Positions 1 through 64,000 of a DNA stretch of 64,000 bases are shown one piece after another. The notes under the pieces were generated by a model. The model searched no databases. It saw nothing but the letters and a program-made list of their open reading frames with translations, and had not been told where the DNA came from. The translations under genes were made by a program, and so were the position numbers. This DNA is from Salegentibacter salinarum (lineage in GTDB: Bacteria > Bacteroidota > Bacteroidia > Flavobacteriales > Flavobacteriaceae), in assembly GCF_900168115.1 (NCBI RefSeq), contig NZ_FUZC01000002.1, positions 248,001 through 312,000 of the forward strand. Direction: 5' to 3'. The first letter of the stretch is position 1, and the number at the start of each line of letters is the position of its first letter.

Positions 1-455
1 ATAACGGCAATCAAGTACATAAAACCTTTTCGCATTGGAATGTAAGTGATGTCAGTTGCCCAAACCTGATTGGGACGTTCTACTTTGAGATTTCTTAAGA
101 GATAAGGATAAACCTTATGCTTTTTGTGTCGCCGTGAAGTATGCTTACCAGGCATAATAGCCTGGAGGCCCATCACTTTAGAATAGAGGCGTTCAATACG
201 TTTTTTATTAACCTTGTATCCTTTGTCCATGCTAAGCCAGGTATGCATCCGTTTGGCTCCTTTAAAGGGATGATCGGTATAATGTTCATCCATCAATCGC
301 ATAAGTTCTAGATTAAGTTTGCTTTCTCCACGGGGTTTATAATAAAGACCACTACGATGGATTTGCAATAGCTTACATTGCCGCTGGAGGCTAAGTTTGG
401 AATGACCCTTGCTAATCATTGTTCGACGCTCTTCTAAAGGTTTTAGCGCAAGGCG
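1..455 (-). CDS. IS3-family transposase OrfB (partial; entered by -1 frameshift)
   Basis: This is the catalytic half of the transposase, truncated by the window start. My translation of the minus strand runs LALKPLEERRTMISKGHSK, then an HTH_21-like stretch (LLQIHRSGLYYKPRGE), then the start of the integrase core with PNQVWATDITYIPM, whose Asp is the first residue of the DDE triad. The first ATG in this frame is at 419. The frame is open upstream to the slippery heptamer at 455-461, so it is most likely made as an OrfAB fusion by programmed -1 frameshifting, as is known for IS3/IS150 elements. The rest of the DDE core lies outside the window. Confidence 0.85.
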
Positions 456-718
456 TTTTTTAAAAAATCATTCTCCACTTTAAGCTCTCCAATGACTTTA
501 AGAAGCTGGTCTTTCTTTTCCTCTGCTTCCGATTTTTTTGATTTTTCACCTTTGGAAAAAACAGTATCGGCCTCATTAAGGAAATCGCGTTTCCAGGTAC
601 CTATTTGCTGAGGGGTGATTTCAAATTTTTGTGCAAGCTCCTTGACAGTTTGCCGCTCCTTCAAGGCTTCAAGGACTACTTTCGTTTTAAACTTGGATGT
701 GAATTTTCTTCGTGTCAT
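443..718 (-). CDS. IS3-family transposase OrfA (HTH_Tnp_1)
   Basis: A 91-residue DNA-binding subunit that recognises the terminal repeats. The N-terminus MTRRKFTSKFKTKVVLEALK and the helix-turn-helix around residues 20-45 (TVKELAQKFEITPQQIGTWK) are typical of HTH_Tnp_1 proteins. Residues 70-90 carry the leucine-zipper-like tail (LLKVIGELKVENDFLKNAL) seen in IS150-type OrfA. The 3' end overlaps OrfB and holds the frameshift signal. Nothing in this part of the element looks damaged. Confidence 0.9.
   Translation of the reverse strand: MTRRKFTSKFKTKVVLEALKERQTVKELAQKFEITPQQIGTWKRDFLNEADTVFSKGEKSKKSEAEEKKDQLLKVIGELKVENDFLKNALR
455..461 (-). promoter_or_regulatory. Probable -1 ribosomal frameshift site of the IS (A AAA AAC)
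   Basis: Read on the minus strand in the orfA frame, the codons are TTA AAA AAC GCC, giving the heptamer A_AAA_AAC (X XXY YYZ). A one-base backward slip moves translation exactly into the orfB frame, four codons before the orfA stop. The motif type is established for IS3-family elements; its use here is inferred from position and frame. I did not establish a downstream stimulatory structure. Confidence 0.75.
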
Positions 719-782
719 AATACAGTAAAATTAAGGTTATTTTTGAACTTAACTTACTGTCCTAATTTTTTGGGGATGATCA

Positions 783-1193
783 ATAAATAGCAAACCATCA
801 ATAGTTGGCGATTTACAAGTAGAACATGAGAAGTTCTCGTTAATAGCAACCCATCCAATTCCACCACTTAGCCAAACAACATTCGATAACAGAAATATGC
901 AATTAACTAATATAATTAGTAAAAGATCTCAGTATTCTTCTAATCTTATAATAGCTGGAGATTTTAATACTTCTTCCTTTTCAAACCATTTCAAAATCCT
1001 TTTAAGTAATAATTTAAAAGATAGTAGAGTCGGTTTTGGATTATTACCCACCTGGCCGGCAAATTATGGTATTTTGCAAACAACTCTTGATCATTTTTTA
1101 GTTTCAGATGATTTACAAGTTATAGATAGATCAACCGGTCCAAATATAGGTTCTGACCTTTTACCGATTAATATGATAATTGGAATAGAATAA
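783..1193 (+). pseudogene. Endonuclease/exonuclease/phosphatase family protein, 3' fragment cut by the IS
   Basis: The frame is open from the IS border: INSKPSIVGDLQVEHEKF, then ATHPIPPLS, FDNRNMQL, IIAGDFNTSSFS, LDHFLVS, GPNIGS and DLLPI. These match in order the motifs of the DNase I-like EEP fold: the catalytic His of ATHP, Asp and Asn of GDFN, and Asp of the DHF block. The first half of the protein is missing, and the nearest internal ATG (897) would start after the first active-site His. The last catalytic His, normally in SDHxP, is replaced by Leu (SDLLPI), which fits loss of function. Relatives are often membrane-anchored endonuclease-like proteins of unknown substrate. Confidence 0.8.
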
Positions 1194-1514
1194 TCCGGGC
1201 AAAAAGAAAAATTGAAATAAATTAAATAAGGCAAATTATTGGTTTTTGTTATTATATAATTATCAATTTCATGAATGACTAATTATTTAATAATATTTTT
1301 TTGACGTTTTCTGACATGTTAGAAATGGCTTGTACCTAGTTTACACCTCAACTCAGATTTTCTACTTTTAACCAGTTCGTAAATCGGTAGGAGGTCACAT
1401 CGCAATTGTTACAATTACATCATAATATAAAGGTTTTACGGTTTGTAGAGTATATTGTAAAAAGTATAAAAAGATACTTCCAAACTGAAAAAATCAGTAT
1501 ATTCAGAAATAGTC
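1194..1514. other. Intergenic stretch without a recognised gene
   Basis: An AT-rich 321-base gap between the EEP fragment and the stop of the amidohydrolase. I see no open frame of useful length, no tRNA cloverleaf and no clear terminator. It may be leftover sequence from the rearranged IS neighbourhood. Confidence 0.5.
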
Positions 1515-2816
1515 CTAATTTGATTTATCAACATCGATTTTACCATCTTTCATCACAAAAACGATATTTTCAATAGAACTTAGAAAATCCTTATTTATAT
1601 CACCTTTTAAAGCAATAATATCAGCATAAGATTTTGATTTTAAAACACCTATTTCATCCTGCTTATTAAGACTTTTAGCAGCTAAATAAGTTGCTGACTG
1701 CAGAATGTTAAGTGGTTTCATACCAGATTCATAATAGGCTTTATACATATCCTGGGAGGAAACTCCACGAGGAACCTGGATATCAGAATAATTATCAGAA
1801 CCTGCCACAATCATTACATCTTTCTCTATCGCTTTCATTAATCTGTCTTGCATATCATTCATATATCTATCTAACCAAGGGATTTCTTCGGGATCTTTTC
1901 CTTGTAGTTGGTAATAAGCTTCCATATAATCCCGACTATTTTCGGTTGGTACCAGGAAAACATTTTTATCAGCCATAAGATTAAGTGTAGAATCGGCTAG
2001 AAAAAATCCGTGTTCAATGCCATCTACTCCTGCTTTAATTGCGTTCCACGCAGAGTGATTTGTAATTGAATGAGCAGTAACAGTTAGTCCATTACTATGG
2101 GCAGTTTGAACAATAGCCCTCATTTCCGGAACTGTTAATCGTGTATTATTGGGTAAATTGTCCGCACAAATTTTTATCAAATCAACACCTTGATTAATAT
2201 GTTCACGAACTGCATTTATAGCATCTTCAGGACTTTTAATGATACGGTATTCCTCATCTATAATTTCCTGATATTTCTTTTGTACACCGTAAATCTGGCC
2301 ACCGGGACCAGACATAATTTGGCCAGCGGCAAAAATTCGTGGACCTTCAATAGAACCTTCATTAATTGCATTGCGTAAAGCTACATCCAGGAATTCTCCT
2401 GAATTTCCCAGGTCTTTTATAGATGTAATTCCCACATCAAGATAAGATTCAGCTCTTTTGACACCTCTCAAAGTTCTCAAAGCCTGATTTTTTAAAACCA
2501 ATGTAGTTATGCTATGTTCTGCAAAATCATCTTGTGGTTCCTGATCAAACAATACGTGAGTATGCGCATCAATCAATCCGGGAAGAACCGTATAATTGCT
2601 TAGATCTATAATTTTAGCATCAGATGGGATCTTAATATTCTTTCCAACGTCAATTATTTCGTTACCATCAATGTGAATTATTCTATCTTTCAATAGAATA
2701 TTTTGCTCACTATCATAAAATGAACCTGCCAAAATAAATTTTTCATTTTCCTGAGCCTTAATTATGGTTGTCAGAAAGACAAAAAGAAGTAAGCAATAAG
2801 ATTTAATTGAAACCAT
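1515..2816 (-). CDS. Secreted/periplasmic amidohydrolase (imidazolonepropionase/prolidase-like)
   Basis: A 433-residue metal-dependent hydrolase of the amidohydrolase superfamily. A signal peptide (residues 1-21, ending KAQ) indicates export. The metal site is visible: H85 and H87 in GLIDAHTHVLF, a Lys near 213 in VDLIKICADN (candidate carboxylated lysine), His near 247 (TAHSITNHS), His near 268 (GVDGIEHG) and Asp near 341 (AGSDNYSD). Length and motifs fit the Xaa-Pro dipeptidase/imidazolonepropionase-related group that cleaves dipeptides or cyclic amides; the substrate cannot be read from sequence. It is divergent from the Crp/Fnr-type regulator at 2993 with 176 bases between them, so that regulator may control it. 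Confidence 0.85.
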   Translation of the reverse strand: MVSIKSYCLLLFVFLTTIIKAQENEKFILAGSFYDSEQNILLKDRIIHIDGNEIIDVGKNIKIPSDAKIIDLSNYTVLPGLIDAHTHVLFDQEPQDDFAEHSITTLVLKNQALRTLRGVKRAESYLDVGITSIKDLGNSGEFLDVALRNAINEGSIEGPRIFAAGQIMSGPGGQIYGVQKKYQEIIDEEYRIIKSPEDAINAVREHINQGVDLIKICADNLPNNTRLTVPEMRAIVQTAHSNGLTVTAHSITNHSAWNAIKAGVDGIEHGFFLADSTLNLMADKNVFLVPTENSRDYMEAYYQLQGKDPEEIPWLDRYMNDMQDRLMKAIEKDVMIVAGSDNYSDIQVPRGVSSQDMYKAYYESGMKPLNILQSATYLAAKSLNKQDEIGVLKSKSYADIIALKGDINKDFLSSIENIVFVMKDGKIDVDKSN

Positions 2817-2944
2817 AGAAAAAATTCATTTAAAGAGATTAGGGTGTCGGAATAATTGGTTTACAGCAAAATAAATATAGAAAAAATTGAAGAACAGTTG
2901 TTTATCCCAAATAAACGATAGCGATATAGGGATAATTGTAGTGA

Positions 2945-2958
2945 TTGATCGCAATCAA
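2945..2958. promoter_or_regulatory. Palindrome matching the FNR/CRP-type box (TTGAT-N4-ATCAA)
   Basis: The sequence TTGATCGCAATCAA lies 34 bases before the start codon of the Crp/Fnr-type regulator and just upstream of a possible -7 box TATCTTTA (2966-2973). The half-sites equal the classical FNR consensus. Its position over the likely -33 region suggests repression, perhaps autoregulation, and it could also act on the divergent amidohydrolase. Binding is inference. Confidence 0.55.
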
Positions 2959-2992
2959 AAAACATTATCTTTAACACGCTTAAATTCAAAAG

Positions 2993-3583
2993 ATGGAAGT
3001 TGATTATAAAAAATATTTCGATTTATTTATGGAGCAGTTTCCGGAATTAAGCCCGGAAGCTAAAAACTTCACGAGGGCATCTTTGAGTTTGGAAAAGTAT
3101 AGTAAAAAAGAATTTTTGTTTAAGAGTGGGCAGGTACAAAAGGAACTGGGCTATGTATGCGAGGGACTTTTGAGAAAATACTATATCAGTGAAAAAGGCA
3201 ATAAAATAACTACAAGTTTCTTAAGTGAGCGCGGATATGCAACAGATTATCCGGCGCTTTTAAGACAACAGCCGTCTAAATACAATATTGAATGCCTTGA
3301 GCCTAGTATTATTATTAAACTACCATATATAAAACTTCAGGAAGCATACTTTAAACATAAGGAGAGTGAAATGTATGGTAGATTGATGGCAGAAAAGGTT
3401 TTAACCCGGGAAATTGATAGGGTGGAGAGCTTTCTCTTTGAAAATGCCGAAGAACGATATTTAAATTTTATCGAGAACAACAAACATATCATCAATAGAA
3501 TAAGTTTAACTCATTTGGCCTCTTACTTGGGAATAGAAAGACAATCTTTAAGTAGAATAAGAAGTAAACTTGCCAAACCTTAG
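2993..3583 (+). CDS. Crp/Fnr-family transcriptional regulator
   Basis: 196 residues with a cupin-like cyclic-nucleotide-binding-type fold (about 30-125, including FKSGQVQKELGYVCEGLLRKYY) and a C-terminal winged helix-turn-helix (about 150-195, ISLTHLASYLGIERQSLSRI). The N-terminal cysteine cluster of true oxygen-sensing FNR is absent, and the arginine-bearing cAMP pocket of Crp is not evident, so the ligand is unknown. In the recognition helix the usual E-T-L-S-R-I-R of this group reads Q-S-L-S-R-I-R. A palindrome lies upstream (2945-2958) and another just behind its stop (3586-3603), before the M20 hydrolase gene. A local regulator of the flanking hydrolases is a reasonable inference. Confidence 0.88.
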   Translation: MEVDYKKYFDLFMEQFPELSPEAKNFTRASLSLEKYSKKEFLFKSGQVQKELGYVCEGLLRKYYISEKGNKITTSFLSERGYATDYPALLRQQPSKYNIECLEPSIIIKLPYIKLQEAYFKHKESEMYGRLMAEKVLTREIDRVESFLFENAEERYLNFIENNKHIINRISLTHLASYLGIERQSLSRIRSKLAKP

Positions 3584-3585
3584 TT

Positions 3586-3603
3586 TTGTCACATATGTGT
3601 CAA
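3586..3603. promoter_or_regulatory. Near-perfect 18-base palindrome between regulator and M20 hydrolase
   Basis: TTGTCACATATGTGTCAA is symmetric except for one T/T pair, around the core CACATATGTG. It starts three bases after the regulator's stop codon and 53 bases before the M20 gene. It is too short and lacks a T-run for a terminator, so an operator is more likely. The half-site resembles Crp-family targets only loosely. Confidence 0.4.
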
Positions 3604-3655
3604 GTGATATTTATTTTCAGCATTTAAATTTACTCCAGAATCAATAATCAAAGCT

Positions 3656-4966
3656 ATGACATCTATTCAACAAAACATAAAATTCCTATTTCTAGTAATT
3701 ATGCTAAGTAATTTCGGTTATAGTCAGGAAAAACAAGTTATCCCTTCAATTCACCAATCAATCCAATCCCAAACAGATAATATTTTTGAGAGCCTTGTGG
3801 AAATCAGGAGAGACCTTCATAAATATCCTGAAATTTCAGGCGAGGAAAAGAGAACCGCAGGGAAAATTAATGAATATTTATTATCCTTAGGACTTGAAGT
3901 TAAAAAGGGTATAGGTGGGAATGGAGTAGTAGGTATTTTAAAAGGCGCCAAAAAAGGAAGACATATTGCCTGGCGAGCTGATATTGATGCAATGTCTTCC
4001 GATATTCCTGATGTTGTGGAATTTAAATCAGAGAATCCCGGTATACGTCATATTTGTGGTCACGATGTCCATACTACTATTGCCATGGGAATAGCCAATG
4101 TTCTCAACAGTCAAAGAGAAAATCTTAAAGGAACGGTATATTTTATTTTTCAGCCAGCAGAGGAGACTTATAGAGGTGCAAAAGCTATGATAAATGATGG
4201 ATTATTTGAGATTATTAATCCGGAAGAAATTTACGGACTGCATATAACGCCGTCCCCTGCAGGAGTGGTATCAACTAAAGAAAATAACGTCTATGCCCAT
4301 AGAACTAAAATTGAAGTAGTATACCAAAGTACAAACCAAAATACTGCAGCACTTGATTACACAAAAGGTTTAATCTCCAATCTACAAACTTATGGGAAAG
4401 AGAGTGAATTTTGGGAGGATAAGAATTTAATGGATCCAGACTTGGGCTTAGCTAATAGGAATACAATCTACAGCAATTATATTGCTGTAAAGAGCGATTA
4501 TTATATTAAGGAAACTGAGGATAAACTTAAGATAAGTGCGATCGTTGATGCTAGCGAAAAAGATTTACTCGAAAAATTTAAAACGACTATAAAAAATGTT
4601 ATAAACGAATCTAAGTTTTCAGAGAACCTGCTTGCGGTAAAATTTAATTTCAGTAAAGAAATGCCAATAAAGGATACACCAATGAATGATAAAGAATTGG
4701 CAACCGCTACAATGAATAGTTTGGCTGAAATATATGGAGAGAATGTTATAGTTCCTGTTTACGGGGTAACATCGGGCCAAATGGCCGATGATTTCGCCTA
4801 TTTTCAGGAGGAGGTTCCAGGAGTTTATTTCTTCCTTGGAGGTTCAAAATATGAGAAAGGGATTATCGCTATGCCGCATACGCCAAACTTTGCGGTAGAT
4901 GAAGAATCTATGAGGGCCGGAGTAAAATATTTTTCTTCCATGATTGTAGAGCGATTATTAGACTAA
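3656..4966 (+). CDS. M20-family amidohydrolase (peptidase M20D-type), exported
   Basis: 436 residues with a signal-like N-terminus (NIKFLFLVIMLSNFGYSQ). The M20D order is complete: RRDLHKYPEISGEE, WRADIDAM, then the metal motif CGHDVHTT near residue 135, QPAEETYRGAKAMI with the catalytic and metal glutamates, and MPHTPNFAVDEE with the last histidine. Such enzymes hydrolyse N-acyl or aryl amino acids and similar amides with two metal ions. The Cys of CGHD marks the hippurate hydrolase/IAA-amidase branch. It follows the Crp/Fnr-type regulator in the same direction, with a palindrome between them. The substrate is unknown. Confidence 0.87.
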   Translation: MTSIQQNIKFLFLVIMLSNFGYSQEKQVIPSIHQSIQSQTDNIFESLVEIRRDLHKYPEISGEEKRTAGKINEYLLSLGLEVKKGIGGNGVVGILKGAKKGRHIAWRADIDAMSSDIPDVVEFKSENPGIRHICGHDVHTTIAMGIANVLNSQRENLKGTVYFIFQPAEETYRGAKAMINDGLFEIINPEEIYGLHITPSPAGVVSTKENNVYAHRTKIEVVYQSTNQNTAALDYTKGLISNLQTYGKESEFWEDKNLMDPDLGLANRNTIYSNYIAVKSDYYIKETEDKLKISAIVDASEKDLLEKFKTTIKNVINESKFSENLLAVKFNFSKEMPIKDTPMNDKELATATMNSLAEIYGENVIVPVYGVTSGQMADDFAYFQEEVPGVYFFLGGSKYEKGIIAMPHTPNFAVDEESMRAGVKYFSSMIVERLLD

Positions 4967-5182
4967 AGTAGTAAGTCACACGCACTAACCGCAGTCAGTT
5001 TGGAGCGGAACAATGAAGTAACCCGTTTTAATAATTAGTTTCGTCGCTTCATTAAAAAGATTACCAAAATTTTACACTTATTTCTTACTTAAAGTTCCTT
5101 CAGATTATAATTGCCATTTGGGAAATACCTAATTTAGTCTGCTATAGGTATAAACCTTAATAGCAAGCTTTAAACAAATACT

Positions 5183-6403
5183 ATGAAATTCAAATTTCTG
5201 ATAGGCTTAATTTTATTCAGTTATTCAAGTTATTCTCAGATCCCAATCCCTATAGGTGAAACTGAAACAATTCATTCCGAAATACTTAAAGAAGATAGAA
5301 TTCTTGAAATTCATCTACCTGAAAGTTATGGAGAATCAGACAAAACGTATCCGGTTCTTTATTTGCTTGACAGTTTTTATAATTTTTCACACGCCGTAGG
5401 TACTGTTGAATATCTTCAGTTAAATAGGCTCATTCCCGATATGATAATTGTAGGGATACGAAATACCAACCGCAACCGTGACCTAAGTCCAAATTCTCCA
5501 GAACTAAGTAAGGAAGAACGTGAAAGAATGGGAAGGCCTGGGGGAGCTGATAATTTTATTGCTTTTTTAGAAGAAGAACTAATTCCTTACGTTGAGAAGA
5601 CCTATAAAGCAGCCCCGTACAGGATAATCTTTGGACATTCCCTTGGCGGACTTTTCAATGTATATACTTTTTATAAAAATCCGGAATTATTTGATGCGTA
5701 TCTCACCGTTAGCCCCAGTTTATGGTATCCAAATGAATTAATCTCCCGGGACTTTAAGGATGTTTTTAAGAATCCTTCGAAATTAAGAGCCGCTTTTTAT
5801 ATGAGCCTGGCAGATGAAAATAAAGGAAACATGCGTGGGAATGTTCTAAAATTAAGCGGAGAATTCAATAATTATATAAATACTCATAAAGATGCGGGTC
5901 TTCGCTTTAAATATGAACCAATGCCTGAAGAATCTCACGGCACTGTTGGCTTGCCTTCAATATTTTCCGGTTTACCCTTTATTTTTGAACCCATTCAATA
6001 TGAGATCCCCAGGACAAAGGAAGAAATACTGGCACAGGGAGGGCCCGAGGCTGCTATCAAAAACACAGTAGCGTATTTTGATGAATTATCAGAGAAATAT
6101 AAATTTGAAGTTTCTAAAAAAAATGCCTTAACAGATTTGGGGTATGCCTTTTTGAGATTAGAAGAATACAAAGAATTTTCAGTAAATGCCTTTAAAGTAA
6201 ATGTAGAAACTCAGCCAGATTCTTATGAGGCTTACTCAAGTTTAGGAATGGCATACGAGGAAATTGGTGAATTGCAAAAAGCAAAAAATAATTATGAAAA
6301 GGCCTTAAACCTGGTTATGAAAACAGATGATCCGGAATGGGAATTTTATAAGGCAGATTTAGATAATTTAAAAAGTAAAATGGAAGCAAAGCCTGGTAAA
6401 TAG
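5183..6403 (+). CDS. Esterase D/IroE-type alpha/beta hydrolase with C-terminal TPR
   Basis: 406 residues. A signal peptide (FLIGLILFSYSSYSQ) is followed by a putative-esterase domain (PF00756 type): VLYLLDSFYNF, MIIVGIRNTNR, the nucleophile elbow GHSLGG near residue 152 and a probable catalytic His in ESHGT near 252. The last 110 residues contain TPR-like helices (SYEAYSSLGMAYEEIGELQK). The esterase-plus-TPR layout is common in Bacteroidota and usually annotated as siderophore-esterase-like, but no siderophore gene is near, so the ester substrate is open. The 216-base gap upstream shows the small inverted repeat AGGT-ATAA-ACCT at 5146-5157. Confidence 0.85.
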   Translation: MKFKFLIGLILFSYSSYSQIPIPIGETETIHSEILKEDRILEIHLPESYGESDKTYPVLYLLDSFYNFSHAVGTVEYLQLNRLIPDMIIVGIRNTNRNRDLSPNSPELSKEERERMGRPGGADNFIAFLEEELIPYVEKTYKAAPYRIIFGHSLGGLFNVYTFYKNPELFDAYLTVSPSLWYPNELISRDFKDVFKNPSKLRAAFYMSLADENKGNMRGNVLKLSGEFNNYINTHKDAGLRFKYEPMPEESHGTVGLPSIFSGLPFIFEPIQYEIPRTKEEILAQGGPEAAIKNTVAYFDELSEKYKFEVSKKNALTDLGYAFLRLEEYKEFSVNAFKVNVETQPDSYEAYSSLGMAYEEIGELQKAKNNYEKALNLVMKTDDPEWEFYKADLDNLKSKMEAKPGK

Positions 6404-6603
6404 AATAGATTTTACAGGAATTATGCGAAAATCGAGATTTAAATTCCCAGCCGGTTTACTGCTGCTTATCTCCGGATAAATTATGTTAGAAAAGTAATCC
6501 GGTATTTTTTATTAGAGAAATCCTATACTTTCCTTAAAAGCCGGTCTCAGGCTGTATAATCTTCCTATTTTTATTTTTTTAAAAAGAGAAACAGTAAGCC
6601 TTT

Positions 6604-9600
6604 ATGCGCATCATTAATGCCCACCAAAATAATCTCAAAAATATAAATTTAGAAATTCCGGAAAACCAATTAATCGTGGTTACCGGCTTATCGGGTTCGG
6701 GAAAATCTTCCCTTGCGATGGACGTGATTGCTAATGAAGGTTACCGCTATTTTTTAGAGAGTCTCCCGGCTTACAACCAACAAAATGCGCAGTTAATTCC
6801 CACTGCTGAAGTAGATGACATAGAATCACTTCCACCGGTAATCAAAGTAGAGCAGTCCAAGCGTTTCCAGTCCATTAATACTACTTTCGGAACACTTTCC
6901 GAAATTGCATCGGTCTTTAGAATTTTATTCGCTCGTTATTCCGCAGATGACACGATGAGCAAGTCGCTCTTTTCTTTTAATCATCGAAAAGGAGCCTGTG
7001 AACACTGCTACGGACTTGGTGAGGCAGAATATATAGATCTTAATAAATTGGTTGGTGACGAAAACAAAACCCTTCGTGAAGGTGCCATTACCACTACTTT
7101 ACCTAATGGTTATATCGTTTATTCCCAAATTACGGTAGATGAACTAAATAAAGTTTGCCGGGCGCATGGTTTTAGTGTAGATATTCCCTGGAAAGAACTT
7201 ACCGCTGAACAAAAAGAGGTGGTATTAAATGGAAGTGACCGCACCAAAGTCTTTTTTGGGAAACATACTTTGGAGTCTCGATTAAGATGGGAAGGTTTAA
7301 AAGCAAAGCCAAGGGAAGAAGGCTTTTATAAGGGTATGCTTCCCATTATGAAGAATATCCTAAGACTGGACAGGAATCCGAATATTTTAAAGTTCGCCAG
7401 TTCCAAAACCTGCCCCAGTTGTAAAGGAGCCCGAATTAAAGCTGAACATCTGAAATATAAATGGAAAGGCCGCAACTTTCAGCAATGGATGGAACTTCCT
7501 TTAAACGATTTATACAATAAGCTGAAAAGCCAGGATCTAGCGGATGGCGAACAGGTTTTGGTTGATAAGATCAGTATTCAATTGTTTGATCTTATATGGC
7601 TGGGAATGGAAGAATACCGCCTGGGTACTCCAAGTACCGAAATTTCTTCCGGGGACGCGCAGCGTATCAAATTAATCAAACAGGTAAACAGTAGCCTACA
7701 AGGAATTCTTTATGTTTTTGATGAACCTTCCATCGGTTTATCAGAAGACTATCAAAAATATTTACGCCATATTCTCAAACGCCTGATAAAGCGTGGGAAT
7801 ACGGTTATGGTGGTAGAGCATGACTTAAGTTTTATAAAATCTGCCGATTGGATCATCGAATTAGGCCCGGCTGCCGGGGCTTACGGTGGAGAGATCATTT
7901 TCAACGGAACCATCCAGGAATTTTTAAATGCAAAAGATTTATCCAGCCCTACCTTAACTGAATTACAAAAAGAATTTTCTAACCCTGATTCTGAAATAAA
8001 AAAAATCTCTGCGGATTCATTTCAGCCTAAACCGGGAGAATTAACCGTAGTGAGCAGAAAAACACCGCAACTCCTAAAAAAGCTTTCTAAACATTCAGAA
8101 AAAGAGGACTTAAAGTTGCTTACAGTATCCGATCAACCTATCGGAAAAACCCCCAGAAGTAATCCGGCCACGTATACCGGCCTGGCCGATAAAATACGAG
8201 ATCTCCTAGCTAAATCCCCGGAAGCCAAAGCCCTGAAATTAGCTAAAGGAGCTTTTTCTTTTAATAATAAACGAGGAAGATGCGAAGCCTGTGAAGGTGC
8301 TGGTGTGATTACGCTTTCTATGAATGTTTTGGGCACTATTAACCAGGTTTGTCCTACCTGTAATGGCAAGCGTTTTAAGCCTGAGGTTTTGCAGGTGGAA
8401 TGGAACAATAAAAATATTGCTGAAATCTATGACCTGAGTTTAGCCGAAGCTTTTGATTTCTTTTCAGGGGAAAAGAAAATCACCAAAATACTCGCTTTGA
8501 TGCTGCAATTAGGCCTGGGTTATATTAAACTTGGCCAGCCTTCAAACACCTTGTCGGGTGGAGAAGCACAACGAATTAAGCTCACCAAACATTTTGCAAA
8601 ACAATCAAAAAAGACGCTTTTACTGCTGGATGAACCCAGTATTGGTTTGCATCAGCAAAATGTGAGGCAGCTGCTAAAAGCTTTGCACCAGCTTAAAGAG
8701 CAAACCGCAGGGATTATTTGCTTTGAAAATCATCGGCTTTTTCAATCTTCATGTGATCTCCTGGTAGAAGATAATAGCAAATCTTCTCCACTGGAATTTG
8801 AAGAATCACCGGATCATAGTAGGAATACGATTTCTGTAAAGGGAGCTCGAACCCATTATCTAAAAGACCTGGAAGTAGATTTTCCGAAGAATCAATTAAC
8901 TGTAATTACCGGAATTTCTGGTTCGGGTAAATCTTCTTTCGTTATTGACACCCTGCACGGTTATGGATTACAGGAAATGACCAAACAGTTTTCAAGTTAT
9001 CAGCAGTCCAGGGTGGGAGTGAATTTTCAGTTTGAAGTAGATCATATTGAAGGGCTTACTCCAACGATTTGCGTTACCCGTAAGGAAAAGAGCTTTACAG
9101 ATCGCTCTGATATTGCTAAACAAACGGGAATAGATAAGATTTTACGCTTTGCCTTTTCCCGAAAAGCTCAATACGTAGGAAAGGAACTATCTGCCAGTCA
9201 TTTTTCCAATAATCACGAATTGGGAAAATGTGCCGTTTGCGACGGTATGGGGCAGGAATTGCTACCAGATTTGGATAAAATAGTTCTTGATAAAAACAAG
9301 AGTATTGCTGATGGTCTCTTTGAGCACAGCACGGCTCTGGCTTATTATGGTCAGGCGAGCAGCCAGTATATAGCGGTGGTGAGAGAGGTAGGTGCTAAAA
9401 ATGGATTTAACCTGGAAACACCTTTTAATGAGTTGACCAACGAACAAAAAGATATACTTTTTAATGGCGCAGGCGAAACCGTTTGGAAAGCCAACTGGAA
9501 ATTCAAAACCAAAACACGGGAAGGAATTCAGGAGGTAAGTATGAAATGGGAAGGTCTTTTTCATTACTTAAAAGAAGAATATTACAAAACCCGGAAGAAT

Positions 9601-11094
9601 AAAAATATTGAAAAGCTGAAAGCCCTTTTTTCTCTGGAAGAATGTAGTCATTGTGCAGGAAGCGGATTAAAACCGGAACGCTTAGATTTTCATATTGGGG
9701 GAAAATCAATTCACGAAATACGCACAATGGATTTTAAAGCTTTGGAAAACTATCTTTCTTCCGATTCTAAGATAGAGAAAATTGATCAAAAACTTATCTC
9801 GAATATTCATCCTCATTTATTAAACACTATAAAGCGGGCTAAGCAGCTGCATATTAATCATCTTCAATTAAACCGAAAATCGAACACCCTTTCCGGGGGA
9901 GAAAATCAACGCGTAGCACTCATAAAACAATTAAATAGTCCGTTGAAAGGGATTACGTATCTTTTGGATGAACCTTCAGCAGGATTGTCTAATGACAATA
10001 TCCCAGACCTTATTAATATTCTTAAAGAACTTATTGCAAAAGGCAATACAGTGATTGTGATTGAACACAACAAAGAGATTATCCTCAAAGCTGATAAGTT
10101 AGTGGAAGTCGGTCCTAAGGCGGGGAAGTTGGGAGGCTATATTACTTTTGAAGGAAATCCGAAGAATTATTTAAAGAAGAAAGATTCTCATTCTTTTTTA
10201 AAAGAACCTTCTAAAGCAATTAATTTAAAAGATGCAAAAGATTCAGTTTCTATCCGGAGAATATCGAAACATACTTTAGTAAAAGACCATTTAAAAGTTC
10301 CCGTGGGCGGTATTACGGCTATTAGCGGTAAATCTGGAATAGGTAAGACCACTTTAGTCAAAGACATCCTGATTCCGAGTATTGAAACGGGTAAGCCGGT
10401 AAATTGTGAAGGCATAAAGTTTCCGAAAAAATATTCAGAAGCGCATTACTTTGAGACTAAAAAACTAAGAACACACGCGAATACCTTATTAGTTTCTTAT
10501 TTGAATTTACTAAAAGATATAAGTAAAATTTTTGCAACCGAAACAAAATTAAAACCTCGGGATTTTTCATATAAAACAAAAACCAGTCAGTGTCCAAACT
10601 GCAAAGGAAAAGGCTATCTGGAAACCAGCCTGGATGTAGCCGCTAATGCCATTGAAAAATGCGCAGTTTGTAAGGGGCAGCGCTATCAACCGGATATTCT
10701 GAAACATACTGTTAATTCGAAGGATATAGCTGACGTACTCGCTTTAAATCTAATGGAGCTAAAAGAATGGTTCGCGGGGACTAAGGTTTCAGATAAAATT
10801 ATTCCGTTCTTAAATCAATTGGAGGAAATCGGGTTGGCGCATCTTCGTTTAGATCAGCCGGTACAATCACTTTCCTCGGGAGAAAAGCAACGATTGTTGT
10901 TACTGAATTGGTTACAGAATACAACTAACAATACGCTTTATATTCTGGATGAACCCAGCACCGGATTGCATTATGCTGATATTGATCTTTTGTTTGAAAT
11001 ATTGAAAAAGCTTAGTAAAAACAATGATTTATTGATCATAGATCATAATCCGTATTTGTTAGGAAAAATAGGAGTTGGGGTGGTTTTGGAGTAA
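6604..11094 (+). CDS. Double-length UvrA-like ATPase (four ABC halves in one chain)
   Basis: 1496 residues; ordinary UvrA is about 940 with two ABC halves. Half 1 has Walker A GLSGSGKSS (28-36), signature SSGDAQR (about 348) and Walker B FDEPSIGL. Half 2 has the UvrA zinc module C560-x2-C563-x19-C583-x2-C586, LSGGEAQR (about 650) and LLDEPSIGLH, but no P-loop: the strand GELTVV runs straight into SRKTPQLL. Half 3 has GISGSGKSS (770), CAVC (876), LSGGENQR (1096) and LLDEPSAGL. Half 4 has GKSGIGKTT (1242), zinc module C1330/C1333/C1353/C1356, LSSGEKQR (1423) and LDEPSTGLH. The UvrB-binding domain after the first Walker A is absent, as in UvrA paralogues linked to drug tolerance. It is therefore unlikely to be the housekeeping excinuclease. 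It stands alone, with 200 bases upstream and 118 bases before the next gene. Confidence 0.85.
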   Translation: MRIINAHQNNLKNINLEIPENQLIVVTGLSGSGKSSLAMDVIANEGYRYFLESLPAYNQQNAQLIPTAEVDDIESLPPVIKVEQSKRFQSINTTFGTLSEIASVFRILFARYSADDTMSKSLFSFNHRKGACEHCYGLGEAEYIDLNKLVGDENKTLREGAITTTLPNGYIVYSQITVDELNKVCRAHGFSVDIPWKELTAEQKEVVLNGSDRTKVFFGKHTLESRLRWEGLKAKPREEGFYKGMLPIMKNILRLDRNPNILKFASSKTCPSCKGARIKAEHLKYKWKGRNFQQWMELPLNDLYNKLKSQDLADGEQVLVDKISIQLFDLIWLGMEEYRLGTPSTEISSGDAQRIKLIKQVNSSLQGILYVFDEPSIGLSEDYQKYLRHILKRLIKRGNTVMVVEHDLSFIKSADWIIELGPAAGAYGGEIIFNGTIQEFLNAKDLSSPTLTELQKEFSNPDSEIKKISADSFQPKPGELTVVSRKTPQLLKKLSKHSEKEDLKLLTVSDQPIGKTPRSNPATYTGLADKIRDLLAKSPEAKALKLAKGAFSFNNKRGRCEACEGAGVITLSMNVLGTINQVCPTCNGKRFKPEVLQVEWNNKNIAEIYDLSLAEAFDFFSGEKKITKILALMLQLGLGYIKLGQPSNTLSGGEAQRIKLTKHFAKQSKKTLLLLDEPSIGLHQQNVRQLLKALHQLKEQTAGIICFENHRLFQSSCDLLVEDNSKSSPLEFEESPDHSRNTISVKGARTHYLKDLEVDFPKNQLTVITGISGSGKSSFVIDTLHGYGLQEMTKQFSSYQQSRVGVNFQFEVDHIEGLTPTICVTRKEKSFTDRSDIAKQTGIDKILRFAFSRKAQYVGKELSASHFSNNHELGKCAVCDGMGQELLPDLDKIVLDKNKSIADGLFEHSTALAYYGQASSQYIAVVREVGAKNGFNLETPFNELTNEQKDILFNGAGETVWKANWKFKTKTREGIQEVSMKWEGLFHYLKEEYYKTRKNKNIEKLKALFSLEECSHCAGSGLKPERLDFHIGGKSIHEIRTMDFKALENYLSSDSKIEKIDQKLISNIHPHLLNTIKRAKQLHINHLQLNRKSNTLSGGENQRVALIKQLNSPLKGITYLLDEPSAGLSNDNIPDLINILKELIAKGNTVIVIEHNKEIILKADKLVEVGPKAGKLGGYITFEGNPKNYLKKKDSHSFLKEPSKAINLKDAKDSVSIRRISKHTLVKDHLKVPVGGITAISGKSGIGKTTLVKDILIPSIETGKPVNCEGIKFPKKYSEAHYFETKKLRTHANTLLVSYLNLLKDISKIFATETKLKPRDFSYKTKTSQCPNCKGKGYLETSLDVAANAIEKCAVCKGQRYQPDILKHTVNSKDIADVLALNLMELKEWFAGTKVSDKIIPFLNQLEEIGLAHLRLDQPVQSLSSGEKQRLLLLNWLQNTTNNTLYILDEPSTGLHYADIDLLFEILKKLSKNNDLLIIDHNPYLLGKIGVGVVLE

Positions 11095-11212
11095 GTTATT
11101 TTTTGAGAATCTTTTCCTTTTCTTATCGAATTCAAAATTTTTCCTATTTTTAAAATCTCTTTAGTAATTTCTATAAATCCTAATTCGATCACTTTTAAAA
11201 ATTCCCGTATTG

Positions 11213-11488
11213 ATGAATAAATTAGTAGTTAGCCGGAGATCTGAATGGACAAACAGAGCCAGAAAAATTGGTTTATATCTTAATGATCAAAAAATTGATA
11301 CCATAGGCAATGGGGAATCAAAAGAATTTGATTTAGAGCCCGGGAATTATAAATTGAAAGCAAAAATTGACTGGTGCGGTAGCCAGGGACATCATGTTGA
11401 AATTAAAGATAACGAGGTTACCAAAGTAGAAATCACAGGATTTACTCAAAATAAATGGGTACTACCGGTATTTATCATACATTATTGA
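11213..11488 (+). CDS. Small beta-rich protein of unknown function
   Basis: 91 residues from ATG at 11213; the in-frame TTG one codon earlier (11210) is an unlikely start. No signal peptide. The segment GNGESKEFDLEPGNYKLKAK, followed by a conserved-looking WCGS, resembles the short beta-sandwich modules (PEGA-like) that present a loop after a hydrophobic strand. The C-terminus QNKWVLPVFIIHY is hydrophobic and may be cut short compared with two-transmembrane relatives. I do not recognise a named family. Confidence 0.6.
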   Translation: MNKLVVSRRSEWTNRARKIGLYLNDQKIDTIGNGESKEFDLEPGNYKLKAKIDWCGSQGHHVEIKDNEVTKVEITGFTQNKWVLPVFIIHY

Positions 11489-11646
11489 GATAAATAGTGT
11501 TTTAATGATCGTTTTCTCTACGTGTCTTTTATTATATATTCTCTATCCAATAACTTTCGGTAAAAATCATTACCTCAAACTAATCCAGAGATAATTAAAC
11601 CCGCAACCTTCAGCATAATTGATAAATTCTCAAGCATTTAAATAAG

Positions 11647-11802
11647 ATGAATAAAGTAAGAATTACCGGTTTTGTATTATTGGCAATTGGGATTGGTTTA
11701 TTTTCTTTAATCGACGGAGATTTAGCCGACATATCTGCCGGCTTACTAACAGGGCTGGGGGTCGGTTTATTATTAACCGGTCGTCTAAGGTTTCAGAAGT
11801 AA
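11647..11802 (+). CDS. Small two-helix membrane protein
   Basis: 51 residues: MNKVRITGFVLLAIGIGLFS, a short loop with D/S residues, then a second hydrophobic stretch (ISAGLLTGLGVGLLLTG) and the basic end RLRFQK. Two short transmembrane helices with glycines are likely. The stop lies 10 bases from the stop of the XRE regulator gene on the other strand. The function is unknown, but the coding frame, start and basic tail look real. Confidence 0.6.
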   Translation: MNKVRITGFVLLAIGIGLFSLIDGDLADISAGLLTGLGVGLLLTGRLRFQK

Positions 11803-11812
11803 GTACTCACAT

Positions 11813-12010
11813 TTAATTTTCTTCAAAAGAAAAAATAGCTTCTATTGGTAATTTAAAGAGCTTGGAAATTCTAAATGCCGTTGGCAAACTGGGATCAAAT
11901 TTCTCTTTTTCTATGGCATTAATTGTTTGCCGCGAGACCCCAATAATATCTGCTAAATCTTCCTGGGTATAGTTATTTTCGGCTCTTAGTACTTTTAATT
12001 TGTTTTTCAT
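11813..12010 (-). CDS. Small XRE-family transcriptional regulator
   Basis: 65 residues, a single HTH_3 domain: MKNKLKVLRAENNYTQEDLA, then DIIGVSRQTINAIEKEKFDP, then the dimer-supporting tail (SKLFKLPIEAIFSF). This compact form is usually paired with a small membrane protein. Here the start codon overlaps the stop of the upstream membrane gene by four bases (ATGA), so the two are translationally coupled. Inverted repeats before the operon (12427-12484) are candidate operators for autoregulation. Confidence 0.92.
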   Translation of the reverse strand: MKNKLKVLRAENNYTQEDLADIIGVSRQTINAIEKEKFDPSLPTAFRISKLFKLPIEAIFSFEEN

Positions 12011-12399
12011 GCGTAGCGTTTCGTATTTACGGTGACCAAAACCAAATAGGTTAGACCTATAAATATTACCAGGTTGCTTATTTCCGCATTATATGCAATT
12101 AAATTGGTGGCGTCAAGTAGGGAATACGTTAAGCCAACTACCACCGCCAATCCCAGTGTTAAAGCCAAAGATTCTAAATGAATTTTACGCTCTAGCTCAT
12201 CAAAATTATTAAACATTCTCCGGTTAGCAATAATCATTAAAATTCCGTGGACAAAGTTTACTGAAACTGCCAATGTGGTTAAAACACTATGTTCGTCCCA
12301 AATGTACTTAGGGCCAAAAGAGGCAAGAGCAAGGGTGGCTACCCAAGTCCAGGTCCAAATGGCAAGGATGTAAAGATTCTTTTTTCGTTCTGCTTTCAT
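12007..12399 (-). CDS. Four-helix membrane protein, partner of the XRE regulator
   Basis: 130 residues with four hydrophobic segments (about 8-28, 38-58, 82-100 and 108-125) and a conserved-looking cytoplasmic loop NRRMFNNFDELERKIHLES. This DELERKI loop with a following XRE regulator is a recurrent two-gene module in Bacteroidota and Firmicutes. I know no proven function; sensing a membrane state and sequestering the regulator is only a guess. It is the first gene of the minus-strand pair, and its promoter region holds two inverted repeats. Confidence 0.82.
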   Translation of the reverse strand: MKAERKKNLYILAIWTWTWVATLALASFGPKYIWDEHSVLTTLAVSVNFVHGILMIIANRRMFNNFDELERKIHLESLALTLGLAVVVGLTYSLLDATNLIAYNAEISNLVIFIGLTYLVLVTVNTKRYA

Positions 12400-12426
12400 T
12401 TTTAATGTAATTAATAGTTTACTTTA

Positions 12427-12484
12427 TGTAATGTTTACTTTACAAACATACATGATTATTTCAAATGTAAAGTGTTATTTACAT
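12427..12484. promoter_or_regulatory. Two inverted repeats upstream of the XRE/membrane pair
   Basis: 12427-12444 reads TGTAA-N8-TTACA and 12465-12484 reads ATGTAAA-N6-TTTACAT. Both share the half-site TGTAAA/TTTACA, and the stretch between them carries a further GTTTACTTTAC. They lie between the divergent starts at 12399 and 12574. Several matching half-sites in one intergenic region are typical of an autoregulated HTH operon; the assignment to the XRE regulator is inference. Confidence 0.5.
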
Positions 12485-12573
12485 AAAATTTTTTCTGAAC
12501 TATTGCGAAAGAAAAATTTTGTGAATCAGCAATTTCTTAATTTAGTATCTTAAATTCTAAAATAATCATCCCA

Positions 12574-13029
12574 ATGAAAAGAATATTTCAAGTGTTAATT
12601 ATATTGCTAACCACAGTTACTATTGGCCAAACCTCTGAACAGACTAAGGAAGAAAAGATAAAAGATCTTATTGAAAATTCTTTTCAAAAGATATTTTCGG
12701 ATATGGAGCCTAAAGCGTTAGACACATATTGTACACCAGATTTCTTACTCCTGGAAACCGGGGAAGTTTGGGATATGGATAAGATGAGAAATTATATTAA
12801 GGAAGGGGGTGAGCAAAAATCAGGCGTTAAAAGGATTAATTCTTTTGATTTTATTGAAATAAAAATTGAAGGTAAAATGGGCTGGGTTGCTTATCATAAT
12901 AAAGCCGAATTTCTGTCGGGAGATGAGGTAGTAAGAGAAATAAACTGGCTGGAAAGTGCCTCTGCCATTCTTACGGATGAAGGATGGAAACTTCAGCTGC
13001 TCCATTCTACCATAGCCAGGGAGGAGTGA
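12574..13029 (+). CDS. Exported NTF2-like (DUF4440/SnoaL-type) protein
   Basis: 151 residues with a signal peptide (residues 1-18, VLIILLTTVTIGQ). The remainder fits the NTF2-like cone fold: an N-terminal helix (EEKIKDLIENSFQKIFSDME), FLLLETGEVWDMDKM, and the C-terminal sheet (GWVAYHNKAEF, WLESASAILTDEGWKLQLLH). Such domains bind small molecules or act as small enzymes, but no catalytic residues can be assigned. It is a single gene, followed by an intergenic repeat. Confidence 0.75.
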   Translation: MKRIFQVLIILLTTVTIGQTSEQTKEEKIKDLIENSFQKIFSDMEPKALDTYCTPDFLLLETGEVWDMDKMRNYIKEGGEQKSGVKRINSFDFIEIKIEGKMGWVAYHNKAEFLSGDEVVREINWLESASAILTDEGWKLQLLHSTIAREE

Positions 13030-13078
13030 TATTAAGCCTGGCTTTAAACATTATATTTCAAAAAATTTTTAATTTTCG

Positions 13079-13122
13079 GGGCAAGCTTGGTCGCATTTTA
13101 GTCTCGATTATCGACTAAAAAT
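13079..13122 (+). repeat. Dispersed repeat, CTCGATTATCGAG family (copy 1)
   Basis: The pattern GGGCAAGCTTGGTCGCATTT followed by AGTCTCGATTATCGACT recurs in related form at 27569-27609 and, inverted, at 43526-43566 and 48455-48498. The core forms a short hairpin. In this copy the outer bases differ from the other three. It lies 60 bases before the small basic protein gene at 13182. Confidence 0.65.
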
Positions 13123-13181
13123 AATTTTCAAAGCTTTCTTTCACTATCTTTACCGGGTTAATGCTAAACTATTTAGAAATT

Positions 13182-13289
13182 ATGGCAAAAGAAAAATCAC
13201 CTTCAAAGAATTCGGCTAAAAAAGAACCGGTTTTGAGTTTAAAGGAAAAGCGTGCTGCCAAGGCCGCAAAGAAAAAGAACAGAAGTTAA
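13182..13289 (+). CDS. Very small Lys/Ala-rich basic protein
   Basis: 35 residues, beginning MAKEKSPSKNSAKKEPVLSL and ending KEKRAAKAAKKKNRS. About one third is lysine, which suggests a nucleic-acid-binding or ribosome-associated peptide. A clean terminator (13309-13335) follows only 20 bases later, supporting a real transcript. The function is unknown. Confidence 0.55.
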   Translation: MAKEKSPSKNSAKKEPVLSLKEKRAAKAAKKKNRS

Positions 13290-13308
13290 TTAGATATTTT
13301 ATTTAAAA

Positions 13309-13335
13309 AAAGAGGCTGTCTTAGACAGCCTCTTT
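13309..13335. terminator. Bidirectional Rho-independent terminator
   Basis: AAAGAGGCTGTC-TTA-GACAGCCTCTTT is a perfect 12-base-pair stem. It has A-rich sequence on the left and T-rich sequence on the right, so it can end both the small basic gene (+) and fahA on the minus strand (stop at 13356). Confidence 0.85.
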
Positions 13336-13355
13336 CTATATAGTTTCAAGAATTT

Positions 13356-14684
13356 TTATTTTTTCTTAGGTTCAAAAACCGGTAATAACTGGCTGCTTAC
13401 TTCGCCGAAACCAATTCTGCGGCCTTTGCTCTGGCAATATCCGCGCATAATTACCGTGTCGTGATCTTCAATAAATTTACGTTCACTTCCATCTTTTAAT
13501 TTGACAGGCTTTTCACCTTTCCAGGATAATTCCAACATAGAACCATAACTATCTGGTGTTTTACCAGAAATTGTTCCCGAAGCCATCATATCTCCCGAAT
13601 TCACTGGGCAACCGTTTATAGTATGATGCGCTAACTGCTGACTCATATTCCAGTACATATGCTTGAAATTAGTTTTTGCCAGTGGAGTTTCTTCAGAATT
13701 CTCCGGTTTAAGGGAAACTTCAAGATTAATATCAAAACTTTTCTTTCCGGTACTTCTTAAGTATGGGAATAATTCAACTTCTGGTTTTGGACTTTCGGTT
13801 CTAAATGGCTCTAAGGCATCTAAAGTAACAATCCACGGGGAAATAGAAGAAGCAAAATTCTTAGCCAGAAATGGGCCTAAAGGCACATATTCCCAAACTT
13901 GAATATCTCTGGCACTCCAGTCATTAAACAATACCATTCCGAAAATATAATCTTCGGCTTCGTCTATTGGAATTGGTTCTCCCAACACATTTGCATCTGT
14001 GGTAATAAAAGCCATTTCAACTTCAAAATCTACTCTTTTAGAAGGACCAAAAATAGGAGTATCAGAATCCTTTGGTTTTGTTTGTCCCTGTGGGCGGTGA
14101 ACCGGGATTCCACTCGGGATTATAGAAGAACTTCTTCCGTGGTAACCAACGGGAATGTGCAGCCAGTTTGGTAAAAGTGCATTTTCAGGATCACGAAACA
14201 TCGTGCCTACATTGGTAGCGTGTTCCTTGCTCGAGTAAAAATCGGTATAATCACCAACCTGAACCGGCATTTGCATTTCAATCTCATCCAGCGTAAAAAG
14301 CACACGGCTTCTATGCTCTTCGTTATCCCTTAATTTATCATTTTTTGCGTCAAAAATATCGGCAATTCGGTTTCTAACCAGTCGCCAGGTCTTTTTTCCG
14401 TCAGAGATAAAATCATTAAGGGTATCCTGTAAAAATATATCATCGGTTAACGGGATTCCTTCAAAATAGCCCAGTTGGTGCAGTGCGCCAAGGTCTATCG
14501 CAAAGTCTCCAATACGGGAGCCTATGGTAATTACATCGTCCCGGGTTAGGAATACCCCAAAAGGAATATTCTGAATAGGGAAATCGGTGTTTTCCGAAGT
14601 TTCCAACCAGGTTTTTCTATTTGGGTCGTTAGCTGTAATTGGCATATAATTTTTTGGTTTTATTAAGAAATCTAATGAATCCAA
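13356..14684 (-). CDS. fahA: Fumarylacetoacetase
   Basis: 442 residues, a full-length match to the eukaryote-like FAH. It hydrolyses fumarylacetoacetate to fumarate and acetoacetate, the last step of tyrosine and homogentisate breakdown. Visible motifs are the N-terminal domain (GVFLTRDDVITIGSRIGDFA), metal and substrate residues in DYTDFYSSKEHATNV, PVGYHGRSSSI, VDFEVEMAF and LFNDWSARDIQ, and ASGTISG near the C-terminus. No other tyrosine-degradation gene is in the window. It is divergent from glyA with a 71-base gap and ends at the shared terminator at 13309-13335. Confidence 0.97.
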   Translation of the reverse strand: MDSLDFLIKPKNYMPITANDPNRKTWLETSENTDFPIQNIPFGVFLTRDDVITIGSRIGDFAIDLGALHQLGYFEGIPLTDDIFLQDTLNDFISDGKKTWRLVRNRIADIFDAKNDKLRDNEEHRSRVLFTLDEIEMQMPVQVGDYTDFYSSKEHATNVGTMFRDPENALLPNWLHIPVGYHGRSSSIIPSGIPVHRPQGQTKPKDSDTPIFGPSKRVDFEVEMAFITTDANVLGEPIPIDEAEDYIFGMVLFNDWSARDIQVWEYVPLGPFLAKNFASSISPWIVTLDALEPFRTESPKPEVELFPYLRSTGKKSFDINLEVSLKPENSEETPLAKTNFKHMYWNMSQQLAHHTINGCPVNSGDMMASGTISGKTPDSYGSMLELSWKGEKPVKLKDGSERKFIEDHDTVIMRGYCQSKGRRIGFGEVSSQLLPVFEPKKK

Positions 14685-14755
14685 ATATATTATTTTCCTG
14701 TTATTAACCGAATGTATTTCTTACTTTTGATGAATATTTAACGTAAACTTTTGAA

Positions 14756-16030
14756 ATGCAACGAGACACCGAAATTTTTAATTTAATTGCGGAAGAAAAA
14801 GAACGCCAACTTAACGGACTTGAGTTAATTGCCAGCGAGAATTTTGTGAGTGAGCAGGTTCTGGAAGCTGCAGGTTCTGTACTTACCAATAAATATGCTG
14901 AAGGTTACCCAGGCAAGCGCTATTACGGCGGTTGTGAAGTGGTAGATAAAGTAGAGCAACTGGCCATAGATCGTTTAAAGGAATTGTTTAATGCCGAATA
15001 TGCTAACGTGCAACCCCACTCGGGTTCACAGGCAAATACCGCGGTATTTCATACCTGCCTTAACCCGGGAGATAAATTCTTAGGATTTGATCTTTCTCAC
15101 GGAGGGCATTTAACCCACGGGTCTCCTGTAAATTTCTCCGGAAAACTTTATAATCCTGTATTTTATGGGGTAGACAAGGAAACCGGGCTCATAGATTACG
15201 ACCAGGTAGCTGAAATAGCCAAAAAAGAAAAACCTAAAATGATTATTGCCGGGGCTTCGGCATATTCAAGAGAAATTGATTATAAGAGATTTAGAGAGAT
15301 TGCTGATAGTGTGGGCGCAATTTTGTTTGCAGATATCGCGCATCCAGCCGGTCTTATCGCTAAAGGATTAATTGGCGACCCAATGCCGCATTGCCATATT
15401 GTTACTTCAACCACGCATAAAACCCTTCGTGGGCCTCGGGGCGGAATTATAATGATGGGTAAAGATTTTGATAATCCTTTCGGCCAAAATCTTAAAAACG
15501 GAAAGCCTAAAAAAATGTCTACTTTGCTTAACAGTGGAATTTTCCCTGGAAATCAGGGTGGGCCTTTAGAGCATATTATCGCTGCTAAAGCGGTTGCCTT
15601 TGGAGAAGCTTTAACCGATGAGTTTTTACATTACACCGTACAGGTAAAAAAGAACGCTGCAAAATTGGCTGATATTTTTGTTGAAAAAGGATATGAAGTG
15701 ATTTCCGGAGGAACTGATAATCATTGTATGCTAATAGACCTTAGAAATAAAAACGTAAGTGGAAAAGAAGCAGAAGAAGCTTTAAGTAAAGCTGAAATTA
15801 CCGTTAATAAAAATATGGTTCCTTTTGATGATAAATCACCTTTTGTAACTTCCGGAATTAGAATTGGTACCGCTGCAGTTACCACTCGCGGACTTATAGA
15901 AGCAGATATGCCTAAAATCGTGGACTTCATTGAACGTGTAATTACCAATATAGATAATGATAGTGAACTTGAAGCCGTAAAGCAGGAAGTAAAAGCTATG
16001 ATGAAAGGAAAACCACTTTTTAAGATGTAA
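14756..16030 (+). CDS. glyA: Serine hydroxymethyltransferase
   Basis: 424 residues, a PLP enzyme converting serine and tetrahydrofolate to glycine and 5,10-methylene-THF. The order of motifs is complete: [39 protein letters not shown] and the PLP lysine near 222 in [13 protein letters not shown]. The sequence TAAACTTTTG ends three bases before the ATG and resembles a -7 box, so the leader may be very short. The 3' region ends in a hairpin (16054-16138) whose loop carries a dispersed repeat. Confidence 0.98.
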
Positions 16031-16053
16031 TTCTTTTTATTAGAATAAATTTT

Positions 16054-16138
16054 AAAAGCTTATTTGATAGTTGTCTTTAACGTCGTCCTGAACTTGTTTC
16101 AGGATCTAAGATTAAGAGGACTTTAAATAAGCTTTTTT
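16054..16138 (+). terminator. glyA terminator-like hairpin with a repeat in its loop
   Basis: AAAAGCTTATTT (16054-16065) pairs perfectly with AAATAAGCTTTT (16125-16136), followed by a T-run. The 59 bases between the arms contain the CCTGAA/TTCAGG repeat (16080-16110). A normal terminator loop is 3-8 bases, so the loop looks expanded by the repeat. Confidence 0.65.
16080..16110 (+). repeat. Dispersed CCTGAA..TTCAGG repeat, single module (copy 1)
   Basis: CGTCGTCCTGAACTTGTTTC followed by AGGATCTAAG. It is the same module, in inverted form, as 19488-19513, and related to parts of 30254-30371, 46900-47001, 59551-59640 and 62753-62843. The core forms a hairpin, CCTGAA-ACAAG-TTCAGG in the opposite sense. 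Confidence 0.8.
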
Positions 16139-16172
16139 ATTTCCAAAGGCTTTGAAACTAAGGAAACCTATA

Positions 16173-16577
16173 TTACTGCTGAAAAACCTTTTTTAATTCT
16201 TCAGAAATCTTCGTAGGTCTTTTCTTTTCCTGGTCCATAAGTGCCCAGGTGGTTTTTGCTTCTACCAAAACTTTTTCTGTTTCAGCATTTTTTATAATCA
16301 CGTGTCGCACAGACTTTACGTGTGAAGTTTCCCCAACATAAGTTTGTAGTAAGATTTTATCGCCTAAAAAAGCCTGTTGCTTATAACTTATTTCGTGCGT
16401 GACAACTATCCAGAAAAATTTCTCATTTTGCTTTTTGGTAGCTCGCGCTTCCCAGTGCGCTTTCGCAACATCCTGAACCCACTGGACATACTGCACGTTA
16501 TTCACATGGTTTTGTTCGTCTAGGTGCCTTTCTTCAACTAAAAAGCTTTGTTCAAATATTTCAGGGGTTTCAGCCAT
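16173..16577 (-). CDS. Acyl-CoA thioesterase, hotdog fold (4HBT family)
   Basis: 134 residues. The family motif is at LDEQNHVNNVQYVQWVQDVA (about residues 18-37), with the catalytic-type Asp/His-x-N pattern, and GDKILLQTYVGE follows in the central sheet. Such enzymes hydrolyse acyl-CoA or acyl-ACP thioesters, and close types are annotated YbgC-like. The start overlaps the stop of the upstream glutamine cyclotransferase gene by one base (TAATG), so the two are probably co-transcribed. The substrate is not predictable. Confidence 0.9.
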   Translation of the reverse strand: MAETPEIFEQSFLVEERHLDEQNHVNNVQYVQWVQDVAKAHWEARATKKQNEKFFWIVVTHEISYKQQAFLGDKILLQTYVGETSHVKSVRHVIIKNAETEKVLVEAKTTWALMDQEKKRPTKISEELKKVFQQ

Positions 16578-17644
16578 TATTTTTCTATTATTTCTACCTC
16601 AAAAACCTTGTCCCAGTTTTTTCCGGTTACGTAAAGTTGGTTAGTATTTTGGTTATAGGCAATTCCGTTTAAAACGTGATTTTGAGAATCTAAATCTTCA
16701 AGATTAGATAAACGTTCCCGTAATCCCCTAAAATCTATTACGCCTTCAATCGCTCCGTTTTCAGGATTAATAATGGTAACACTTGGGAACTGGTAAGTAT
16801 TGGCATAAATCTTTCCGTCAACCCATTCCAGTTCATTAAATTTTGAATAAATCTTGGTGTTGGTAGCAACCTGGATAAAATCTTTTTCAGCAAGAGTTCC
16901 GGAATCCAGGATCCAGATCTTTTCGGTACCATCGCTTTTATACAGTTTTTCACCGTCGTTACATAAACCCCAACCTTCTTTACTCTGGTTATAACTAAAA
17001 GTCCCGGTTTGTTCAAAGTCGTCTAAATTGTAAATCAAACCTTCTTTTTCTCTCCAGGTTAGTAGAAAGAGTTTATTATCAAGAATGGTTAACCCTTCGC
17101 CAAAGTAAGTGTCTTCCAGGTTAATTTTATTTAAAACTTCGCCGGTTTCTAAATTTAATTTTCTTAAAGATGAACTTCCATATTGCCCGGTGCTTTCATA
17201 TAAAGTATCCTGGTAAAATTCCAGGCCTTGAGTATAAGCTTCGTTATCATGCGGGTATTCCTTGATTACCTTATAAGTATAAGCTTTTGGAGATTGGTTG
17301 TTCAAAATCTTAAGGTTATCACTAATGGTGTCGGTTTCTCCTTCAGAAAAAACGATGGCTTCCAATTTTTGGCGCCCTAATTTTGTGTTTTCTAAAGCAA
17401 CCGAGAATGAGGTTTCTGTTTTTAAGGTTTGAAGATATTTTTGCTGAAAATAAAGCTGAATAGAATCAATTTCACGGTCCTTTAAACTTTCAATAGAACC
17501 TTCAATCGTTTCTCCAAGCTTAAATTCGGTCTTGTTTTCGGCGATTTTCAATTTAAAATAAGAAGTTTTTTTATCAGAATTACTTCCGCAGGAAAAAATT
17601 ATAAAGCCTAATAATAACAGCCCCAGTAACTTAAATTTGTTCAT
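16577..17644 (-). CDS. Glutaminyl-peptide cyclotransferase, plant-type, lipoprotein
   Basis: 355 residues. The lipobox IIFSC places the lipid-anchored cysteine at residue 19. The N-terminal 110 residues form an Ig-like extra domain, then the five-bladed propeller of glutamine cyclotransferase follows: YPHDNEAYTQGLEFYQDTLY, ESTGQYGSSSLRKL, YFGEGLTIL, WGLCNDGEKLYKSDG, VNGIAYNQNTNQLYVTGK. It converts N-terminal Gln to pyroglutamate on exported proteins. It sits in a two-gene unit with the thioesterase, with no obvious link between the two activities. Confidence 0.9.
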   Translation of the reverse strand: MNKFKLLGLLLLGFIIFSCGSNSDKKTSYFKLKIAENKTEFKLGETIEGSIESLKDREIDSIQLYFQQKYLQTLKTETSFSVALENTKLGRQKLEAIVFSEGETDTISDNLKILNNQSPKAYTYKVIKEYPHDNEAYTQGLEFYQDTLYESTGQYGSSSLRKLNLETGEVLNKINLEDTYFGEGLTILDNKLFLLTWREKEGLIYNLDDFEQTGTFSYNQSKEGWGLCNDGEKLYKSDGTEKIWILDSGTLAEKDFIQVATNTKIYSKFNELEWVDGKIYANTYQFPSVTIINPENGAIEGVIDFRGLRERLSNLEDLDSQNHVLNGIAYNQNTNQLYVTGKNWDKVFEVEIIEK

Positions 17645-17698
17645 TATTCTTTTGCATTAAATACCTTGCTAAAATACTTAATTCGCTTTAAAAAATAC

Positions 17699-17728
17699 TT
17701 GTGCAAAGTAGGAAAGATTGTATATTTG
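17699..17728 (+). promoter_or_regulatory. Bacteroidota-type promoter of the SRP RNA
   Basis: TTG at 17699-17701, then 19 bases, then TATATTTG at 17721-17728: an exact fit to the TTG-N19-TAnnTTTG consensus of the Bacteroidota housekeeping sigma factor. The RNA begins 5-6 bases later. Confidence 0.85.
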
Positions 17729-17732
17729 CAGC

Positions 17733-17826
17733 GGCAAGTCCCACACAACCAGCTCCTGCTGAATCCCCCAGGGCGGGAACGCAGCAAGGGTAGGCGGTCG
17801 TAGCGGTGTGATGTGGGGAGCTTGCC
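17733..17826 (+). ncRNA. ffs: Signal recognition particle RNA (small bacterial type)
   Basis: About 94 nucleotides. The terminal helix is GGCAAG (17733-17738) with CTTGCC (17821-17826). The apical domain carries the conserved SRP motif CCCCCAGGGCGGGAACGCAG followed by CAAGGGTAGG, which forms the symmetric and asymmetric loops bound by Ffh. A strong promoter precedes it and T-rich sequence follows. Its partner receptor gene ftsY is in the same window at 35969-36922. Confidence 0.95.
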
Positions 17827-17874
17827 ATTTTTTGTTTCTAAAAGGTTCTAAATTTTATCGCATATTTGCAGCCT

Positions 17875-18696
17875 ATGAAAACAAATACTTCACCTCAAAA
17901 AGTAGTGCTTATTACCGGAGCTTCTTCCGGAATTGGAAAATCCATAGGCGAATATCTTTCTAAACAGAATTTTAAAGTTTACGGCACCAGCCGAAACCCC
18001 TCAAAAATATCTCATCCTCCTTTTACAATGGTTGCCTTAGACGTGACGAAAAAGGAAACTATTGCGACTGCAATTGAGCAAATAATTGCTGAAGAAGGTA
18101 AAATTGATGTACTTATTAACAACGCCGGAGTTGGAATTACGGGTCCTATCGAGGAGACTCCCGATGAAGAAATCGCCAAAGCTTTTGAAACCAATTATTT
18201 TGGACCTATTAAAGTGATAAAAGCCGTTTTGCCGGGAATGAGAAAACAGAACAGCGGATTAATTATAAATATTACTTCTATCGCGGGGTATATGGGACTT
18301 CCATACCGCGGAATTTATTCTGCTTCCAAAGGCGCTTTGGAACTCACTACCGAAGCCTTTAGAATGGAATTAAAGGATTTTAGTATTAAAATGACGAATG
18401 TGGCGCCGGGTGATTTTGCGACAAATATCGCAGCAGGTCGTTACCACGCACCTGTACTCGATGATTCTCCTTATAAGGAACCTTACGGGAATACCCTGAA
18501 ATTAATGAATGAAGATGTGGATGCTGGGAAAGATCCTTTGCTAATGGCCAAGGTCGTGCATAAAATTATTCAGGAAAAAGACCCTCGTGGGCATTATAAA
18601 GTAGGAGAGGCGCTTCAGAAATTTTCGGTGGGTTTAAAGCGAATTTTACCCGATAAAGTCTATGAAAAAATGCTCCTTAAGCATTATAAGTTATAA
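17875..18696 (+). CDS. Short-chain dehydrogenase/reductase
   Basis: 273 residues from ATG at 17875; an in-frame TTG at 17866 is part of the ATATTTG promoter-like sequence and not a likely start. The Rossmann motif is TGASSGIGKSIG, followed by NNAGVG, a catalytic Ser in NITSIAGYMG, and YSASKGALELT with the Tyr-x3-Lys pair. The C-terminal part matches the classical subgroup acting on retinol/steroid-like or sugar alcohols, but the substrate is unknown. The -7-like box ends seven bases before the ATG, which suggests a very short leader. Transaldolase follows in the same direction after 35 bases. Confidence 0.92.
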   Translation: MKTNTSPQKVVLITGASSGIGKSIGEYLSKQNFKVYGTSRNPSKISHPPFTMVALDVTKKETIATAIEQIIAEEGKIDVLINNAGVGITGPIEETPDEEIAKAFETNYFGPIKVIKAVLPGMRKQNSGLIINITSIAGYMGLPYRGIYSASKGALELTTEAFRMELKDFSIKMTNVAPGDFATNIAAGRYHAPVLDDSPYKEPYGNTLKLMNEDVDAGKDPLLMAKVVHKIIQEKDPRGHYKVGEALQKFSVGLKRILPDKVYEKMLLKHYKL

Positions 18697-18731
18697 TTTT
18701 GCAAAAACAACATATTAAACAACTATAGATT

Positions 18732-19388
18732 ATGAAATTTTTTATTGATACAGCCAATCTTGATCAAATTAGGGAAGCCCAGGCCCTGGGGGTTTTAGAT
18801 GGTGTAACTACCAACCCGTCTTTGATGGCGAAAGAAGGGATTTCCGGAAAAGATAATATTTACAAGCACTACAGGGAAATTTGTGAAATTGTAGATGGTG
18901 ACGTAAGTGCTGAAGTAATTGCTACCGATTTTGACGGCATTGTAAGAGAAGGTGAGGAGCTTGCAGAACTACACGAGCAAATTATTGTAAAAGTTCCTAT
19001 GATTAAAGAAGGGATCAAAGCGATAAAATACTTTAGCGATAATGGGATTAAAACCAACTGTACATTAGTATTCTCAGCAGGACAGGCTTTACTTGCTGCG
19101 AAAGCGGGAGCAACTTATGTTTCCCCGTTTATTGGCCGTTTAGATGATATTTCTACCGATGGTTTAAACCTTATTGCAGATATCAGGTTGATTTACGATA
19201 ACTACGGATTTGAGACTGAGATTCTTGCCGCTTCTGTGCGTCACAGCATGCACATTTTAGAATGTGCTAAATTAGGTGCAGATGTTATGACCGGGCCACT
19301 TTCTTCTATTGAAGGTTTATTAAAACACCCACTTACCGATATTGGTTTAGAGAAATTTTTATCAGATTATAAGAAGGGAAATCAGTAG
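18732..19388 (+). CDS. Transaldolase, small (TalC/fructose-6-phosphate-aldolase-like) type
   Basis: 218 residues, a single TIM barrel. It starts [20 protein letters not shown] and continues [13 protein letters not shown]; the Schiff-base lysine is in [11 protein letters not shown], and [17 protein letters not shown] and [11 protein letters not shown] follow. It moves a dihydroxyacetone unit in the non-oxidative pentose phosphate pathway; some members are fructose-6-phosphate aldolases, and sequence alone does not separate the two. It is probably co-transcribed with the SDR gene and followed by a terminator-like hairpin with a repeat in its loop. Confidence 0.95.
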
Positions 19389-19413
19389 GTAACTGCTGAA
19401 GTAAAATTAGCGG

Positions 19414-19548
19414 AAAGGCTATTTAAAGAGTTTTCTTTACGTCAAGCTGTCCCGAGCTTCGGGATTATTTCAGCTTCGAATATGTTGGATCCTGAAACAA
19501 GTTCAGGATGACGATAAATCTAAAAAGACCATTTAAATAGCCTTTTTT
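19414..19548 (+). terminator. Transaldolase terminator-like hairpin with a repeat in its loop
   Basis: AAAGGCTATTTAAA (19414-19427) pairs perfectly with TTTAAATAGCCTTT (19532-19545), and a T-run follows. Between the arms lies the complete two-module repeat 19440-19513. It faces the convergent lipoprotein gene that ends at 19547. Confidence 0.65.
19440..19513 (+). repeat. Dispersed two-module repeat (copy 2)
   Basis: Ends are CGTCA and TGACG. Module one is AAGCTG-TCCCG-AGCTT-CGGGA, closed by CAGCTT; module two is CCTGAA-ACAAG-TTCAGG. The same two modules in the opposite order and orientation make up 30254-30371. Confidence 0.8.
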
Positions 19549-20965
19549 AATTATTCAAAAACTCCAGGATTTGCCTTTCAAAATTGGGAGTATTTAGTTG
19601 TGCTTCCCCGTTTACAATATTCCCGTTAGTATCCAGGAAAATGAGTTTGTTAAGGTAGTTTTTAAGTAAATTAACTTTGATTTTAGCAGGGTTTAATTTG
19701 TATTCCCTCTCCCGGTTCATTCCGTATATTTCTATAGTATTCTTCCAGGATTGGTGAGAATCTTTATCAATGTTAATTCCTACAAATTCCAGTTCAGGAT
19801 ATTTTTCCCGTAGGGTAGCAATAATAGAATGTTGCCATTTATAATGTTCCGGTGCTTCCATAGACCAATGATAGGTAACTATAGGTTTATCTGAAATTTC
19901 TTTTAGCGAAACGGTATCTTCTTGAAAACTGGTCAAAGATAAATTTCCAATATTATTCCCCGGAAGCAAGCTTTTTTGAATTCCGGCCATTTGTTTTAAA
20001 TCGGGCAGATTTTTTCCACTAAACTTAATGTCTTCAAGAATCCCCAGAATACTGTCAATCTTTTCAGCATTGTTTGAAAATACCAGTCCTTGAATTGCCA
20101 GACGGTTTATAAAAATATTTTTGATTTCTTCTTTTTTAATTAAAGAGTCGGCTAAGCTAATTCGATATTGAATATTGTCTACCGAGTGTAATTCAAAGCA
20201 ATCTGAATTAGTGTCATATTCTTCCAGACACCTTTCGATAGAGCGAGTTCTTAAGTAATCTTCAATAAAATTTAGATAACCGTAGTATTCTTTAAGTTGA
20301 GTGTCGTTAAAATTAAGGTCTTCCCGATAATCGTGAAAATCATCTGGAATTTGCTGGGCGAGCTCGTTATAGTACTTCTTCACCAAAAACGTATAACGTT
20401 CCCTAAGGTGATAAAAATCGTAATCTATACTGTTATTGGCCAATTCTAAAAACGATTCAGAAAATTTTTTCTTTTCGTTTAAATCTTTTAATTTATTTTT
20501 CCTGGTATTCTTAATAGAATCGGTAATCCCGGCAAACTCGCTGGGATTAATTTTATAATAGGAAAGCATTAAATTATTATTCCTTTCGTTATTAAGGAAC
20601 ATATCAAGCAAAAAACTACTTTTCGCTGCCCCGGGACCACTAAAATTAAGCGATTCATCAAACTGCATAGTATTTAACCACACCAAAACACTATCGCCTG
20701 GTTCCAAATACATAATTTGATTTTCAGGTGGATGGTTAAAACTGTAAATCCCGGCTTCTAAATCCTTGAAATTTTTACCAAATTGATTGTTTTGATCCAG
20801 GAAGAGGGTGTCTATAGTCTCATTATCTTTAGAAAGAATAAAATAGGGGTTGTAAGGGTTCATAATTTGACCGCCAACAAAAGTTCCTTTCTGGTCTTTT
20901 TGAGAGTCATTACAACCGGTAAATAATATAACTCCGATAAGAAAAAAAAGTAAATAATATTTCAT
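19547..20965 (-). CDS. Lipoprotein with C-terminal thioredoxin-like domain lacking the CxxC
   Basis: 472 residues. The lipobox LFTGC anchors Cys18. The N-terminal part (30-110) resembles the DUF4369-type beta domain, then a long helical region follows. The last 130 residues follow the TlpA/AhpC-TSA pattern: IGNLSLTSFQEDTVSLKEIS, KPIVTYHWSMEAPEHYKW, FVGINIDKD, LIFLDTNGNIV. Where TlpA has W-C-x-x-C this protein has WSMEAPEH, so it cannot do disulfide exchange. Such cysteine-free members are common in Bacteroidota and their role is unknown. Convergent with the transaldolase gene. Confidence 0.82.
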   Translation of the reverse strand: MKYYLLFFLIGVILFTGCNDSQKDQKGTFVGGQIMNPYNPYFILSKDNETIDTLFLDQNNQFGKNFKDLEAGIYSFNHPPENQIMYLEPGDSVLVWLNTMQFDESLNFSGPGAAKSSFLLDMFLNNERNNNLMLSYYKINPSEFAGITDSIKNTRKNKLKDLNEKKKFSESFLELANNSIDYDFYHLRERYTFLVKKYYNELAQQIPDDFHDYREDLNFNDTQLKEYYGYLNFIEDYLRTRSIERCLEEYDTNSDCFELHSVDNIQYRISLADSLIKKEEIKNIFINRLAIQGLVFSNNAEKIDSILGILEDIKFSGKNLPDLKQMAGIQKSLLPGNNIGNLSLTSFQEDTVSLKEISDKPIVTYHWSMEAPEHYKWQHSIIATLREKYPELEFVGINIDKDSHQSWKNTIEIYGMNREREYKLNPAKIKVNLLKNYLNKLIFLDTNGNIVNGEAQLNTPNFERQILEFLNN

Positions 20966-21091
20966 GCAGATCTTTAAGAACTAAGGACTTGAAATGCCGT
21001 TGATTTTGGCATCATCCGCAAATATAGTCTGAGCCAAATACCTTGAATGTTAATCGGGAGTTAAAAGAATAATAAAAACGTTAATCTTTAG

Positions 21092-22774
<1,683 letters not shown>

Positions 22775-22832
22775 TTTAGTAGGGTCATTTCCAGTTTATT
22801 TTGGGATCTAAATATGATTTTAGATAAAAATT

Positions 22833-22862
22833 AAAACCCGGTAAGCAATTACCGGGTTTTTT
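22833..22862 (+). terminator. Rho-independent terminator of the ABC-F gene
   Basis: AAAACCCGGTAA-GCAA-TTACCGGGTTTT with TT following: a 12-base-pair stem with a tetraloop. The A-run on its left also makes it usable for the convergent TonB receptor gene. Confidence 0.88.
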
Positions 22863-22897
22863 GGCTAATCAAACTAAACTACAAACTATATAATTTT

Positions 22898-25255
22898 TTA
22901 AAACACTCCACCGCCTTCGGCTTCGTTATCATCTCTTTGTTTTCTCTTCAATGCCCTGTTTTTTCCACCACCAAACCTGTACGCAAATCCTATATAAACA
23001 TTTTGGGTTTCCCCTTTAAACCTTCCGGTTTGGGGAAGTGGCCGGCCATTAGTAAAACTGAATTCCTGCGTGTCAAAAACATCATTGAAGTTTAGACTAA
23101 GTGTAGCTTTATCGTTAAGAAAAGTATAGCGGCCGCCTAAATTCATAAAATACATTGGGTCCATATCCATTTGAAGATTTTTAGCTTTGCTTCGGTAAAA
23201 CCCGAATAACTGGAATGTCAACTTATCGGTTGCTTTAAAGCTATGGTTGGTTCTAAAAGTCCAGGCGGTATTATCTGTTTCTAAATATTCAGTACCAACT
23301 ACGCCTTTTAACTTCTGACTGTATACTTCAAAATTAGTATTGGTGCTCCACCAATTGGTGAATTTATAATTTGTGCCAAGTTCCAGTCCGTAAGCATTGT
23401 TATCTTCAAAATTGTCAAATTTTAGTAAAAGCGAACCTTCTTCATTAGGATCTTCAATAAAAACCTGGCTGATTTCATCGTTAATATTTCTGAAGAAAAC
23501 TCCTGCAGTTAAACTTCCTTTTTTAGTGAATTTCCGGGTATAATTAAATTCCAAAGAATTAGTGAATTGTGGGTCTAACTCCGGATTTCCTGAAACGGTT
23601 AACCTGGGTGTACTTACCTCACGAATTGGACTCACCTGCCCAAAACCGGGACGGTCTACTCTTCGGCTATAGCTTAACTGATAAGAGTTAATTTCATTCG
23701 GTGTGTAATTTAGAAATCCGCTGGGGTAGATATTAAAGTAATCGTCAGAAAAAACATTCTCATCGTTGTAGATGGCGTCTACGCTAAAATTCTCCAATCT
23801 TGCCCCAACCTGATAAGACCATTTTTCAAAATTTTGCCCGTAAGTAGTATAAAATGAATAAATATCTCTTTTGTACTGATAGGTGGCATCGTTTAAAAAG
23901 TCGCTGGTGGTAGTGTAATCATTATCTGTATCTAAAAGTCTTGCTTCAGCGCCAATTTCCAGTTTACTGTTTTCAGAAAGCGGATTTTCATAATCTACGT
24001 TTGCAATTATATTCTCCCTGGTTTCCTTTACGTGCTCCCGATAATCGTTAAATCCATTAGTGTTTCCTTCAAATCCAAAAACAGAATTCTCGTCTTCATC
24101 AAAAGTGTTATAATCTACTTCAAATAAAATCTTATGACCTTCTTTTTCAAATTTCCTGTCGTAAGCAAAATTGTAGGTGCTGTTAATATTATTAAAATTA
24201 GCATCCAGATTTTGTGCCAGATCCAGGTCAGGATTAGTTGGATAAATAATTCTTAATGCTCCTAACGGTCCGCCATCATAATGATTCTGGTTGGTATAAA
24301 ACGAGAAAGTATTCTTATCATTCAGGTAAAAATCTACTCCAACTTTATATAAATAAGATTCTCTTCTATTCGTAATATCAAAAGCCTGTCGGTAATTATC
24401 TTCGGTAAAATTAATTCGTCCCAAGTTGTTGCGGTCTCCAAACTGGGCGCCAAAATTTCCATAGAAATTGAATTTTCCTTTTCTGTAATTCATGTCCAGC
24501 GAACCGTTGTAACGAGTGTTCTCACCAATGGTCACACCGGTATTTAAATTTCCGTTGAAACCATCGTGAGCATTTTTGTGAAGCACAATATTGATAATCC
24601 CACTCATCCCTTCTGGATTATATTTTGCTGATGGATTGGTGATCAATTCGATAGTTTTAATAGAAGTTGAAGGGATTTGTTTCAGTAACTGCGCAGGATC
24701 CATATTGGTTGGTTTTCCGTCGATAAGAATGCGCACGTTAGAATTTCCACGAAGCGCAATATTTCCATCCTGATCTACATTTACCGAAGGCACGTTATTC
24801 ATTATTTCTGAAGCGCTGGCGCCTGTAGTGGTAAGGTCTTTTCCGACATTAATCACTTTTCGGTCTATTCGCTGCTCTATGGTAGTGCGCTCTGCAACCA
24901 CGGTAACACCATCCAGCATCGCCACATCGGGTTCTAATTTGATAGGACCAAAGTTATGGGTGCTTTGGTCTTTGGTAATTTCAATTTGTTTAGAAAAGGT
25001 CTTGTAACCCATAAACTGAACTTTAAACGTATAAGTTCCGTTTGGGATCTTTTCAATATAAAAAGTTCCATCTGCAGAAGAAGTATTTCCGGAAACCAGG
25101 TTTCCTTCCATATCTGTAATACTAATAGTGGCGTAGGGAATTGGTTCTTCCAGGTCGCCATCTATAACAGAACCCGAAATTTTGCCCACGGGTTCGTTGG
25201 CCATTGCAGTAAAACTGCTGATGCATAATGCTAAGATTAAAAATAACTGTTTCAT
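22898..25255 (-). CDS. TonB-dependent outer-membrane receptor family protein
   Basis: 785 residues. A signal peptide (to about MANEPVG) is followed by a carboxypeptidase-regulatory-like beta domain (GKISGSVIDGDLEEPIPYAT, to about residue 110), then the plug (TTGASASEIMNNVPSVNVDQ, GNIALRGNSNVRILIDGKPT) and a beta-barrel ending in an aromatic strand (NVYIGFAYRFGG) with a short polar tail. This is the outer-membrane beta-barrel/OMP_b-brl_3 type of receptor that often lacks a SusD partner; none is adjacent. The substrate is unknown. The upstream region carries an exact 15-base direct repeat (25299-25424) that may serve a regulator located elsewhere. Confidence 0.9.
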   Translation of the reverse strand: MKQLFLILALCISSFTAMANEPVGKISGSVIDGDLEEPIPYATISITDMEGNLVSGNTSSADGTFYIEKIPNGTYTFKVQFMGYKTFSKQIEITKDQSTHNFGPIKLEPDVAMLDGVTVVAERTTIEQRIDRKVINVGKDLTTTGASASEIMNNVPSVNVDQDGNIALRGNSNVRILIDGKPTNMDPAQLLKQIPSTSIKTIELITNPSAKYNPEGMSGIINIVLHKNAHDGFNGNLNTGVTIGENTRYNGSLDMNYRKGKFNFYGNFGAQFGDRNNLGRINFTEDNYRQAFDITNRRESYLYKVGVDFYLNDKNTFSFYTNQNHYDGGPLGALRIIYPTNPDLDLAQNLDANFNNINSTYNFAYDRKFEKEGHKILFEVDYNTFDEDENSVFGFEGNTNGFNDYREHVKETRENIIANVDYENPLSENSKLEIGAEARLLDTDNDYTTTSDFLNDATYQYKRDIYSFYTTYGQNFEKWSYQVGARLENFSVDAIYNDENVFSDDYFNIYPSGFLNYTPNEINSYQLSYSRRVDRPGFGQVSPIREVSTPRLTVSGNPELDPQFTNSLEFNYTRKFTKKGSLTAGVFFRNINDEISQVFIEDPNEEGSLLLKFDNFEDNNAYGLELGTNYKFTNWWSTNTNFEVYSQKLKGVVGTEYLETDNTAWTFRTNHSFKATDKLTFQLFGFYRSKAKNLQMDMDPMYFMNLGGRYTFLNDKATLSLNFNDVFDTQEFSFTNGRPLPQTGRFKGETQNVYIGFAYRFGGGKNRALKRKQRDDNEAEGGGVF

Positions 25256-25298
25256 TTTTTTGATTGATTTTGATGATTAGTATGTTTAAAATAAATCC

Positions 25299-25424
25299 TT
25301 GTATTGCATAATACCCGAATATTTTTTTTGGCAAATTCATGGTTGTGATGAATAGAACTTACCGATTTTTGATTGATGAATGACCCCTTTGTTTGTTATA
25401 CCTTATACTTTGTATTGCATAATA
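25299..25424. promoter_or_regulatory. Direct repeat TTGTATTGCATAATA upstream of the TonB receptor
   Basis: The 15 bases are identical at 25299-25313 and 25410-25424. The second copy sits inside an inverted pair, ATACCT (25398-25403) and AGGTAT (25424-25429). Both lie 40-175 bases upstream of the receptor start on the minus strand. A repressor binding site is likely; PadR-type regulators often control this receptor class, but no such gene is in the window. Confidence 0.5.
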
Positions 25425-25513
25425 GGTATACGTGTATTTCCAAAATTTTGATCTTTCTTCTACTATAAAGACGAATATAAAATTGATTTGTTACAGTATT
25501 TTGAAAAGAATTT

Positions 25514-25544
25514 TAAAAAAAGCCCGTATTTTAGAAATACGGGC
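25514..25544 (-). terminator. Terminator-shaped hairpin pointing to the minus strand, no matching gene
   Basis: GCCCGTATTT-TAG-AAATACGGGC is preceded on the plus strand by seven A, so on the minus strand a T-run follows the stem. No minus-strand gene lies to its right before the plus-strand gene at 25661. It could end an antisense or unannotated transcript, or be a remnant. Confidence 0.55.
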
Positions 25545-25624
25545 AGCCATAAAGTACGGGTTTACTAACCATCACATCTATATTCCCGAACCTATAGCTA
25601 TCCTAAAGACTATTGGGAAGTATT

Positions 25625-25656
25625 TTTGTTACACTTGTATTGAAACCTTAAATTTG
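25625..25656 (+). promoter_or_regulatory. Promoter of the CoA-binding protein, probably leaderless
   Basis: TTTG at 25625-25628, 20 bases, then TAAATTTG at 25649-25656. The ATG follows at 25661, only four bases after the -7 box, so transcription should start at or within a few bases of the start codon. Confidence 0.65.
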
Positions 25657-25660
25657 TGAT

Positions 25661-26023
25661 ATGGAGAAAAAAACTTTGGTACTCGGCGCATCTCTTAATC
25701 GTTCCCGTTATTCTAATATCGCGATAGAACGCCTGGTAAGGTATAATCAACCTACGGTAGCTATTGGTTTAAGGAAAGGGGAAGTTGCAGGTGTAAACAT
25801 AGAAACCGAAAAAGTTCCTTTTCAGGATATAGATACCGTTACGCTTTATCTTGGTCCGCCAAGACAGGAAGAATACTACGATTATATTGTTTCTTTAAAT
25901 CCGGTTAGGGTAATATTCAATCCGGGAACTGAAAACCCTGAATTCTACCAAATACTCAGAAAAAATAATATTGAAGTCGAAATTGCCTGCACTTTAGTGA
26001 TGCTTGGCACGAATCAATATTAA
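25661..26023 (+). CDS. CoA-binding domain protein
   Basis: 120 residues, one CoA_binding_2 Rossmann domain: TLVLGASLNRSRYSNIAIER, PTVAIGLRKGEVAGV, IDTVTLYLGPPRQEEYYDYI, NPVRVIFNPGTENPEF. It is of the short YccU-like group whose function is not established. The -7 box ends four bases before the ATG. The last 30 bases overlap the 3' end of the sodium symporter gene on the opposite strand. Confidence 0.88.
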   Translation: MEKKTLVLGASLNRSRYSNIAIERLVRYNQPTVAIGLRKGEVAGVNIETEKVPFQDIDTVTLYLGPPRQEEYYDYIVSLNPVRVIFNPGTENPEFYQILRKNNIEVEIACTLVMLGTNQY

Positions 26024-27439
26024 TCCTAATAGCGTTAGGAATCCGTTGAGGATTAAAATAAAGAAACCAAACTCAAAGCCAAACCAAACCAGGCTGTTTA
26101 TGCTAATTATATAAGATAAAACAGGGGCCAGAATGGCAACTATAGGCACTAACTTATCTTTTACTTTAATATTGGTGAATAAACCAAGCGTATAAAGTCC
26201 CAGTAGCGGACCGTAAGTATAACCGGCAAATTCGAAGAGCTTATTGATCACACTTTTATCGGCTATCGCGTATTTGAAAATTAGCATTACCACTATAAAT
26301 AAGATAGAAATAACAATATGTATTTGTTTTCTAATTCTCATTTGTTTGGCTTCTGCGTATCGCTTTTCAATATTCAGAATATCAATACTAAAAGACGTGG
26401 TAAGCGCTGTTAAAGTACCATCGGCGCTGGAATAGGCCGCGGCGATAAGTCCCAGGATAAAAAGAATGGCCACCCCAATTCCTAACTCTCCTCCCGTGGC
26501 GATTGCGGGAAAAAGTTCATCTTTAATGGCGTCAATTCCACTTAAATCGGCGTATTGAGTAAGTAGAACCCCGAGGACAAGAAACATCATATTCACAATG
26601 GTAAGCACAATGGTGAACGAAAACATATTTTTTTGAGCATCTTTCAGGTTTCTGCAGGTAAGGTTTTTCTGCATCATATCCTGATCTAGGCCGGTCATTA
26701 CAATCGCGATAAATGCCCCGCTTACAAATTGTTTGATAAAATGATCACTGCTTTTCCAGTCTTCAAAAAAGAAGATTTTAGTTAAACCGCTTTCTGAAAG
26801 ATGGTTTATCATTCCCCCGGCCGTAATTCCTAATTCATCTGAAACCACAACTAAGGTAACGCCTAGAGAGAGCAACATAAAAAAAGTTTGCAGCGTATCT
26901 GTCCAGACTACGGTTTTAATTCCGCTCCTAAAAGTATATAACCAGATTAGGAAAATAGTAGCAGAAACCGTTGCATAATAAGGAACCCCTAATTCATCAA
27001 AAAGAATGAGTTGTAAAACGTTTGCTACCAAAAACAGCCTAAAACTCGAGCCGACTATCCTTGAAAGCAAGAAAAATGAAGCCCCTGTTTTATAGGAATA
27101 TTTTCCAAAGCGGGTTTCCAGGTAAGAATAAATTGAAGTAAGATTTAACCGATAATATAGCGGCAATAAAATAAGCCCGATTACAGCATAACCTACCGTA
27201 TACCCCAAAACCACCTGGAAGTAGCTGAAACTATCTGTAGCCACGGTTCCCGGTAAAGAAATAAAAGTAACCCCGCTAAGCGAAGCGCCAATCATCCCAA
27301 AAGCAACAATATACCAGGGAGATTCCCGGTTGGCGCGAAAAAATTCAGCATTACTGCCGGCCCGGCTGGAAAAAAAAGACACTAAAAATAAAAGTCCGAA
27401 ATAAGCGGCAATTAAAATTAAAATCTGATAGGGCTGCAT
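25994..27439 (-). CDS. Sodium:solute symporter (SSS family)
   Basis: 481 residues with about 13 hydrophobic segments. Typical SSS features are the N-terminal SRAGSNAEFFRANRESPWYI, the GMIGASLSGVTFISLPGTVA stretch (sodium-site region of TM1), YFQVVLGYTVGYAVIGLI, and TGLDQDMMQKNLTCRNLKDA after the middle of the protein. The substrate (sugar, amino acid or carboxylate) cannot be assigned. Its 3' end overlaps the convergent CoA-binding gene by 30 bases, which makes mutual antisense RNA possible. Upstream lies the repeat at 27569-27609 and the divergent recR. Confidence 0.9.
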   Translation of the reverse strand: MQPYQILILIAAYFGLLFLVSFFSSRAGSNAEFFRANRESPWYIVAFGMIGASLSGVTFISLPGTVATDSFSYFQVVLGYTVGYAVIGLILLPLYYRLNLTSIYSYLETRFGKYSYKTGASFFLLSRIVGSSFRLFLVANVLQLILFDELGVPYYATVSATIFLIWLYTFRSGIKTVVWTDTLQTFFMLLSLGVTLVVVSDELGITAGGMINHLSESGLTKIFFFEDWKSSDHFIKQFVSGAFIAIVMTGLDQDMMQKNLTCRNLKDAQKNMFSFTIVLTIVNMMFLVLGVLLTQYADLSGIDAIKDELFPAIATGGELGIGVAILFILGLIAAAYSSADGTLTALTTSFSIDILNIEKRYAEAKQMRIRKQIHIVISILFIVVMLIFKYAIADKSVINKLFEFAGYTYGPLLGLYTLGLFTNIKVKDKLVPIVAILAPVLSYIISINSLVWFGFEFGFFILILNGFLTLLGLILIRAKHH

Positions 27440-27568
27440 AGCGATGATTTTCTAACGGGGCGAATTTACAAATTAAGCTTAAACTTTAACCTTTTTCCTT
27501 AAAATGAACGATCAGTAATTTGGAGACAAGTTCAGGAGATATAAAACGGAAAATTATTTTTGCAATCA

Positions 27569-27609
27569 GGACAAGCTAGAGCATTTAAATCTCGATTATC
27601 GAGTAAAAA
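27569..27609 (+). repeat. Dispersed repeat, CTCGATTATCGAG family (copy 2)
   Basis: GGACAAGCTAGAGCATTTAA followed by ATCTCGATTATCGAGTAAAA. The perfect hairpin is CTCGA-TTA-TCGAG at 27591-27603. It ends 15 bases before the recR start codon, so it should lie in the recR leader or promoter. Confidence 0.7.
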
Positions 27610-27624
27610 TCATAAATTCGCGTT

Positions 27625-28242
27625 ATGGATTTTTCTTCAAAACTATTGGAACAGGCCGTAGATGAAATGTCTCAACTTCCCGGCATTGGGAAGCGCACCG
27701 CGTTGAGACTGGTTTTGCATATGCTTAAGCAACCCGAATCGCAAACCAAACAGCTGGCAGATGCGCTCACCAAACTTAGAACCGAGATAAAACTTTGCAA
27801 GAATTGTTACAACATAAGTGACACCGATCTCTGTGCGATTTGTGCAAACCCTTCCCGGAATTCAGAAATTGTTTGCGTTGTAGAGGATATTCGCGATGTG
27901 ATGGCTATTGAAAACACCGACCAATACCGTGGGCATTATCACGTTTTAGGCGGAAAGATAAGCCCGATGGATGGTATTGGCCCTTCCCAGCTTAGCATAA
28001 AACCTTTAATAGAAAAAGTACAGGCAGGAAAAGTAGAGGAGATCATTTTTGCCCTAAGCAGCACCCTGGAAGGCGATACCACCAATTTCTATATTTACCG
28101 GCAACTGGAAGGAACAGGCATTAAAACTTCAACTATAGCTCGTGGGATTTCAGTCGGGGACGAACTGGAATATGCCGATGAGGTTACTTTGGGAAGAAGT
28201 ATCACAAACAGGGTTCCGTTTGAAAGTTCGACTAAAAGTTAA
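27625..28242 (+). CDS. recR: Recombination mediator protein RecR
   Basis: 205 residues. The helix-hairpin-helix segment [20 protein letters not shown], the C4 zinc finger C-x2-C ... CAIC ([16 protein letters not shown]), the Toprim domain ([37 protein letters not shown]) and the C-terminal [20 protein letters not shown] are all intact. RecR works with RecO (and RecF) to load RecA on gapped DNA. It is followed by the wreck of a toxin-antitoxin pair. Confidence 0.97.
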
Positions 28243-28270
28243 TATCTTTAAAAGAACAATTTTTAAAAAA

Positions 28271-28394
28271 ATGAAAACTTCAGAATTAAAGAAAGAAATT
28301 ATTTCACGGCTGGACTTGCTGGATGAAACTCAACCATGAGGGAGAATTACATGAAGATGTTGTAGAGAGAATAAAAACCAAATATGGCTTCTAA
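28271..28394 (+). pseudogene. Antitoxin gene remnant (type II TA) with internal deletion
   Basis: It starts MKTSELKKEIISRLDLLDET and then stops after QP. A different frame resumes at once with NHEGELHEDVVERIKTKYGF and ends at 28394. Its stop overlaps the ATG of the toxin remnant (28384), as in many antitoxin-toxin pairs. The two parts together give about 42 residues, against 70-80 in usual relatives, so a middle piece is probably missing. Such antitoxins repress their own operon and neutralise a ParE/RelE toxin. Confidence 0.65.
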
Positions 28395-28693
28395 AAGAGA
28401 AGTGATTTGGGCTCCGACAGCTGTAAAAGAATTGGATCAATTTCTTGAATATATTGAAAATGAATGGAGTAAGTCAATAAGCGAAGATTTTTTTATAAGC
28501 TGCAGCACCCAATAGAGCTTATCAGGCTTAACCCATATCAATTTCCTTCAATTTTAGGAGAGAAAAGTATCACAAATGCGTGGTAACCAGGCATAACTCC
28601 ATTTATGACAGTATTCCGAATGAATCGGTTATCAGGATTCTTCATGTTTTCGATACCCGGCAAGACCCCATCAAACTTTCGCTAAAGCAGTAA
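28384..28693 (+). pseudogene. ParE/RelE-family toxin, inactivated by two frameshifts
   Basis: Three pieces in three frames join into one ParE/RelE-type toxin: MASKREVIWAPTAVKELDQF ... SEDF, then YKLQHPIELIRLNPYQFPSI, then YHKCVVTRHNSIYDSIPNES and VIRILHVFDTRQDPIKL. The first break is at a run of seven T (28488-28494) where eight are needed; the second is at a run of four A (28563-28566) where five would restore the frame. The C-terminal VFDTRQDP motif is typical of the family. No functional toxin can be made. Confidence 0.82.
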
Positions 28694-28875
28694 TATTTCT
28701 TCTTAAAAATTTAGTTTCAGCTTTGGAAATTGTAATTTTACCCGAGTGCGAATATATTTTCCTAGACGGAAAATTTATAATAATAATTCATTTTATTGAT
28801 TTTTTAATATTTTTAAAGTTGAATTTTCATTAAATTCGCAAGCATAAACCTTAAAATAAGCTTTCAATTATAGAT

Positions 28876-30216
28876 ATGGCAAAGTTTGAACTTAAGCTAC
28901 CAAAAATGGGCGAAAGTGTCGCCGAAGCAACTATTACCAACTGGTTAAAGGAAGTTGGAGATACCATTGAAGCCGATGAACCGGTTCTTGAAATCGCGAC
29001 CGATAAAGTAGATAGCGAAGTTCCCAGCGAAGTAGAGGGGAAATTGGTAGAGAAACTTTTCGAAGCTGACGATGTTGTACAGGTAGGACAAACCATAGCC
29101 ATTATTGAAATTGAAGGTGAAATTCCTGCCGGTGCAGGTGATGACGAATTAGACCTTGACCTGGATGGTAGGGAAGAGGAAGACCAATATGCTGAAGAAG
29201 TAGCCGAAAGTGTTGAAGCCGCAAAGGAAACAGCGGGAAGTAAAGATTTTTCTGAAGCTTCAAGATTCTATTCTCCTCTCGTAAAGAATATAGCAAAAGA
29301 AGAAGGTATAAGTTTAGATGAACTGGAATCTGTAGAAGGAACCGGGAAAGACGGTCGGGTGACCAAAGACGATATCCTGGCTTATGTTGAAAACCGGGAA
29401 AAAGGAACTTCTCAACAACAAGCACCAAAAACTGCTACAGCCCCATCAGCCGTTACAGGTAAAATGGCTGAAGCTAAAGCAAAATCTGAAGCCGTGATCC
29501 CATCTGGTGAAGATGAGATTATCGAGATGAGCCGAATGGGGAAAATGATTGCCCATCATATGGTTGAAAGTGCGCAAACTTCAGCACACGTTCAATCTTT
29601 TATCGAGGTAGATGTAACCAATATCTGGAACTGGAGAAATAAGCATAAAAACGATTTTCAGAAAAAAGAGGGTGAAAAACTTACGTTTACCCCAATTTTT
29701 ATGGAAGCCGTAGCCAAGGCCATTCGCGATTTCCCTCTGATAAATATTTCGGTAGATGGTGATAAAATAATTAAGAAGAAAAACATAAACCTTGGGATGG
29801 CAGCAGCCCTTCCCGACGGTAACCTGATAGTGCCGGTAATTAGAAATGCAGATCAGCTTAACCTGGTAGGACTTGCCAAGAAAGTAAACGATCTTGCCAA
29901 CCGCGCACGTCAGAATAAATTAAAGCCGGACGATATTCAGGGTGGTACTTATACCGTTACCAATGTTGGAACTTTTGGTAGTATTATGGGCACGCCGATA
30001 ATCAATCAGCCGCAGGTTGCTATTCTTGCCCTGGGAGCTATAAGAAAAGTTCCTGCGGTTATAGAAACCCCAGATGGTGATTTTATAGGAATTCGTTATA
30101 AAATGTTCCTCTCACACAGTTACGACCATAGAGTCGTAAACGGTGCGCTTGGAGGTCAGTTTGTACAACGAGTAGCCCAGTATTTAGAAGGTTTTGATAA
30201 AAACCGCGAGATATAA
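28876..30216 (+). CDS. 2-oxo acid dehydrogenase E2 component (dihydrolipoamide acyltransferase)
   Basis: 446 residues. The lipoyl domain (1-80) has the lipoate-accepting Lys44 in ATDKVDSEV. An acidic linker is followed by the peripheral-subunit-binding domain (about 130-175, YSPLVKNIAKEEGISLDELE, GTGKDGRVTKDDILAY). The catalytic domain ends with SYDHRVVNGALGG, giving the DHRxxxG histidine near 417. It moves acyl groups from lipoyl to CoA. The ETPDGDF... ALGG region and single lipoyl domain resemble branched-chain or 2-oxoglutarate E2 rather than a multi-lipoyl pyruvate E2, but the substrate is uncertain. E1 and E3 genes are not adjacent. Confidence 0.93.
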   Translation: MAKFELKLPKMGESVAEATITNWLKEVGDTIEADEPVLEIATDKVDSEVPSEVEGKLVEKLFEADDVVQVGQTIAIIEIEGEIPAGAGDDELDLDLDGREEEDQYAEEVAESVEAAKETAGSKDFSEASRFYSPLVKNIAKEEGISLDELESVEGTGKDGRVTKDDILAYVENREKGTSQQQAPKTATAPSAVTGKMAEAKAKSEAVIPSGEDEIIEMSRMGKMIAHHMVESAQTSAHVQSFIEVDVTNIWNWRNKHKNDFQKKEGEKLTFTPIFMEAVAKAIRDFPLINISVDGDKIIKKKNINLGMAAALPDGNLIVPVIRNADQLNLVGLAKKVNDLANRARQNKLKPDDIQGGTYTVTNVGTFGSIMGTPIINQPQVAILALGAIRKVPAVIETPDGDFIGIRYKMFLSHSYDHRVVNGALGGQFVQRVAQYLEGFDKNREI

Positions 30217-30230
30217 GGTGGAATAATTTA

Positions 30231-30396
30231 AGGGTTGGTTAAAAATTTAAGACCGTCATCCTGAATTCATTTCAGAGTCTGCTCCGAAATTTATTCGGAG
30301 ATCTAATATATTTAAAATTGATTCAAATTAGAAGCTGAAACAATCCCGAAGCTTCGGGACAGCTAGACGACAGCAAGACTTTTCAACCAACCTTTT
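30231..30396 (+). terminator. E2 gene terminator-like stem with a repeat in its loop
   Basis: GGTTGGTT (30233-30240) pairs with AACCAACC (30385-30392). Flanking AAAA/TTTT on the inner side extends the stem with one mismatch, and TTTT follows. The 144 bases between are almost entirely the repeat 30254-30371. Confidence 0.55.
30254..30371 (+). repeat. Dispersed repeat, longest copy with three hairpin modules (copy 3)
   Basis: Modules in order: CCTGAATTCATTTCAG; CTCCGAAATTTATTCGGAG; AGCTGAAACAATCCCGAAGC continuing TTCGGGACAGCT. The ends are CGTC and GACGAC. The middle module is absent from copy 2 and present in copy 4. Confidence 0.8.
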
Positions 30397-30418
30397 CCTT
30401 TAATATTGCCATACAAAC

Positions 30419-30838
30419 TCAAAGATTCTTAACGTAATTATGTAGAAGGCTCAAAGCTGGTTGTTCCAACAGTCTATTATCGTCGTCAAATAGATTTTCA
30501 GCTTCCAGGTTTTTATATCCAAGAATTTCAGAAGCCTCATCATTTTGTAATTTTTCAAAAGCCATAGACCAGTCAGAAAAATCACGTTTTTTACTAAAGC
30601 CCGAGTCCAACTCGGTTACGTGTTGGTGGCGTTCGTCTTTGGTAATTTTTTTATATAACCAATCAACCTTTTCCTCTTTGCCTTCAATATATTGAATAAA
30701 ACTACCGTGGAAATAAATTTACATGCCTGTTACTCCAATTTCGCTATTGCGAGATTGGGATTTACTTAGAAGTTCCTTTAAATTATTATCGGTTATTAAG
30801 TGGCTTTGCCTGCTTACATAAGCAAGATATTTAAACAT
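30419..30838 (-). pseudogene. BLUF-domain blue-light sensor with one in-frame stop codon
   Basis: A single minus-strand frame of 140 codons begins MFKYLAYVSRQSHLI at ATG 30838 and ends at 30419. The only interruption is TAA at 30719-30721 (codon 40), where relatives have Leu in the G-x-L-x-Y strand. All flavin-site residues are present: Tyr7 (LAYVS), Asn31 (SRNSEIGVTG), Gln49 (FIQYIEG), and Trp/Met in DWSMAF near residue 91-93. A TTA codon became TAA by one base. BLUF proteins bind FAD and signal blue light, usually through a partner. The downstream 63-codon piece has its own ATG but lacks Tyr, Asn and Gln, so it cannot be a photoreceptor. Confidence 0.85.
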
Positions 30839-30972
30839 TCTGGTGTTTTTTGATATATTTCAAAGATAAAAAATGTTATTAGGTTTTGTTTAATATCGTA
30901 TAAAATGCAAGTTCGTAAAAAAGTCAAACCTCATAAATTATAGTATATTTACCCACAAAATCAAGCTCCTTT

Positions 30973-31749
30973 ATGGAATTAAACCTAACCAGACCTATTT
31001 GTTTTTTTGACCTCGAAACCACGGGAACAAATGTGGCCAAAGACCGTATTGTAGAAATCGCTATCCTTAAAGTTTTTCCTAACGGAAATAAGGAGAGTAA
31101 AACCTGGCTGGTAAACCCTGAAATGCCTATTCCTAAAGAAGTAGTGGCTATTCACGGAATTTCAGATGAAAAAGTGGCTAACGAACCCACTTTTAAAGAG
31201 CTCGCTTCGCAGGTGCACGAGATGATTAAAGGCTGTGATCTTGGTGGCTATAATTCTAATAGATTTGATATTCCTTTGCTGGTAGAAGAACTTTTACGCG
31301 CCGGGATAGATTTTGAAATGAAAAACGTAGTCGCCGTAGATGTACAAACCATTTTTCATAAAAAGGAACAAAGAACTTTGGCAGCCGCTTATCAGTTTTA
31401 CTGCGGAAAAGACCTAATAGACGCCCACAGCGCTGAAGCCGATACCACGGCAACTTACGAGGTTTTGAAATCGCAATTAGACCGTTATGAAGATTTGCAA
31501 AACGATATGAAATACCTAGCCGATTATTCCGCCAGGAATAAATTTGCAGATTTCGCTGGATTTATCGCTTATGATAAAAAAGGAAACGAAGTTTTTGCTT
31601 TTGGTAAATACCGTGGTAAAAATGTAGAAAAAGTGCTGGAAGAAGAACCCGGTTATTTTGGCTGGATTCAAAATGCCGATTTTCCACTTTATACCAAAAA
31701 AGTCCTTACTGCTATAAAATTAAGAAAACTCAATAATAAACTGTCCTGA
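30973..31749 (+). CDS. DEDDh-type 3'-5' exonuclease (DNA polymerase III epsilon-like)
   Basis: 258 residues. The exonuclease motifs are FFDLETTGT (Asp and Glu, residues 12-14), SNRFDIPLLVEEL (ExoII Asp) and DAHSAEADTTATYEVL (ExoIII His and Asp). The last 60 residues (NEVFAFGKYRGKNVEKVLEE, GYFGWIQNADFPLYTKKVLT) form the DUF3820-like tail found in exodeoxyribonuclease X-type proteins. It could proofread or trim DNA; it is not fused to a polymerase. It is the first of five closely spaced plus-strand genes ending with cinA, with seven bases to the next. Confidence 0.92.
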   Translation: MELNLTRPICFFDLETTGTNVAKDRIVEIAILKVFPNGNKESKTWLVNPEMPIPKEVVAIHGISDEKVANEPTFKELASQVHEMIKGCDLGGYNSNRFDIPLLVEELLRAGIDFEMKNVVAVDVQTIFHKKEQRTLAAAYQFYCGKDLIDAHSAEADTTATYEVLKSQLDRYEDLQNDMKYLADYSARNKFADFAGFIAYDKKGNEVFAFGKYRGKNVEKVLEEEPGYFGWIQNADFPLYTKKVLTAIKLRKLNNKLS

Positions 31750-31756
31750 AAGGAAA

Positions 31757-32716
31757 ATGAAGCAATGCCTTTTCGTAGTTTGTTTGCTGTGTTTCGCGGT
31801 AGCTTCTGCCCAGGAAAACCGCGTGATAGGTCAGGTGGTAGATGCTCTTACCTCCCAACCCCTGCCTTATGTAAATATAGTTTTGGAAGAACAACATAAG
31901 GGAACTTCAGCAGGCGCGCAGGGGAGATTTTTATTTGTTTTAAAAGGAGCAGATACTTCAGCTATATTAAAATTTAGTTTTGTAGGTTTTAAAACCGAAT
32001 ACATTAATTTAGGAAAGTTAAATAATAGTAGGGTAGTGAAAATGCAGCCAGATGTGAGTGCACTTTCTGAAGTTCAGTTATATAGTATTCTAAATAATAA
32101 TTCCGAAAAAATCAATGATTTCCGCGGAAAGGAAAGTATAGGTTTGGGTAATTTCAGCGGCGGACAGTTTCCTAGTATGGTGGCCCGTTACTATGCCAGA
32201 CCCGAAAATTTTAAAGCAGGTTGCTTTTTGGAAGAGGTAGAGGTTAGGTTCTTTGCTACTGACCTGAATATGAATAAAAAATCAAAATTTCGATTAAGAA
32301 TACTGGAAGTAGGCCAAAATGGAAAACCGGCGGGAGATCTTTTAACTTCTAATTTGATTATAGAAAGAAGAAGTAACAGCTTTAAAACTAAAATCCCATT
32401 ACTACAATATCGAATTCCAATTCCTAAGGAAGGATTTTTTGTAGCCGTAGAACATCTTTTTATTAAAGAGAACGAATATATTGAGAAGAAGGATTATAAA
32501 ATTTACAGGGAAAATGATACCCTGCTCTACGATAATTTTAGAGTAGTTAAATATTTACCTGTTTTTAAAGGGGTGCTAGAAAAAAAGAAGCATGATTTTA
32601 ATTCTTATTTTAAGGACACCAATGGTTGGAAGAAAATGAATAGTCTGGATAATTCCCATCAGGTTTTTAAGGGCGAATATCCTGCACCTGCCTTTAAAAT
32701 TACCTTAACCGATTAA
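31757..32716 (+). CDS. Exported protein with carboxypeptidase-regulatory-like domain
   Basis: 319 residues. A signal peptide (FVVCLLCFAVASAQ) is followed by a CarboxypepD_reg-like beta domain (NRVIGQVVDALTSQPLPYVN, GTSAGAQGRFLF) to about residue 100. The rest is a beta-rich domain of no recognised function (RYYARPENFKAGCFLEEVEV, FRLRILEVGQNGKPAGDLL), common in Bacteroidota surface proteins. It probably sits at the outer membrane or periplasm. Tight spacing with the exonuclease and with the FAH-family gene (10 bases) suggests co-transcription. Confidence 0.8.
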   Translation: MKQCLFVVCLLCFAVASAQENRVIGQVVDALTSQPLPYVNIVLEEQHKGTSAGAQGRFLFVLKGADTSAILKFSFVGFKTEYINLGKLNNSRVVKMQPDVSALSEVQLYSILNNNSEKINDFRGKESIGLGNFSGGQFPSMVARYYARPENFKAGCFLEEVEVRFFATDLNMNKKSKFRLRILEVGQNGKPAGDLLTSNLIIERRSNSFKTKIPLLQYRIPIPKEGFFVAVEHLFIKENEYIEKKDYKIYRENDTLLYDNFRVVKYLPVFKGVLEKKKHDFNSYFKDTNGWKKMNSLDNSHQVFKGEYPAPAFKITLTD

Positions 32717-32726
32717 TTGCTGAAAC

Positions 32727-33341
32727 ATGAAAATAATTTGCATTGGCAGAAACTACACTGATCATATTTCTGAATTACAAAATGAAAAGCCTGAAGATCC
32801 GGTTATTTTTCTGAAACCTGATACTTCCATTTTATTAAAAAAACAGCCCTTTTTTATCCCTGATTTTTCTAATGATGTTCATTACGAAGTTGAGGTCTTG
32901 GTGAAGATCAAAAAGGTGGGAAAACATATTCAGGAGAAATTTGCGCATAAATATTATGATGAAATTGGCCTGGGAATAGATTTCACGGCCAGGGACCTTC
33001 AACAAAAATTAAAAGATAAAGGATTACCCTGGGAAAAAGCAAAAGCATTTGATGGAGCTGCGGTCATAGGGGAAAAATGGTTGGCCAAAGATGCGGTTGG
33101 CGATATAAATATGCTTAACTTTAGTTTAGAAAAGAACGGCGAAACCGTTCAAAAAAGCAATACCCGATTAATGCTGTGGAAAATAGATGAGCTAATTGCC
33201 TATGTTTCACAGTTTTTTACTTTAAAAATAGGAGATGTGATCTTTACCGGGACCCCGGCGGGCGTTGGTAAGGTGACTGCAGAAAATAAATTAACCGGAT
33301 TTATAGAAGACAAACAAATCTTTTCAATTCAAATAAAATAG
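32727..33341 (+). CDS. Fumarylacetoacetate hydrolase-family protein (short type)
   Basis: 204 residues, one FAH-fold domain: IICIGRNYTDHISELQ, PVIFLKPDTSIL, the metal ligands in VHYEVEVLVKI, LGIDFTARDLQQKLKDKGLP, AKAFDGAA and FTGTPAGVGKV. Short members act on acylpyruvates or oxaloacetate. Within the FAHD1/YcgM-like group, acylpyruvase or oxaloacetate decarboxylase activity is the best guess. It is distinct from the full-length FahA at 13356. Only four bases separate it from the HPt gene. Confidence 0.9.
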   Translation: MKIICIGRNYTDHISELQNEKPEDPVIFLKPDTSILLKKQPFFIPDFSNDVHYEVEVLVKIKKVGKHIQEKFAHKYYDEIGLGIDFTARDLQQKLKDKGLPWEKAKAFDGAAVIGEKWLAKDAVGDINMLNFSLEKNGETVQKSNTRLMLWKIDELIAYVSQFFTLKIGDVIFTGTPAGVGKVTAENKLTGFIEDKQIFSIQIK

Positions 33342-33345
33342 TACT

Positions 33346-33687
33346 ATGAGCAACTACGATTTAAGTGAGGTTAAGGAAATGGCCGGTGGCGACGAAGATT
33401 TCATGAAAATAGTGGTACAAACCTTTTTAGAAGAAATTCCGCCTGATGTGGAAGCGATGAACGAAGCTATTTCTAACGATAATCCAGATCTCGCTTATCA
33501 ATTTGCGCATAAAATGAAGCCCAATTTACAGTTGTTTGGCCTGGAACTTATGGACGAGGTAAAAGTAATTGAAGCCTGGGCAAAGGCCGGGAAAAAGAAA
33601 GACGAAGTGCCAACCGCGGCTTCAAAAATCACCAAGAAAGTAAATGTAGCCAGTATTGCCCTTAAACGTGATTTTGAACTGGAATGA
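33346..33687 (+). CDS. Histidine phosphotransfer (HPt) domain protein
   Basis: 113 residues, an all-helical HPt domain. The phospho-accepting His is near residue 56 in [15 protein letters not shown]. It passes phosphate between hybrid kinases and response regulators, but none is encoded nearby, so its partner is elsewhere. The last codon region overlaps the start of cinA by four bases (ATGA). An HPt protein inside a nuclease/hydrolase/cinA cluster is an unusual neighbourhood. Confidence 0.9.
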
Positions 33688-34946
33688 AAGCAGAAATAAT
33701 TACCATTGGAGATGAGATTCTCATTGGCCAGATTATAGATACCAATTCAGCATTTATCGCTAAAGAGTTGAATAAAATTGGTATTTCAGTAAAACAAATT
33801 TCTACAGTAGAAGACGAGAAAAGTCATATCCTGGAGGCTTTATACGAAGCTAAAAACCGGGCCGATATTATAATTATCACCGGCGGTCTCGGGCCTACCA
33901 AAGACGATATTACCAAAGATTGTTTATGCGAATTTTTTGAGGATAAACTCGTTAAAAACGAGGAAGTACTCAAGCATATAGAATTTTTGTTTGATAAATA
34001 TATAGACACCCCAATTTCCGATTTAAACCGAAAACAAGCCATGTTGCCGTCTAAAGCCGTGGCTTTAAAGAATAAATACGGCACAGCCGCGGGAATGTGG
34101 TTTGAAAGCGAAGGTAAAGCTTATATTTCCCTTCCTGGCGTTCCTTTTGAAATGAAAGCGCTTATTGAAGGCGAAGTGGTGCCTAAACTTCAGCAGACAT
34201 TTAAAAGACCGGTTATTCTGCATAAAACCGTATTGACCTACGGAATGGGTGAAAGCGCTATTGCCGATAAAATTGAAGATTGGGAAAACAATTTACCACC
34301 TTACATCAAACTGGCGTATTTGCCAAACCTCGGTCGGGTACGTTTGCGTTTAACCGCTAAAGGCGAGAACGAAGAACATCTTCAAAATAGTATAGAAAGC
34401 CTCATTACAGATCTCCACGGAATTATTGGCGATATTATTGTTGGTTATGAAGACGATGAACCTATAGAAATACAAATTTCGAGGTTATTGAGAAAAATTA
34501 ATGCGAGTATAGCCACGGCTGAAAGTTGTACCGGCGGCAAACTGGCAAGTTTATTTGCTACACCTCCCGGCGCTTCCAACTACTATAAAGGCAGCGTGGT
34601 AAGCTATGCAACCAGTGTTAAAGAAGATATTTTAAAAATAGATAAAAAGTTGATCGAAGAACATTCGGTGGTGAGTAAAGAAGTCGCAATTGCCATGGCA
34701 AAAAATATTCGCGATCTTTTTAAAACCGATTATGCGATTTCTACCACGGGGAACGCGGGTCCCGCCAAGGGAGACAGCGACGCCGAGATTGGTACTGTTT
34801 TTATAGGAATTGCCACGCCCGATAAAGTTTATGCGAAAAAATTTATCTTCGGGAATCATCGCGATAAGGTGATAGGCAAAGCGGTAAACAAAAGCATGGA
34901 AATGATTCGGGAAGAACTATTTCAGCAAATAAAAACATATCCTTAG
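33684..34946 (+). CDS. cinA: CinA-family protein (competence/damage-inducible, NMN deamidase-related)
   Basis: 420 residues. The N-terminal MoCF-like domain (1-170: [31 protein letters not shown]) is followed by a linker and the C-terminal CinA amidase domain (from about 260: [37 protein letters not shown]). Full-length CinA proteins combine ADP-ribose pyrophosphatase-like and nicotinamide mononucleotide deamidase activities. Its start overlaps the HPt gene stop. It is the last gene of the cluster beginning at 30973. Confidence 0.93.
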
Positions 34947-35002
34947 GCTTATTTTTCAGTTTAAAATAGTTGGAATCTCTTAATCTAAGCTTTGAATTTC
35001 AG

Positions 35003-35186
35003 AAGCTTAAATATTTTCTTGCTTTAAAAAAGATTAAATTTGCAGGGCGAAAAAGTTTATTAGTTTTCTAATACAACGAAAACAGGGAGTGTTCAGCTAA
35101 AAAACTGGTTTGATTTACATATTTCAAAAAGCTTAAATATTTTTTTAAATTAATATTGTTTGTTAGGTGAAAAAATCGTTAATTTG
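35003..35186 (+). promoter_or_regulatory. Duplicated promoter-like region upstream of rpmB
   Basis: AAGCTTAAATATTTT occurs exactly at 35003-35017 and 35129-35143. Each copy is followed by a similar -7-type sequence: TAAATTTGCAGGG (from 35035) and TTAATTTGCAGCC (from 35179). The second has a TTTG at 35159-35162 at a plausible -33 distance. A tandem pair for the ribosomal protein operon is a reasonable inference. Confidence 0.5.
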
Positions 35187-35223
35187 CAGCCTGTTTTGAA
35201 ATAACGAGAAAAGATATAGAGCA

Positions 35224-35463
35224 ATGTCAAGAGTTTGTGAACTTACTGGTAAAAGAGCGATGGTTGGGAACAATGTTTCTCACGCTATGAACAAAACCAA
35301 ACGTAGATTTAATGCCAATTTGGTAAAGAAACGTTTTTTTATTCCTGAGGAAGATAAATGGGTCACTTTAAAGGTATCTACATCTGCACTTAAAGATATT
35401 AATAAAAAAGGCATCTCTGCTGTAATTAAAGAAGCAAGAGAAAAAGGATTTTTGAAGAAATAA
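35224..35463 (+). CDS. rpmB: 50S ribosomal protein L28
   Basis: 79 residues, starting MSRVCELTGKRAMVGNNVSH and continuing AMNKTKRRFNANLVKKRFFI; the L28 signature is complete and the length normal. It forms an operon with rpmG (25 bases downstream) and the DUF4295 gene. Only one cysteine is present at the N-terminus, so this is a zinc-free form. Confidence 0.98.
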   Translation: MSRVCELTGKRAMVGNNVSHAMNKTKRRFNANLVKKRFFIPEEDKWVTLKVSTSALKDINKKGISAVIKEAREKGFLKK

Positions 35464-35488
35464 TCCTTAAGCATAAAAACAAATTACA

Positions 35489-35671
35489 ATGGCAAAGAAA
35501 GGAAACAGGGTACAGGTTATACTAGAGTGTACAGAGCATAAAGCTACCGGACAACCGGGAACTTCAAGATACATTACTACCAAGAATAAAAAGAATACGC
35601 CGGATAGATTGGAGATAAAGAAATTTAATCCAATCCTTAAGAAAATGACGGTTCATAAAGAGATAAAATAA
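35489..35671 (+). CDS. rpmG: 50S ribosomal protein L33
   Basis: 60 residues, [20 protein letters not shown], then [20 protein letters not shown]. Only one Cys is present where zinc-binding L33 has four, so this is the zinc-independent type. It lies between rpmB and the DUF4295 gene, with six bases to the latter. Confidence 0.97.
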
Positions 35672-35677
35672 TTAGTT

Positions 35678-35830
35678 ATGGCTAAGAAATCAGTAGCATC
35701 GATACAAACAGGGTCTAAGAGATTGACCAAAGCAATTAAAATGGTGAAATCTCCAAAATCTGGTGCCTATACTTTTGTTGAACAAATTATGGCTCCGGAA
35801 GACGTGAACGACTTTTTGAAGAAAAAGTAA
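35678..35830 (+). CDS. DUF4295 family small basic protein
   Basis: 50 residues: MAKKSVASIQTGSKRLTKAI, KMVKSPKSGAYTFVEQIMAP, EDVNDFLKKK. The rpmB-rpmG-DUF4295-ftsY order is a standard Bacteroidota arrangement. The protein is basic and probably ribosome-associated, without a proven function. The terminator at 35861 follows. Confidence 0.93.
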   Translation: MAKKSVASIQTGSKRLTKAIKMVKSPKSGAYTFVEQIMAPEDVNDFLKKK

Positions 35831-35860
35831 GCTAAACAAACTTCCTTGAAAACATTTACG

Positions 35861-35896
35861 AAGCCGTCTGGATAACCTCTGGACGGCTTTTTGTTT
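35861..35896 (+). terminator. Terminator of the rpmB-rpmG-DUF4295 operon
   Basis: AAGCCGTC (35861-35868) pairs with GACGGCTT (35882-35889), followed by TTGTTTTT. The 13-base loop can form a further short TGG/CC pairing. Confidence 0.8.
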
Positions 35897-35968
35897 TTAT
35901 GTATATTTACAACTGAAAATTTCGGGAACATACTTCCGGAATTTGTTGATTTTAAACCTTCCAAAAAA

Positions 35969-36922
35969 ATGAGTTTATTTAAAAAGATATTTTCTAAAGA
36001 CAAAAAGGAAAACCTGGATAAAGGGCTGGAAAAGACCAAAACCAGCTTTATGTCTAAAATGAGTAAAGCCGTTGCCGGTAAAACCAAAGTAGACGAAGAG
36101 GTTTTAGACGATCTTGAAAACGTATTGGTGAGCAGTGACGTTGGTGTGGCCACCACAATTAAAATTATAAACCGAATTGAAGAACGCGTTGCCCGCGATA
36201 AATATTTGGGTACCGAAGAGCTTAACAAAATACTGCGGGAAGAAATTGCCGGCCTGCTTTCTGAATCTGAAACCGGTGAAGCAGCAAATATACAGTTGCC
36301 AGATGTAAAACCATATGTGATCATGGTAGTTGGCGTTAACGGGGTTGGTAAAACTACCACTATAGGTAAACTCGCCCACCAGTTTAGAAGCGCCGGTAAT
36401 AAAGTTGTGTTAGGTGCAGCCGATACCTTTAGAGCTGCCGCAATAGATCAATTGCAAATTTGGGCCGATAGGACCGATGTTCCTATTGTACGTCAAAAAA
36501 TGGGCAGCGATCCTGCTTCTGTAGCTTTTGATACCGTGCAAAGTGCGGTAAAACAAAATGCCGATGTAGTGCTTATTGATACCGCGGGTAGACTTCATAA
36601 TAAAGTGAATTTAATGAACGAACTTACCAAGGTAAAACGCGTAATGCAAAAGGTGATTCCTAATGCTCCTCACGAGGTTTTACTGGTTTTGGATGGTTCT
36701 ACCGGGCAAAATGCATTTGAGCAGGCAAAACAGTTTACAGCAGCTACAGAAGTAACTTCCCTAGCTGTTACAAAGTTAGATGGTACTGCAAAAGGCGGCG
36801 TGGTAATTGGTATTAGCGATCAGTTTAAAATTCCTGTAAAATATATCGGTGTAGGTGAAGGTGTAGAAGATTTGCAGGTTTTCAATAAATACGAATTTGT
36901 AGATTCCTTCTTTAAACAGTAA
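35969..36922 (+). CDS. ftsY: Signal recognition particle receptor FtsY
   Basis: 317 residues from ATG at 35969 (MSLFKKIFSKDKKENLDKGL); a longer frame from 35891 would run into the operon terminator and is rejected. The short basic N-terminus replaces the acidic A domain of enterobacterial FtsY. The NG domain has the P-loop GVNGVGKTTT near residue 122, DTFRAAAIDQL, DTAGRLHNK, TKLDGTAKGG and GVGEGVEDL. It docks SRP-ribosome complexes at the membrane; the SRP RNA gene is at 17733. Confidence 0.97.
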   Translation: MSLFKKIFSKDKKENLDKGLEKTKTSFMSKMSKAVAGKTKVDEEVLDDLENVLVSSDVGVATTIKIINRIEERVARDKYLGTEELNKILREEIAGLLSESETGEAANIQLPDVKPYVIMVVGVNGVGKTTTIGKLAHQFRSAGNKVVLGAADTFRAAAIDQLQIWADRTDVPIVRQKMGSDPASVAFDTVQSAVKQNADVVLIDTAGRLHNKVNLMNELTKVKRVMQKVIPNAPHEVLLVLDGSTGQNAFEQAKQFTAATEVTSLAVTKLDGTAKGGVVIGISDQFKIPVKYIGVGEGVEDLQVFNKYEFVDSFFKQ

Positions 36923-37003
36923 TCCGATTTTTCAATGCTACGTAAATTGGTAATTTCCTGATTGATATTTCGTTTAATTTCCGGCTTTTTAATTTATAAA
37001 TAG

Positions 37004-38716
37004 ATGAAAAAACTTTTACCTGATAATCGAGATTTTAATGCTTCCAGTCCTGCCTCGATATTCAATTTTTTTTTCCCATCTAAATGCTTTGTGAACTTTC
37101 GAGGTATTTTACTCCTTCTATTACTTCCCGTGATGTTTTCCTGCGCAGATGATAAAAATTCCGAAGATGAAAATATCGATTCCCGGGATTCACTTAAAAC
37201 CGAAAAGGAAGAAGAATTTAAAGTTTTAGATTCTAAAAATATTACTCAGGATTCTCTTTGGGCTCCTTTTGAGAGTGATTTAGCCAAATTTTCAGAAGAT
37301 AAATACGAGGCTATAAAACCACATATTTTTGATAAGAATATTCCTGAAATACAGGAGGCGGTGAAAAATGGCGAGCTTACTTACGAGGAACTTTCCCTGT
37401 TTTACCTATACCGAATTAAAAGAATTGACCGTGAAAATGAGTTTTCTCTAAACTCGGTCATTTCTTTAAATCCAAACTTGCTGGAAGAAGCCCGTGAAAA
37501 GGATGAACAATTAAATAATTCTGAAGAGAAACATTTAATTACAGGGATTCCGGTGTTGCTAAAAGATAATATCAACACGCAAAATATGGCGACCACCGCC
37601 GGAGCTATTGCCTTGCAGGATAACCAAACCGAAGATGCTTTTATCGTTCAGAAATTAAAAGAAAATGGCGCTTTAATTCTCGGCAAATCCAATCTAAGCG
37701 AATGGGCTTATTTTTTTTGTGGTGAGTGCCCCAGCGGTTATTCAGCGATTGGTGGACAAACCTTAAACCCTTACGGTAGAAAGATTTTTGATACCGGTGG
37801 TTCCAGTTCTGGTAGTGCCGTTGCAGTTGCAGCTAATTTGGCTCCTGTTGCGATAGGTTCAGAAACTTCGGGGTCTATTCTTTCGCCTTCCAGCCAGAAT
37901 TCGGTGGTAGGTTTAAAACCAACTATCGGGAATTTAAGTCGGGGTGGGATTGTTCCAATTTCCAGCTATTTAGATACTCCCGGTCCAATTACAAAATCGG
38001 TTATAGACAACGCCATTTTATATTCGGCTATGACCGGTAAAGATGTGGAAGACGCCTTTTCCATTGAAGTTGAAAATACCGATTTCAATTTTGAAAACAC
38101 AACCTTGGATGGAAAACGTTTTGGTGCTTTTAAGCAATTAATGCAAGAAGATTCGCTTTATAAACGGGCGGTGAACGATCTTAAAAGTACAGGAGTAGAA
38201 ATTGTAGAATTTGAAGCCGAAGAAATTGAGCTGGAAAACTTTCTGCGTTTGCTCAGCCTGGATATGAAAAAAGATCTACCTGACTATTTAGAAAAATATG
38301 GTGGTGAAACAGGTTTTACTTCGGTAGACGATATTGTCAAATTCAATATAGAAGATTCTATTAACAGAATGCCTTATGGCCAGGCACTTTTTGATGGAAT
38401 TTTACATGAGTCGGGAGATACCACAGATCTTGATTCTATAAAAAGCGATTTAAGTGAAAAAGGGAAAAAGTATTTTGATACCCCAATGCAGGAACATAAT
38501 TTAGACGGAATTTTATCTATAAATAATTATCACGCAGGTTTTGCTGCGGTAGCACATTATCCGGCAATCACTGTACCTATGGGTTACAGCGAAGAAGGCG
38601 CACCAAAAGGTCTTACGTTTTTCGCAAAATCTTCTGAAGAAAATAAACTTTACCAATGGGCTTTTGCTTACGAACAGGCTTCCAAACGCCGAGAAACTCC
38701 AAAAAATTACGAGTAA
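37004..38716 (+). CDS. Amidase-signature family lipoprotein
   Basis: 570 residues. An atypically long N-terminal stretch precedes a hydrophobic segment and the lipobox PVMFSC (Cys47). The amidase signature is complete: the catalytic Lys in VLLKDNINT, the GGSSSGSAVAVAANLAPVAI block with the cis-Ser, and SETSGSILSPSS with the nucleophile. Exported amidases of this kind hydrolyse amides or peptide C-terminal amides; this is not the GatA subunit, which is cytoplasmic and shorter. The next gene starts directly after its stop codon. Confidence 0.88.
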   Translation: MKKLLPDNRDFNASSPASIFNFFFPSKCFVNFRGILLLLLLPVMFSCADDKNSEDENIDSRDSLKTEKEEEFKVLDSKNITQDSLWAPFESDLAKFSEDKYEAIKPHIFDKNIPEIQEAVKNGELTYEELSLFYLYRIKRIDRENEFSLNSVISLNPNLLEEAREKDEQLNNSEEKHLITGIPVLLKDNINTQNMATTAGAIALQDNQTEDAFIVQKLKENGALILGKSNLSEWAYFFCGECPSGYSAIGGQTLNPYGRKIFDTGGSSSGSAVAVAANLAPVAIGSETSGSILSPSSQNSVVGLKPTIGNLSRGGIVPISSYLDTPGPITKSVIDNAILYSAMTGKDVEDAFSIEVENTDFNFENTTLDGKRFGAFKQLMQEDSLYKRAVNDLKSTGVEIVEFEAEEIELENFLRLLSLDMKKDLPDYLEKYGGETGFTSVDDIVKFNIEDSINRMPYGQALFDGILHESGDTTDLDSIKSDLSEKGKKYFDTPMQEHNLDGILSINNYHAGFAAVAHYPAITVPMGYSEEGAPKGLTFFAKSSEENKLYQWAFAYEQASKRRETPKNYE

Positions 38717-38998
38717 ATGAAACAACGGAATTTGAAACCGCTAATAAGCAAGATCATTTTGTTCTACAGCATATTTTATGGCGCTATGAAAATCATTGCC
38801 GTATTATTTCAGGACGCCTGGCCGTTGCCAAACCTTATTATGACCATCCCTTTTGTGATTTTTGCCATAATAGGCGGGATTTTGCTTAAACGTGATACTT
38901 ATTCCTGGGTGTACGTAGCCGCAGGGGTAATTGTAATAAGTATAGTTCGTTATTACGAAATGCAGTGGCTACAGCAATTACACCAGCATTTTAATTAA
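38717..38998 (+). CDS. Small three-helix membrane protein
   Basis: 93 residues with three hydrophobic segments (about 10-30, 38-55 and 62-80): ISKIILFYSIFYGAMKIIAV, IMTIPFVIFAIIGGILL, YSWVYVAAGVIVISIVRYYE. The ATG follows the amidase stop codon without a gap, so the two are translationally linked. The family is unrecognised. Confidence 0.7.
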   Translation: MKQRNLKPLISKIILFYSIFYGAMKIIAVLFQDAWPLPNLIMTIPFVIFAIIGGILLKRDTYSWVYVAAGVIVISIVRYYEMQWLQQLHQHFN

Positions 38999-39099
38999 AA
39001 TAAATGTTTAGCAACTAAAGAAGATCTTATCATTTTTAATGTTTTCTTGTAGTTATTTTTATGATTTAATGGCATATCGAAAATTTATCGTAAAATTTG

Positions 39100-39262
39100 A
39101 AGCGAAAGCACCGCAAAATTTTAGGCTGTTTGAACTAACGTTTTTCTTTCTAGTTAAAGAGGCGAGTTCCTAAAATTTAGGTGACGTGCGAAAAATTTAG
39201 ATAAAGTTTCGTAAGCCTAGAATTTTTTGGTTCTTTTTTTCAGCAATGGAAAAAAAGAACAA
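39100..39262 (+). repeat. Intergenic repeat element ending in a T-rich hairpin
   Basis: The 289-base gap 38999-39287 holds a repeat-like unit: AAAATTTTAGG, then CCTAAAATTTAGGTGA, GTGCGAAAAATTTAG, GTAAGCCTAGAATTTTTTGG, and a perfect hairpin GTTCTTTTTTTC (39230-39241) with GAAAAAAAGAAC (39249-39260). A related 3' end (TTTGATTCGTTTCTTTTG hairpin) occurs at 46712-46743. I recall this type as widespread in flavobacterial genomes; the copy number here cannot be checked. Confidence 0.6.
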
Positions 39263-39287
39263 TATTAATAAGTAGTACCTAGTTGTT

Positions 39288-40148
39288 ATGAAACCTAAAA
39301 AAAAGTACCCTTCGGAAGTTTATTTAAACGGAAAATGGGTAAAACCCGATGAGGCTTTTGTTTCGGTTTTTGACCGTGCGTTTATGTTTGGTGACGGAAT
39401 CTATGAAGTAACACCATTTTATAACGGAAAAGCTTTTAAGCTGAAAGAACACCTGAAACGCCTGCAATATTGCCTGAACGAGATCCAGGTTGCTATTGAT
39501 GCTTTTTCGCTGGAAAAATTAATGTACGAAGCTATAGACCGTACCGGTTTAAATAAAGCTGATGCGGCGGTTTATATACAGGTGAGTAGGGGAGTTGCGG
39601 CCCGAAGCCACTTTGTTCCCGAAAAGATTGAAACCACCGTCCTGCTGTATGCCTTTCCCGTAACTTTAGAAGGTTTTGAAAAGAAAACCTGGGAAGTAAT
39701 TGCCACAGAAGATAAACGCTGGCATCGCTGCGATATTAAGTCGACAGCACTTTTAGCCAATGTGATGGCAAACGAAGAAGCCATCGCGGCCGGGTTTGCC
39801 GAAAATCTCCTGGTACGCAAAGGTTATTTTACTGAAGGTTCGCATTCCAGCCTGTTTTTTGTAAAATACGGCGTAGTGCATACCCATCCCGAGGGCCACA
39901 AGATCCTCTCCGGCATTACCCGCGCCGAAGTGATTGACATCTGCACCGATTTAAATATAAAAGTGGTTGAAAAAGCTGTGCATATAGATGAACTGGTAGA
40001 AGTAGAAGAAATCTTCGTCACCGGCACCACCACGCAAATTATTCCCATAAGCTCCATTACCCACAAAGATAAAAAAGTCTACACCGCCCAAAAAGACAGT
40101 CTTACAAAAAAAATACAGGAAGTTTTTATTAAGAAGTCGAGGGGCTAA
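39288..40148 (+). CDS. Class IV aminotransferase (D-amino-acid/branched-chain type)
   Basis: 286 residues, PLP fold type IV: VYLNGKWVKPDEAFVSVFDR, AFMFGDGIYEVTPFYNGKAF, the PLP Lys in DIKSTALLANVMAN, EGSHSSLFFVKYGV and VTGTTTQIIPISSI. The length and the DIKS block resemble D-alanine aminotransferases, but the small substrate differences between D-amino-acid, branched-chain and aminodeoxychorismate enzymes cannot be settled by eye. It ends tail-to-tail with an HNH remnant, the two stops overlapping by a few bases. Confidence 0.88.
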   Translation: MKPKKKYPSEVYLNGKWVKPDEAFVSVFDRAFMFGDGIYEVTPFYNGKAFKLKEHLKRLQYCLNEIQVAIDAFSLEKLMYEAIDRTGLNKADAAVYIQVSRGVAARSHFVPEKIETTVLLYAFPVTLEGFEKKTWEVIATEDKRWHRCDIKSTALLANVMANEEAIAAGFAENLLVRKGYFTEGSHSSLFFVKYGVVHTHPEGHKILSGITRAEVIDICTDLNIKVVEKAVHIDELVEVEEIFVTGTTTQIIPISSITHKDKKVYTAQKDSLTKKIQEVFIKKSRG

Positions 40149-40414
40149 TTTTTATAAGTGCTATTGCAATATGGGTGTGCTAATTGAGCATTTTCAAAGT
40201 TTTCTATTCCTCCTTCTGCTTTTCTTTGAATATGATCAACAGTTATGGAATTAGCATGAATCCAGGCATTGAAAATCTTACATCTTACAGCTTTTGAAAG
40301 GGCTTCATTTATAAATGCGGTAGATTCTGTGTGGTCAAAAAAGTCTTTGGCGGTTATTAAACTATCATCATAATCTGCATCTTTAATAAATTTATAATCG
40401 CCGGAGCTTAACAC
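40145..40414 (-). pseudogene. HNH endonuclease C-terminal fragment
   Basis: 89 codons ending with the HNH block: ITVDHIQRKAEGGIENFENA and QLAHPYCNSTYKN, with the metal His/Asn residues kept. The first zinc-type pair, normally C-x2-C before this block, reads RCKIFNAW, so the second Cys is Phe. No upstream domain remains in frame. Proteins with this ending are often DUF262-HNH nucleases of defence islands; here it is probably debris. Confidence 0.65.
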
Positions 40415-40591
40415 ATTTTAAATGGCCGTATTCCTGTCATTATTTTTCAATTCATTTACTAAGCTGATTAAAAATTTTAATGTACGGAATGGCTTTGGAT
40501 GAATTTCTGTAATGCCTTAAAATTTGCTGCATTATGAAATCAAATTCCATTTATAGTTCTTCGAAATCTTCCTTACGGGCTGTAAATTCCT

Positions 40592-40890
40592 TTAGTCTTT
40601 ATTATGCGTTGTATCGATTTGGGTTTCACTTAAATCTTCCAGATATGTTTTGAGGGTAATGAATGTTGCTTTGTCCAATTTGCCAAAGCCTTCCCTTCTA
40701 ATCAATAAACCAAAATTGTATGGTCTAAATTATACCTGTAATCTATGGATTTGTAGAATACTTTTTGGGTAATTTCATCGCCATTTTCATCATAAAAAAC
40801 CTTTGGTTTCTCCTGACTATAACCGCTTAAAGGGAAGAACAATAAAATAAGGCCGCTTAATAAAAGAAAAATGTTTATTTGGCTTTTCAA
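40592..40890 (-). pseudogene. Exported protein gene, frameshifted
   Basis: It begins with a signal peptide (IFLLLSGLILLFFPLSGYSQ) and FYDENGDEITQKVFYKSID. After YRYN the frame ends nine codons later (40702). Adding one T to a run of three (40727-40729 on the plus strand) restores a long frame: FRPYNFGLLIRREGFGKLDK, ATFITLKTYLEDLSETQIDT, THNKD, ending at 40592. The two parts together read as one secreted protein of unknown function. Further decayed sequence continues to 40415. Confidence 0.6.
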
Positions 40891-40940
40891 TCTTCTAAAT
40901 TTAAAGGGAACTTATAGGTTGTATGAAATTATCGTGTTGA

Positions 40941-41555
40941 TTAATTGATTTTATAAGTAAATCCCAATTGAATTAAAAGATGGAGATCTTCCCCTGCTAT
41001 TTGCCATTTATCGGAATCTCTAAGAGAACCAACCGGATCGGTCCATAGTAAGGAAGGTTCTAATTGCAGCGCTAAATTATTACTAAGTTTAGAACTAATT
41101 ATTCCGGAAATATTAGCACTCATAAAATTAATTTCCATGCCGGAAGAAGAATTTGTTAGATCCTGCCTGAAATTCTGATGGGTATATCCAAACCCGAAGT
41201 TATATCCCAAATTCCATTTGTTATTATCTTTTAAATGTTCCAGTAAAATTAATGAAGTTAAAGAGGTTACATCACCATTAATTGGTTCGTTCAGATTTTT
41301 CCAGTTTCTTCCTTTTATGCCGGCATTTAGATATTGAAACTTAAGCTTAATTCCAAAATAAGAATCTGGTTTAGCGTATTTTAGAGAGAGATAGGAGCTA
41401 AAGGGAAGTGAGTAATCTATATCAATATTACTATCCATATTTTCAAAGGTATAAGCAGAGCCTGATCCCAGTCCGAAACCGACTTCCAGGCTTTGCGATT
41501 TTCCTTCAGTTATTGCAATTAAAAAAAAGCAGGTTATTAGTAAAAGTTGTTTCAT
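40941..41555 (-). CDS. Small outer-membrane beta-barrel protein
   Basis: 204 residues with a signal peptide (ending EGKSQS). Alternating hydrophobic strands (GIKLKFQYLNAGIKG, WNLGYNFGFGYTHQNF, LALQLEPSLLW) and the C-terminal aromatic strand LHLLIQLGFTYKIN indicate an eight-stranded porin-like barrel. No substrate is suggested. A lipoprotein gene lies 40 bases upstream in the same direction, possibly in one transcript. Confidence 0.75.
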   Translation of the reverse strand: MKQLLLITCFFLIAITEGKSQSLEVGFGLGSGSAYTFENMDSNIDIDYSLPFSSYLSLKYAKPDSYFGIKLKFQYLNAGIKGRNWKNLNEPINGDVTSLTSLILLEHLKDNNKWNLGYNFGFGYTHQNFRQDLTNSSSGMEINFMSANISGIISSKLSNNLALQLEPSLLWTDPVGSLRDSDKWQIAGEDLHLLIQLGFTYKIN

Positions 41556-41594
41556 AGGTATTATTAAATCTGAGTTTTTAGCGCTGGTTATAAT

Positions 41595-41960
41595 TTATTT
41601 CCGGGCTTCGATATTAATTCTAATAATTCTTACATTGTAGGCTTCATCCCGGCTTATGGAATAAGCATTGTGGGTAATTTCAACAGTGTCAGTTCCGGTA
41701 AAACCAGCTTCCGGTTTATAAGTATAGATGAAATTTCCGGTAATAGAATCTTGTTCAATTTTGCTTATTTCACAATTCACAGCTTGCCTGGTAATGCTAA
41801 ATCCATCCTCATCGCCCGGAAACTCAAGGTCGTATTCGTAAATTTCATTTTGGGAAATAACAATGTTTTCTTCAGTGATTGGAATATTCTTACTATCATC
41901 ATCCTTTGAACAGGCAACAAAAAAGATCGAAATTAATACCGGTAATATTTTTTTCATCAT
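41595..41960 (-). CDS. Small lipoprotein with Ig-like domain
   Basis: 121 residues. The lipobox FFVAC gives Cys17, followed by SKDDDS, the acidic run seen after the cysteine in surface lipoproteins. The rest (NEIYEYDLEFPGDEDGF, FIYTYKPEAGFTGTDTVEIT) resembles a cadherin/Ig-like repeat found in Bacteroidota adhesins. A start one codon downstream (second Met) is equally possible. Confidence 0.7.
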   Translation of the reverse strand: MMKKILPVLISIFFVACSKDDDSKNIPITEENIVISQNEIYEYDLEFPGDEDGFSITRQAVNCEISKIEQDSITGNFIYTYKPEAGFTGTDTVEITHNAYSISRDEAYNVRIIRINIEARK

Positions 41961-42100
41961 GGGGGTTTAATAGTAGATGCATTTTTTTGTGAAAGGTTGC
42001 GTCTAAAAATGCAATAATGTTTTATGAAAAATGTTTATAAAATAAGAATGTCAAGGATTATAGGTTGTAGAATTCATAAAAATAAAAGGGGAGAACTCGA

Positions 42101-43255
42101 TTACAATAATAATAGCGGAGCAATAAAACCAACCCTCACTTCATTTTTATTATAACTGGAGGCCCCAAAATTTTGCGATGCAAATTCTGAATAATCAAAA
42201 TAACGGCCAATATAAGCCAGGAAAAACCGGAGGTCAAGATTTTTAAAAGGGCTGTAATATATGGTTGGGATCATTCCGTAGCTTCTTCTTATGTGATCAT
42301 TACTTGTTTTTACGTTATCGTAGGCGCTGCTCGTCATAAGTGTTAATAAACCGGTGAATTTTGGGTTAAAGCGGTATTCTGCCCTTATCCAATTTTCGAT
42401 ATATAATACATCTTCGGCAATGGATTGGTCATTCACAATGCTGGTGAGAATTCCTTTTGTATCTACCTCCTCATAACTGTAATGAAAATCGTACATCAGG
42501 CTTAGATTACGATTTTGATATTTGTGGCCTAAAGTAAAAAAAGTGGTTCCTCTTTTTTTAACTTCATAAGAATGACTCAGGCTATAGATAGTTTGAAGTT
42601 TACCATCAAAAAAACTTCCCCGCCAGTTCCCCACATAAGCAACCGGCCAATCTGGTTCCTGGATGTTTTCGGCAACAATATCACCATAGAGATCGTCGTA
42701 ATGCATTGTTCGGGAATTTAAAACCTGGAAACCAAATTTATGATTTTCTAAAGCCTGGTAGGTAATTCCGGCCCCGGTAACAAACGCGAGGACATTATTG
42801 TAAACATCATTATATTCTAAAACATACAACGGACTGTACTCATATTCATACCCGCCATAAAAAGGATTCATTTTCCCAAGCCTGATATCAAGCTTAGGGC
42901 TGGCTTTAATATCAATAAACGCAAGTTCAATATTACTGCCTAATCTATCCAGCGTTTGTACATCGCTATTTTTATTAAATCGGTTTCTAAAGGTGAAATT
43001 CACTTTTTCGTGTAATTTCCCGGAAATTCCAAGCGCGGTAAAACCATTAAGAAACTGTATTCCGTTGTAATAATTATCACCACCTCTAAAAGTATACGCC
43101 TGAAATCCCAGCCGCATATCAAAAGTGAAATTTATATTTTTTAAAAGCTCAATTTTATCGGACGGAATAATAGGTTCGCCCAGACTGTCTTTTTGCTGCG
43201 AGAACCCCAGCACCGGAATTAATAAAAGCAGACTTATTAAATATAATTTTATCAT
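42101..43255 (-). CDS. Porin, phosphate-selective O/P-like
   Basis: 384 residues with a signal peptide (LISLLLLIPVLGFSQ). The sequence is a regular series of amphipathic strands with short turns (INFTFDMRLGFQAYTFRGGD, VNFTFRNRFNKNSD, LDIRLGKMNPFYGGYEYEYS) ending VGFIAPLLLL. The RLGKM..F.G motif is common in OprP/OprO-like barrels of Bacteroidota. Specificity is unknown. Directly upstream on the same strand is a 58-codon remnant of another gene. Confidence 0.75.
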   Translation of the reverse strand: MIKLYLISLLLLIPVLGFSQQKDSLGEPIIPSDKIELLKNINFTFDMRLGFQAYTFRGGDNYYNGIQFLNGFTALGISGKLHEKVNFTFRNRFNKNSDVQTLDRLGSNIELAFIDIKASPKLDIRLGKMNPFYGGYEYEYSPLYVLEYNDVYNNVLAFVTGAGITYQALENHKFGFQVLNSRTMHYDDLYGDIVAENIQEPDWPVAYVGNWRGSFFDGKLQTIYSLSHSYEVKKRGTTFFTLGHKYQNRNLSLMYDFHYSYEEVDTKGILTSIVNDQSIAEDVLYIENWIRAEYRFNPKFTGLLTLMTSSAYDNVKTSNDHIRRSYGMIPTIYYSPFKNLDLRFFLAYIGRYFDYSEFASQNFGASSYNKNEVRVGFIAPLLLL

Positions 43256-43258
43256 GAA

Positions 43259-43435
43259 TCAGTGGTAATTTTCTCGCAAGGCGAGATTTAAATTATTCGC
43301 TCTGAATGCCTCACGAGCTGGTTTACTAGTCCACTTTTCAACTGCTTTTCTGGTAGAAAATTTTTCCAGGAAATGTACGTATGGTTCAGTAATAAATTTT
43401 TTTCGTGTCGGATATTTTATAAATCTAATAAAATT
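43259..43435 (-). pseudogene. Unidentified 3' coding remnant
   Basis: An open minus-strand frame without a start codon reads RFIKYPTRKKFITEP, YVHFLEKFSTRKAVEKWTSK, PAREAFRANNLNLALRENYH and then TGA (43259-43261). The composition and the periodic charged/hydrophobic pattern look protein-like and unlike the flanking AT-rich gap. I do not recognise the family. Its stop lies four bases before the ATG of the porin, as if an operon partner had been truncated. Confidence 0.4.
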
Positions 43436-43525
43436 TTAGGTAAAATTTAGCGGTTACTTGGAATTTCAGAATATTTAAGAATTCTGGATACTAATGTTTT
43501 TGTAAAGATCAATCCCTGAATTTCC

Positions 43526-43566
43526 ATTTACTCGATAATCGAGATTAAACGTTCCGAGGCCTGTCC
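43526..43566 (-). repeat. Dispersed repeat, CTCGATTATCGAG family (copy 3, inverted)
   Basis: On the plus strand ATTTACTCGATAATCGAGAT is followed by TAAACGTTCCGAGGCCTGTC. Its reverse complement aligns with copy 2 (27569-27609), including GGACA at the start and the perfect CTCGA/TCGAG stem. Confidence 0.7.
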
Positions 43567-43647
43567 GAATCAATCAGGCGGGCCTGCCTGGAAATCAAAT
43601 GATATTTTCTAATAATAATACTTGTGAGCTTACTCCGAAGTTGTTTA

Positions 43648-44151
43648 CTAAAACGAAACTCCAAAACTATCTGATAATAACTTATCAAGTTCTCTGACCT
43701 CCAAAAGTAATTCCTGATGGTTTTGTGATAAGGATAATTCAGACTTATTTTGCCGAAGCAACTTTTTCAATTCGAGCATTTTAAAGTGAAATGATTTGGA
43801 TTGTAGTTCAATCTGTAATGTTGCTACCTGTTTTTCAATGGATATCTTTTTTTGTTTAACTACATCAATCACTTGAATAGCCTTATCAAAACTCAACTCC
43901 TTTTTTTCAAAGGATTTCAAAACGCCACACTCAAAATTGCTACATGCCTTCGGTCTTTGAGAATAAATATTACAACCATTGCAGTCAAATTTATCACAGG
44001 GTAGAAAAAACATTCCATTTTCATCTGTTTCTTCAATATCCATCAACTGTCTTAATGGTGACAGCTCTTCATTATCGAGCTGTACAAAACCAATTAAAGT
44101 ACCATCACAACATAAACCACAAGACAAACAGATATTTATTGGTTCACTCAT
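43648..44151 (-). CDS. YkgJ-family cysteine-cluster protein
   Basis: 167 residues. The cysteine pattern is CLSCGLCCDG at the N-terminus, then C near 53 (FFLPCDKFDCNGCNIYS), RPKACSNFECG with a further Cys; together these suit a zinc or iron-sulfur site as proposed for the YkgJ/UPF0153 family. The C-terminal half is a long charged helix (KKISIEKQVATLQIELQSKS). The function is unknown. It stands alone between repeat-rich gaps. Confidence 0.85.
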   Translation of the reverse strand: MSEPINICLSCGLCCDGTLIGFVQLDNEELSPLRQLMDIEETDENGMFFLPCDKFDCNGCNIYSQRPKACSNFECGVLKSFEKKELSFDKAIQVIDVVKQKKISIEKQVATLQIELQSKSFHFKMLELKKLLRQNKSELSLSQNHQELLLEVRELDKLLSDSFGVSF

Positions 44152-44484
44152 CTTTTCTGAATTTTAAGGTGTCTAATATAAATTTCTTACTCATAGCCGG
44201 CTAATATAGGATAAACATAGCCGTTTTCGCAGGTATAATTTCCGGATTAGTGCTTAATTGAAATTCTTAAGTCCTCTGTCTTTAATTGGTGCTAATGGTT
44301 ACGAACAAATAACGGGAATATGGATACGGACTTATCGGCTTGATCTGTTTCTTTCCTGGTTTCTTAAATTGCACTTTTTCCAAGATGCCTGTTGACTCTA
44401 TAACCAACCATACAGGACGTCACGAAACTGTCCAATTAACCTATAGATGTCTTACATAATCTACACAATAAAATTTCAAGGCAG
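44152..44484. other. Intergenic stretch without a recognised gene
   Basis: 333 bases between two minus-strand genes. It lacks an open frame of useful length and shows no clear hairpin with a T-run, no tRNA and none of the repeat families described here. Confidence 0.5.
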
Positions 44485-45099
44485 CTATAGATAAAATTCC
44501 AGACCTGTTGAAATTATTGAATTCTTAAGGGTTGAGTCATGTCTTTTTATGTCCCTGGAATATCTCGCTCCCAGGTAAATATCTTTTGTGACCTTATAAT
44601 TTATTCCAAAGGAGATTGCCAAGGAGATTCGTAAATCATTGTCATCTTCCTCCTGGAAGTTTCCATAGTCTCCACGCCCTTCTACTATTTTACTACTATT
44701 TTTAAAAATAAATCCGGCTTGTGGCCCAGCTTCTAGGTGAAAATTATCAGAAAGTGAAAAATCAATTAAAACAGGAATATTGAATGCGTATTCATTGACG
44801 CGAATTTTTGAGATTTCCCTCCTTTCAGCTTGAGGGTCATTTAAATCATATAATATAATATTCGCATTCATGTCTGAACCCTGAAAGCTGAAGAAGACCT
44901 CTGGTTTTAAGTTAAATGTGTTATTAAGTTCAAATTTCCCAGTTCCTCCCAAATAAAATCCAGGTTTAAAACTATAGTTATCAGTGAGGTCTGAATGATA
45001 TTTAGATAAATTGAAACCGCCCTTGATGCCGTATGCTGTTTGTGCATATGAAGTTTGAAATCCTATAAAAATTAGGATAAAGATGATTTTTAATCGCAT
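44485..45099 (-). CDS. Porin-family outer-membrane protein (OMP_b-brl_2 type)
   Basis: 204 residues. The signal peptide (IFILIFIGFQTSYAQ) is followed at once by AYGIKGGFNLSKYHSDL, the typical first strand of PorT-like/OMP_b-brl_2 barrels. Later strands are GFYLGGTGKFEL, FNIPVLIDFSL, HLEAGPQAGFIF, ISFGINYKVTKDIYLGARYS and the end GLEFYL. These abundant small barrels have no known transport role. Confidence 0.87.
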   Translation of the reverse strand: MRLKIIFILIFIGFQTSYAQTAYGIKGGFNLSKYHSDLTDNYSFKPGFYLGGTGKFELNNTFNLKPEVFFSFQGSDMNANIILYDLNDPQAERREISKIRVNEYAFNIPVLIDFSLSDNFHLEAGPQAGFIFKNSSKIVEGRGDYGNFQEEDDNDLRISLAISFGINYKVTKDIYLGARYSRDIKRHDSTLKNSIISTGLEFYL

Positions 45100-45326
45100 A
45101 AATGATTTGAATTAAGATTAATGAATGAGAGCCGAAATTAAAAGAATAGTTTATCGTAGCAAATGAATGATTAGATTAATATAAAAAATTAGCGGTAAGG
45201 CGGTTTCAAAGTTGTAATGCAATAGAGCTTACTAAAAGGTTAGTTATCCAAATATATTTTTTCGTGATCCACTAGGTTGAGTCAATTTTATTTGACTTTG
45301 TGTTAGAAATGTGCCAAACTTTTTTG

Positions 45327-46463
45327 TTAATGCTCCTCAATTACTCCAGCTTTTTTCAAATGTTCTAAAACATCAGTTATTGGTAAAGCTTTAATATTTC
45401 GATTTTTAAATCCGGTTGTAGTTTTGGCCATAAAAAGGGAATTTAAGATCGCTTCTTCTGTAGCTTCAATGGCAGCCATAAATAATGGCGACATTAAATC
45501 GTTGGTAACCACTTCCTGCTCCAGGGTTGCGGTTTCTATTTTATACGGAATCCTAACGCCTTCGGCGGTTGAGAAAGCGATCACATAATCGCCGCTGCCG
45601 TTCGAAGCAATTCCGCCGGTTTTTGCGAGCCCGAGAAATGCCCGTTTCGCCAGCCGTTCCAGGTTTCGATTATTTAGCGGCGCATCGGTAGCCACTACAA
45701 TCATACATGAACCATCTACATTATTCAGCAAATCATCTTTAAAACTATATTTTCCAAGTTTTTGCCCAACCGGAACTCCGGCAATTTGCAAAACGCCGCC
45801 AAAATTACTTTGCACTAAAACGCCTAAAGTGTAACCGCCCAGACTTTCTGGCAGTTTGCGGGAAGAAGTACCTATCCCGCCTTTATAACCAAAAGCAATA
45901 GTACCGGTGCCGGCACCAACATTTCCTTCAGTAACTTTACCCGATTTAGCATTTTCTATTGCAGAAATTACATCTTCTTTCTTTACATGTTGTCCACGGA
46001 TATCATTTAAATAGCCATCGTTGGTTTCGCCTACCACCGCGTTAACTGAGCGTACGTTTTCATTCCCGGGAAGGTTCAGCGTATATTTTATCACCGCGTC
46101 CATCGCGGTTGGGACATTTAAAGTATTGGTAAGGATCACTGGTGTTTCCAAATTTCCCAGTTCGTTAATTTGGGTGCTGCCGGCCAGTTTTCCAAAACCA
46201 TTTCCAACAAAAACCGCTGCGGGGACTTTCTGCTGAAAAATATTCCCGCCGTGCGGAAGAATTGCCGTCACACCCGTCTGCACCGAATCGCCTTTCACCA
46301 AAGTGGTATGACCAACATTTACGCCTTCAACATCGGTAATGGCATTAAGTTCTCCTCGCTCCATTACCCCGATCTTCAGCGGTAATTCAGATACTCGCTG
46401 CTGGGCGCTTAGCGTATTCAAAAGGAGAAATAAAAGCATAGGGAAGAGGAGATATTTTTTCAT
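45327..46463 (-). CDS. P1-family N-terminal-nucleophile aminopeptidase (DmpA-like), exported
   Basis: 378 residues with a signal peptide (LFPMLLFLLLNTLSA). Motifs of the DmpA/BapA family: VEGVNVGHTTLVKGD, VFVGNGFGKLAGSTQINELG, VGETNDGYLNDIRG, GNVGAGTGTIAFGYKGGIGT, and ASNGSGDYVIAFST, where the Ser of GSGD is the autocleavage nucleophile. These enzymes release N-terminal L- or D-amino acids or beta-peptides after self-cleavage into two chains. Export suggests a role in peptide scavenging. Confidence 0.92.
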   Translation of the reverse strand: MKKYLLFPMLLFLLLNTLSAQQRVSELPLKIGVMERGELNAITDVEGVNVGHTTLVKGDSVQTGVTAILPHGGNIFQQKVPAAVFVGNGFGKLAGSTQINELGNLETPVILTNTLNVPTAMDAVIKYTLNLPGNENVRSVNAVVGETNDGYLNDIRGQHVKKEDVISAIENAKSGKVTEGNVGAGTGTIAFGYKGGIGTSSRKLPESLGGYTLGVLVQSNFGGVLQIAGVPVGQKLGKYSFKDDLLNNVDGSCMIVVATDAPLNNRNLERLAKRAFLGLAKTGGIASNGSGDYVIAFSTAEGVRIPYKIETATLEQEVVTNDLMSPLFMAAIEATEEAILNSLFMAKTTTGFKNRNIKALPITDVLEHLKKAGVIEEH

Positions 46464-46591
46464 TTATAAGTAGTTTCTTAAGTATTTGATAGATTGGAAA
46501 GTTACAAAATAGTTTAAATGGCTATTTATGAAATTATTAAAAGCATTTTTTTCAACGGCCTGCTTTTAGTAAATCCTTTTTCGCAGAATAT

Positions 46592-46743
46592 GTGTACAAA
46601 ACCCCGAGATTCAGGATGGTCGATTTTTTCAATCGATCATCCGCAGGGTTTTGTGCACGGTTTTTGACATTTTGCCAAAAAATTCCTTGAAAAAGGCGTC
46701 TTTTTCTTTGATTCGTTTCTTTTGGACGAGCAAAAGAAATGAA
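46592..46743. repeat. Structured intergenic repeat with nested palindromes
   Basis: A 67-base nested hairpin comes first: GTGTACAAAACCC (46592-46604) with GGGTTTTGTGCAC (46646-46658), and inside it GGATGGTCGATT (46614-46625) with AATCGATCATCC (46631-46642), each with one mismatch. About 55 bases later, TTTCTTTTG-GACGAG-CAAAAGAAA (46716-46739) closes the unit. A minus-strand frame of 79 codons crosses it but looks like a by-product of the repeat. Confidence 0.6.
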
Positions 46744-46854
46744 GGGCCGATATAAATCAACCTTAGATTTCTCAGTAGAAATAGCAAACATGAAAAGATA
46801 GTGTGGAAGTTATTCCTTTCAATATTAACCCGCTGTAGTTCAAATTATAGATTG

Positions 46855-46862
46855 TATCTTTG
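46855..46862 (+). promoter_or_regulatory. Putative -7 box 180 bases upstream of rimO
   Basis: TATCTTTG fits TAnnTTTG. If used, the rimO transcript would carry a leader of about 170 bases that includes the structured repeat 46900-47001. A matching TTG at the -33 position is not seen, so support is moderate. Confidence 0.4.
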
Positions 46863-46899
46863 CACCCGCTTTTAAGAAGCTGTCTGAATATTTTTTAGA

Positions 46900-47001
46900 C
46901 GTCATCCTGAACTTGCTTCAGAGCCTGCTCCGAAATTTGTTCGGAGATCCAGGTTGTTGAGAATCAAGTTGAATTTCCCGACAGTTCGGAGTCGTGTGAC
47001 G
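46900..47001 (+). repeat. Dispersed repeat, three-module form (copy 4)
   Basis: CGTCATCCTGAACTTGCTTC, then CTGCTCCGAAATTTGTTCGG, then a diverged third module (TTTCCCGACAGTTCGGAGTC) and the end GTGACG. It lies in front of rimO rather than behind a gene. The flanks AAGCT (from about 46877) and AGCTT (about 47021) are only a partial outer stem. Confidence 0.75.
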
Positions 47002-47040
47002 AAAAGAATGTATAGAAGTAGCTTTGAAAATTAGAATTAT

Positions 47041-48390
47041 ATGAGGACAAAGTCGATAAAGAAGAACCGTATTAATGTAGTAACCCTAGGTTGCAGCAAG
47101 AATGTGTATGATAGTGAGGTGTTGATGGGGCAGCTTAAGGGCAACAATAAAGACGTGGTGCACGAGCAGGACGGCAATATTGTGGTGATTAATACCTGCG
47201 GATTTATAGACAACGCCAAGGAAGAATCGGTAAATACTATTTTAGAATTTGTAGAGCAAAAGCAGCAGGGCGAAGTTGATAAGGTTTTTGTTACGGGCTG
47301 TTTGAGCGAGCGTTACAAACCCGATCTTCAAAAGGAAATTCCCGATGTCGACCAGTATTTTGGAACTACAGAACTTCCGGGATTATTAAAAGCCCTAGAA
47401 GCCGATTATAAACATGAATTGCTGGGTGAACGTTTAACAACTACGCCTAAGAATTACGCTTACCTTAAAATTGCTGAAGGTTGCGACCGCCCCTGTTCTT
47501 TTTGCGCTATTCCTTTAATGCGCGGCGGGCATAAATCTACCCCGATTGAAGATCTGGTAAAAGAAGCTAAAAACCTTGCCGCAAATGGTGTAAAGGAATT
47601 GATTCTTATCGCGCAGGATTTAACTTATTACGGACTCGATCTATACAAAAAGCGAAACCTTGCCGAATTACTGGAAAACCTGGCAAAGGTTGACGGCATT
47701 GAGTGGATTCGTTTGCATTACGCATTCCCAACCGGTTTCCCAATGGATGTACTGGATGTGATGAAACGCGAACCAAAGATTTGTAATTATATCGATATTC
47801 CGCTGCAGCATATCAATACCGAATTATTGAAATCTATGCGCCGCGGAACCACCCACGAAAAAACCACAAAACTGCTTAAAGATTTCAGGAAATTTGTTCC
47901 CGAAATGGCGATTAGAACTACACTAATTGTAGGTTATCCCGGTGAGACCGAAGAACAGTTTCAGGAATTAAAAGATTGGGTAGAAGAGATGCGTTTTGAG
48001 CGATTGGGTTGTTTTACCTATTCCCATGAAGAAAATACGCACGCTTATAACCTGGAAGACGACGTTCCGCAAGAAGTGAAGCAAGATCGCGCCAACCAGA
48101 TTATGGAAATCCAGAGCCAGATTTCCTGGGAATTGAACCAGCAGAAAATCGGGCAGGTATTTAAAGTGGTGATCGATAGAAAAGAAGGAAATTATTTTGT
48201 TGGAAGAACCGAGTTTGATTCTCCCGATGTTGATAATGAAGTGCTAATTGATGCAACTTCAATTTACCTGAAAACCGGGGAGTTCTACGAAGTCAAAGTA
48301 ACCGATGCCGCGGATTTCGACTTATATGCCGAACCGGTGCACGCGGCTCCAAAACCACAAAGAAAAGAATTGAAAGTAAAGAGCGTTTAA
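47041..48390 (+). CDS. rimO: Ribosomal protein S12 methylthiotransferase RimO
   Basis: 449 residues. The MTTase N domain carries the three cluster cysteines (VTLGCSKNVYDSE, INTCGFIDNAKEES, VTGCLSERY). The radical-SAM core has CDRPCSFCAIPLMRGGHKS, and the TRAM domain is at the C-terminus (IGQVFKVVIDRKEGNYFVGR). The enzyme adds a methylthio group to Asp89 of S12 using two 4Fe-4S clusters. The long gap upstream holds the structured repeats at 46592-46743 and 46900-47001. Confidence 0.97.
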   Translation: MRTKSIKKNRINVVTLGCSKNVYDSEVLMGQLKGNNKDVVHEQDGNIVVINTCGFIDNAKEESVNTILEFVEQKQQGEVDKVFVTGCLSERYKPDLQKEIPDVDQYFGTTELPGLLKALEADYKHELLGERLTTTPKNYAYLKIAEGCDRPCSFCAIPLMRGGHKSTPIEDLVKEAKNLAANGVKELILIAQDLTYYGLDLYKKRNLAELLENLAKVDGIEWIRLHYAFPTGFPMDVLDVMKREPKICNYIDIPLQHINTELLKSMRRGTTHEKTTKLLKDFRKFVPEMAIRTTLIVGYPGETEEQFQELKDWVEEMRFERLGCFTYSHEENTHAYNLEDDVPQEVKQDRANQIMEIQSQISWELNQQKIGQVFKVVIDRKEGNYFVGRTEFDSPDVDNEVLIDATSIYLKTGEFYEVKVTDAADFDLYAEPVHAAPKPQRKELKVKSV

Positions 48391-48454
48391 TAGCACCCGG
48401 ATAATTTGCTTTAATTTCAATTTAGACAATTAAGTAAATCATTTTAAAGAAAAA

Positions 48455-48498
48455 AGTTTACTCAATAATCGAGATTTAAATACTACCGAGGTAGTTCG
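48455..48498 (-). repeat. Dispersed repeat, CTCGATTATCGAG family (copy 4, inverted)
   Basis: GTTTACTCAATAATCGAGAT followed by TTAAATACTACCGAGGTAGT. It lies between the convergent ends of rimO and the gene at 48510. One arm has CTCAA in place of CTCGA, so the stem has one mismatch. The second small palindrome CTACCGAGGTAG is next to it. Confidence 0.65.
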
Positions 48499-48509
48499 AT
48501 TTACATTTA

Positions 48510-49811
48510 TTAAATTCCAAAAGGATAAGTTTCCGGGGTCAATTCTGTTTTTGGTTGTAAATTCAACGGGTGCAGGGCTGTGGTTTTATCCAGATGTATA
48601 AACGCATCATAACGTTCCGACATCCTCGATGGAACATAATTCCCGCGTTCCCTGTCCGGATGGTAAACTACCCCAATTGCGCGGTGTTTCATCTTTTCAG
48701 AAAAAGCGTCATTTAATTCCTGATTTTCATCAAAAATTATAAGTTTATTTTCCGGGTCACTTTTATGTAATCTATGTTCTACACTGTCCTGGATTGCTTC
48801 GGAAACTTTCATCTTCTGCATAGGTGCTCCCCAGTTTCTACCGGCCATAACAGATCCTGAATAAGAACCAAAACCAACCAGTACAATATCTTCTTTGCTG
48901 TGCTGTTCCCTTATTAATTGGCCTACATTGACCAATCCACTTGCGGCCATATCTGTTGCCCGTGCATCTCCAATATGAGTGTTATGCTCCCAAATGATCA
49001 CTTTAGCCTCTTCATGGTGATGAGCCATAAGTCGGTTTAATGTTTCCACCATATGTCGGTCCCTAACATTCCATGAATCGTCACCAAACCCGGCCATAGC
49101 TTTATAATATTTTTCAGCGTTTGCCATAACTAAAGCATTCAACTCGGCGTTTAAACCTGCTTCTTCAGCGCTGTCATAGCTATGTGCTTTTTCTCTAACT
49201 TCTTTTAACAATTGGACCACCTCATTCTTACAATCTCCTTTTGAAGTAGAGAAAATTGAGGCATAGGAATCTTTTGCTTTAAAAGGTTCAAAACAATTAA
49301 GAGCATCTTTTGCTAATTCAGCCGTGGCAGGGTCTTCCTTCTGGAGATAATTAACTATGGAATCCATAGATTCCCAGAGACTATAGACATCAAGACCATA
49401 GAAGCCAATTTTTTCTTCCTGCTTTTTATTCAAATTAAAATCTTTTAACCAGTTTGCGAAAGCAGCAATTTCCCAATTAGCCCACATCCAAGTAGGCCAG
49501 CGATTAAATTCTTTTAATACATCCTGAATATTTTCGCCGGAATTCTTATAAGATTTAATCCATTTATTGATCTTATAACAATCGGGCCAGTCACCTTCAA
49601 CAGCAATAAAGGAAAATCCTTTTTCATTTATAAGACGTTTTGATATTTGTGCACGCCAGGTATAATATTCGTGGGTTCCGTGACTGGCTTCCCCCAGAAG
49701 CACATATTTTGCATCCCCTATTTTTTCCAGTAAAGGATCTAAATCGGCAGAATTTTCCAGCCGGTGATAAAATTTTTCAACTTCAGGTTTTTGAATTTTA
49801 TCTATAGACAT
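48510..49811 (-). CDS. Erythromycin-esterase family protein
   Basis: 433 residues. Motifs of the EreA/EreB-like family are in order: LGEASHGTHEYYTWRA with the catalytic-type Glu and His, FIAVEGDWPDCYKINKW, FYGLDVYSLWESM and IIWEHNTHIGDARATDM. Some members hydrolyse the macrolide lactone ring, but most chromosomal ones have no known substrate and need not confer resistance. No signal peptide, so probably cytoplasmic. No resistance or mobile gene is adjacent. Confidence 0.9.
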   Translation of the reverse strand: MSIDKIQKPEVEKFYHRLENSADLDPLLEKIGDAKYVLLGEASHGTHEYYTWRAQISKRLINEKGFSFIAVEGDWPDCYKINKWIKSYKNSGENIQDVLKEFNRWPTWMWANWEIAAFANWLKDFNLNKKQEEKIGFYGLDVYSLWESMDSIVNYLQKEDPATAELAKDALNCFEPFKAKDSYASIFSTSKGDCKNEVVQLLKEVREKAHSYDSAEEAGLNAELNALVMANAEKYYKAMAGFGDDSWNVRDRHMVETLNRLMAHHHEEAKVIIWEHNTHIGDARATDMAASGLVNVGQLIREQHSKEDIVLVGFGSYSGSVMAGRNWGAPMQKMKVSEAIQDSVEHRLHKSDPENKLIIFDENQELNDAFSEKMKHRAIGVVYHPDRERGNYVPSRMSERYDAFIHLDKTTALHPLNLQPKTELTPETYPFGI

Positions 49812-49931
49812 GTTTAAGATTTTGGGTTAACATCCTTAAGATAAGTATTTAACAAGAATAAATCATTTTGGGAGATTATAAAAAAATTATAAAATCCTCA
49901 GTTTAAAAGGGGAAAGTTATTTACGAGAATT

Positions 49932-50636
49932 TCAGGCTTTGGAATTGCTGTTTTTTCTCCTCTTTTTATAATCGATTAAAATATAAATAGCGTAAGCAAC
50001 CAGGCCAACGCCACCTATCCAATATAGTCCCTCTTTCAATTTAGAGGGATCTTCCGAAAAATAGGCGATCGCTAAGGTTAATGGAACCATTCCACAGAGG
50101 GTGGCATAAATAAACTTTTTTAACTCCATTCCCAGCATGCCGGCAATAAAACTGATGGAATCGTTAGATAAAAAAGGAGAGATCCTGAATAATATTACAG
50201 AGCCAAATCCATAATTTCCAATCCAGAAATCCATTTTCTTCAATTTATCCTCACCAAATATTTTAGTAAGAAATACTCCTTTTAATTTTTCACCAATAAA
50301 ATATCCGATATAAGAAGCCAGAACTACTCCAGTTAACGAAATCAGGCTTCCCCACCAAAAACCATATGCCATAACCGCCACAATTATGGGAATCCAGGAA
50401 GGGAAAATAATTAGGAACATTTGAAGTATAATAAACAGGATAATAGCTACCGGCCCCCAAACGCCGAAATCTTTAAAATAAGCCCGGGTAATATCTGTAT
50501 TTCCATTGGTTAAAACCCTTATGGTGGTATCTACGAATTCTCTAAAAGACGGGAGGCTAAAATAAGCTGCTAGTAATAAAAGTAATATTACTCCCGAAAG
50601 AAAAAAAGAAGAATATTTAGAAACTGAATTCTTCAA
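49932..50636 (-). CDS. TVP38/TMEM64-family membrane protein (SNARE-associated/DedA-like)
   Basis: 234 residues with five to six hydrophobic segments. The family core is IIVAVMAYGFWWGSLISLTG, then GEKLKGVF and GSVILFRISPFLSNDSISF, with the FR-x-SPF-x-x-x-D pattern of the VTT domain. DedA-like proteins act as lipid flippases or scramblases in envelope maintenance. The basic C-terminus (YKKRRKNSN) should be cytoplasmic. The next gene on the strand (DUF2459) lies 88 bases downstream. Confidence 0.88.
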   Translation of the reverse strand: MKNSVSKYSSFFLSGVILLLLLAAYFSLPSFREFVDTTIRVLTNGNTDITRAYFKDFGVWGPVAIILFIILQMFLIIFPSWIPIIVAVMAYGFWWGSLISLTGVVLASYIGYFIGEKLKGVFLTKIFGEDKLKKMDFWIGNYGFGSVILFRISPFLSNDSISFIAGMLGMELKKFIYATLCGMVPLTLAIAYFSEDPSKLKEGLYWIGGVGLVAYAIYILIDYKKRRKNSNSKA

Positions 50637-50724
50637 AGCTGGTTATAATTTTAATTAAAGCTATGAAATTATAAAATTAATAGCTCTTAAAGTTGCATTT
50701 TTTCTTCCCGTTGAAGTTCTAGCT

Positions 50725-51399
50725 TTAGCGATATTGATAAAATATTCCCTGCGGAAAAGGTGTCCATAAACAGGCCTTAAGTCCGGCGTATTTTAATGCG
50801 GAATTTGTCCAGGTATTACAGGTTTTAAAAAGGCTAAAAGAAGTTTTGGCTAAATAGAATGCGTCGTCGCGATAATAATGTAAATCTTGTACCGGCTGAA
50901 TTTCTACTGATTTTTGAATATTTGACTTTTCTAAAATATACTTACTCAGTTTTTTATACTGATCTTCAGTAACTGAAATTTTTACCAGGTTTTCTGAAAC
51001 TGGTACTTTTTGATAAAACCGGGTGTGCAGGGCGCTTTGAGATTTTAAGAAAAGTGCTTTAAAAGCAACATTCAGTTTTAGATCTTCCCACTGCGGTGTA
51101 TTTCGGTAAAAATTTAGATCACCCCAACCAAACCCGATAATTTCTGAGTTTTTTGGATTTGCTAAAGTATGTTCCGGTTTAAAAATGCTATCCCAATTAA
51201 TAATATAAGAACGTACCGGAAGCAAAATATCGGTATGCATATCCTGTTTATAAAGATAGATTTCAATATCCGACTTTTTAGTTTCGTGTTTAGAATTCAC
51301 CGGGATTATAGATCCAATCAACGCTACAACCAGGTAAATTACAGGCGGCGCTAACAGAATTAAAATGAATTTTATGAAATAGCGAAAACCTTGTTTCAT
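50725..51399 (-). CDS. DUF2459 family protein
   Basis: 224 residues with one N-terminal transmembrane helix (FILILLAPPVIYLVVALIGS). The DUF2459 pattern is visible: DMHTDILLPVRSYI, IGFGWGDLNFYRNTPQWEDL, and FKTCNTWTNSALKYAGLKAC. The Cys, His and N/D distribution is that of a possible papain-like or NlpC-like hydrolase, and the domain probably lies in the periplasm. The function is not established. Confidence 0.85.
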   Translation of the reverse strand: MKQGFRYFIKFILILLAPPVIYLVVALIGSIIPVNSKHETKKSDIEIYLYKQDMHTDILLPVRSYIINWDSIFKPEHTLANPKNSEIIGFGWGDLNFYRNTPQWEDLKLNVAFKALFLKSQSALHTRFYQKVPVSENLVKISVTEDQYKKLSKYILEKSNIQKSVEIQPVQDLHYYRDDAFYLAKTSFSLFKTCNTWTNSALKYAGLKACLWTPFPQGIFYQYR

Positions 51400-51420
51400 A
51401 GGTTTAAGGTATTGATTTTT

Positions 51421-51516
51421 CCGTCAGTTCGAGGAAATTTCATAGACGATAGCCGAAAAACCCTATCGAGAATTTCTCTAAACACTCCGGATTCCATCGG
51501 GCCACTCGAAGTGACA
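51421..51516 (-). repeat. GIY-YIG-flanking repeat, downstream copy
   Basis: Read on the minus strand: TGTCACTTCGAGTGGCCCGA, TGGAATCCGGAGTG, GAGAAATTCTCGATAGGG, TTTTTCGGCTATCGTCT, and the end TCCTCGAACTGACGG. It starts 28 bases after the GIY-YIG stop codon and has the same orientation as the upstream copy. It carries the small palindrome GAGAA-A-TTCTC. Confidence 0.8.
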
Positions 51517-51544
51517 GTAGCGGGATTAACTAAACAGCGAGTTT

Positions 51545-51843
51545 CTAATGCCTACTTTTTAAAGTTTTCTTAGCCAGATTTGATAACGCATCAAAACTTC
51601 CATCTATCAAAGCTTTCTTTTTAGCTTGAGACCATTTCTTAATTTGTTTGTCTCGTAAAATAGCATAATTAATGTCTGTAAATTCGGAAAAAACAACAAT
51701 TTTAAAGGTGGTCTTTTTGCGGTATAACTATCTGGATGGGCGCCCGAGTGATGTTCTACTATCCTTTTTTCGAGATTAGAGGTGACGCCAGTATAATAAA
51801 TTTTATCTGCGCCTTCCTGAATATATATATAACTAACCCTCAT
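51545..51843 (-). pseudogene. GIY-YIG nuclease, frameshifted in a homopolymer
   Basis: It starts MRVSYIYIQEGADKIYYTGV and TSNLEKRIVEHHSG, with the GIY-YIG motif and the catalytic Arg. After SYTA the frame derails. Adding one A to the run of five (51714-51718 as T on the plus strand) restores KKTTFKIVVFSEFTDINYAI, LRDKQIKKWSQAKKKALIDG and the end SNLAKKTLKSRH. This gives the usual length of about 99 residues, including the Glu (FSEF) of the family. It is bracketed by two direct copies of one repeat. Confidence 0.85.
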
Positions 51844-51894
51844 ATGAATGTCTCTAAAGTAAAAATAAGTTAATAAGTTTTTGTTATTAATCCT

Positions 51895-51982
51895 GCAGTT
51901 CCAGTTGATTTTAAGGCGATAGCCGAAAAATCGAGAACTTCTCGATTCAATCACGATTACATCGGGACCACTCAAAGTGACA
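51895..51982 (-). repeat. GIY-YIG-flanking repeat, upstream copy
   Basis: On the minus strand: TGTCACTTTGAGTGGTCCCG, ATGTAATCGTGATT, GAATCGAGAAGTTCTCGATT, TTTCGGCTATCGCCT. It aligns with 51421-51516 over its whole length and lies 51 bases before the GIY-YIG start codon. Its inner palindrome is longer: AATCGAGAA-G-TTCTCGATT. Confidence 0.8.
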
Positions 51983-52115
51983 CTTTATCCGGTGAGGAAG
52001 AGGAGGGATTCCACGTAGGAGAAAAAAGGGGGTGGTGGCATCTGCCGGGTTAAAAATCCCCATCCAAATTTTTAAAATAATTATTTTCTTGGTTTAATTA
52101 TTTAGCGACCGCCTG

Positions 52116-52528
52116 ATGCAGAAAATAGTAAAACATACCAGCTTTTTAAAGAAGAATCTGTACTTTATTTTCGCGGTTTTCTGGATACTTTTGGGCCTGG
52201 TAAATTACATTTTTACTGAGGGGAGAGGAGCCATTTTAATTTCTTCCTTGTATTTTATTTCAGGTTTATAAAATGCCTGGCTGGCTTATGAACAAAAAGA
52301 TAGAAATACCGAATATATAGCCTGGGACGATGAAAAATTGATTGTAGCGAGGCCACATCAACAACCGAAAACTTATAATTTAGTTCGGAATTAAAGATTC
52401 ATCTAAGCAATTATCAGTTAATTATAAAGGCACCAAAAGCTACAGGCGGTATGGTAGAGCTTAAAGGTTTTTCAGAAGAAAATCTGGAATTACTTCGGGA
52501 GAAATTTGCTAAACCGGCTATAGCCTAA
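52116..52528 (+). pseudogene. Small membrane protein with PH-like C-terminal part, broken twice
   Basis: MQKIVKHTSFLKKNLYFIFA and FWILLGLVNYIF begin a protein with two membrane helices. TAA interrupts at 52269-52271 (after YFISGL), then NAWLAYEQKDRNTEYIAWDD and EKLIVARPHQQPKTYN follow in the same frame. At a run of three T (52379-52381) one base is missing; with it the frame continues FSSELKIHLSNYQLIIKAPK, GGMVELKGFSEENLELLREK and ends at 52528. No named family is evident. Confidence 0.7.
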
Positions 52529-52959
52529 TCCCTAATTTCTGAAACCAGTGTAAAATCAATACTATCTGCTTCATTTAATTTATACTGAAAAATAGCTTCC
52601 CCGGCAACGTGTCCATCTTCATAATAGGCCCATATAAAGCGCTCATTCAGAATTTCAGTGTCTAAAAAACGCATCGTTCCGCCTAAAACAGATTCTTCAG
52701 GAATTAGTTGTGAATTTCGTTCTAACGATTCTACAATAAATGTTTCAGGATTTTGCATCGTATCAAAATCTTCAGTAAAAACTACTGGATTTCGACTTTT
52801 CAATAATCTCAATTCTTTTTGCAGGGAATCTTTTTCAATCTTTAAATCATTAAGATCGGCTTCAAGGTTATCTATACGTAAATTAGTTTTTTCCTTTTCA
52901 GCTTCATTCGCACAGCTAAGCAATAGTGCAAGTACCGGAAGTAATAATATCTTTTTCAT
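52525..52959 (-). CDS. Lipoprotein with N-terminal coiled coil
   Basis: 144 residues. The lipobox LLLSC places the lipid anchor on Cys16. Residues 25-55 form a heptad-rich coiled coil (NLRIDNLEADLNDLKIEKDS). The C-terminal part is beta-rich (FIVESLERNSQLIPEESVLG, RFIWAYYEDGHVAGEAIFQY). It is probably attached to the periplasmic face of the outer or inner membrane. The function is unknown. Its stop overlaps the convergent pseudogene end. Confidence 0.78.
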   Translation of the reverse strand: MKKILLLPVLALLLSCANEAEKEKTNLRIDNLEADLNDLKIEKDSLQKELRLLKSRNPVVFTEDFDTMQNPETFIVESLERNSQLIPEESVLGGTMRFLDTEILNERFIWAYYEDGHVAGEAIFQYKLNEADSIDFTLVSEIRD

Positions 52960-53044
52960 AAGTCTAAATTAATAGAATTAATCTTTGGCAAATGAAAAGG
53001 AATTCATAAAAAATAGACGATCTAAAAAACTCATCGAGCACGTG

Positions 53045-53088
53045 TTTTAAAGACCTCAGAGGTTTTTAAAGTCTGGGAGGTCTTAAAA
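53045..53088. repeat. GACCTC..GAGGTC palindromic repeat (copy 1)
   Basis: TTTTAAAGACCTC (53045-53057) pairs with GAGGTCTTAAAA (53077-53088) with one bulge. The loop is AGAGGTTTTTAAAGTCTGG. A close relative is at 62877-62910. It follows the Ca/Na antiporter stop on the minus strand and could act as its terminator. Confidence 0.7.
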
Positions 53089-53105
53089 TTCAACCTCATC
53101 TATTT

Positions 53106-54068
53106 TTACAACTCCTGCATTACTAAATAGGTAGTATAAGCTAGGTATGCGATTAATAAAATTAAAGCTTCCCAACGGTCTAATCGTCGTCGTTTCCCGG
53201 TGAACATAGCTAAAAGCAGGAAAAGTGTTCCACCGGCCAGGATATAAAGATCCTGGTTGAAATTTAAATTGAAATTTATAGGATTTATAAGTGAGGCCGC
53301 AGATAGAATAAGGAAGATATTGAAGATATTAGATCCAATAATATTTCCCACAGCAATGTCGGCATTCTTTTTTGCTGCGGCTACTATAGAAGTTGCAAGT
53401 TCAGGTAGGGAAGTCCCGGCTGCTACCACAGTTAGCCCAATAATTTTCTGACTAATTCCCATACTTTCAGCAATTTCTATCGCGTTGTTTACCACTAATT
53501 GGCCGCCTAGAACCAGTCCCGCCAATCCGCCAATGATAAAAAGTGTGGTTTTTAATGGAGAAAGGAGTTTAATGTCATCTTCTTCAACTACATCATCATT
53601 TTTTAGCTGCTTGTACACGTAGAATAAGAATGCCAGGAAACAGAAAAGTAATATAAATCCGTCTAAAGTACCTAAAATCCCGGTTTTATTAGCTGAAAAG
53701 AATTGATCGTTAACTATAAAAAACAGGATAACAACGGCAATGAGCGAAATAGGAACCTCTTTCCACGCAGTACTTGATTGGACCGCCAGCGGAGTGATAA
53801 GCCCCGTAATGCCCAGGATGATGAAGAGGTTAAAATTATTACTGCCAATTACATTTCCAAATACAATATCTGAATACCCATCGGCAGCGGCAAAAGTGTT
53901 TACTACCAATTCCGGGGCAGACGTTCCAAATGCCACGATAGTTAAACCAATGGCAAGATTAGAAATATTGAATTTTTTCGCCAGGGCAGAAGCACCTTCA
54001 ACCATATAGTTGGCTCCAAAAATCAAGATCACCAGTCCTAAAACAAGTAAAAGTGCAGGAATTATCAT
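53106..54068 (-). CDS. Calcium/sodium antiporter (CaCA family)
   Basis: 320 residues with about ten membrane helices in two homologous halves. Each half has the alpha-repeat signature: IVAFGTSAPELVVNTFAA in the first and VVAAGTSLPELATSIVAA in the second, followed by GNVIGSNNFNLFIILG and GNIIGSNIFNIFLILS. These bind the ions. YrbG-like proteins exchange cytoplasmic calcium for sodium. The start codon overlaps the M16 peptidase stop by one base, so the two are probably co-expressed. Confidence 0.95.
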   Translation of the reverse strand: MIIPALLLVLGLVILIFGANYMVEGASALAKKFNISNLAIGLTIVAFGTSAPELVVNTFAAADGYSDIVFGNVIGSNNFNLFIILGITGLITPLAVQSSTAWKEVPISLIAVVILFFIVNDQFFSANKTGILGTLDGFILLFCFLAFLFYVYKQLKNDDVVEEDDIKLLSPLKTTLFIIGGLAGLVLGGQLVVNNAIEIAESMGISQKIIGLTVVAAGTSLPELATSIVAAAKKNADIAVGNIIGSNIFNIFLILSAASLINPINFNLNFNQDLYILAGGTLFLLLAMFTGKRRRLDRWEALILLIAYLAYTTYLVMQEL

Positions 54069-56887
54069 TATTCTTTAGTTTCGTTTAATAAAACCGGTTT
54101 TCCAAGCCCGAGCTCTTCCAGTTTCTCCATTTGTGTTTCGGCGTCTCCCACGATCAAAAAGTACATTTTTTTGGGATTTATATATTTTTCAGCCAATTCT
54201 CTTATATCTAAAACGGTAAGCTCATTCACCATTTTTTCCCGTTGTTTAATGTAGTCATATTCACGGCCAAAAGTGCTGATTTCGTTAAGCATATCCAGTT
54301 TTGAGTTCAAAGTTTCAAATTTTCTGGCGTTACTTTTAACCATAAATCCGCGGGTGACTTCCATATCTTCCCCGTCAAAATTATGAGGATAATTTTCTAT
54401 AATTTCTTTGATAAGTTTTACCGCATCGTAGGTGATATTGCTACGTACGCCGCTGGAAATTAAGAACGGTCCTTTATTTTTCCCTGCATTAAACCCGGAA
54501 CGAATTCCGTAGGTATAGCCTTTTCCTTCGCGCAATTCCTGGGTAAGCTGGGAGGCAAATCCCCCACCGCCTAAACGATAATTCATTACTTCAGCTGCGT
54601 AAAAATCTTCATCTGTTGCAGCCAGGGCAGGCGTTCCAAATCGTAAAACCGATTGTTTAGCACCGGGAACATCATAAAAGAAAATTTGAGATTTCTCCGG
54701 AAGCTCTGGCTGCGCAATTTCTGGCATTTTAACCGATTTTGGCGGCCAGGCTACTGAAAGACCGCGAACACCTTTTATCGCTTCCTCTTTCTCTATGGAA
54801 CCGGCTACGTGAAAAACGCTTCGTTTCGGACTAAGATTTTCTGAATAATAATTTTTAAGATCTTCTAAGGTGATATTATTTACCGAAGATTCTGAGCCTA
54901 AACTATTCTGACCTAAAATATGGTTTTCGCCATAAAGTAGTTTTCTAAATTCGTTATTCGCAATACTGTTTGGATCGGCTTCCTGCTGCTGGATTCTACT
55001 AAGCGCCTGCTGTTTTAGCAGTTTGAATTCAGTAGAATCCCATCGTGGCTCCAATAATATTTCCTGGACCAAATCTATAGTTTTAGCATAATTTTTCGCC
55101 AGCGTACTTCCGGTTAAAACAATTTTTTCATCCTCTGCATTTATACTAATATCGGCCCCCAACAACTGAATAGCTTCTTCCAGTTCTTCCGAAGTTTTGT
55201 TTTTCGTGCCTTTGGTCATTAAATTAGCCAAAAGATTAGAAACCCCGACTTTATTAGGATTTTCCAGCAATAATCCACCCTGCATCTCCAGGCTGAATTT
55301 TACTAACGGAACTTCAGTATTGGTAATCCCGTAAACTTTCAATCCGGAAGGAAGAATTTTTTCCCAAATTTCGGGAACCGCTAATTCTGGTGCGCTGCTG
55401 TAAGGTGGTTCTGCACTTCGGTCAAAACTGGAGGGAGTCTTTTCATAAGAAGCATCGGTTGAAACATTAACTTCTTCTTCAGCATTTTCTACGATCTTTT
55501 CTTCTACAACTTCAGCTTCTTTAGCATTTTCTAAAGCAAGTTCAGTTTGCCCCTTCGGAACAAAACTTGTGGCGACGAAATGTTTTCCTTTTATATATTT
55601 TTCATAAACTCCTTTTACATCTTCCGCAGTAACCGCAAGTATTTTTTCTACATCCTTATTAATATAATTGGGATCATTGGCAAAAATCTGGTATTGTGCC
55701 AGTTGAAACCCTTTGCCTAAAACACTAGCGAGGCTGTTATAAAAATTTGTTTCCTGTTGTGCTTTAATACGTTTTAAATCGCGCTCAGGAATACCTTCTG
55801 ATTCAAATTCCTCAAATGTTTCAAAAATTGCCGATTCTACTTTATCAAGATCAACTTCATTATAAGCGGTAACTTGAAGCATCAATTGGCCGGCCAATTC
55901 TGAAGTATAATTGTACATTCTTACACGATCGGTCAGTTCTTTTTCGGCTACAAGGTGTTGATACAGGGGCGCGTTTTTTCCTTCACTTAAATATTTCGCC
56001 AGAACTTCTAAACCATACGTGTCTTCGTGGTAAGAATATACGGCCGGCCAGGCAATAGTCAACTGCGGAAGCCGGGCAAAATTATCTACGTAATAGAGTT
56101 TTTTGGTTTCAGAAAGTTCTACCAATTGCTTTTCTTCTCTTTCAATTTTCGGGCCTCGTGGTATTTCGTCAAAATATTTATGAATCCATTCTTTAGCCTG
56201 TTCTTTATCAAAATCCCCGGCAATACTTAAGGTTACATTATTGGGAACATACCAATTGTTGAAAAATTCCTTTACGTCTTCTAAAGTTGCATTTTGCAAA
56301 TCTTCCAGCGAGCCAATTACCTGCCAGTTATAAGGATGATTTTCAGGATAAAGATTTTTATCAATTACATACATTGTATGACCGTAAGGGCGGTTGTCCA
56401 CGCCCTGTCTTTTTTCGTTTTTTACCACCTGCTTTTCCTTGGCGAGCACAGGTTCGGTAACCGTATTGATGAAGTAACCAAGTTTATCGGCTTCAGCCCA
56501 GATCATTTTTTCCAAAGCATCTTTAGGGACGGTTTGAAAATAATTGGTACGATCGCGACTGGTAGATCCGTTGGCACCGGAGCCGCCAATTCTCGCACTC
56601 AATTTATCAAGTCCGCCTTTTCCAAGATTTTCAGATTCTAGAAATAAAAGATGCTCAAAAAGATGGGCAAAACCGGTTCTGCCTTCTTTTTCCCGGGCAG
56701 AACCCACGTGTGCGGTTAAAGCCACTGCTACAACGGGATCTGATTTATCTACGTGGAAAATAACGTTTAAGCCATTTTCTAAGGTATAAGTTTCAAAATC
56801 TACATTGAAATCGGTCGATACCTGTGATTGAATATTTTGAGAAATTGCAAAGCTGTAAAGCAATAAAAGTATTATTCTGAATTTCAT
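54068..56887 (-). CDS. M16-family zinc peptidase, two-domain fusion, exported
   Basis: 939 residues with a signal peptide (IILLLYSFAISQNIQSQ). The N-terminal M16 half has the inverted zinc motif HLFEHLLF (HxxEH) near residue 72 and the distal Glu in KNEKRQGVDNRPYGHTM. A central charged linker (VVEEKIVENAEEEVN) joins the second half, which lacks HxxEH but has the R/Y signature REGKGYTYGIRSGF. This is the usual catalytic-plus-partner layout of fused bacterial M16 proteins. It degrades peptides in the periplasm. It sits upstream of the Ca/Na antiporter gene and downstream of an M14 peptidase. Confidence 0.93.
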   Translation of the reverse strand: MKFRIILLLLYSFAISQNIQSQVSTDFNVDFETYTLENGLNVIFHVDKSDPVVAVALTAHVGSAREKEGRTGFAHLFEHLLFLESENLGKGGLDKLSARIGGSGANGSTSRDRTNYFQTVPKDALEKMIWAEADKLGYFINTVTEPVLAKEKQVVKNEKRQGVDNRPYGHTMYVIDKNLYPENHPYNWQVIGSLEDLQNATLEDVKEFFNNWYVPNNVTLSIAGDFDKEQAKEWIHKYFDEIPRGPKIEREEKQLVELSETKKLYYVDNFARLPQLTIAWPAVYSYHEDTYGLEVLAKYLSEGKNAPLYQHLVAEKELTDRVRMYNYTSELAGQLMLQVTAYNEVDLDKVESAIFETFEEFESEGIPERDLKRIKAQQETNFYNSLASVLGKGFQLAQYQIFANDPNYINKDVEKILAVTAEDVKGVYEKYIKGKHFVATSFVPKGQTELALENAKEAEVVEEKIVENAEEEVNVSTDASYEKTPSSFDRSAEPPYSSAPELAVPEIWEKILPSGLKVYGITNTEVPLVKFSLEMQGGLLLENPNKVGVSNLLANLMTKGTKNKTSEELEEAIQLLGADISINAEDEKIVLTGSTLAKNYAKTIDLVQEILLEPRWDSTEFKLLKQQALSRIQQQEADPNSIANNEFRKLLYGENHILGQNSLGSESSVNNITLEDLKNYYSENLSPKRSVFHVAGSIEKEEAIKGVRGLSVAWPPKSVKMPEIAQPELPEKSQIFFYDVPGAKQSVLRFGTPALAATDEDFYAAEVMNYRLGGGGFASQLTQELREGKGYTYGIRSGFNAGKNKGPFLISSGVRSNITYDAVKLIKEIIENYPHNFDGEDMEVTRGFMVKSNARKFETLNSKLDMLNEISTFGREYDYIKQREKMVNELTVLDIRELAEKYINPKKMYFLIVGDAETQMEKLEELGLGKPVLLNETKE

Positions 56888-56944
56888 TAAGATGAAGTTT
56901 TAACTATCCAAAATTAGTGTTTATTTCGATTATTTTAGAATAAA

Positions 56945-56992
56945 ATAAAAAGCCACGAATACACGAATAAAAGAGATTCGTGTATTCGTGGC
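56945..56992 (-). terminator. Perfect 17-base-pair hairpin after the M14 peptidase gene
   Basis: GCCACGAATACACGAAT (56952-56968) and ATTCGTGTATTCGTGGC (56976-56992) are exact complements with loop AAAAGAG. The left flank (AAATAAAAA) becomes a T-rich run on the minus strand, so it can terminate the M14 peptidase transcript. The length and AT/GC pattern also fit a dispersed palindromic repeat. Confidence 0.75.
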
Positions 56993-57009
56993 CATAAGAC
57001 TTCTTTTTT

Positions 57010-59490
57010 TTAAAGTCTGAACTTATTGTTATTCACAAAAAAAATTGAGTTAGTAAAAAACATTTTCCCATTTTCCCAAAACGCCCGGAATAACGGATTA
57101 TCTACCATATAAATAATGCTGCCGCTACCCATTCTTTCTTCGCCGAAAACCAAGGAGTTTTCCAGGTTTTTAACGGCGGAACTTCCTGCGAAACCGGCTA
57201 CGATTTCAGGTTGCTGAATGTAAGAAACATTGTAACCGTCTTCCAGGAGTTTATAACTACTGTTGCTCAATTTCAGGCTGAAATAAGTGTCATCATAACC
57301 AAAAGCCATCGGGTGAGTATTGTCAAGTTTGGTTTTTACAATGCTACCGGTAATCATATCTTTAGCGCTTTCACGCTCTCTTTGAGTATACGGAATTAAA
57401 TTTCCAACCGTAGTTGTATCTTTAGTTTCCGACTTATTTTCTTTAAGATTGAAACCTTCATTTTTTGCAAAAGTTCCTACAGCGCTACCAATGGCAATAA
57501 GTTTGCCGCCATTGTTAACCCAATCTTTCACCATTTTCAGGGTTTCTTCATATAAAACATTGGAATAAAAACCTTCAGGCATTATCAAAACATCAAATTG
57601 TGAAAGGTCTACATTCTTAAAATAATCGGTGTTAATGGAAGTGAGCGGGTAGTTAAGATCCTGTTCAAAAAAGTGCCATATTTCCCCGTAATTTAAAGAA
57701 GAAGTCCCTTCTCCTTTTAAAACAGCAACTTTTGGTGGATTGATAAGTTTTACTTCAGGAGAACCAAAATCGGGTCCGATAGCGGCGAAACTTGTGTTTG
57801 CGGCTACCAGTTCACGCTGGTGTTTGTTGGCAATTTCAATTACGGTTTTATCAAAATTTCCGTGAGTTCTGTTATCACTTTTAGTAATGATCAAACTTCC
57901 GCGATCAAAATCTTTTCCTTCACTTTTAAAAGGAATTTCAGTAAAACGTACTTTGATATTTTCATTAAGTAGTTCAGCTAAAAATTGTGCATCCTGCAGT
58001 GCATTCCACTTAACGACATAACCTGCTCCCGATGGATTTGCAGAGTTTTTAATTTCAGGAACTTCTAAATTTGCTTCAGCATCAACTTCTCGCGTACTTG
58101 CTACAGCTTCCAAACCGTAGGCGTAAGGCAAACTCCAGGCGGTGATATCATAAGTTAATGAATCAGTTAGGGTAGTTTTAGGTTCAAAAAGCACGTTTAC
58201 CATTTTCCCCTTTGGCTGATTGGTATTAATCACCAGAGTATTTTTATCGGCATTGAACCTGCCTGTTTTCCCTTCGGTATAATTAAATCCATTTACCCTA
58301 CCGGAAGCTGCTTTTTGATATTGAATCTCGTGTTTTTCCAGTAATTCTTTTAGCGAAGCGATTTTATCAGGATTTCCTTTTACTGCGTAAGATTTATATT
58401 CAAGCTCTGAATTGTCAAAATACTTTTTAAATTCAGTATTTAAAGCTTCAATATTTTTTGTCGCAATCTCCACGGTTGAGAGTCCGGTGGTGTGGTGGTG
58501 AGCTACGCGATCTTTTAAAGTGAGTTCGTAACCTTCGTCGGTATTAATGCCTAATCCGGCGCGACCGTGACCGGCTTGCTCGTAGGTCATTCCTATGGCG
58601 CCCATATAAGTAGGGTAGGTGTCACCGTAACTTGGGTACAATAAATCAAAACGCTCTCTGGTAAAAAACAACCAGCCTTCTTCATCGAAATACTTAGCGT
58701 GATTTTTTCCGATTTCGGTTTGAAATTCCCTTTGAAATGGCGTGATAATTTCATGAAATGGTTCAGCTGCGGGGGCAAAATAATAAGGTTCATTAATGCC
58801 CTGTTCGTGAAAATCTACGTGAATGTGCGGCATCCATTGATTGTAAATTTTAAGTCGTTGTTGAGTTTCCACCTGCGTGGCCCAGGCCCAATCGCGGTTA
58901 AGGTCAAAAAGATAATGATTTGGTCTTCCGCCCGGCCAGGGTTCGTGGTGTTCTGCTGCAGCCTGCATAGGATCGTAAGGTTCTGCTTTTACCTGGTTGT
59001 ACCAATTAACGTACCTGTCGCGCCCATCGGGATTTACACTGGGATCTATAATCACCACGGTGTTTTCCAGCCAATCTTCTTTTGCGGTGATTAATTCAAA
59101 TAAAGTTTTCATCGCTGCTTCGGTGGCGGAAGCTTCGTTACCGTGCACATTATAACTTAACCATACAATAGCTTTATCGGCTTCCCCAACAGTTTCTGAA
59201 ATTCCGGTGTTGCCAAGATGTTTATTTCTTATTTCCTCCAGGTTTCTCAGGTTTTCTTCCATAGAAATTACCGCATAGGTAAGCGGGCGACGTTCATTGG
59301 TTTTTCCGTAAGTATGATAATTCACTAGCGGGGAATTTTCGGCTGCGTGTTCAAAATAATTCACTACATCGGCGTGGCGGGAGAATTGTTGGCCAATTTC
59401 ATAGCCCAGGAATTCTTCCGGACTTTGTAATTGTGCGCTGATGTGTAAACCTACAAACAGGAATACGAAAGAAAGTAAAGTTGATTTCAT
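57010..59490 (-). CDS. M14-family zinc carboxypeptidase, exported
   Basis: 826 residues with a signal peptide (LLSFVFLFVGLHISAQ). The M14 zinc motif HGNEASATEA (His and Glu of HxxE) and the third ligand region HVDFHEQG are in place; DLNRDWAWATQVETQ contains the substrate-binding N-R pair. The C-terminal 450 residues hold a glutamine-amidotransferase-like flavodoxin fold (DVLIMPEGFYSNVLYEETLK, NNGGKLIAIGSAVG). This large M14 type occurs in Bacteroidota as an exported peptidase of unclear specificity. It has its own terminator at 56945-56992. Confidence 0.92.
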   Translation of the reverse strand: MKSTLLSFVFLFVGLHISAQLQSPEEFLGYEIGQQFSRHADVVNYFEHAAENSPLVNYHTYGKTNERRPLTYAVISMEENLRNLEEIRNKHLGNTGISETVGEADKAIVWLSYNVHGNEASATEAAMKTLFELITAKEDWLENTVVIIDPSVNPDGRDRYVNWYNQVKAEPYDPMQAAAEHHEPWPGGRPNHYLFDLNRDWAWATQVETQQRLKIYNQWMPHIHVDFHEQGINEPYYFAPAAEPFHEIITPFQREFQTEIGKNHAKYFDEEGWLFFTRERFDLLYPSYGDTYPTYMGAIGMTYEQAGHGRAGLGINTDEGYELTLKDRVAHHHTTGLSTVEIATKNIEALNTEFKKYFDNSELEYKSYAVKGNPDKIASLKELLEKHEIQYQKAASGRVNGFNYTEGKTGRFNADKNTLVINTNQPKGKMVNVLFEPKTTLTDSLTYDITAWSLPYAYGLEAVASTREVDAEANLEVPEIKNSANPSGAGYVVKWNALQDAQFLAELLNENIKVRFTEIPFKSEGKDFDRGSLIITKSDNRTHGNFDKTVIEIANKHQRELVAANTSFAAIGPDFGSPEVKLINPPKVAVLKGEGTSSLNYGEIWHFFEQDLNYPLTSINTDYFKNVDLSQFDVLIMPEGFYSNVLYEETLKMVKDWVNNGGKLIAIGSAVGTFAKNEGFNLKENKSETKDTTTVGNLIPYTQRERESAKDMITGSIVKTKLDNTHPMAFGYDDTYFSLKLSNSSYKLLEDGYNVSYIQQPEIVAGFAGSSAVKNLENSLVFGEERMGSGSIIYMVDNPLFRAFWENGKMFFTNSIFFVNNNKFRL

Positions 59491-59550
59491 TAACTGATTT
59501 TAAATGTTGGATTTGAATTTTTAATATTTCTGAGAAAATCTCTTATTCAC

Positions 59551-59640
59551 CACCCTGAATTTATTTCAGGGTCTAACCTATGGTAATTCAATATCATGCT
59601 AGATGCTGAAACAATCCGAAGCTTCGGGAAAGCATGACAT
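59551..59640. repeat. Dispersed two-module repeat (copy 5, divergent gap)
   Basis: CACCCTGAATTTATTTCAGG is the first module; ATGCTGAAACAATCCGAAGC with TTCGGGAAAGCATGAC is the second. It lies between divergent genes (M14 peptidase and bshC) and lacks the outer terminator-like stem seen at the other copies. Confidence 0.7.
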
Positions 59641-59752
59641 CTAAATATATTACACTACTTAGCTAGTAAAAATAGTATCTAAGGCCAAATTAACTAAAAA
59701 TTAGCGAATAAAATTCCTAACTTCGGTATCTTTACCATCCAAAAAATTGCTA

Positions 59753-61366
59753 ATGCCAACCGAGTGTATTCCGTACAAAGAAACCAATTATTTTACCGAT
59801 CTTACTTTAGATTATCTTGCTGAAAAAGAGGAGTTAAAATCTTTTTATAACCGATTCCCAAACCTGGAAAATTTTAAGGCGCAGATAGAGGAGAAATCTT
59901 CTTTCCCACAAGAAAACAGGAAGGTGCTAGTAAATGCTTTACAGGAGCAATATTCCGGGCTGGAGATTTCAGAAGCTACACAAAAAAATATCAAAGCCCT
60001 TGAGAACGAAGAAACCTTTACGGTTGTGACCGGGCATCAGCTTAATTTGTTTACCGGGCCGCTTTATTTTTTATATAAAATTGTTTCCACAATCAACCTT
60101 ACCCAAAAATTAAAGGAAAAATATCCTGAAAATAACTTTGTTCCCATTTACTGGATGGCGACAGAAGATCACGATTTTGAGGAAATCAATTTCTTTAATT
60201 TAAACGGAAAAAAGTTTCAGTGGGCCAATGCTCCTGAAAATGCAGAACGTGATGCGGTAGGAAATTTATCTACCCACGGCCTGGAAGATGTTTTTAAGCT
60301 TTTTTCGGCTGAAATTGGTGGCGGGAAAGATGCTGAATTTCTAAAGGAATTATTCAAAAAAGCTTATCTGGAGCACGACAACCTTGCTGAAGCTACACTG
60401 TTTGTGGCAAACGAACTTTTTAAGGAAGAAGGTTTGGTTATATTGGATGCGCAGCAAAAATCCCTTAAAGAACTTTTTATTCCTTACGCAAAAAATGAAC
60501 TTTTAGAACAAATCTCGCATAAAACTACCACGAAAACTGCTGAGAAACTAAATGATCTAGGCTATAATGTACAGGTGAATCCCCGTGAGATTAATTTGTT
60601 TTATTTAAATAATGGCCTTCGGGAGCGTATAATAGAACGGGATGGGGAGTATTTTGTACACGAAACAGAAATTAAATTTACCAAAGCTGAAATTTTGGAA
60701 GAATTACAGCATTTTCCCGAACGCTTTAGTCCAAATGTGATGCTTCGTCCTTTATACCAGGAAGTAATTTTACCCAATCTTTGTTATATAGGTGGTAGTG
60801 GAGAGATCGCGTACTGGCTGGAATTAAAAGAATATTTTGCAGCCGAAAATGTGATATTTCCAGTTTTATTGCTGCGGAATTCGGCGATGATTCAGTCTGA
60901 AAAACTTGATGAGAAAAGACGAAAATTAAATATTTCGAATAAAGAATTATTTCTGAAACAGCACGAACTCATCAACAGGAAAGTTCGTCAGATCTCGAAT
61001 ATAGATATCGATTTCTCAAAACAGAAAGAACATTTGGTGAAGCAATTTCAGCAAATGTATGATTTGGCTGAACAAACCGATAAATCCTTTATTGGTGCTG
61101 TGAAAGCACAGGAAGTAAAACAATTAAAAGGCCTTAATAATTTAGAAAAACGTCTTTTAAAAGCTCAAAAGCGAAAACTGGAAGATGAAGTAAGTAGAAT
61201 TGCTGAACTTCAGAATGAGCTTTTTCCGAATAAAGCTTTACAGGAAAGGCAAACCAATTTTTCGGAAATATATGCCGAATACGGCCCCGAATTAATTTCA
61301 GTATTATTAAAAGAATTAGACCCGTTGCAGGCGGAATTTAAAATTTTGACTTTTGGAAAAGAATAA
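59753..61366 (+). CDS. bshC: Bacillithiol biosynthesis cysteine-adding enzyme BshC
   Basis: 537 residues from ATG at 59753 (MPTECIPYKETNYFTDLTLD); an in-frame TTG two codons earlier is not preferred. The N-terminal Rossmann-like core has VTGHQLNLFTGPLYFLYKIV and YWMATEDHDFEEINFF; the middle has CYIGGSGEIAYWLELKEYF; the C-terminal third is a long coiled coil (LEKRLLKAQKRKLEDEVSRI). BshC ligates cysteine to GlcN-malate, making bacillithiol. The decarboxylase gene follows after one base. Confidence 0.96.
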   Translation: MPTECIPYKETNYFTDLTLDYLAEKEELKSFYNRFPNLENFKAQIEEKSSFPQENRKVLVNALQEQYSGLEISEATQKNIKALENEETFTVVTGHQLNLFTGPLYFLYKIVSTINLTQKLKEKYPENNFVPIYWMATEDHDFEEINFFNLNGKKFQWANAPENAERDAVGNLSTHGLEDVFKLFSAEIGGGKDAEFLKELFKKAYLEHDNLAEATLFVANELFKEEGLVILDAQQKSLKELFIPYAKNELLEQISHKTTTKTAEKLNDLGYNVQVNPREINLFYLNNGLRERIIERDGEYFVHETEIKFTKAEILEELQHFPERFSPNVMLRPLYQEVILPNLCYIGGSGEIAYWLELKEYFAAENVIFPVLLLRNSAMIQSEKLDEKRRKLNISNKELFLKQHELINRKVRQISNIDIDFSKQKEHLVKQFQQMYDLAEQTDKSFIGAVKAQEVKQLKGLNNLEKRLLKAQKRKLEDEVSRIAELQNELFPNKALQERQTNFSEIYAEYGPELISVLLKELDPLQAEFKILTFGKE

Positions 61367-61367
61367 A

Positions 61368-62732
61368 ATGCATACCATAGATATGGACCTGGTAGAAATG
61401 ACGCTGGACGTTATGAAATATACCATAGACCGTATCTCCAATATTACTCCCGAAATGGGAGCACCTAAAAAGGAAGAAGAATTATTTAAAATCGTTGGTG
61501 AAACCGTAACCCCGGAAGGGATTGGTGGTGAGAATGCTTTTCAGCTTTTTCGTGATGTTCTGGTAAAAGCAACAGTGCCAATAGATCATCCGCGACATTT
61601 GGCTTTTGTACCCGCAGCGCCAACACGGGCTGCGATTATGTTCGATTTGGTGACTTCGGCTTCAAGTATTCACGGTGCCTACTGGATGGAAGGTGCCGGC
61701 GGGATTTTTTGTGAAAACCAGGCGATGAAATGGCTGGTTTCGCTCACAGGTTTGCCGGAAGGCGCTTTTGGCGTGTTTACCAGTGGTGGGACGGCGGCAA
61801 ACCTTTCGGCTATGGTGGCTGCCCGGGAAGAATGGCGTGCCCGCGATAGCCAGAATGTAGGTAAAAAAGCTCTATTGCTTACTTCTCACGGGGCTCATAG
61901 TTCTATACAGGCGATGGCAAAAGTAATTGATGCTGATGTGGTAATGATAGATTGTGAAGAAGAAAATCTTACTGGCCGAGAATTGCAAAACGGGATAAAT
62001 GAACTGGAGGAAAAAGATAGGAGCCGACTTTTCGCTGTAGTGGCCACCGGGGGTACTACAAATGCCGGAATTATAGATCAGTTAGATACCATTGCTGATG
62101 TTTGTGAAAAAGAAAAGGTTTGGTTTCACGTAGATTGTGCCTATGGTGGCGGGGCTTTAGCGGCACCATCGGTTAGGCATTTGTTTAATGGAATTGAGCG
62201 AGCCGATAGTATTACCATAGATCCGCATAAATGGTTGTTTTCTCCTTACGACTGCGGGGCAGTGATTTACAAAGATTTGGAACTTGCGAAAAATGCACAT
62301 TCTCAAAAAGGCGCTTACCTTGAAATTTTTAAAGATGAAGGTGCCGAAGGTTTTAACCCGGCTGATTATCAAATTCAGTTAACCCGCAGAATAAGAGGAA
62401 TGCCATTGTGGTTTTCTTTAGCCATGCACGGAACCAACAAATACCGACAGGCCATTGAAACCGGAATTTCCCTGGCACAAATTGCCGCTAAAAAGATTGA
62501 AAAACGGGAAAATCTTGAATTGGTAAGACCTGCAAGTTTATCGGTAGTTTTATTCCGAAGAAAAGACTGGACGCCCGAGCAATATCGGGACTGGACTTAT
62601 AAAAATCATCGTGATGGTTTTGCCCTTGTGACTCCAACAACATGGAAAAAGGAAACAGTAGTAAGGTTTTGTTTTATAAACCCTGACACTACTGAAAAAG
62701 ATATTGATATGATTTTAGATACTTTAGAGTAG
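61368..62732 (+). CDS. PLP-dependent group II decarboxylase
   Basis: 454 residues from ATG at 61368, which lies one base after the bshC stop; a longer frame from TTG 61353 would overlap bshC and lacks support. Family motifs are FVPAAPTRAAIMFDLVTSAS, FTSGGTAANLSAMVAARE, HVDCAYGGGAL and the PLP lysine near 287 in DPHKWLF. Related enzymes decarboxylate aspartate, glutamate, tyrosine or DOPA. The substrate here is not assigned; coupling to bshC is a hint only. A hairpin with a repeat in its loop follows. Confidence 0.92.
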   Translation: MHTIDMDLVEMTLDVMKYTIDRISNITPEMGAPKKEEELFKIVGETVTPEGIGGENAFQLFRDVLVKATVPIDHPRHLAFVPAAPTRAAIMFDLVTSASSIHGAYWMEGAGGIFCENQAMKWLVSLTGLPEGAFGVFTSGGTAANLSAMVAAREEWRARDSQNVGKKALLLTSHGAHSSIQAMAKVIDADVVMIDCEEENLTGRELQNGINELEEKDRSRLFAVVATGGTTNAGIIDQLDTIADVCEKEKVWFHVDCAYGGGALAAPSVRHLFNGIERADSITIDPHKWLFSPYDCGAVIYKDLELAKNAHSQKGAYLEIFKDEGAEGFNPADYQIQLTRRIRGMPLWFSLAMHGTNKYRQAIETGISLAQIAAKKIEKRENLELVRPASLSVVLFRRKDWTPEQYRDWTYKNHRDGFALVTPTTWKKETVVRFCFINPDTTEKDIDMILDTLE

Positions 62733-62743
62733 AGATGTGATAG

Positions 62744-62876
62744 AAGTTTTCACGTCAAGCTATCCCGATGCTACGGGATTCTTTCAGCTTTTATTATGAT
62801 TCAATTTTATGTAAGTTAGATCCTGAAATAATACAGGATGACGATGAAAAGAAAATATTTTATATTAAGAAAACTT
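62744..62876 (+). repeat. Dispersed two-module repeat (copy 6) within an outer stem
   Basis: The outer arms AAGTTTTC (62744-62751) and GAAAACTT (62869-62876) are complementary. Between them lies CGTCAAGCTATCCCGATGCT ... ACGGGATTCTTTCAGCTT and GATCCTGAAATAATACAGGA ending TGACG (62753-62843). The order of modules equals copy 2 (19440-19513). Confidence 0.7.
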
Positions 62877-62910
62877 AGACCTCAATGGTTTTGAAAACCT
62901 GTGAGGTCTT
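62877..62910. repeat. GACCTC..GAGGTC palindromic repeat (copy 2)
   Basis: AGACCTCAATGGTTTT-G-AAAACCTGTGAGGTCT is a near-perfect stem with one mismatched step. It sits between the convergent ends of the PLP decarboxylase and SIMPL genes and may serve as a shared terminator. The related copy is at 53045-53088. Confidence 0.75.
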
Positions 62911-62920
62911 GGACATTGAA

Positions 62921-63646
62921 TTACTCAATCTCATAATCTAGCCGCATTGTAATCGATGCGGTTTTTCTTTTATCGGCGGTGTTATAAGCGCCGCTCCAGC
63001 TATAATCTTCCCCGCTGTTTTGTCCGGTGATCTGAAAAACGCCCATATTAGCATTTTTAAGTTCGCCTAAACTGCCCCCGCTGTTTTCGGCGATTCGCTC
63101 GGCTCTTAATCGGGCATCTTCAGTCGCTTTGGAGATCATTTCAATTTTTAGATCTGCGATTTTGGTGTAATAATATCTTGGTGGGGTGGAATTAAATTGA
63201 ACACCTTTATTCAGTAATTCGGTAATTTCCCGAGCAACCGCTTCAACATTTTCAACATCATTAGCTTCAATTTTTACATTCTGGGTAAGCTGATAACCCT
63301 GGAAAATGCTACCTACATAATTTCCGTTTTGATATTGATTTTCCCGTTGCTCTGAAGTTTGTACTGAGTTAAACACGATGTTTTCTTCATTAATTCCTTT
63401 TTCAATTAGGTAATTCCGCACAGTTTCTTTGTCGCTATTTAAATCTTTATAGGCTTGTTCAAGATTTGGGCTCATCCGGCTAAAACTTCCTTCCCAAACA
63501 ATAAGATCTGATGTAAAATTTTCACTTCCAGAGCCGGTTACCGAGATTACTCCGTCTGGATTGGCCCGGCTAACATATGATTCTCCAAGGAACCAGGCGG
63601 CAAGTACAATAGCAATGGCAAAAATTATAGCACTTATGTATTTCAT
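62921..63646 (-). CDS. SIMPL-domain (DUF541) protein, membrane-anchored
   Basis: 241 residues. The N-terminal helix IIFAIAIVLAAWFLG is followed by GVISVTGSGSENFTSDLIVW, the SIMPL-domain start, and the C-terminal pair ATEDARLRAERIAENSGGSL, GELKNANMGVFQ. These periplasmic proteins form oligomeric rings, and their role is unclear (E. coli YggE is linked to oxidative stress). It is a single gene, divergent from guaA. Confidence 0.9.
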   Translation of the reverse strand: MKYISAIIFAIAIVLAAWFLGESYVSRANPDGVISVTGSGSENFTSDLIVWEGSFSRMSPNLEQAYKDLNSDKETVRNYLIEKGINEENIVFNSVQTSEQRENQYQNGNYVGSIFQGYQLTQNVKIEANDVENVEAVAREITELLNKGVQFNSTPPRYYYTKIADLKIEMISKATEDARLRAERIAENSGGSLGELKNANMGVFQITGQNSGEDYSWSGAYNTADKRKTASITMRLDYEIE

Positions 63647-63718
63647 TTTAAGAAAAATTTGTTCAGAATAAAGATAGAAAATAAACCCAATGGTTATTTT
63701 ATTTTTGCTTCAAATTAT

Positions 63719-63726
63719 TACTTTTG
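63719..63726 (+). promoter_or_regulatory. Putative -7 box of guaA
   Basis: TACTTTTG matches TAnnTTTG and ends three bases before the guaA start codon. If used, the mRNA would begin at or next to the ATG. A TTG at the ideal -33 distance is not present, so this remains tentative. Confidence 0.4.
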
Positions 63727-63729
63727 CCT

Positions 63730-64000
63730 ATGCAAAAAAACGTACTCATTTTAGACTTCGGCTCGCAGTACACGCAACTGATTGCAAGGCGTGTGAGGGA
63801 ACTCAATATTTACTGCGAAATTTATCCATACAATAAAATTCCAGACGATATTTCAAGTTTTAAAGCGGTGATCCTTTCGGGGAGCCCGTTTTCTGTTCGG
63901 GGTGAAGATGCCCCGCATCCTGATCTATCAAAAATTCGTGGAAAACTTCCAATTTTGGCCGTTTGTTATGGTGCACAGTATTTTGCACATTTCCACGGGG
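63730..64000 (+). CDS. guaA: GMP synthase (glutamine-hydrolysing), 5' part
   Basis: The first 90 codons are in the window: [20 protein letters not shown], then [15 protein letters not shown] and [16 protein letters not shown]. This is the class I glutamine amidotransferase domain; the nucleophile Cys is in AVCYGAQ. In most GuaA proteins this elbow reads GICYGMQ, and Ala-Val/Ala variants occur in Bacteroidota. The enzyme aminates XMP to GMP. The gene continues past base 64000. Confidence 0.95.

Follow-up and report, generated by a model that had tools for sequence, protein, structure and literature searches.

The window analysed here, a stretch of 64,000 nucleotides from Salegentibacter salinarum, contains a small, broken GIY-YIG nuclease gene with a copy of the same structured repeat on either side (Table 1), and the question is why a nuclease gene should be bracketed in this way. 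RAYT (TnpA-REP) transposases are thought to spread GTAG REPs, and an earlier note on this DNA had likened the arrangement to RAYT/REP pairs, with the nuclease and its own palindromic sites forming a spreading unit. We examined the locus itself, its relatives in flavobacteria and small GIY-YIG genes in other phyla.

Table 1. The nuclease relic and its flanking repeats (coordinates within the window)
Feature	Position	Strand	Basis
Small GIY-YIG nuclease gene, pseudogene, frameshifted near 51,700	51545..51843	-	PF01541 match; intact gene at the G002 site
Composite repeat upstream of the nuclease gene: decayed head-to-head pair of GTCA-tagged hairpins	51895..51982	-	Aligned with the G002 copies
Composite repeat downstream of the nuclease gene: decayed head-to-head pair of GTCA-tagged hairpins	51421..51516	-	Same orientation; aligned

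The earlier note was right that a GIY-YIG gene lies between the repeats and that it is frameshifted. A curated profile search matched it to PF01541 (E 2.5e-6; 28.1 bits against a gathering cut-off of 22.6), and profile searches matched the REP-bracketed gene to no other family. The remaining three PF01541 matches of this genome lie in open frames of 460-621 aa, leaving the window gene as the only short one. By profile, the closest solved relatives are single-domain UPF0213 proteins (PDB 1zg2, E 2.8e-8; 1ywl, E 1.6e-6). Two Tyr motifs, an Arg, a His and a Glu are invariant in an alignment of 11 intact relatives, and we take these to be the active-site residues; the invariant Glu position reads Asp in the second piece of the broken window gene.

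The two repeat copies are 76% identical (E 7.5e-11) and both read 5' to 3' on the minus strand and so share the orientation of the gene, as had been described. In the 4.31 Mb genome (40 contigs), copy 2 as query matches only itself and copy 1, and the 14-mer TTTTTCGGCTATCG has exactly two mismatch-free occurrences, which are the two composite copies. Their outer left end reads TGTC. Folded as single-stranded DNA, the upstream copy gives a weak signal (z -1.90) and the downstream copy none (z -0.31). With its nuclease broken, its repeats decayed and no further copies in the genome, the window copy is an inactive relic. The sequence adjoining the upstream repeat (51984-52064) is single-copy in this genome and is similar, by eye, to what lies between the genes at the matching site of G002, G005 and G009. 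An erythromycin esterase family gene (48510-49811, minus strand; PF05139, E 1.9e-116) lies about 1.7 kb from the nuclease relic.

A better preserved form is found in G002, a genome of the same genus with an intact nuclease gene at the window's site (L006). Its upstream repeat is made up of two inverted hairpins that abut and carry their GTCA tags on the outside; both have the form GTCA-NNNN-GAG-loop-CGA-N'N'N'N', and one half of the downstream copy fits this form. The 96-nt pair folds well as single-stranded DNA (z -4.3; 0 of 200 shuffles as good). The roughly 90-base repeat proposed as the unit is therefore real as two copies but is not the smallest unit, which is a single hairpin of an inverted pair. 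Similarly, the copies share one orientation only as composites; each is itself head-to-head, and elsewhere one outward-facing REP per side is the commoner arrangement. The paired form occurs in G002 and tandem forms in G014 and G027; the window's own genome has only the two decayed copies. In the tandem cases (L252 in G027:C15 and L242 in G014:C4) REP pairs form arrays around the nuclease; the G027 array has a period of about 180 bp, and its nuclease gene recurs after about 1 kb.

A strict hairpin motif was counted 117 times across the 30 loci L005-L034, which span about 2-3 kb around relatives' GIY-YIG genes; the copies of L015 and L034 are counted twice because these loci overlap. At least one occurrence falls within about 600 bp in 29 of the 30 loci, the exception being the window's own, and scrambled forms of the motif yield 0 and 1 occurrences in these loci. 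The window's own copies (L004, L005) give 0 matches to the strict motif, and none was found at the loci of its genome's three other GIY-YIG domains. Among 62 distinct instances with a fixed short loop, carrying 18 different stems, the 4-bp stems are fully complementary in 33, against a mean of 2.0 and a maximum of 8 for shuffled 3' halves. Flavobacterial types 1 and 2 have stems of 4-5 bp, an inner GA/GA mismatch step and loops of 5 to about 45 nt; for one type-2 hairpin, the fold is no better than that of shuffled sequence (z 0.74).

Counts across 119 genomes (the window's own and those of relatives) show how widely the repeats occur. The nuclease profile matches 65 of these genomes at E 1e-8. 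The type-1 REP, GTCASTTCGAGTG, is present in 349 copies in 41 of the 119 genomes (reversed pattern: 5), and type 2 in 176 copies in 22 (reversed pattern: 0). A repeat confined to this locus is thus what is seen in the window's own genome, with two copies only, but not in its relatives. A nuclease match is found in 42 of the genomes carrying type 1 or 2 and is lacking in 9, while the genomes with neither type, only these two being counted, divide into 23 with a match and 45 without (Fisher p 1.2e-7, kinship ignored).

Proximity to the nuclease varies. In genomes for which every copy was listed, REPs within 1 kb of a nuclease match number 1/18 in G043, 0/10 in G017, 0/12 in G060 and 0/2 in G047, and 1/1 in G036, 3/3 in G040 and 2/2 in the window's own genome (G000). 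On the question raised in the earlier note, solitary copies outnumber flanking ones in G043, G017 and G060, but not in G040 or the window's own genome. G083 is an exception: it carries 68 copies of type 1, and its sole GIY-YIG match is partial (E 2.8e-8) and has no strict REPs around it. That partial match (L331) lies beside repeated tRNA-like 3' ends, among which ARAGORN finds no whole tRNA. In G096 (L335, 1376-1450 and following) a GIY-YIG-like reading frame begins directly downstream of a tRNA-Asp gene. These tRNA-adjacent cases are possibly another lifestyle of such genes.

The association extends well beyond flavobacteria. From a scan of 84,980 species' genomes we kept the best 80 of at least 505 relatives (L061-L140), which are ranked by likeness to an Azospirillum protein and are not a random draw. 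By record title they belong to proteobacteria, Bacteroidetes, Planctomycetota, Ignavibacteria, Nitrospirae, a Leptolyngbya and further groups; since many of them are MAGs, single taxon assignments may be wrong. Hairpins consisting of GTC and a perfect 8-bp stem occur in the nearest 50 bp at 7.3 per kb upstream and 11.5 per kb downstream of the nuclease gene, about 60-fold above their density at 5-10 kb (0.12 and 0.18 per kb), and six scrambled tags reach at most 2.0 per kb beside the gene. Such hairpins lie within 100 bp on both sides of 31/80 nuclease genes and on at least one side of 57/80, compared with 4/800 and 92/800, respectively, for other ORFs of at least 100 codons from the same loci.

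This pattern does not depend on the chosen motif. When the 250 bp on each side of the gene were compared without any motif, 49 of 79 loci had an inverted match above the 99th percentile of controls, against 2/395 for control windows of the same spacing from the same loci; direct matches between flanks were found at 39 of the 79. Many of the matched stretches read GTCATTCCCGCG..GCGGGAATCCAG or variants. The nearest tags mostly point outward (27 outward to 13 inward upstream and 33:14 downstream), as they do at 80 flavobacterial loci (33:14 and 30:9). In plasmid records, clear repeats around the gene were seen by eye in 8 of 10 loci; L041 has no obvious REPs, and those of L043 are weak at best. 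Elsewhere, L058 likewise has no obvious REPs. Some GIY-YIG genes sit inside otherwise conserved gene strings, namely the suf genes (L044), nrdR-RNA methyltransferase (L036) and rnc-era (L043).

Two simple explanations can be weighed against these figures. The hairpins might be terminators or other transcript elements of the nuclease gene, as many of them fold well and lie at gene ends. We regard this as very improbable, given that they occur upstream (40/80 within 100 bp) as often as downstream (48/80), carry outward tags on both sides and have dispersed copies away from any nuclease. Alternatively, the repeats might be arbitrary sequence that was simply duplicated locally about a chance gene; the only two copies of the window's own genome both lie at this locus, but relatives and named loci of other phyla have this arrangement beside their GIY-YIG genes too, which makes the idea hardly credible. 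As a general explanation, local duplication is refuted by the density profile and the bracketing counts given above.

The REPs in this wider set have a defined extent, as judged from aligned copies. In 107 distinct REPs from alphaproteobacteria and other groups, the base preceding GTC is C at 0.58 and T at 0.36 (pyrimidine in 94%), and the stem is followed by C-C-A-G at 0.98, 0.88, 0.91 and 0.65, with information near zero beyond; GTC and the first stem letters were selected for in this profile, the preceding base and CCAG were not. The 109 flavobacterial REPs also have a pyrimidine before GTC in 92% (T 0.70, C 0.22), and show no conservation of a CCA tail. The REP of L053 is a clear example, with a free CGTC, an 8-bp stem, a 4-nt loop and a free CCAG (z -4.6); that of L323 has an 8-bp stem and a 5-nt loop (z -3.6). 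On a Spirosoma oryzicola plasmid (L040, 1839-1918), an 80-nt near-perfect palindrome with TGTCA/TGACA ends lies upstream of the GIY-YIG gene (z -14.7).

Whether nuclease and REP types change together was followed in the 80 top-matching GIY-YIG loci of Flavobacteriales genomes (L240-L319, which largely repeat L006-L034). At least one flank has the strict motif within 400 bp in 38 of these loci, and both flanks do in 25; with GTC and 8-bp hairpins included, the figures are 55 and 37. Of the remaining 25 loci, 23 were inspected by eye, and most have further REP-like types. The motif-free comparison of flanks placed 51 of 78 loci above the 99th percentile of pairs from other genomes, but only 29 of 78 above that of the far ends of the same locus. 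Five stem types could be assigned to 59 of the 80 loci, the labels being set after the flanks were read and 21 loci left unlabelled. The nuclease protein tree, built from 95 columns for 80 rows and with many forks open, needs 9 changes of type. Freely shuffled types need a mean of 35.6 (minimum 30; 500 trials), and types permuted within genomes (16 genomes, 40 loci) a mean of 27.2 (minimum 17; 500 trials). Moreover, G012 and G027 each hold four labelled nucleases and four REP types. Because so few changes are needed and four types coexist in one genome, REP type, on these comparisons, follows the enzyme and not the genome.

We therefore return to the window with the following reading, to which we assign a probability of roughly 0.7: the locus would be a decayed member of a two-part system, in which a small GIY-YIG nuclease, flanked by CGTC-type REPs, spreads with them by cognate cutting. 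The target of the nuclease would be its cognate REP, in hairpin form or as a folded single strand, and the nick would fall at the tag or close to it. Through repair or strand exchange, REP-gene-REP units would then be copied or moved to new places, and gene-less REPs or REP pairs could spread likewise. Such a scheme would parallel that of RAYT on GTAG REPs, with unrelated enzyme chemistry. GIY-YIG enzymes hydrolyse DNA without a covalent link, so the chemistry must differ from that of RAYT. The earlier comparison with RAYT/REP thus gains support from the association and the matching of types. The opposite outcome, repeats scattered without regard to GIY-YIG genes, is contradicted by the distance profile, the bracketing and the agreement between REP type and nuclease lineage. 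Counter-evidence comes from REPs that persist without a matching nuclease (G083 and the 9 genomes above) and from the 23 genomes that have a nuclease and neither REP type. The nuclease loci lacking REPs (L041, L058), the poorly folding type-2 hairpin, the low share of flavobacterial loci (29 of 78) that exceed the far-end control, and the single decayed locus left in the window's own genome also count against this reading.

A mobile unit should be present at some sites and absent from the matching sites of relatives. At the window's site, a relative of the neighbouring DUF2459 gene is found in 14 of 15 genomes of the genus. The nuclease and REP insert is seen in G000, G002, G012 and G014 and is absent, over the 900 bp compared, from G004, G005, G007 and G009. 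G001, G003 and G010 have different surroundings; the loci of G011 and G013 are cut by contig ends and were not judged, and the comparison covers only about 200 bp in G006.

Plasmids provide two further cases. In A. lipoferum 4B, a REP pair, the gene and another REP pair lie between sufB and sufC (L044). Eleven other Azospirillum records align across this unit in two pieces (85-86% cover), and 5 of 5 examined lack the gene. Within 50 kb around the A. lipoferum unit such hairpins occur at the unit only, and two relatives have none. On Sphingobium plasmids, fnrL and a response regulator are separated by a compact 385-bp REP-gene-REP unit. The alignment runs through the whole stretch in seven records and breaks into two pieces in four others, and 3 of 3 examined among these four lack the gene. 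The gene-less site of TomTYG74 (L327 629-662) holds one palindrome tagged at both ends (GTCA...TGAC; z -3.3), which could be an excision scar, an internal deletion or an unsplit target. The empty sites of TomTYG72 and TomTYG65 have no palindrome.

The terminase-portal junction of GTA-like clusters (L155-L234, before the portal gene) takes many different inserts, with several REP types there. In the 74 GTA-like contigs examined, out of 80, the gap at this junction shrinks to 13 bp in some, and five contigs are known to carry the nuclease there; for L155, the gap value starts from the frame of the nuclease itself. L174 has, before the portal gene, a gene-less palindrome tagged at both ends where relatives have a REP-gene-REP site, possibly a footprint like that of L327. 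With the L053 nuclease as query, 50,697 phage records gave one weak match. Overall, presence and absence at matching sites, as compared in Azospirillum and Sphingobium, fits a mobile unit. The comparison of empty sites gave no base-exact ends or target duplications, because the intergenic flanks are too diverged in the genus, at the GTA-like junction, in Azospirillum and in Sphingobium.

These sites also bear on the strongest rival, in which the REPs are landing pads and a homing-type GIY-YIG gene splits REPs or REP pairs that spread by other means. GIY-YIG homing endonucleases are known, with the same nuclease fold and a gene carried as a selfish insert. The single two-tagged palindrome of TomTYG74, where other plasmids have REP-gene-REP, would suit such an insertion, as would the gene-less REPs common in G083, G017 and G060. 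Yet no intron or intein was seen here, the brackets are inverted tagged hairpins that are also found alone, and the empty sites of TomTYG72 and TomTYG65 lack the expected palindrome. The agreement between REP type and nuclease lineage does not separate this reading from spreading by the nuclease, but loci where REPs occur at the gene only (2/2 in G000, 3/3 in G040 and the A. lipoferum unit within its 50 kb) speak for the latter. Landing pads would also leave the spread of the REPs themselves unexplained, and we consider them unlikely.

A different possibility is that the nuclease is kept by the host to process REP hairpins (in repair, recombination or RNA processing) and is co-inherited with them without spreading them. 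A REP hairpin is a plausible nuclease substrate, and RAYT enzymes are described as domesticated transposases in the available text of PMC8266576. The nuclease nevertheless looks mobile rather than kept, because its presence is patchy, several genomes have broken copies with internal stops, several nuclease lineages occur in one genome and sites are gained or lost between near relatives. Such a host role is decidedly improbable, and we retain cognate cutting by a mobile nuclease as the preferred reading.

How does this relate to known systems? The closest match for the repeats is the CGTC REP superfamily (Di Nocera et al. 2013, PMC3733652). As far as the text available to us goes, these REPs carry a CGTC tag (TGTC or CCTC in many), a stem of 8-9 bp, a loop of 4-5 and a CCA tail and form mostly head-to-head pairs, all features shared with the REPs described here. 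They are reported there from five phyla, above all alphaproteobacteria, with the dRS3 repeats of Neisseria and the RPE repeats of Rickettsia filed among them; named carriers include A. lipoferum, S. meliloti, N. aromaticivorans and the flavobacterium G. forsetii. In the plasmid records of the first three, we found a GIY-YIG gene between such repeats (L044, L039 and L042, respectively). The published repeats are described, in the same text, as having no dedicated transposase, and what moves them is left open, whereas the REPs found here flank GIY-YIG genes. The fit to the superfamily is poorer for the flavobacterial types, which differ in stem, loop and tail (a GA/GA mismatch step, longer loops and no conserved CCA tail).

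The arrangement also resembles a REPtron, as portrayed in the part of PMC8266576 at hand: the gene of a small DNA-cutting enzyme lies between tagged palindromes, gene-less copies are dispersed, and enzyme and REP types change together, as the low number of type changes on our nuclease tree indicates. The enzyme here is GIY-YIG and not an HUH tyrosine enzyme of the IS200/IS605 group, and the tag is CGTC/GTCA and not GTAG. The system would work like a REPtron but, because the HUH enzyme is absent, is not one. Likewise, the composite repeat is built like a REPIN (PMC3116915, as excerpted), in which a pair of inverted REPs is the mobile unit, with two inverted tag-outward hairpins that fold as one unit, but has a different tag and a different partner enzyme. 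Among the literature matches listed (titles and abstract starts, with preprints and most subscription journals outside the scope), no report ties GIY-YIG to REP, RAYT, REPIN or CGTC repeats; a pangenome table in the portion of PMC9465073 seen has RAYT and a GIY-YIG gene as separate entries. CGTC REPs and REP systems with an enzyme partner were known already; a GIY-YIG partner for the CGTC superfamily would be new.

The value of the window relic is as a pointer to a wider system. Relatives of gene and repeat are found together in matching types in many bacteria, and the enzyme may therefore be the partner that this widespread class of REPs has been lacking. Whether small GIY-YIG nucleases are the dedicated enzymes of CGTC REPs across many phyla, and so a second REP-spreading system independent of RAYT, we regard as an evenly balanced proposition on the comparative evidence. 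If true, tagged-hairpin repeats would have been joined to a nuclease at least twice, with unrelated enzyme folds, and the scatter of small GIY-YIG genes between genes in many bacteria would be explained. The system would then extend to the dRS3 and RPE repeats. Each REP type is given a candidate partner by this pairing, a protein of about 95 residues, and cognate specificity is predicted, which makes the question of what moves CGTC REPs directly testable.
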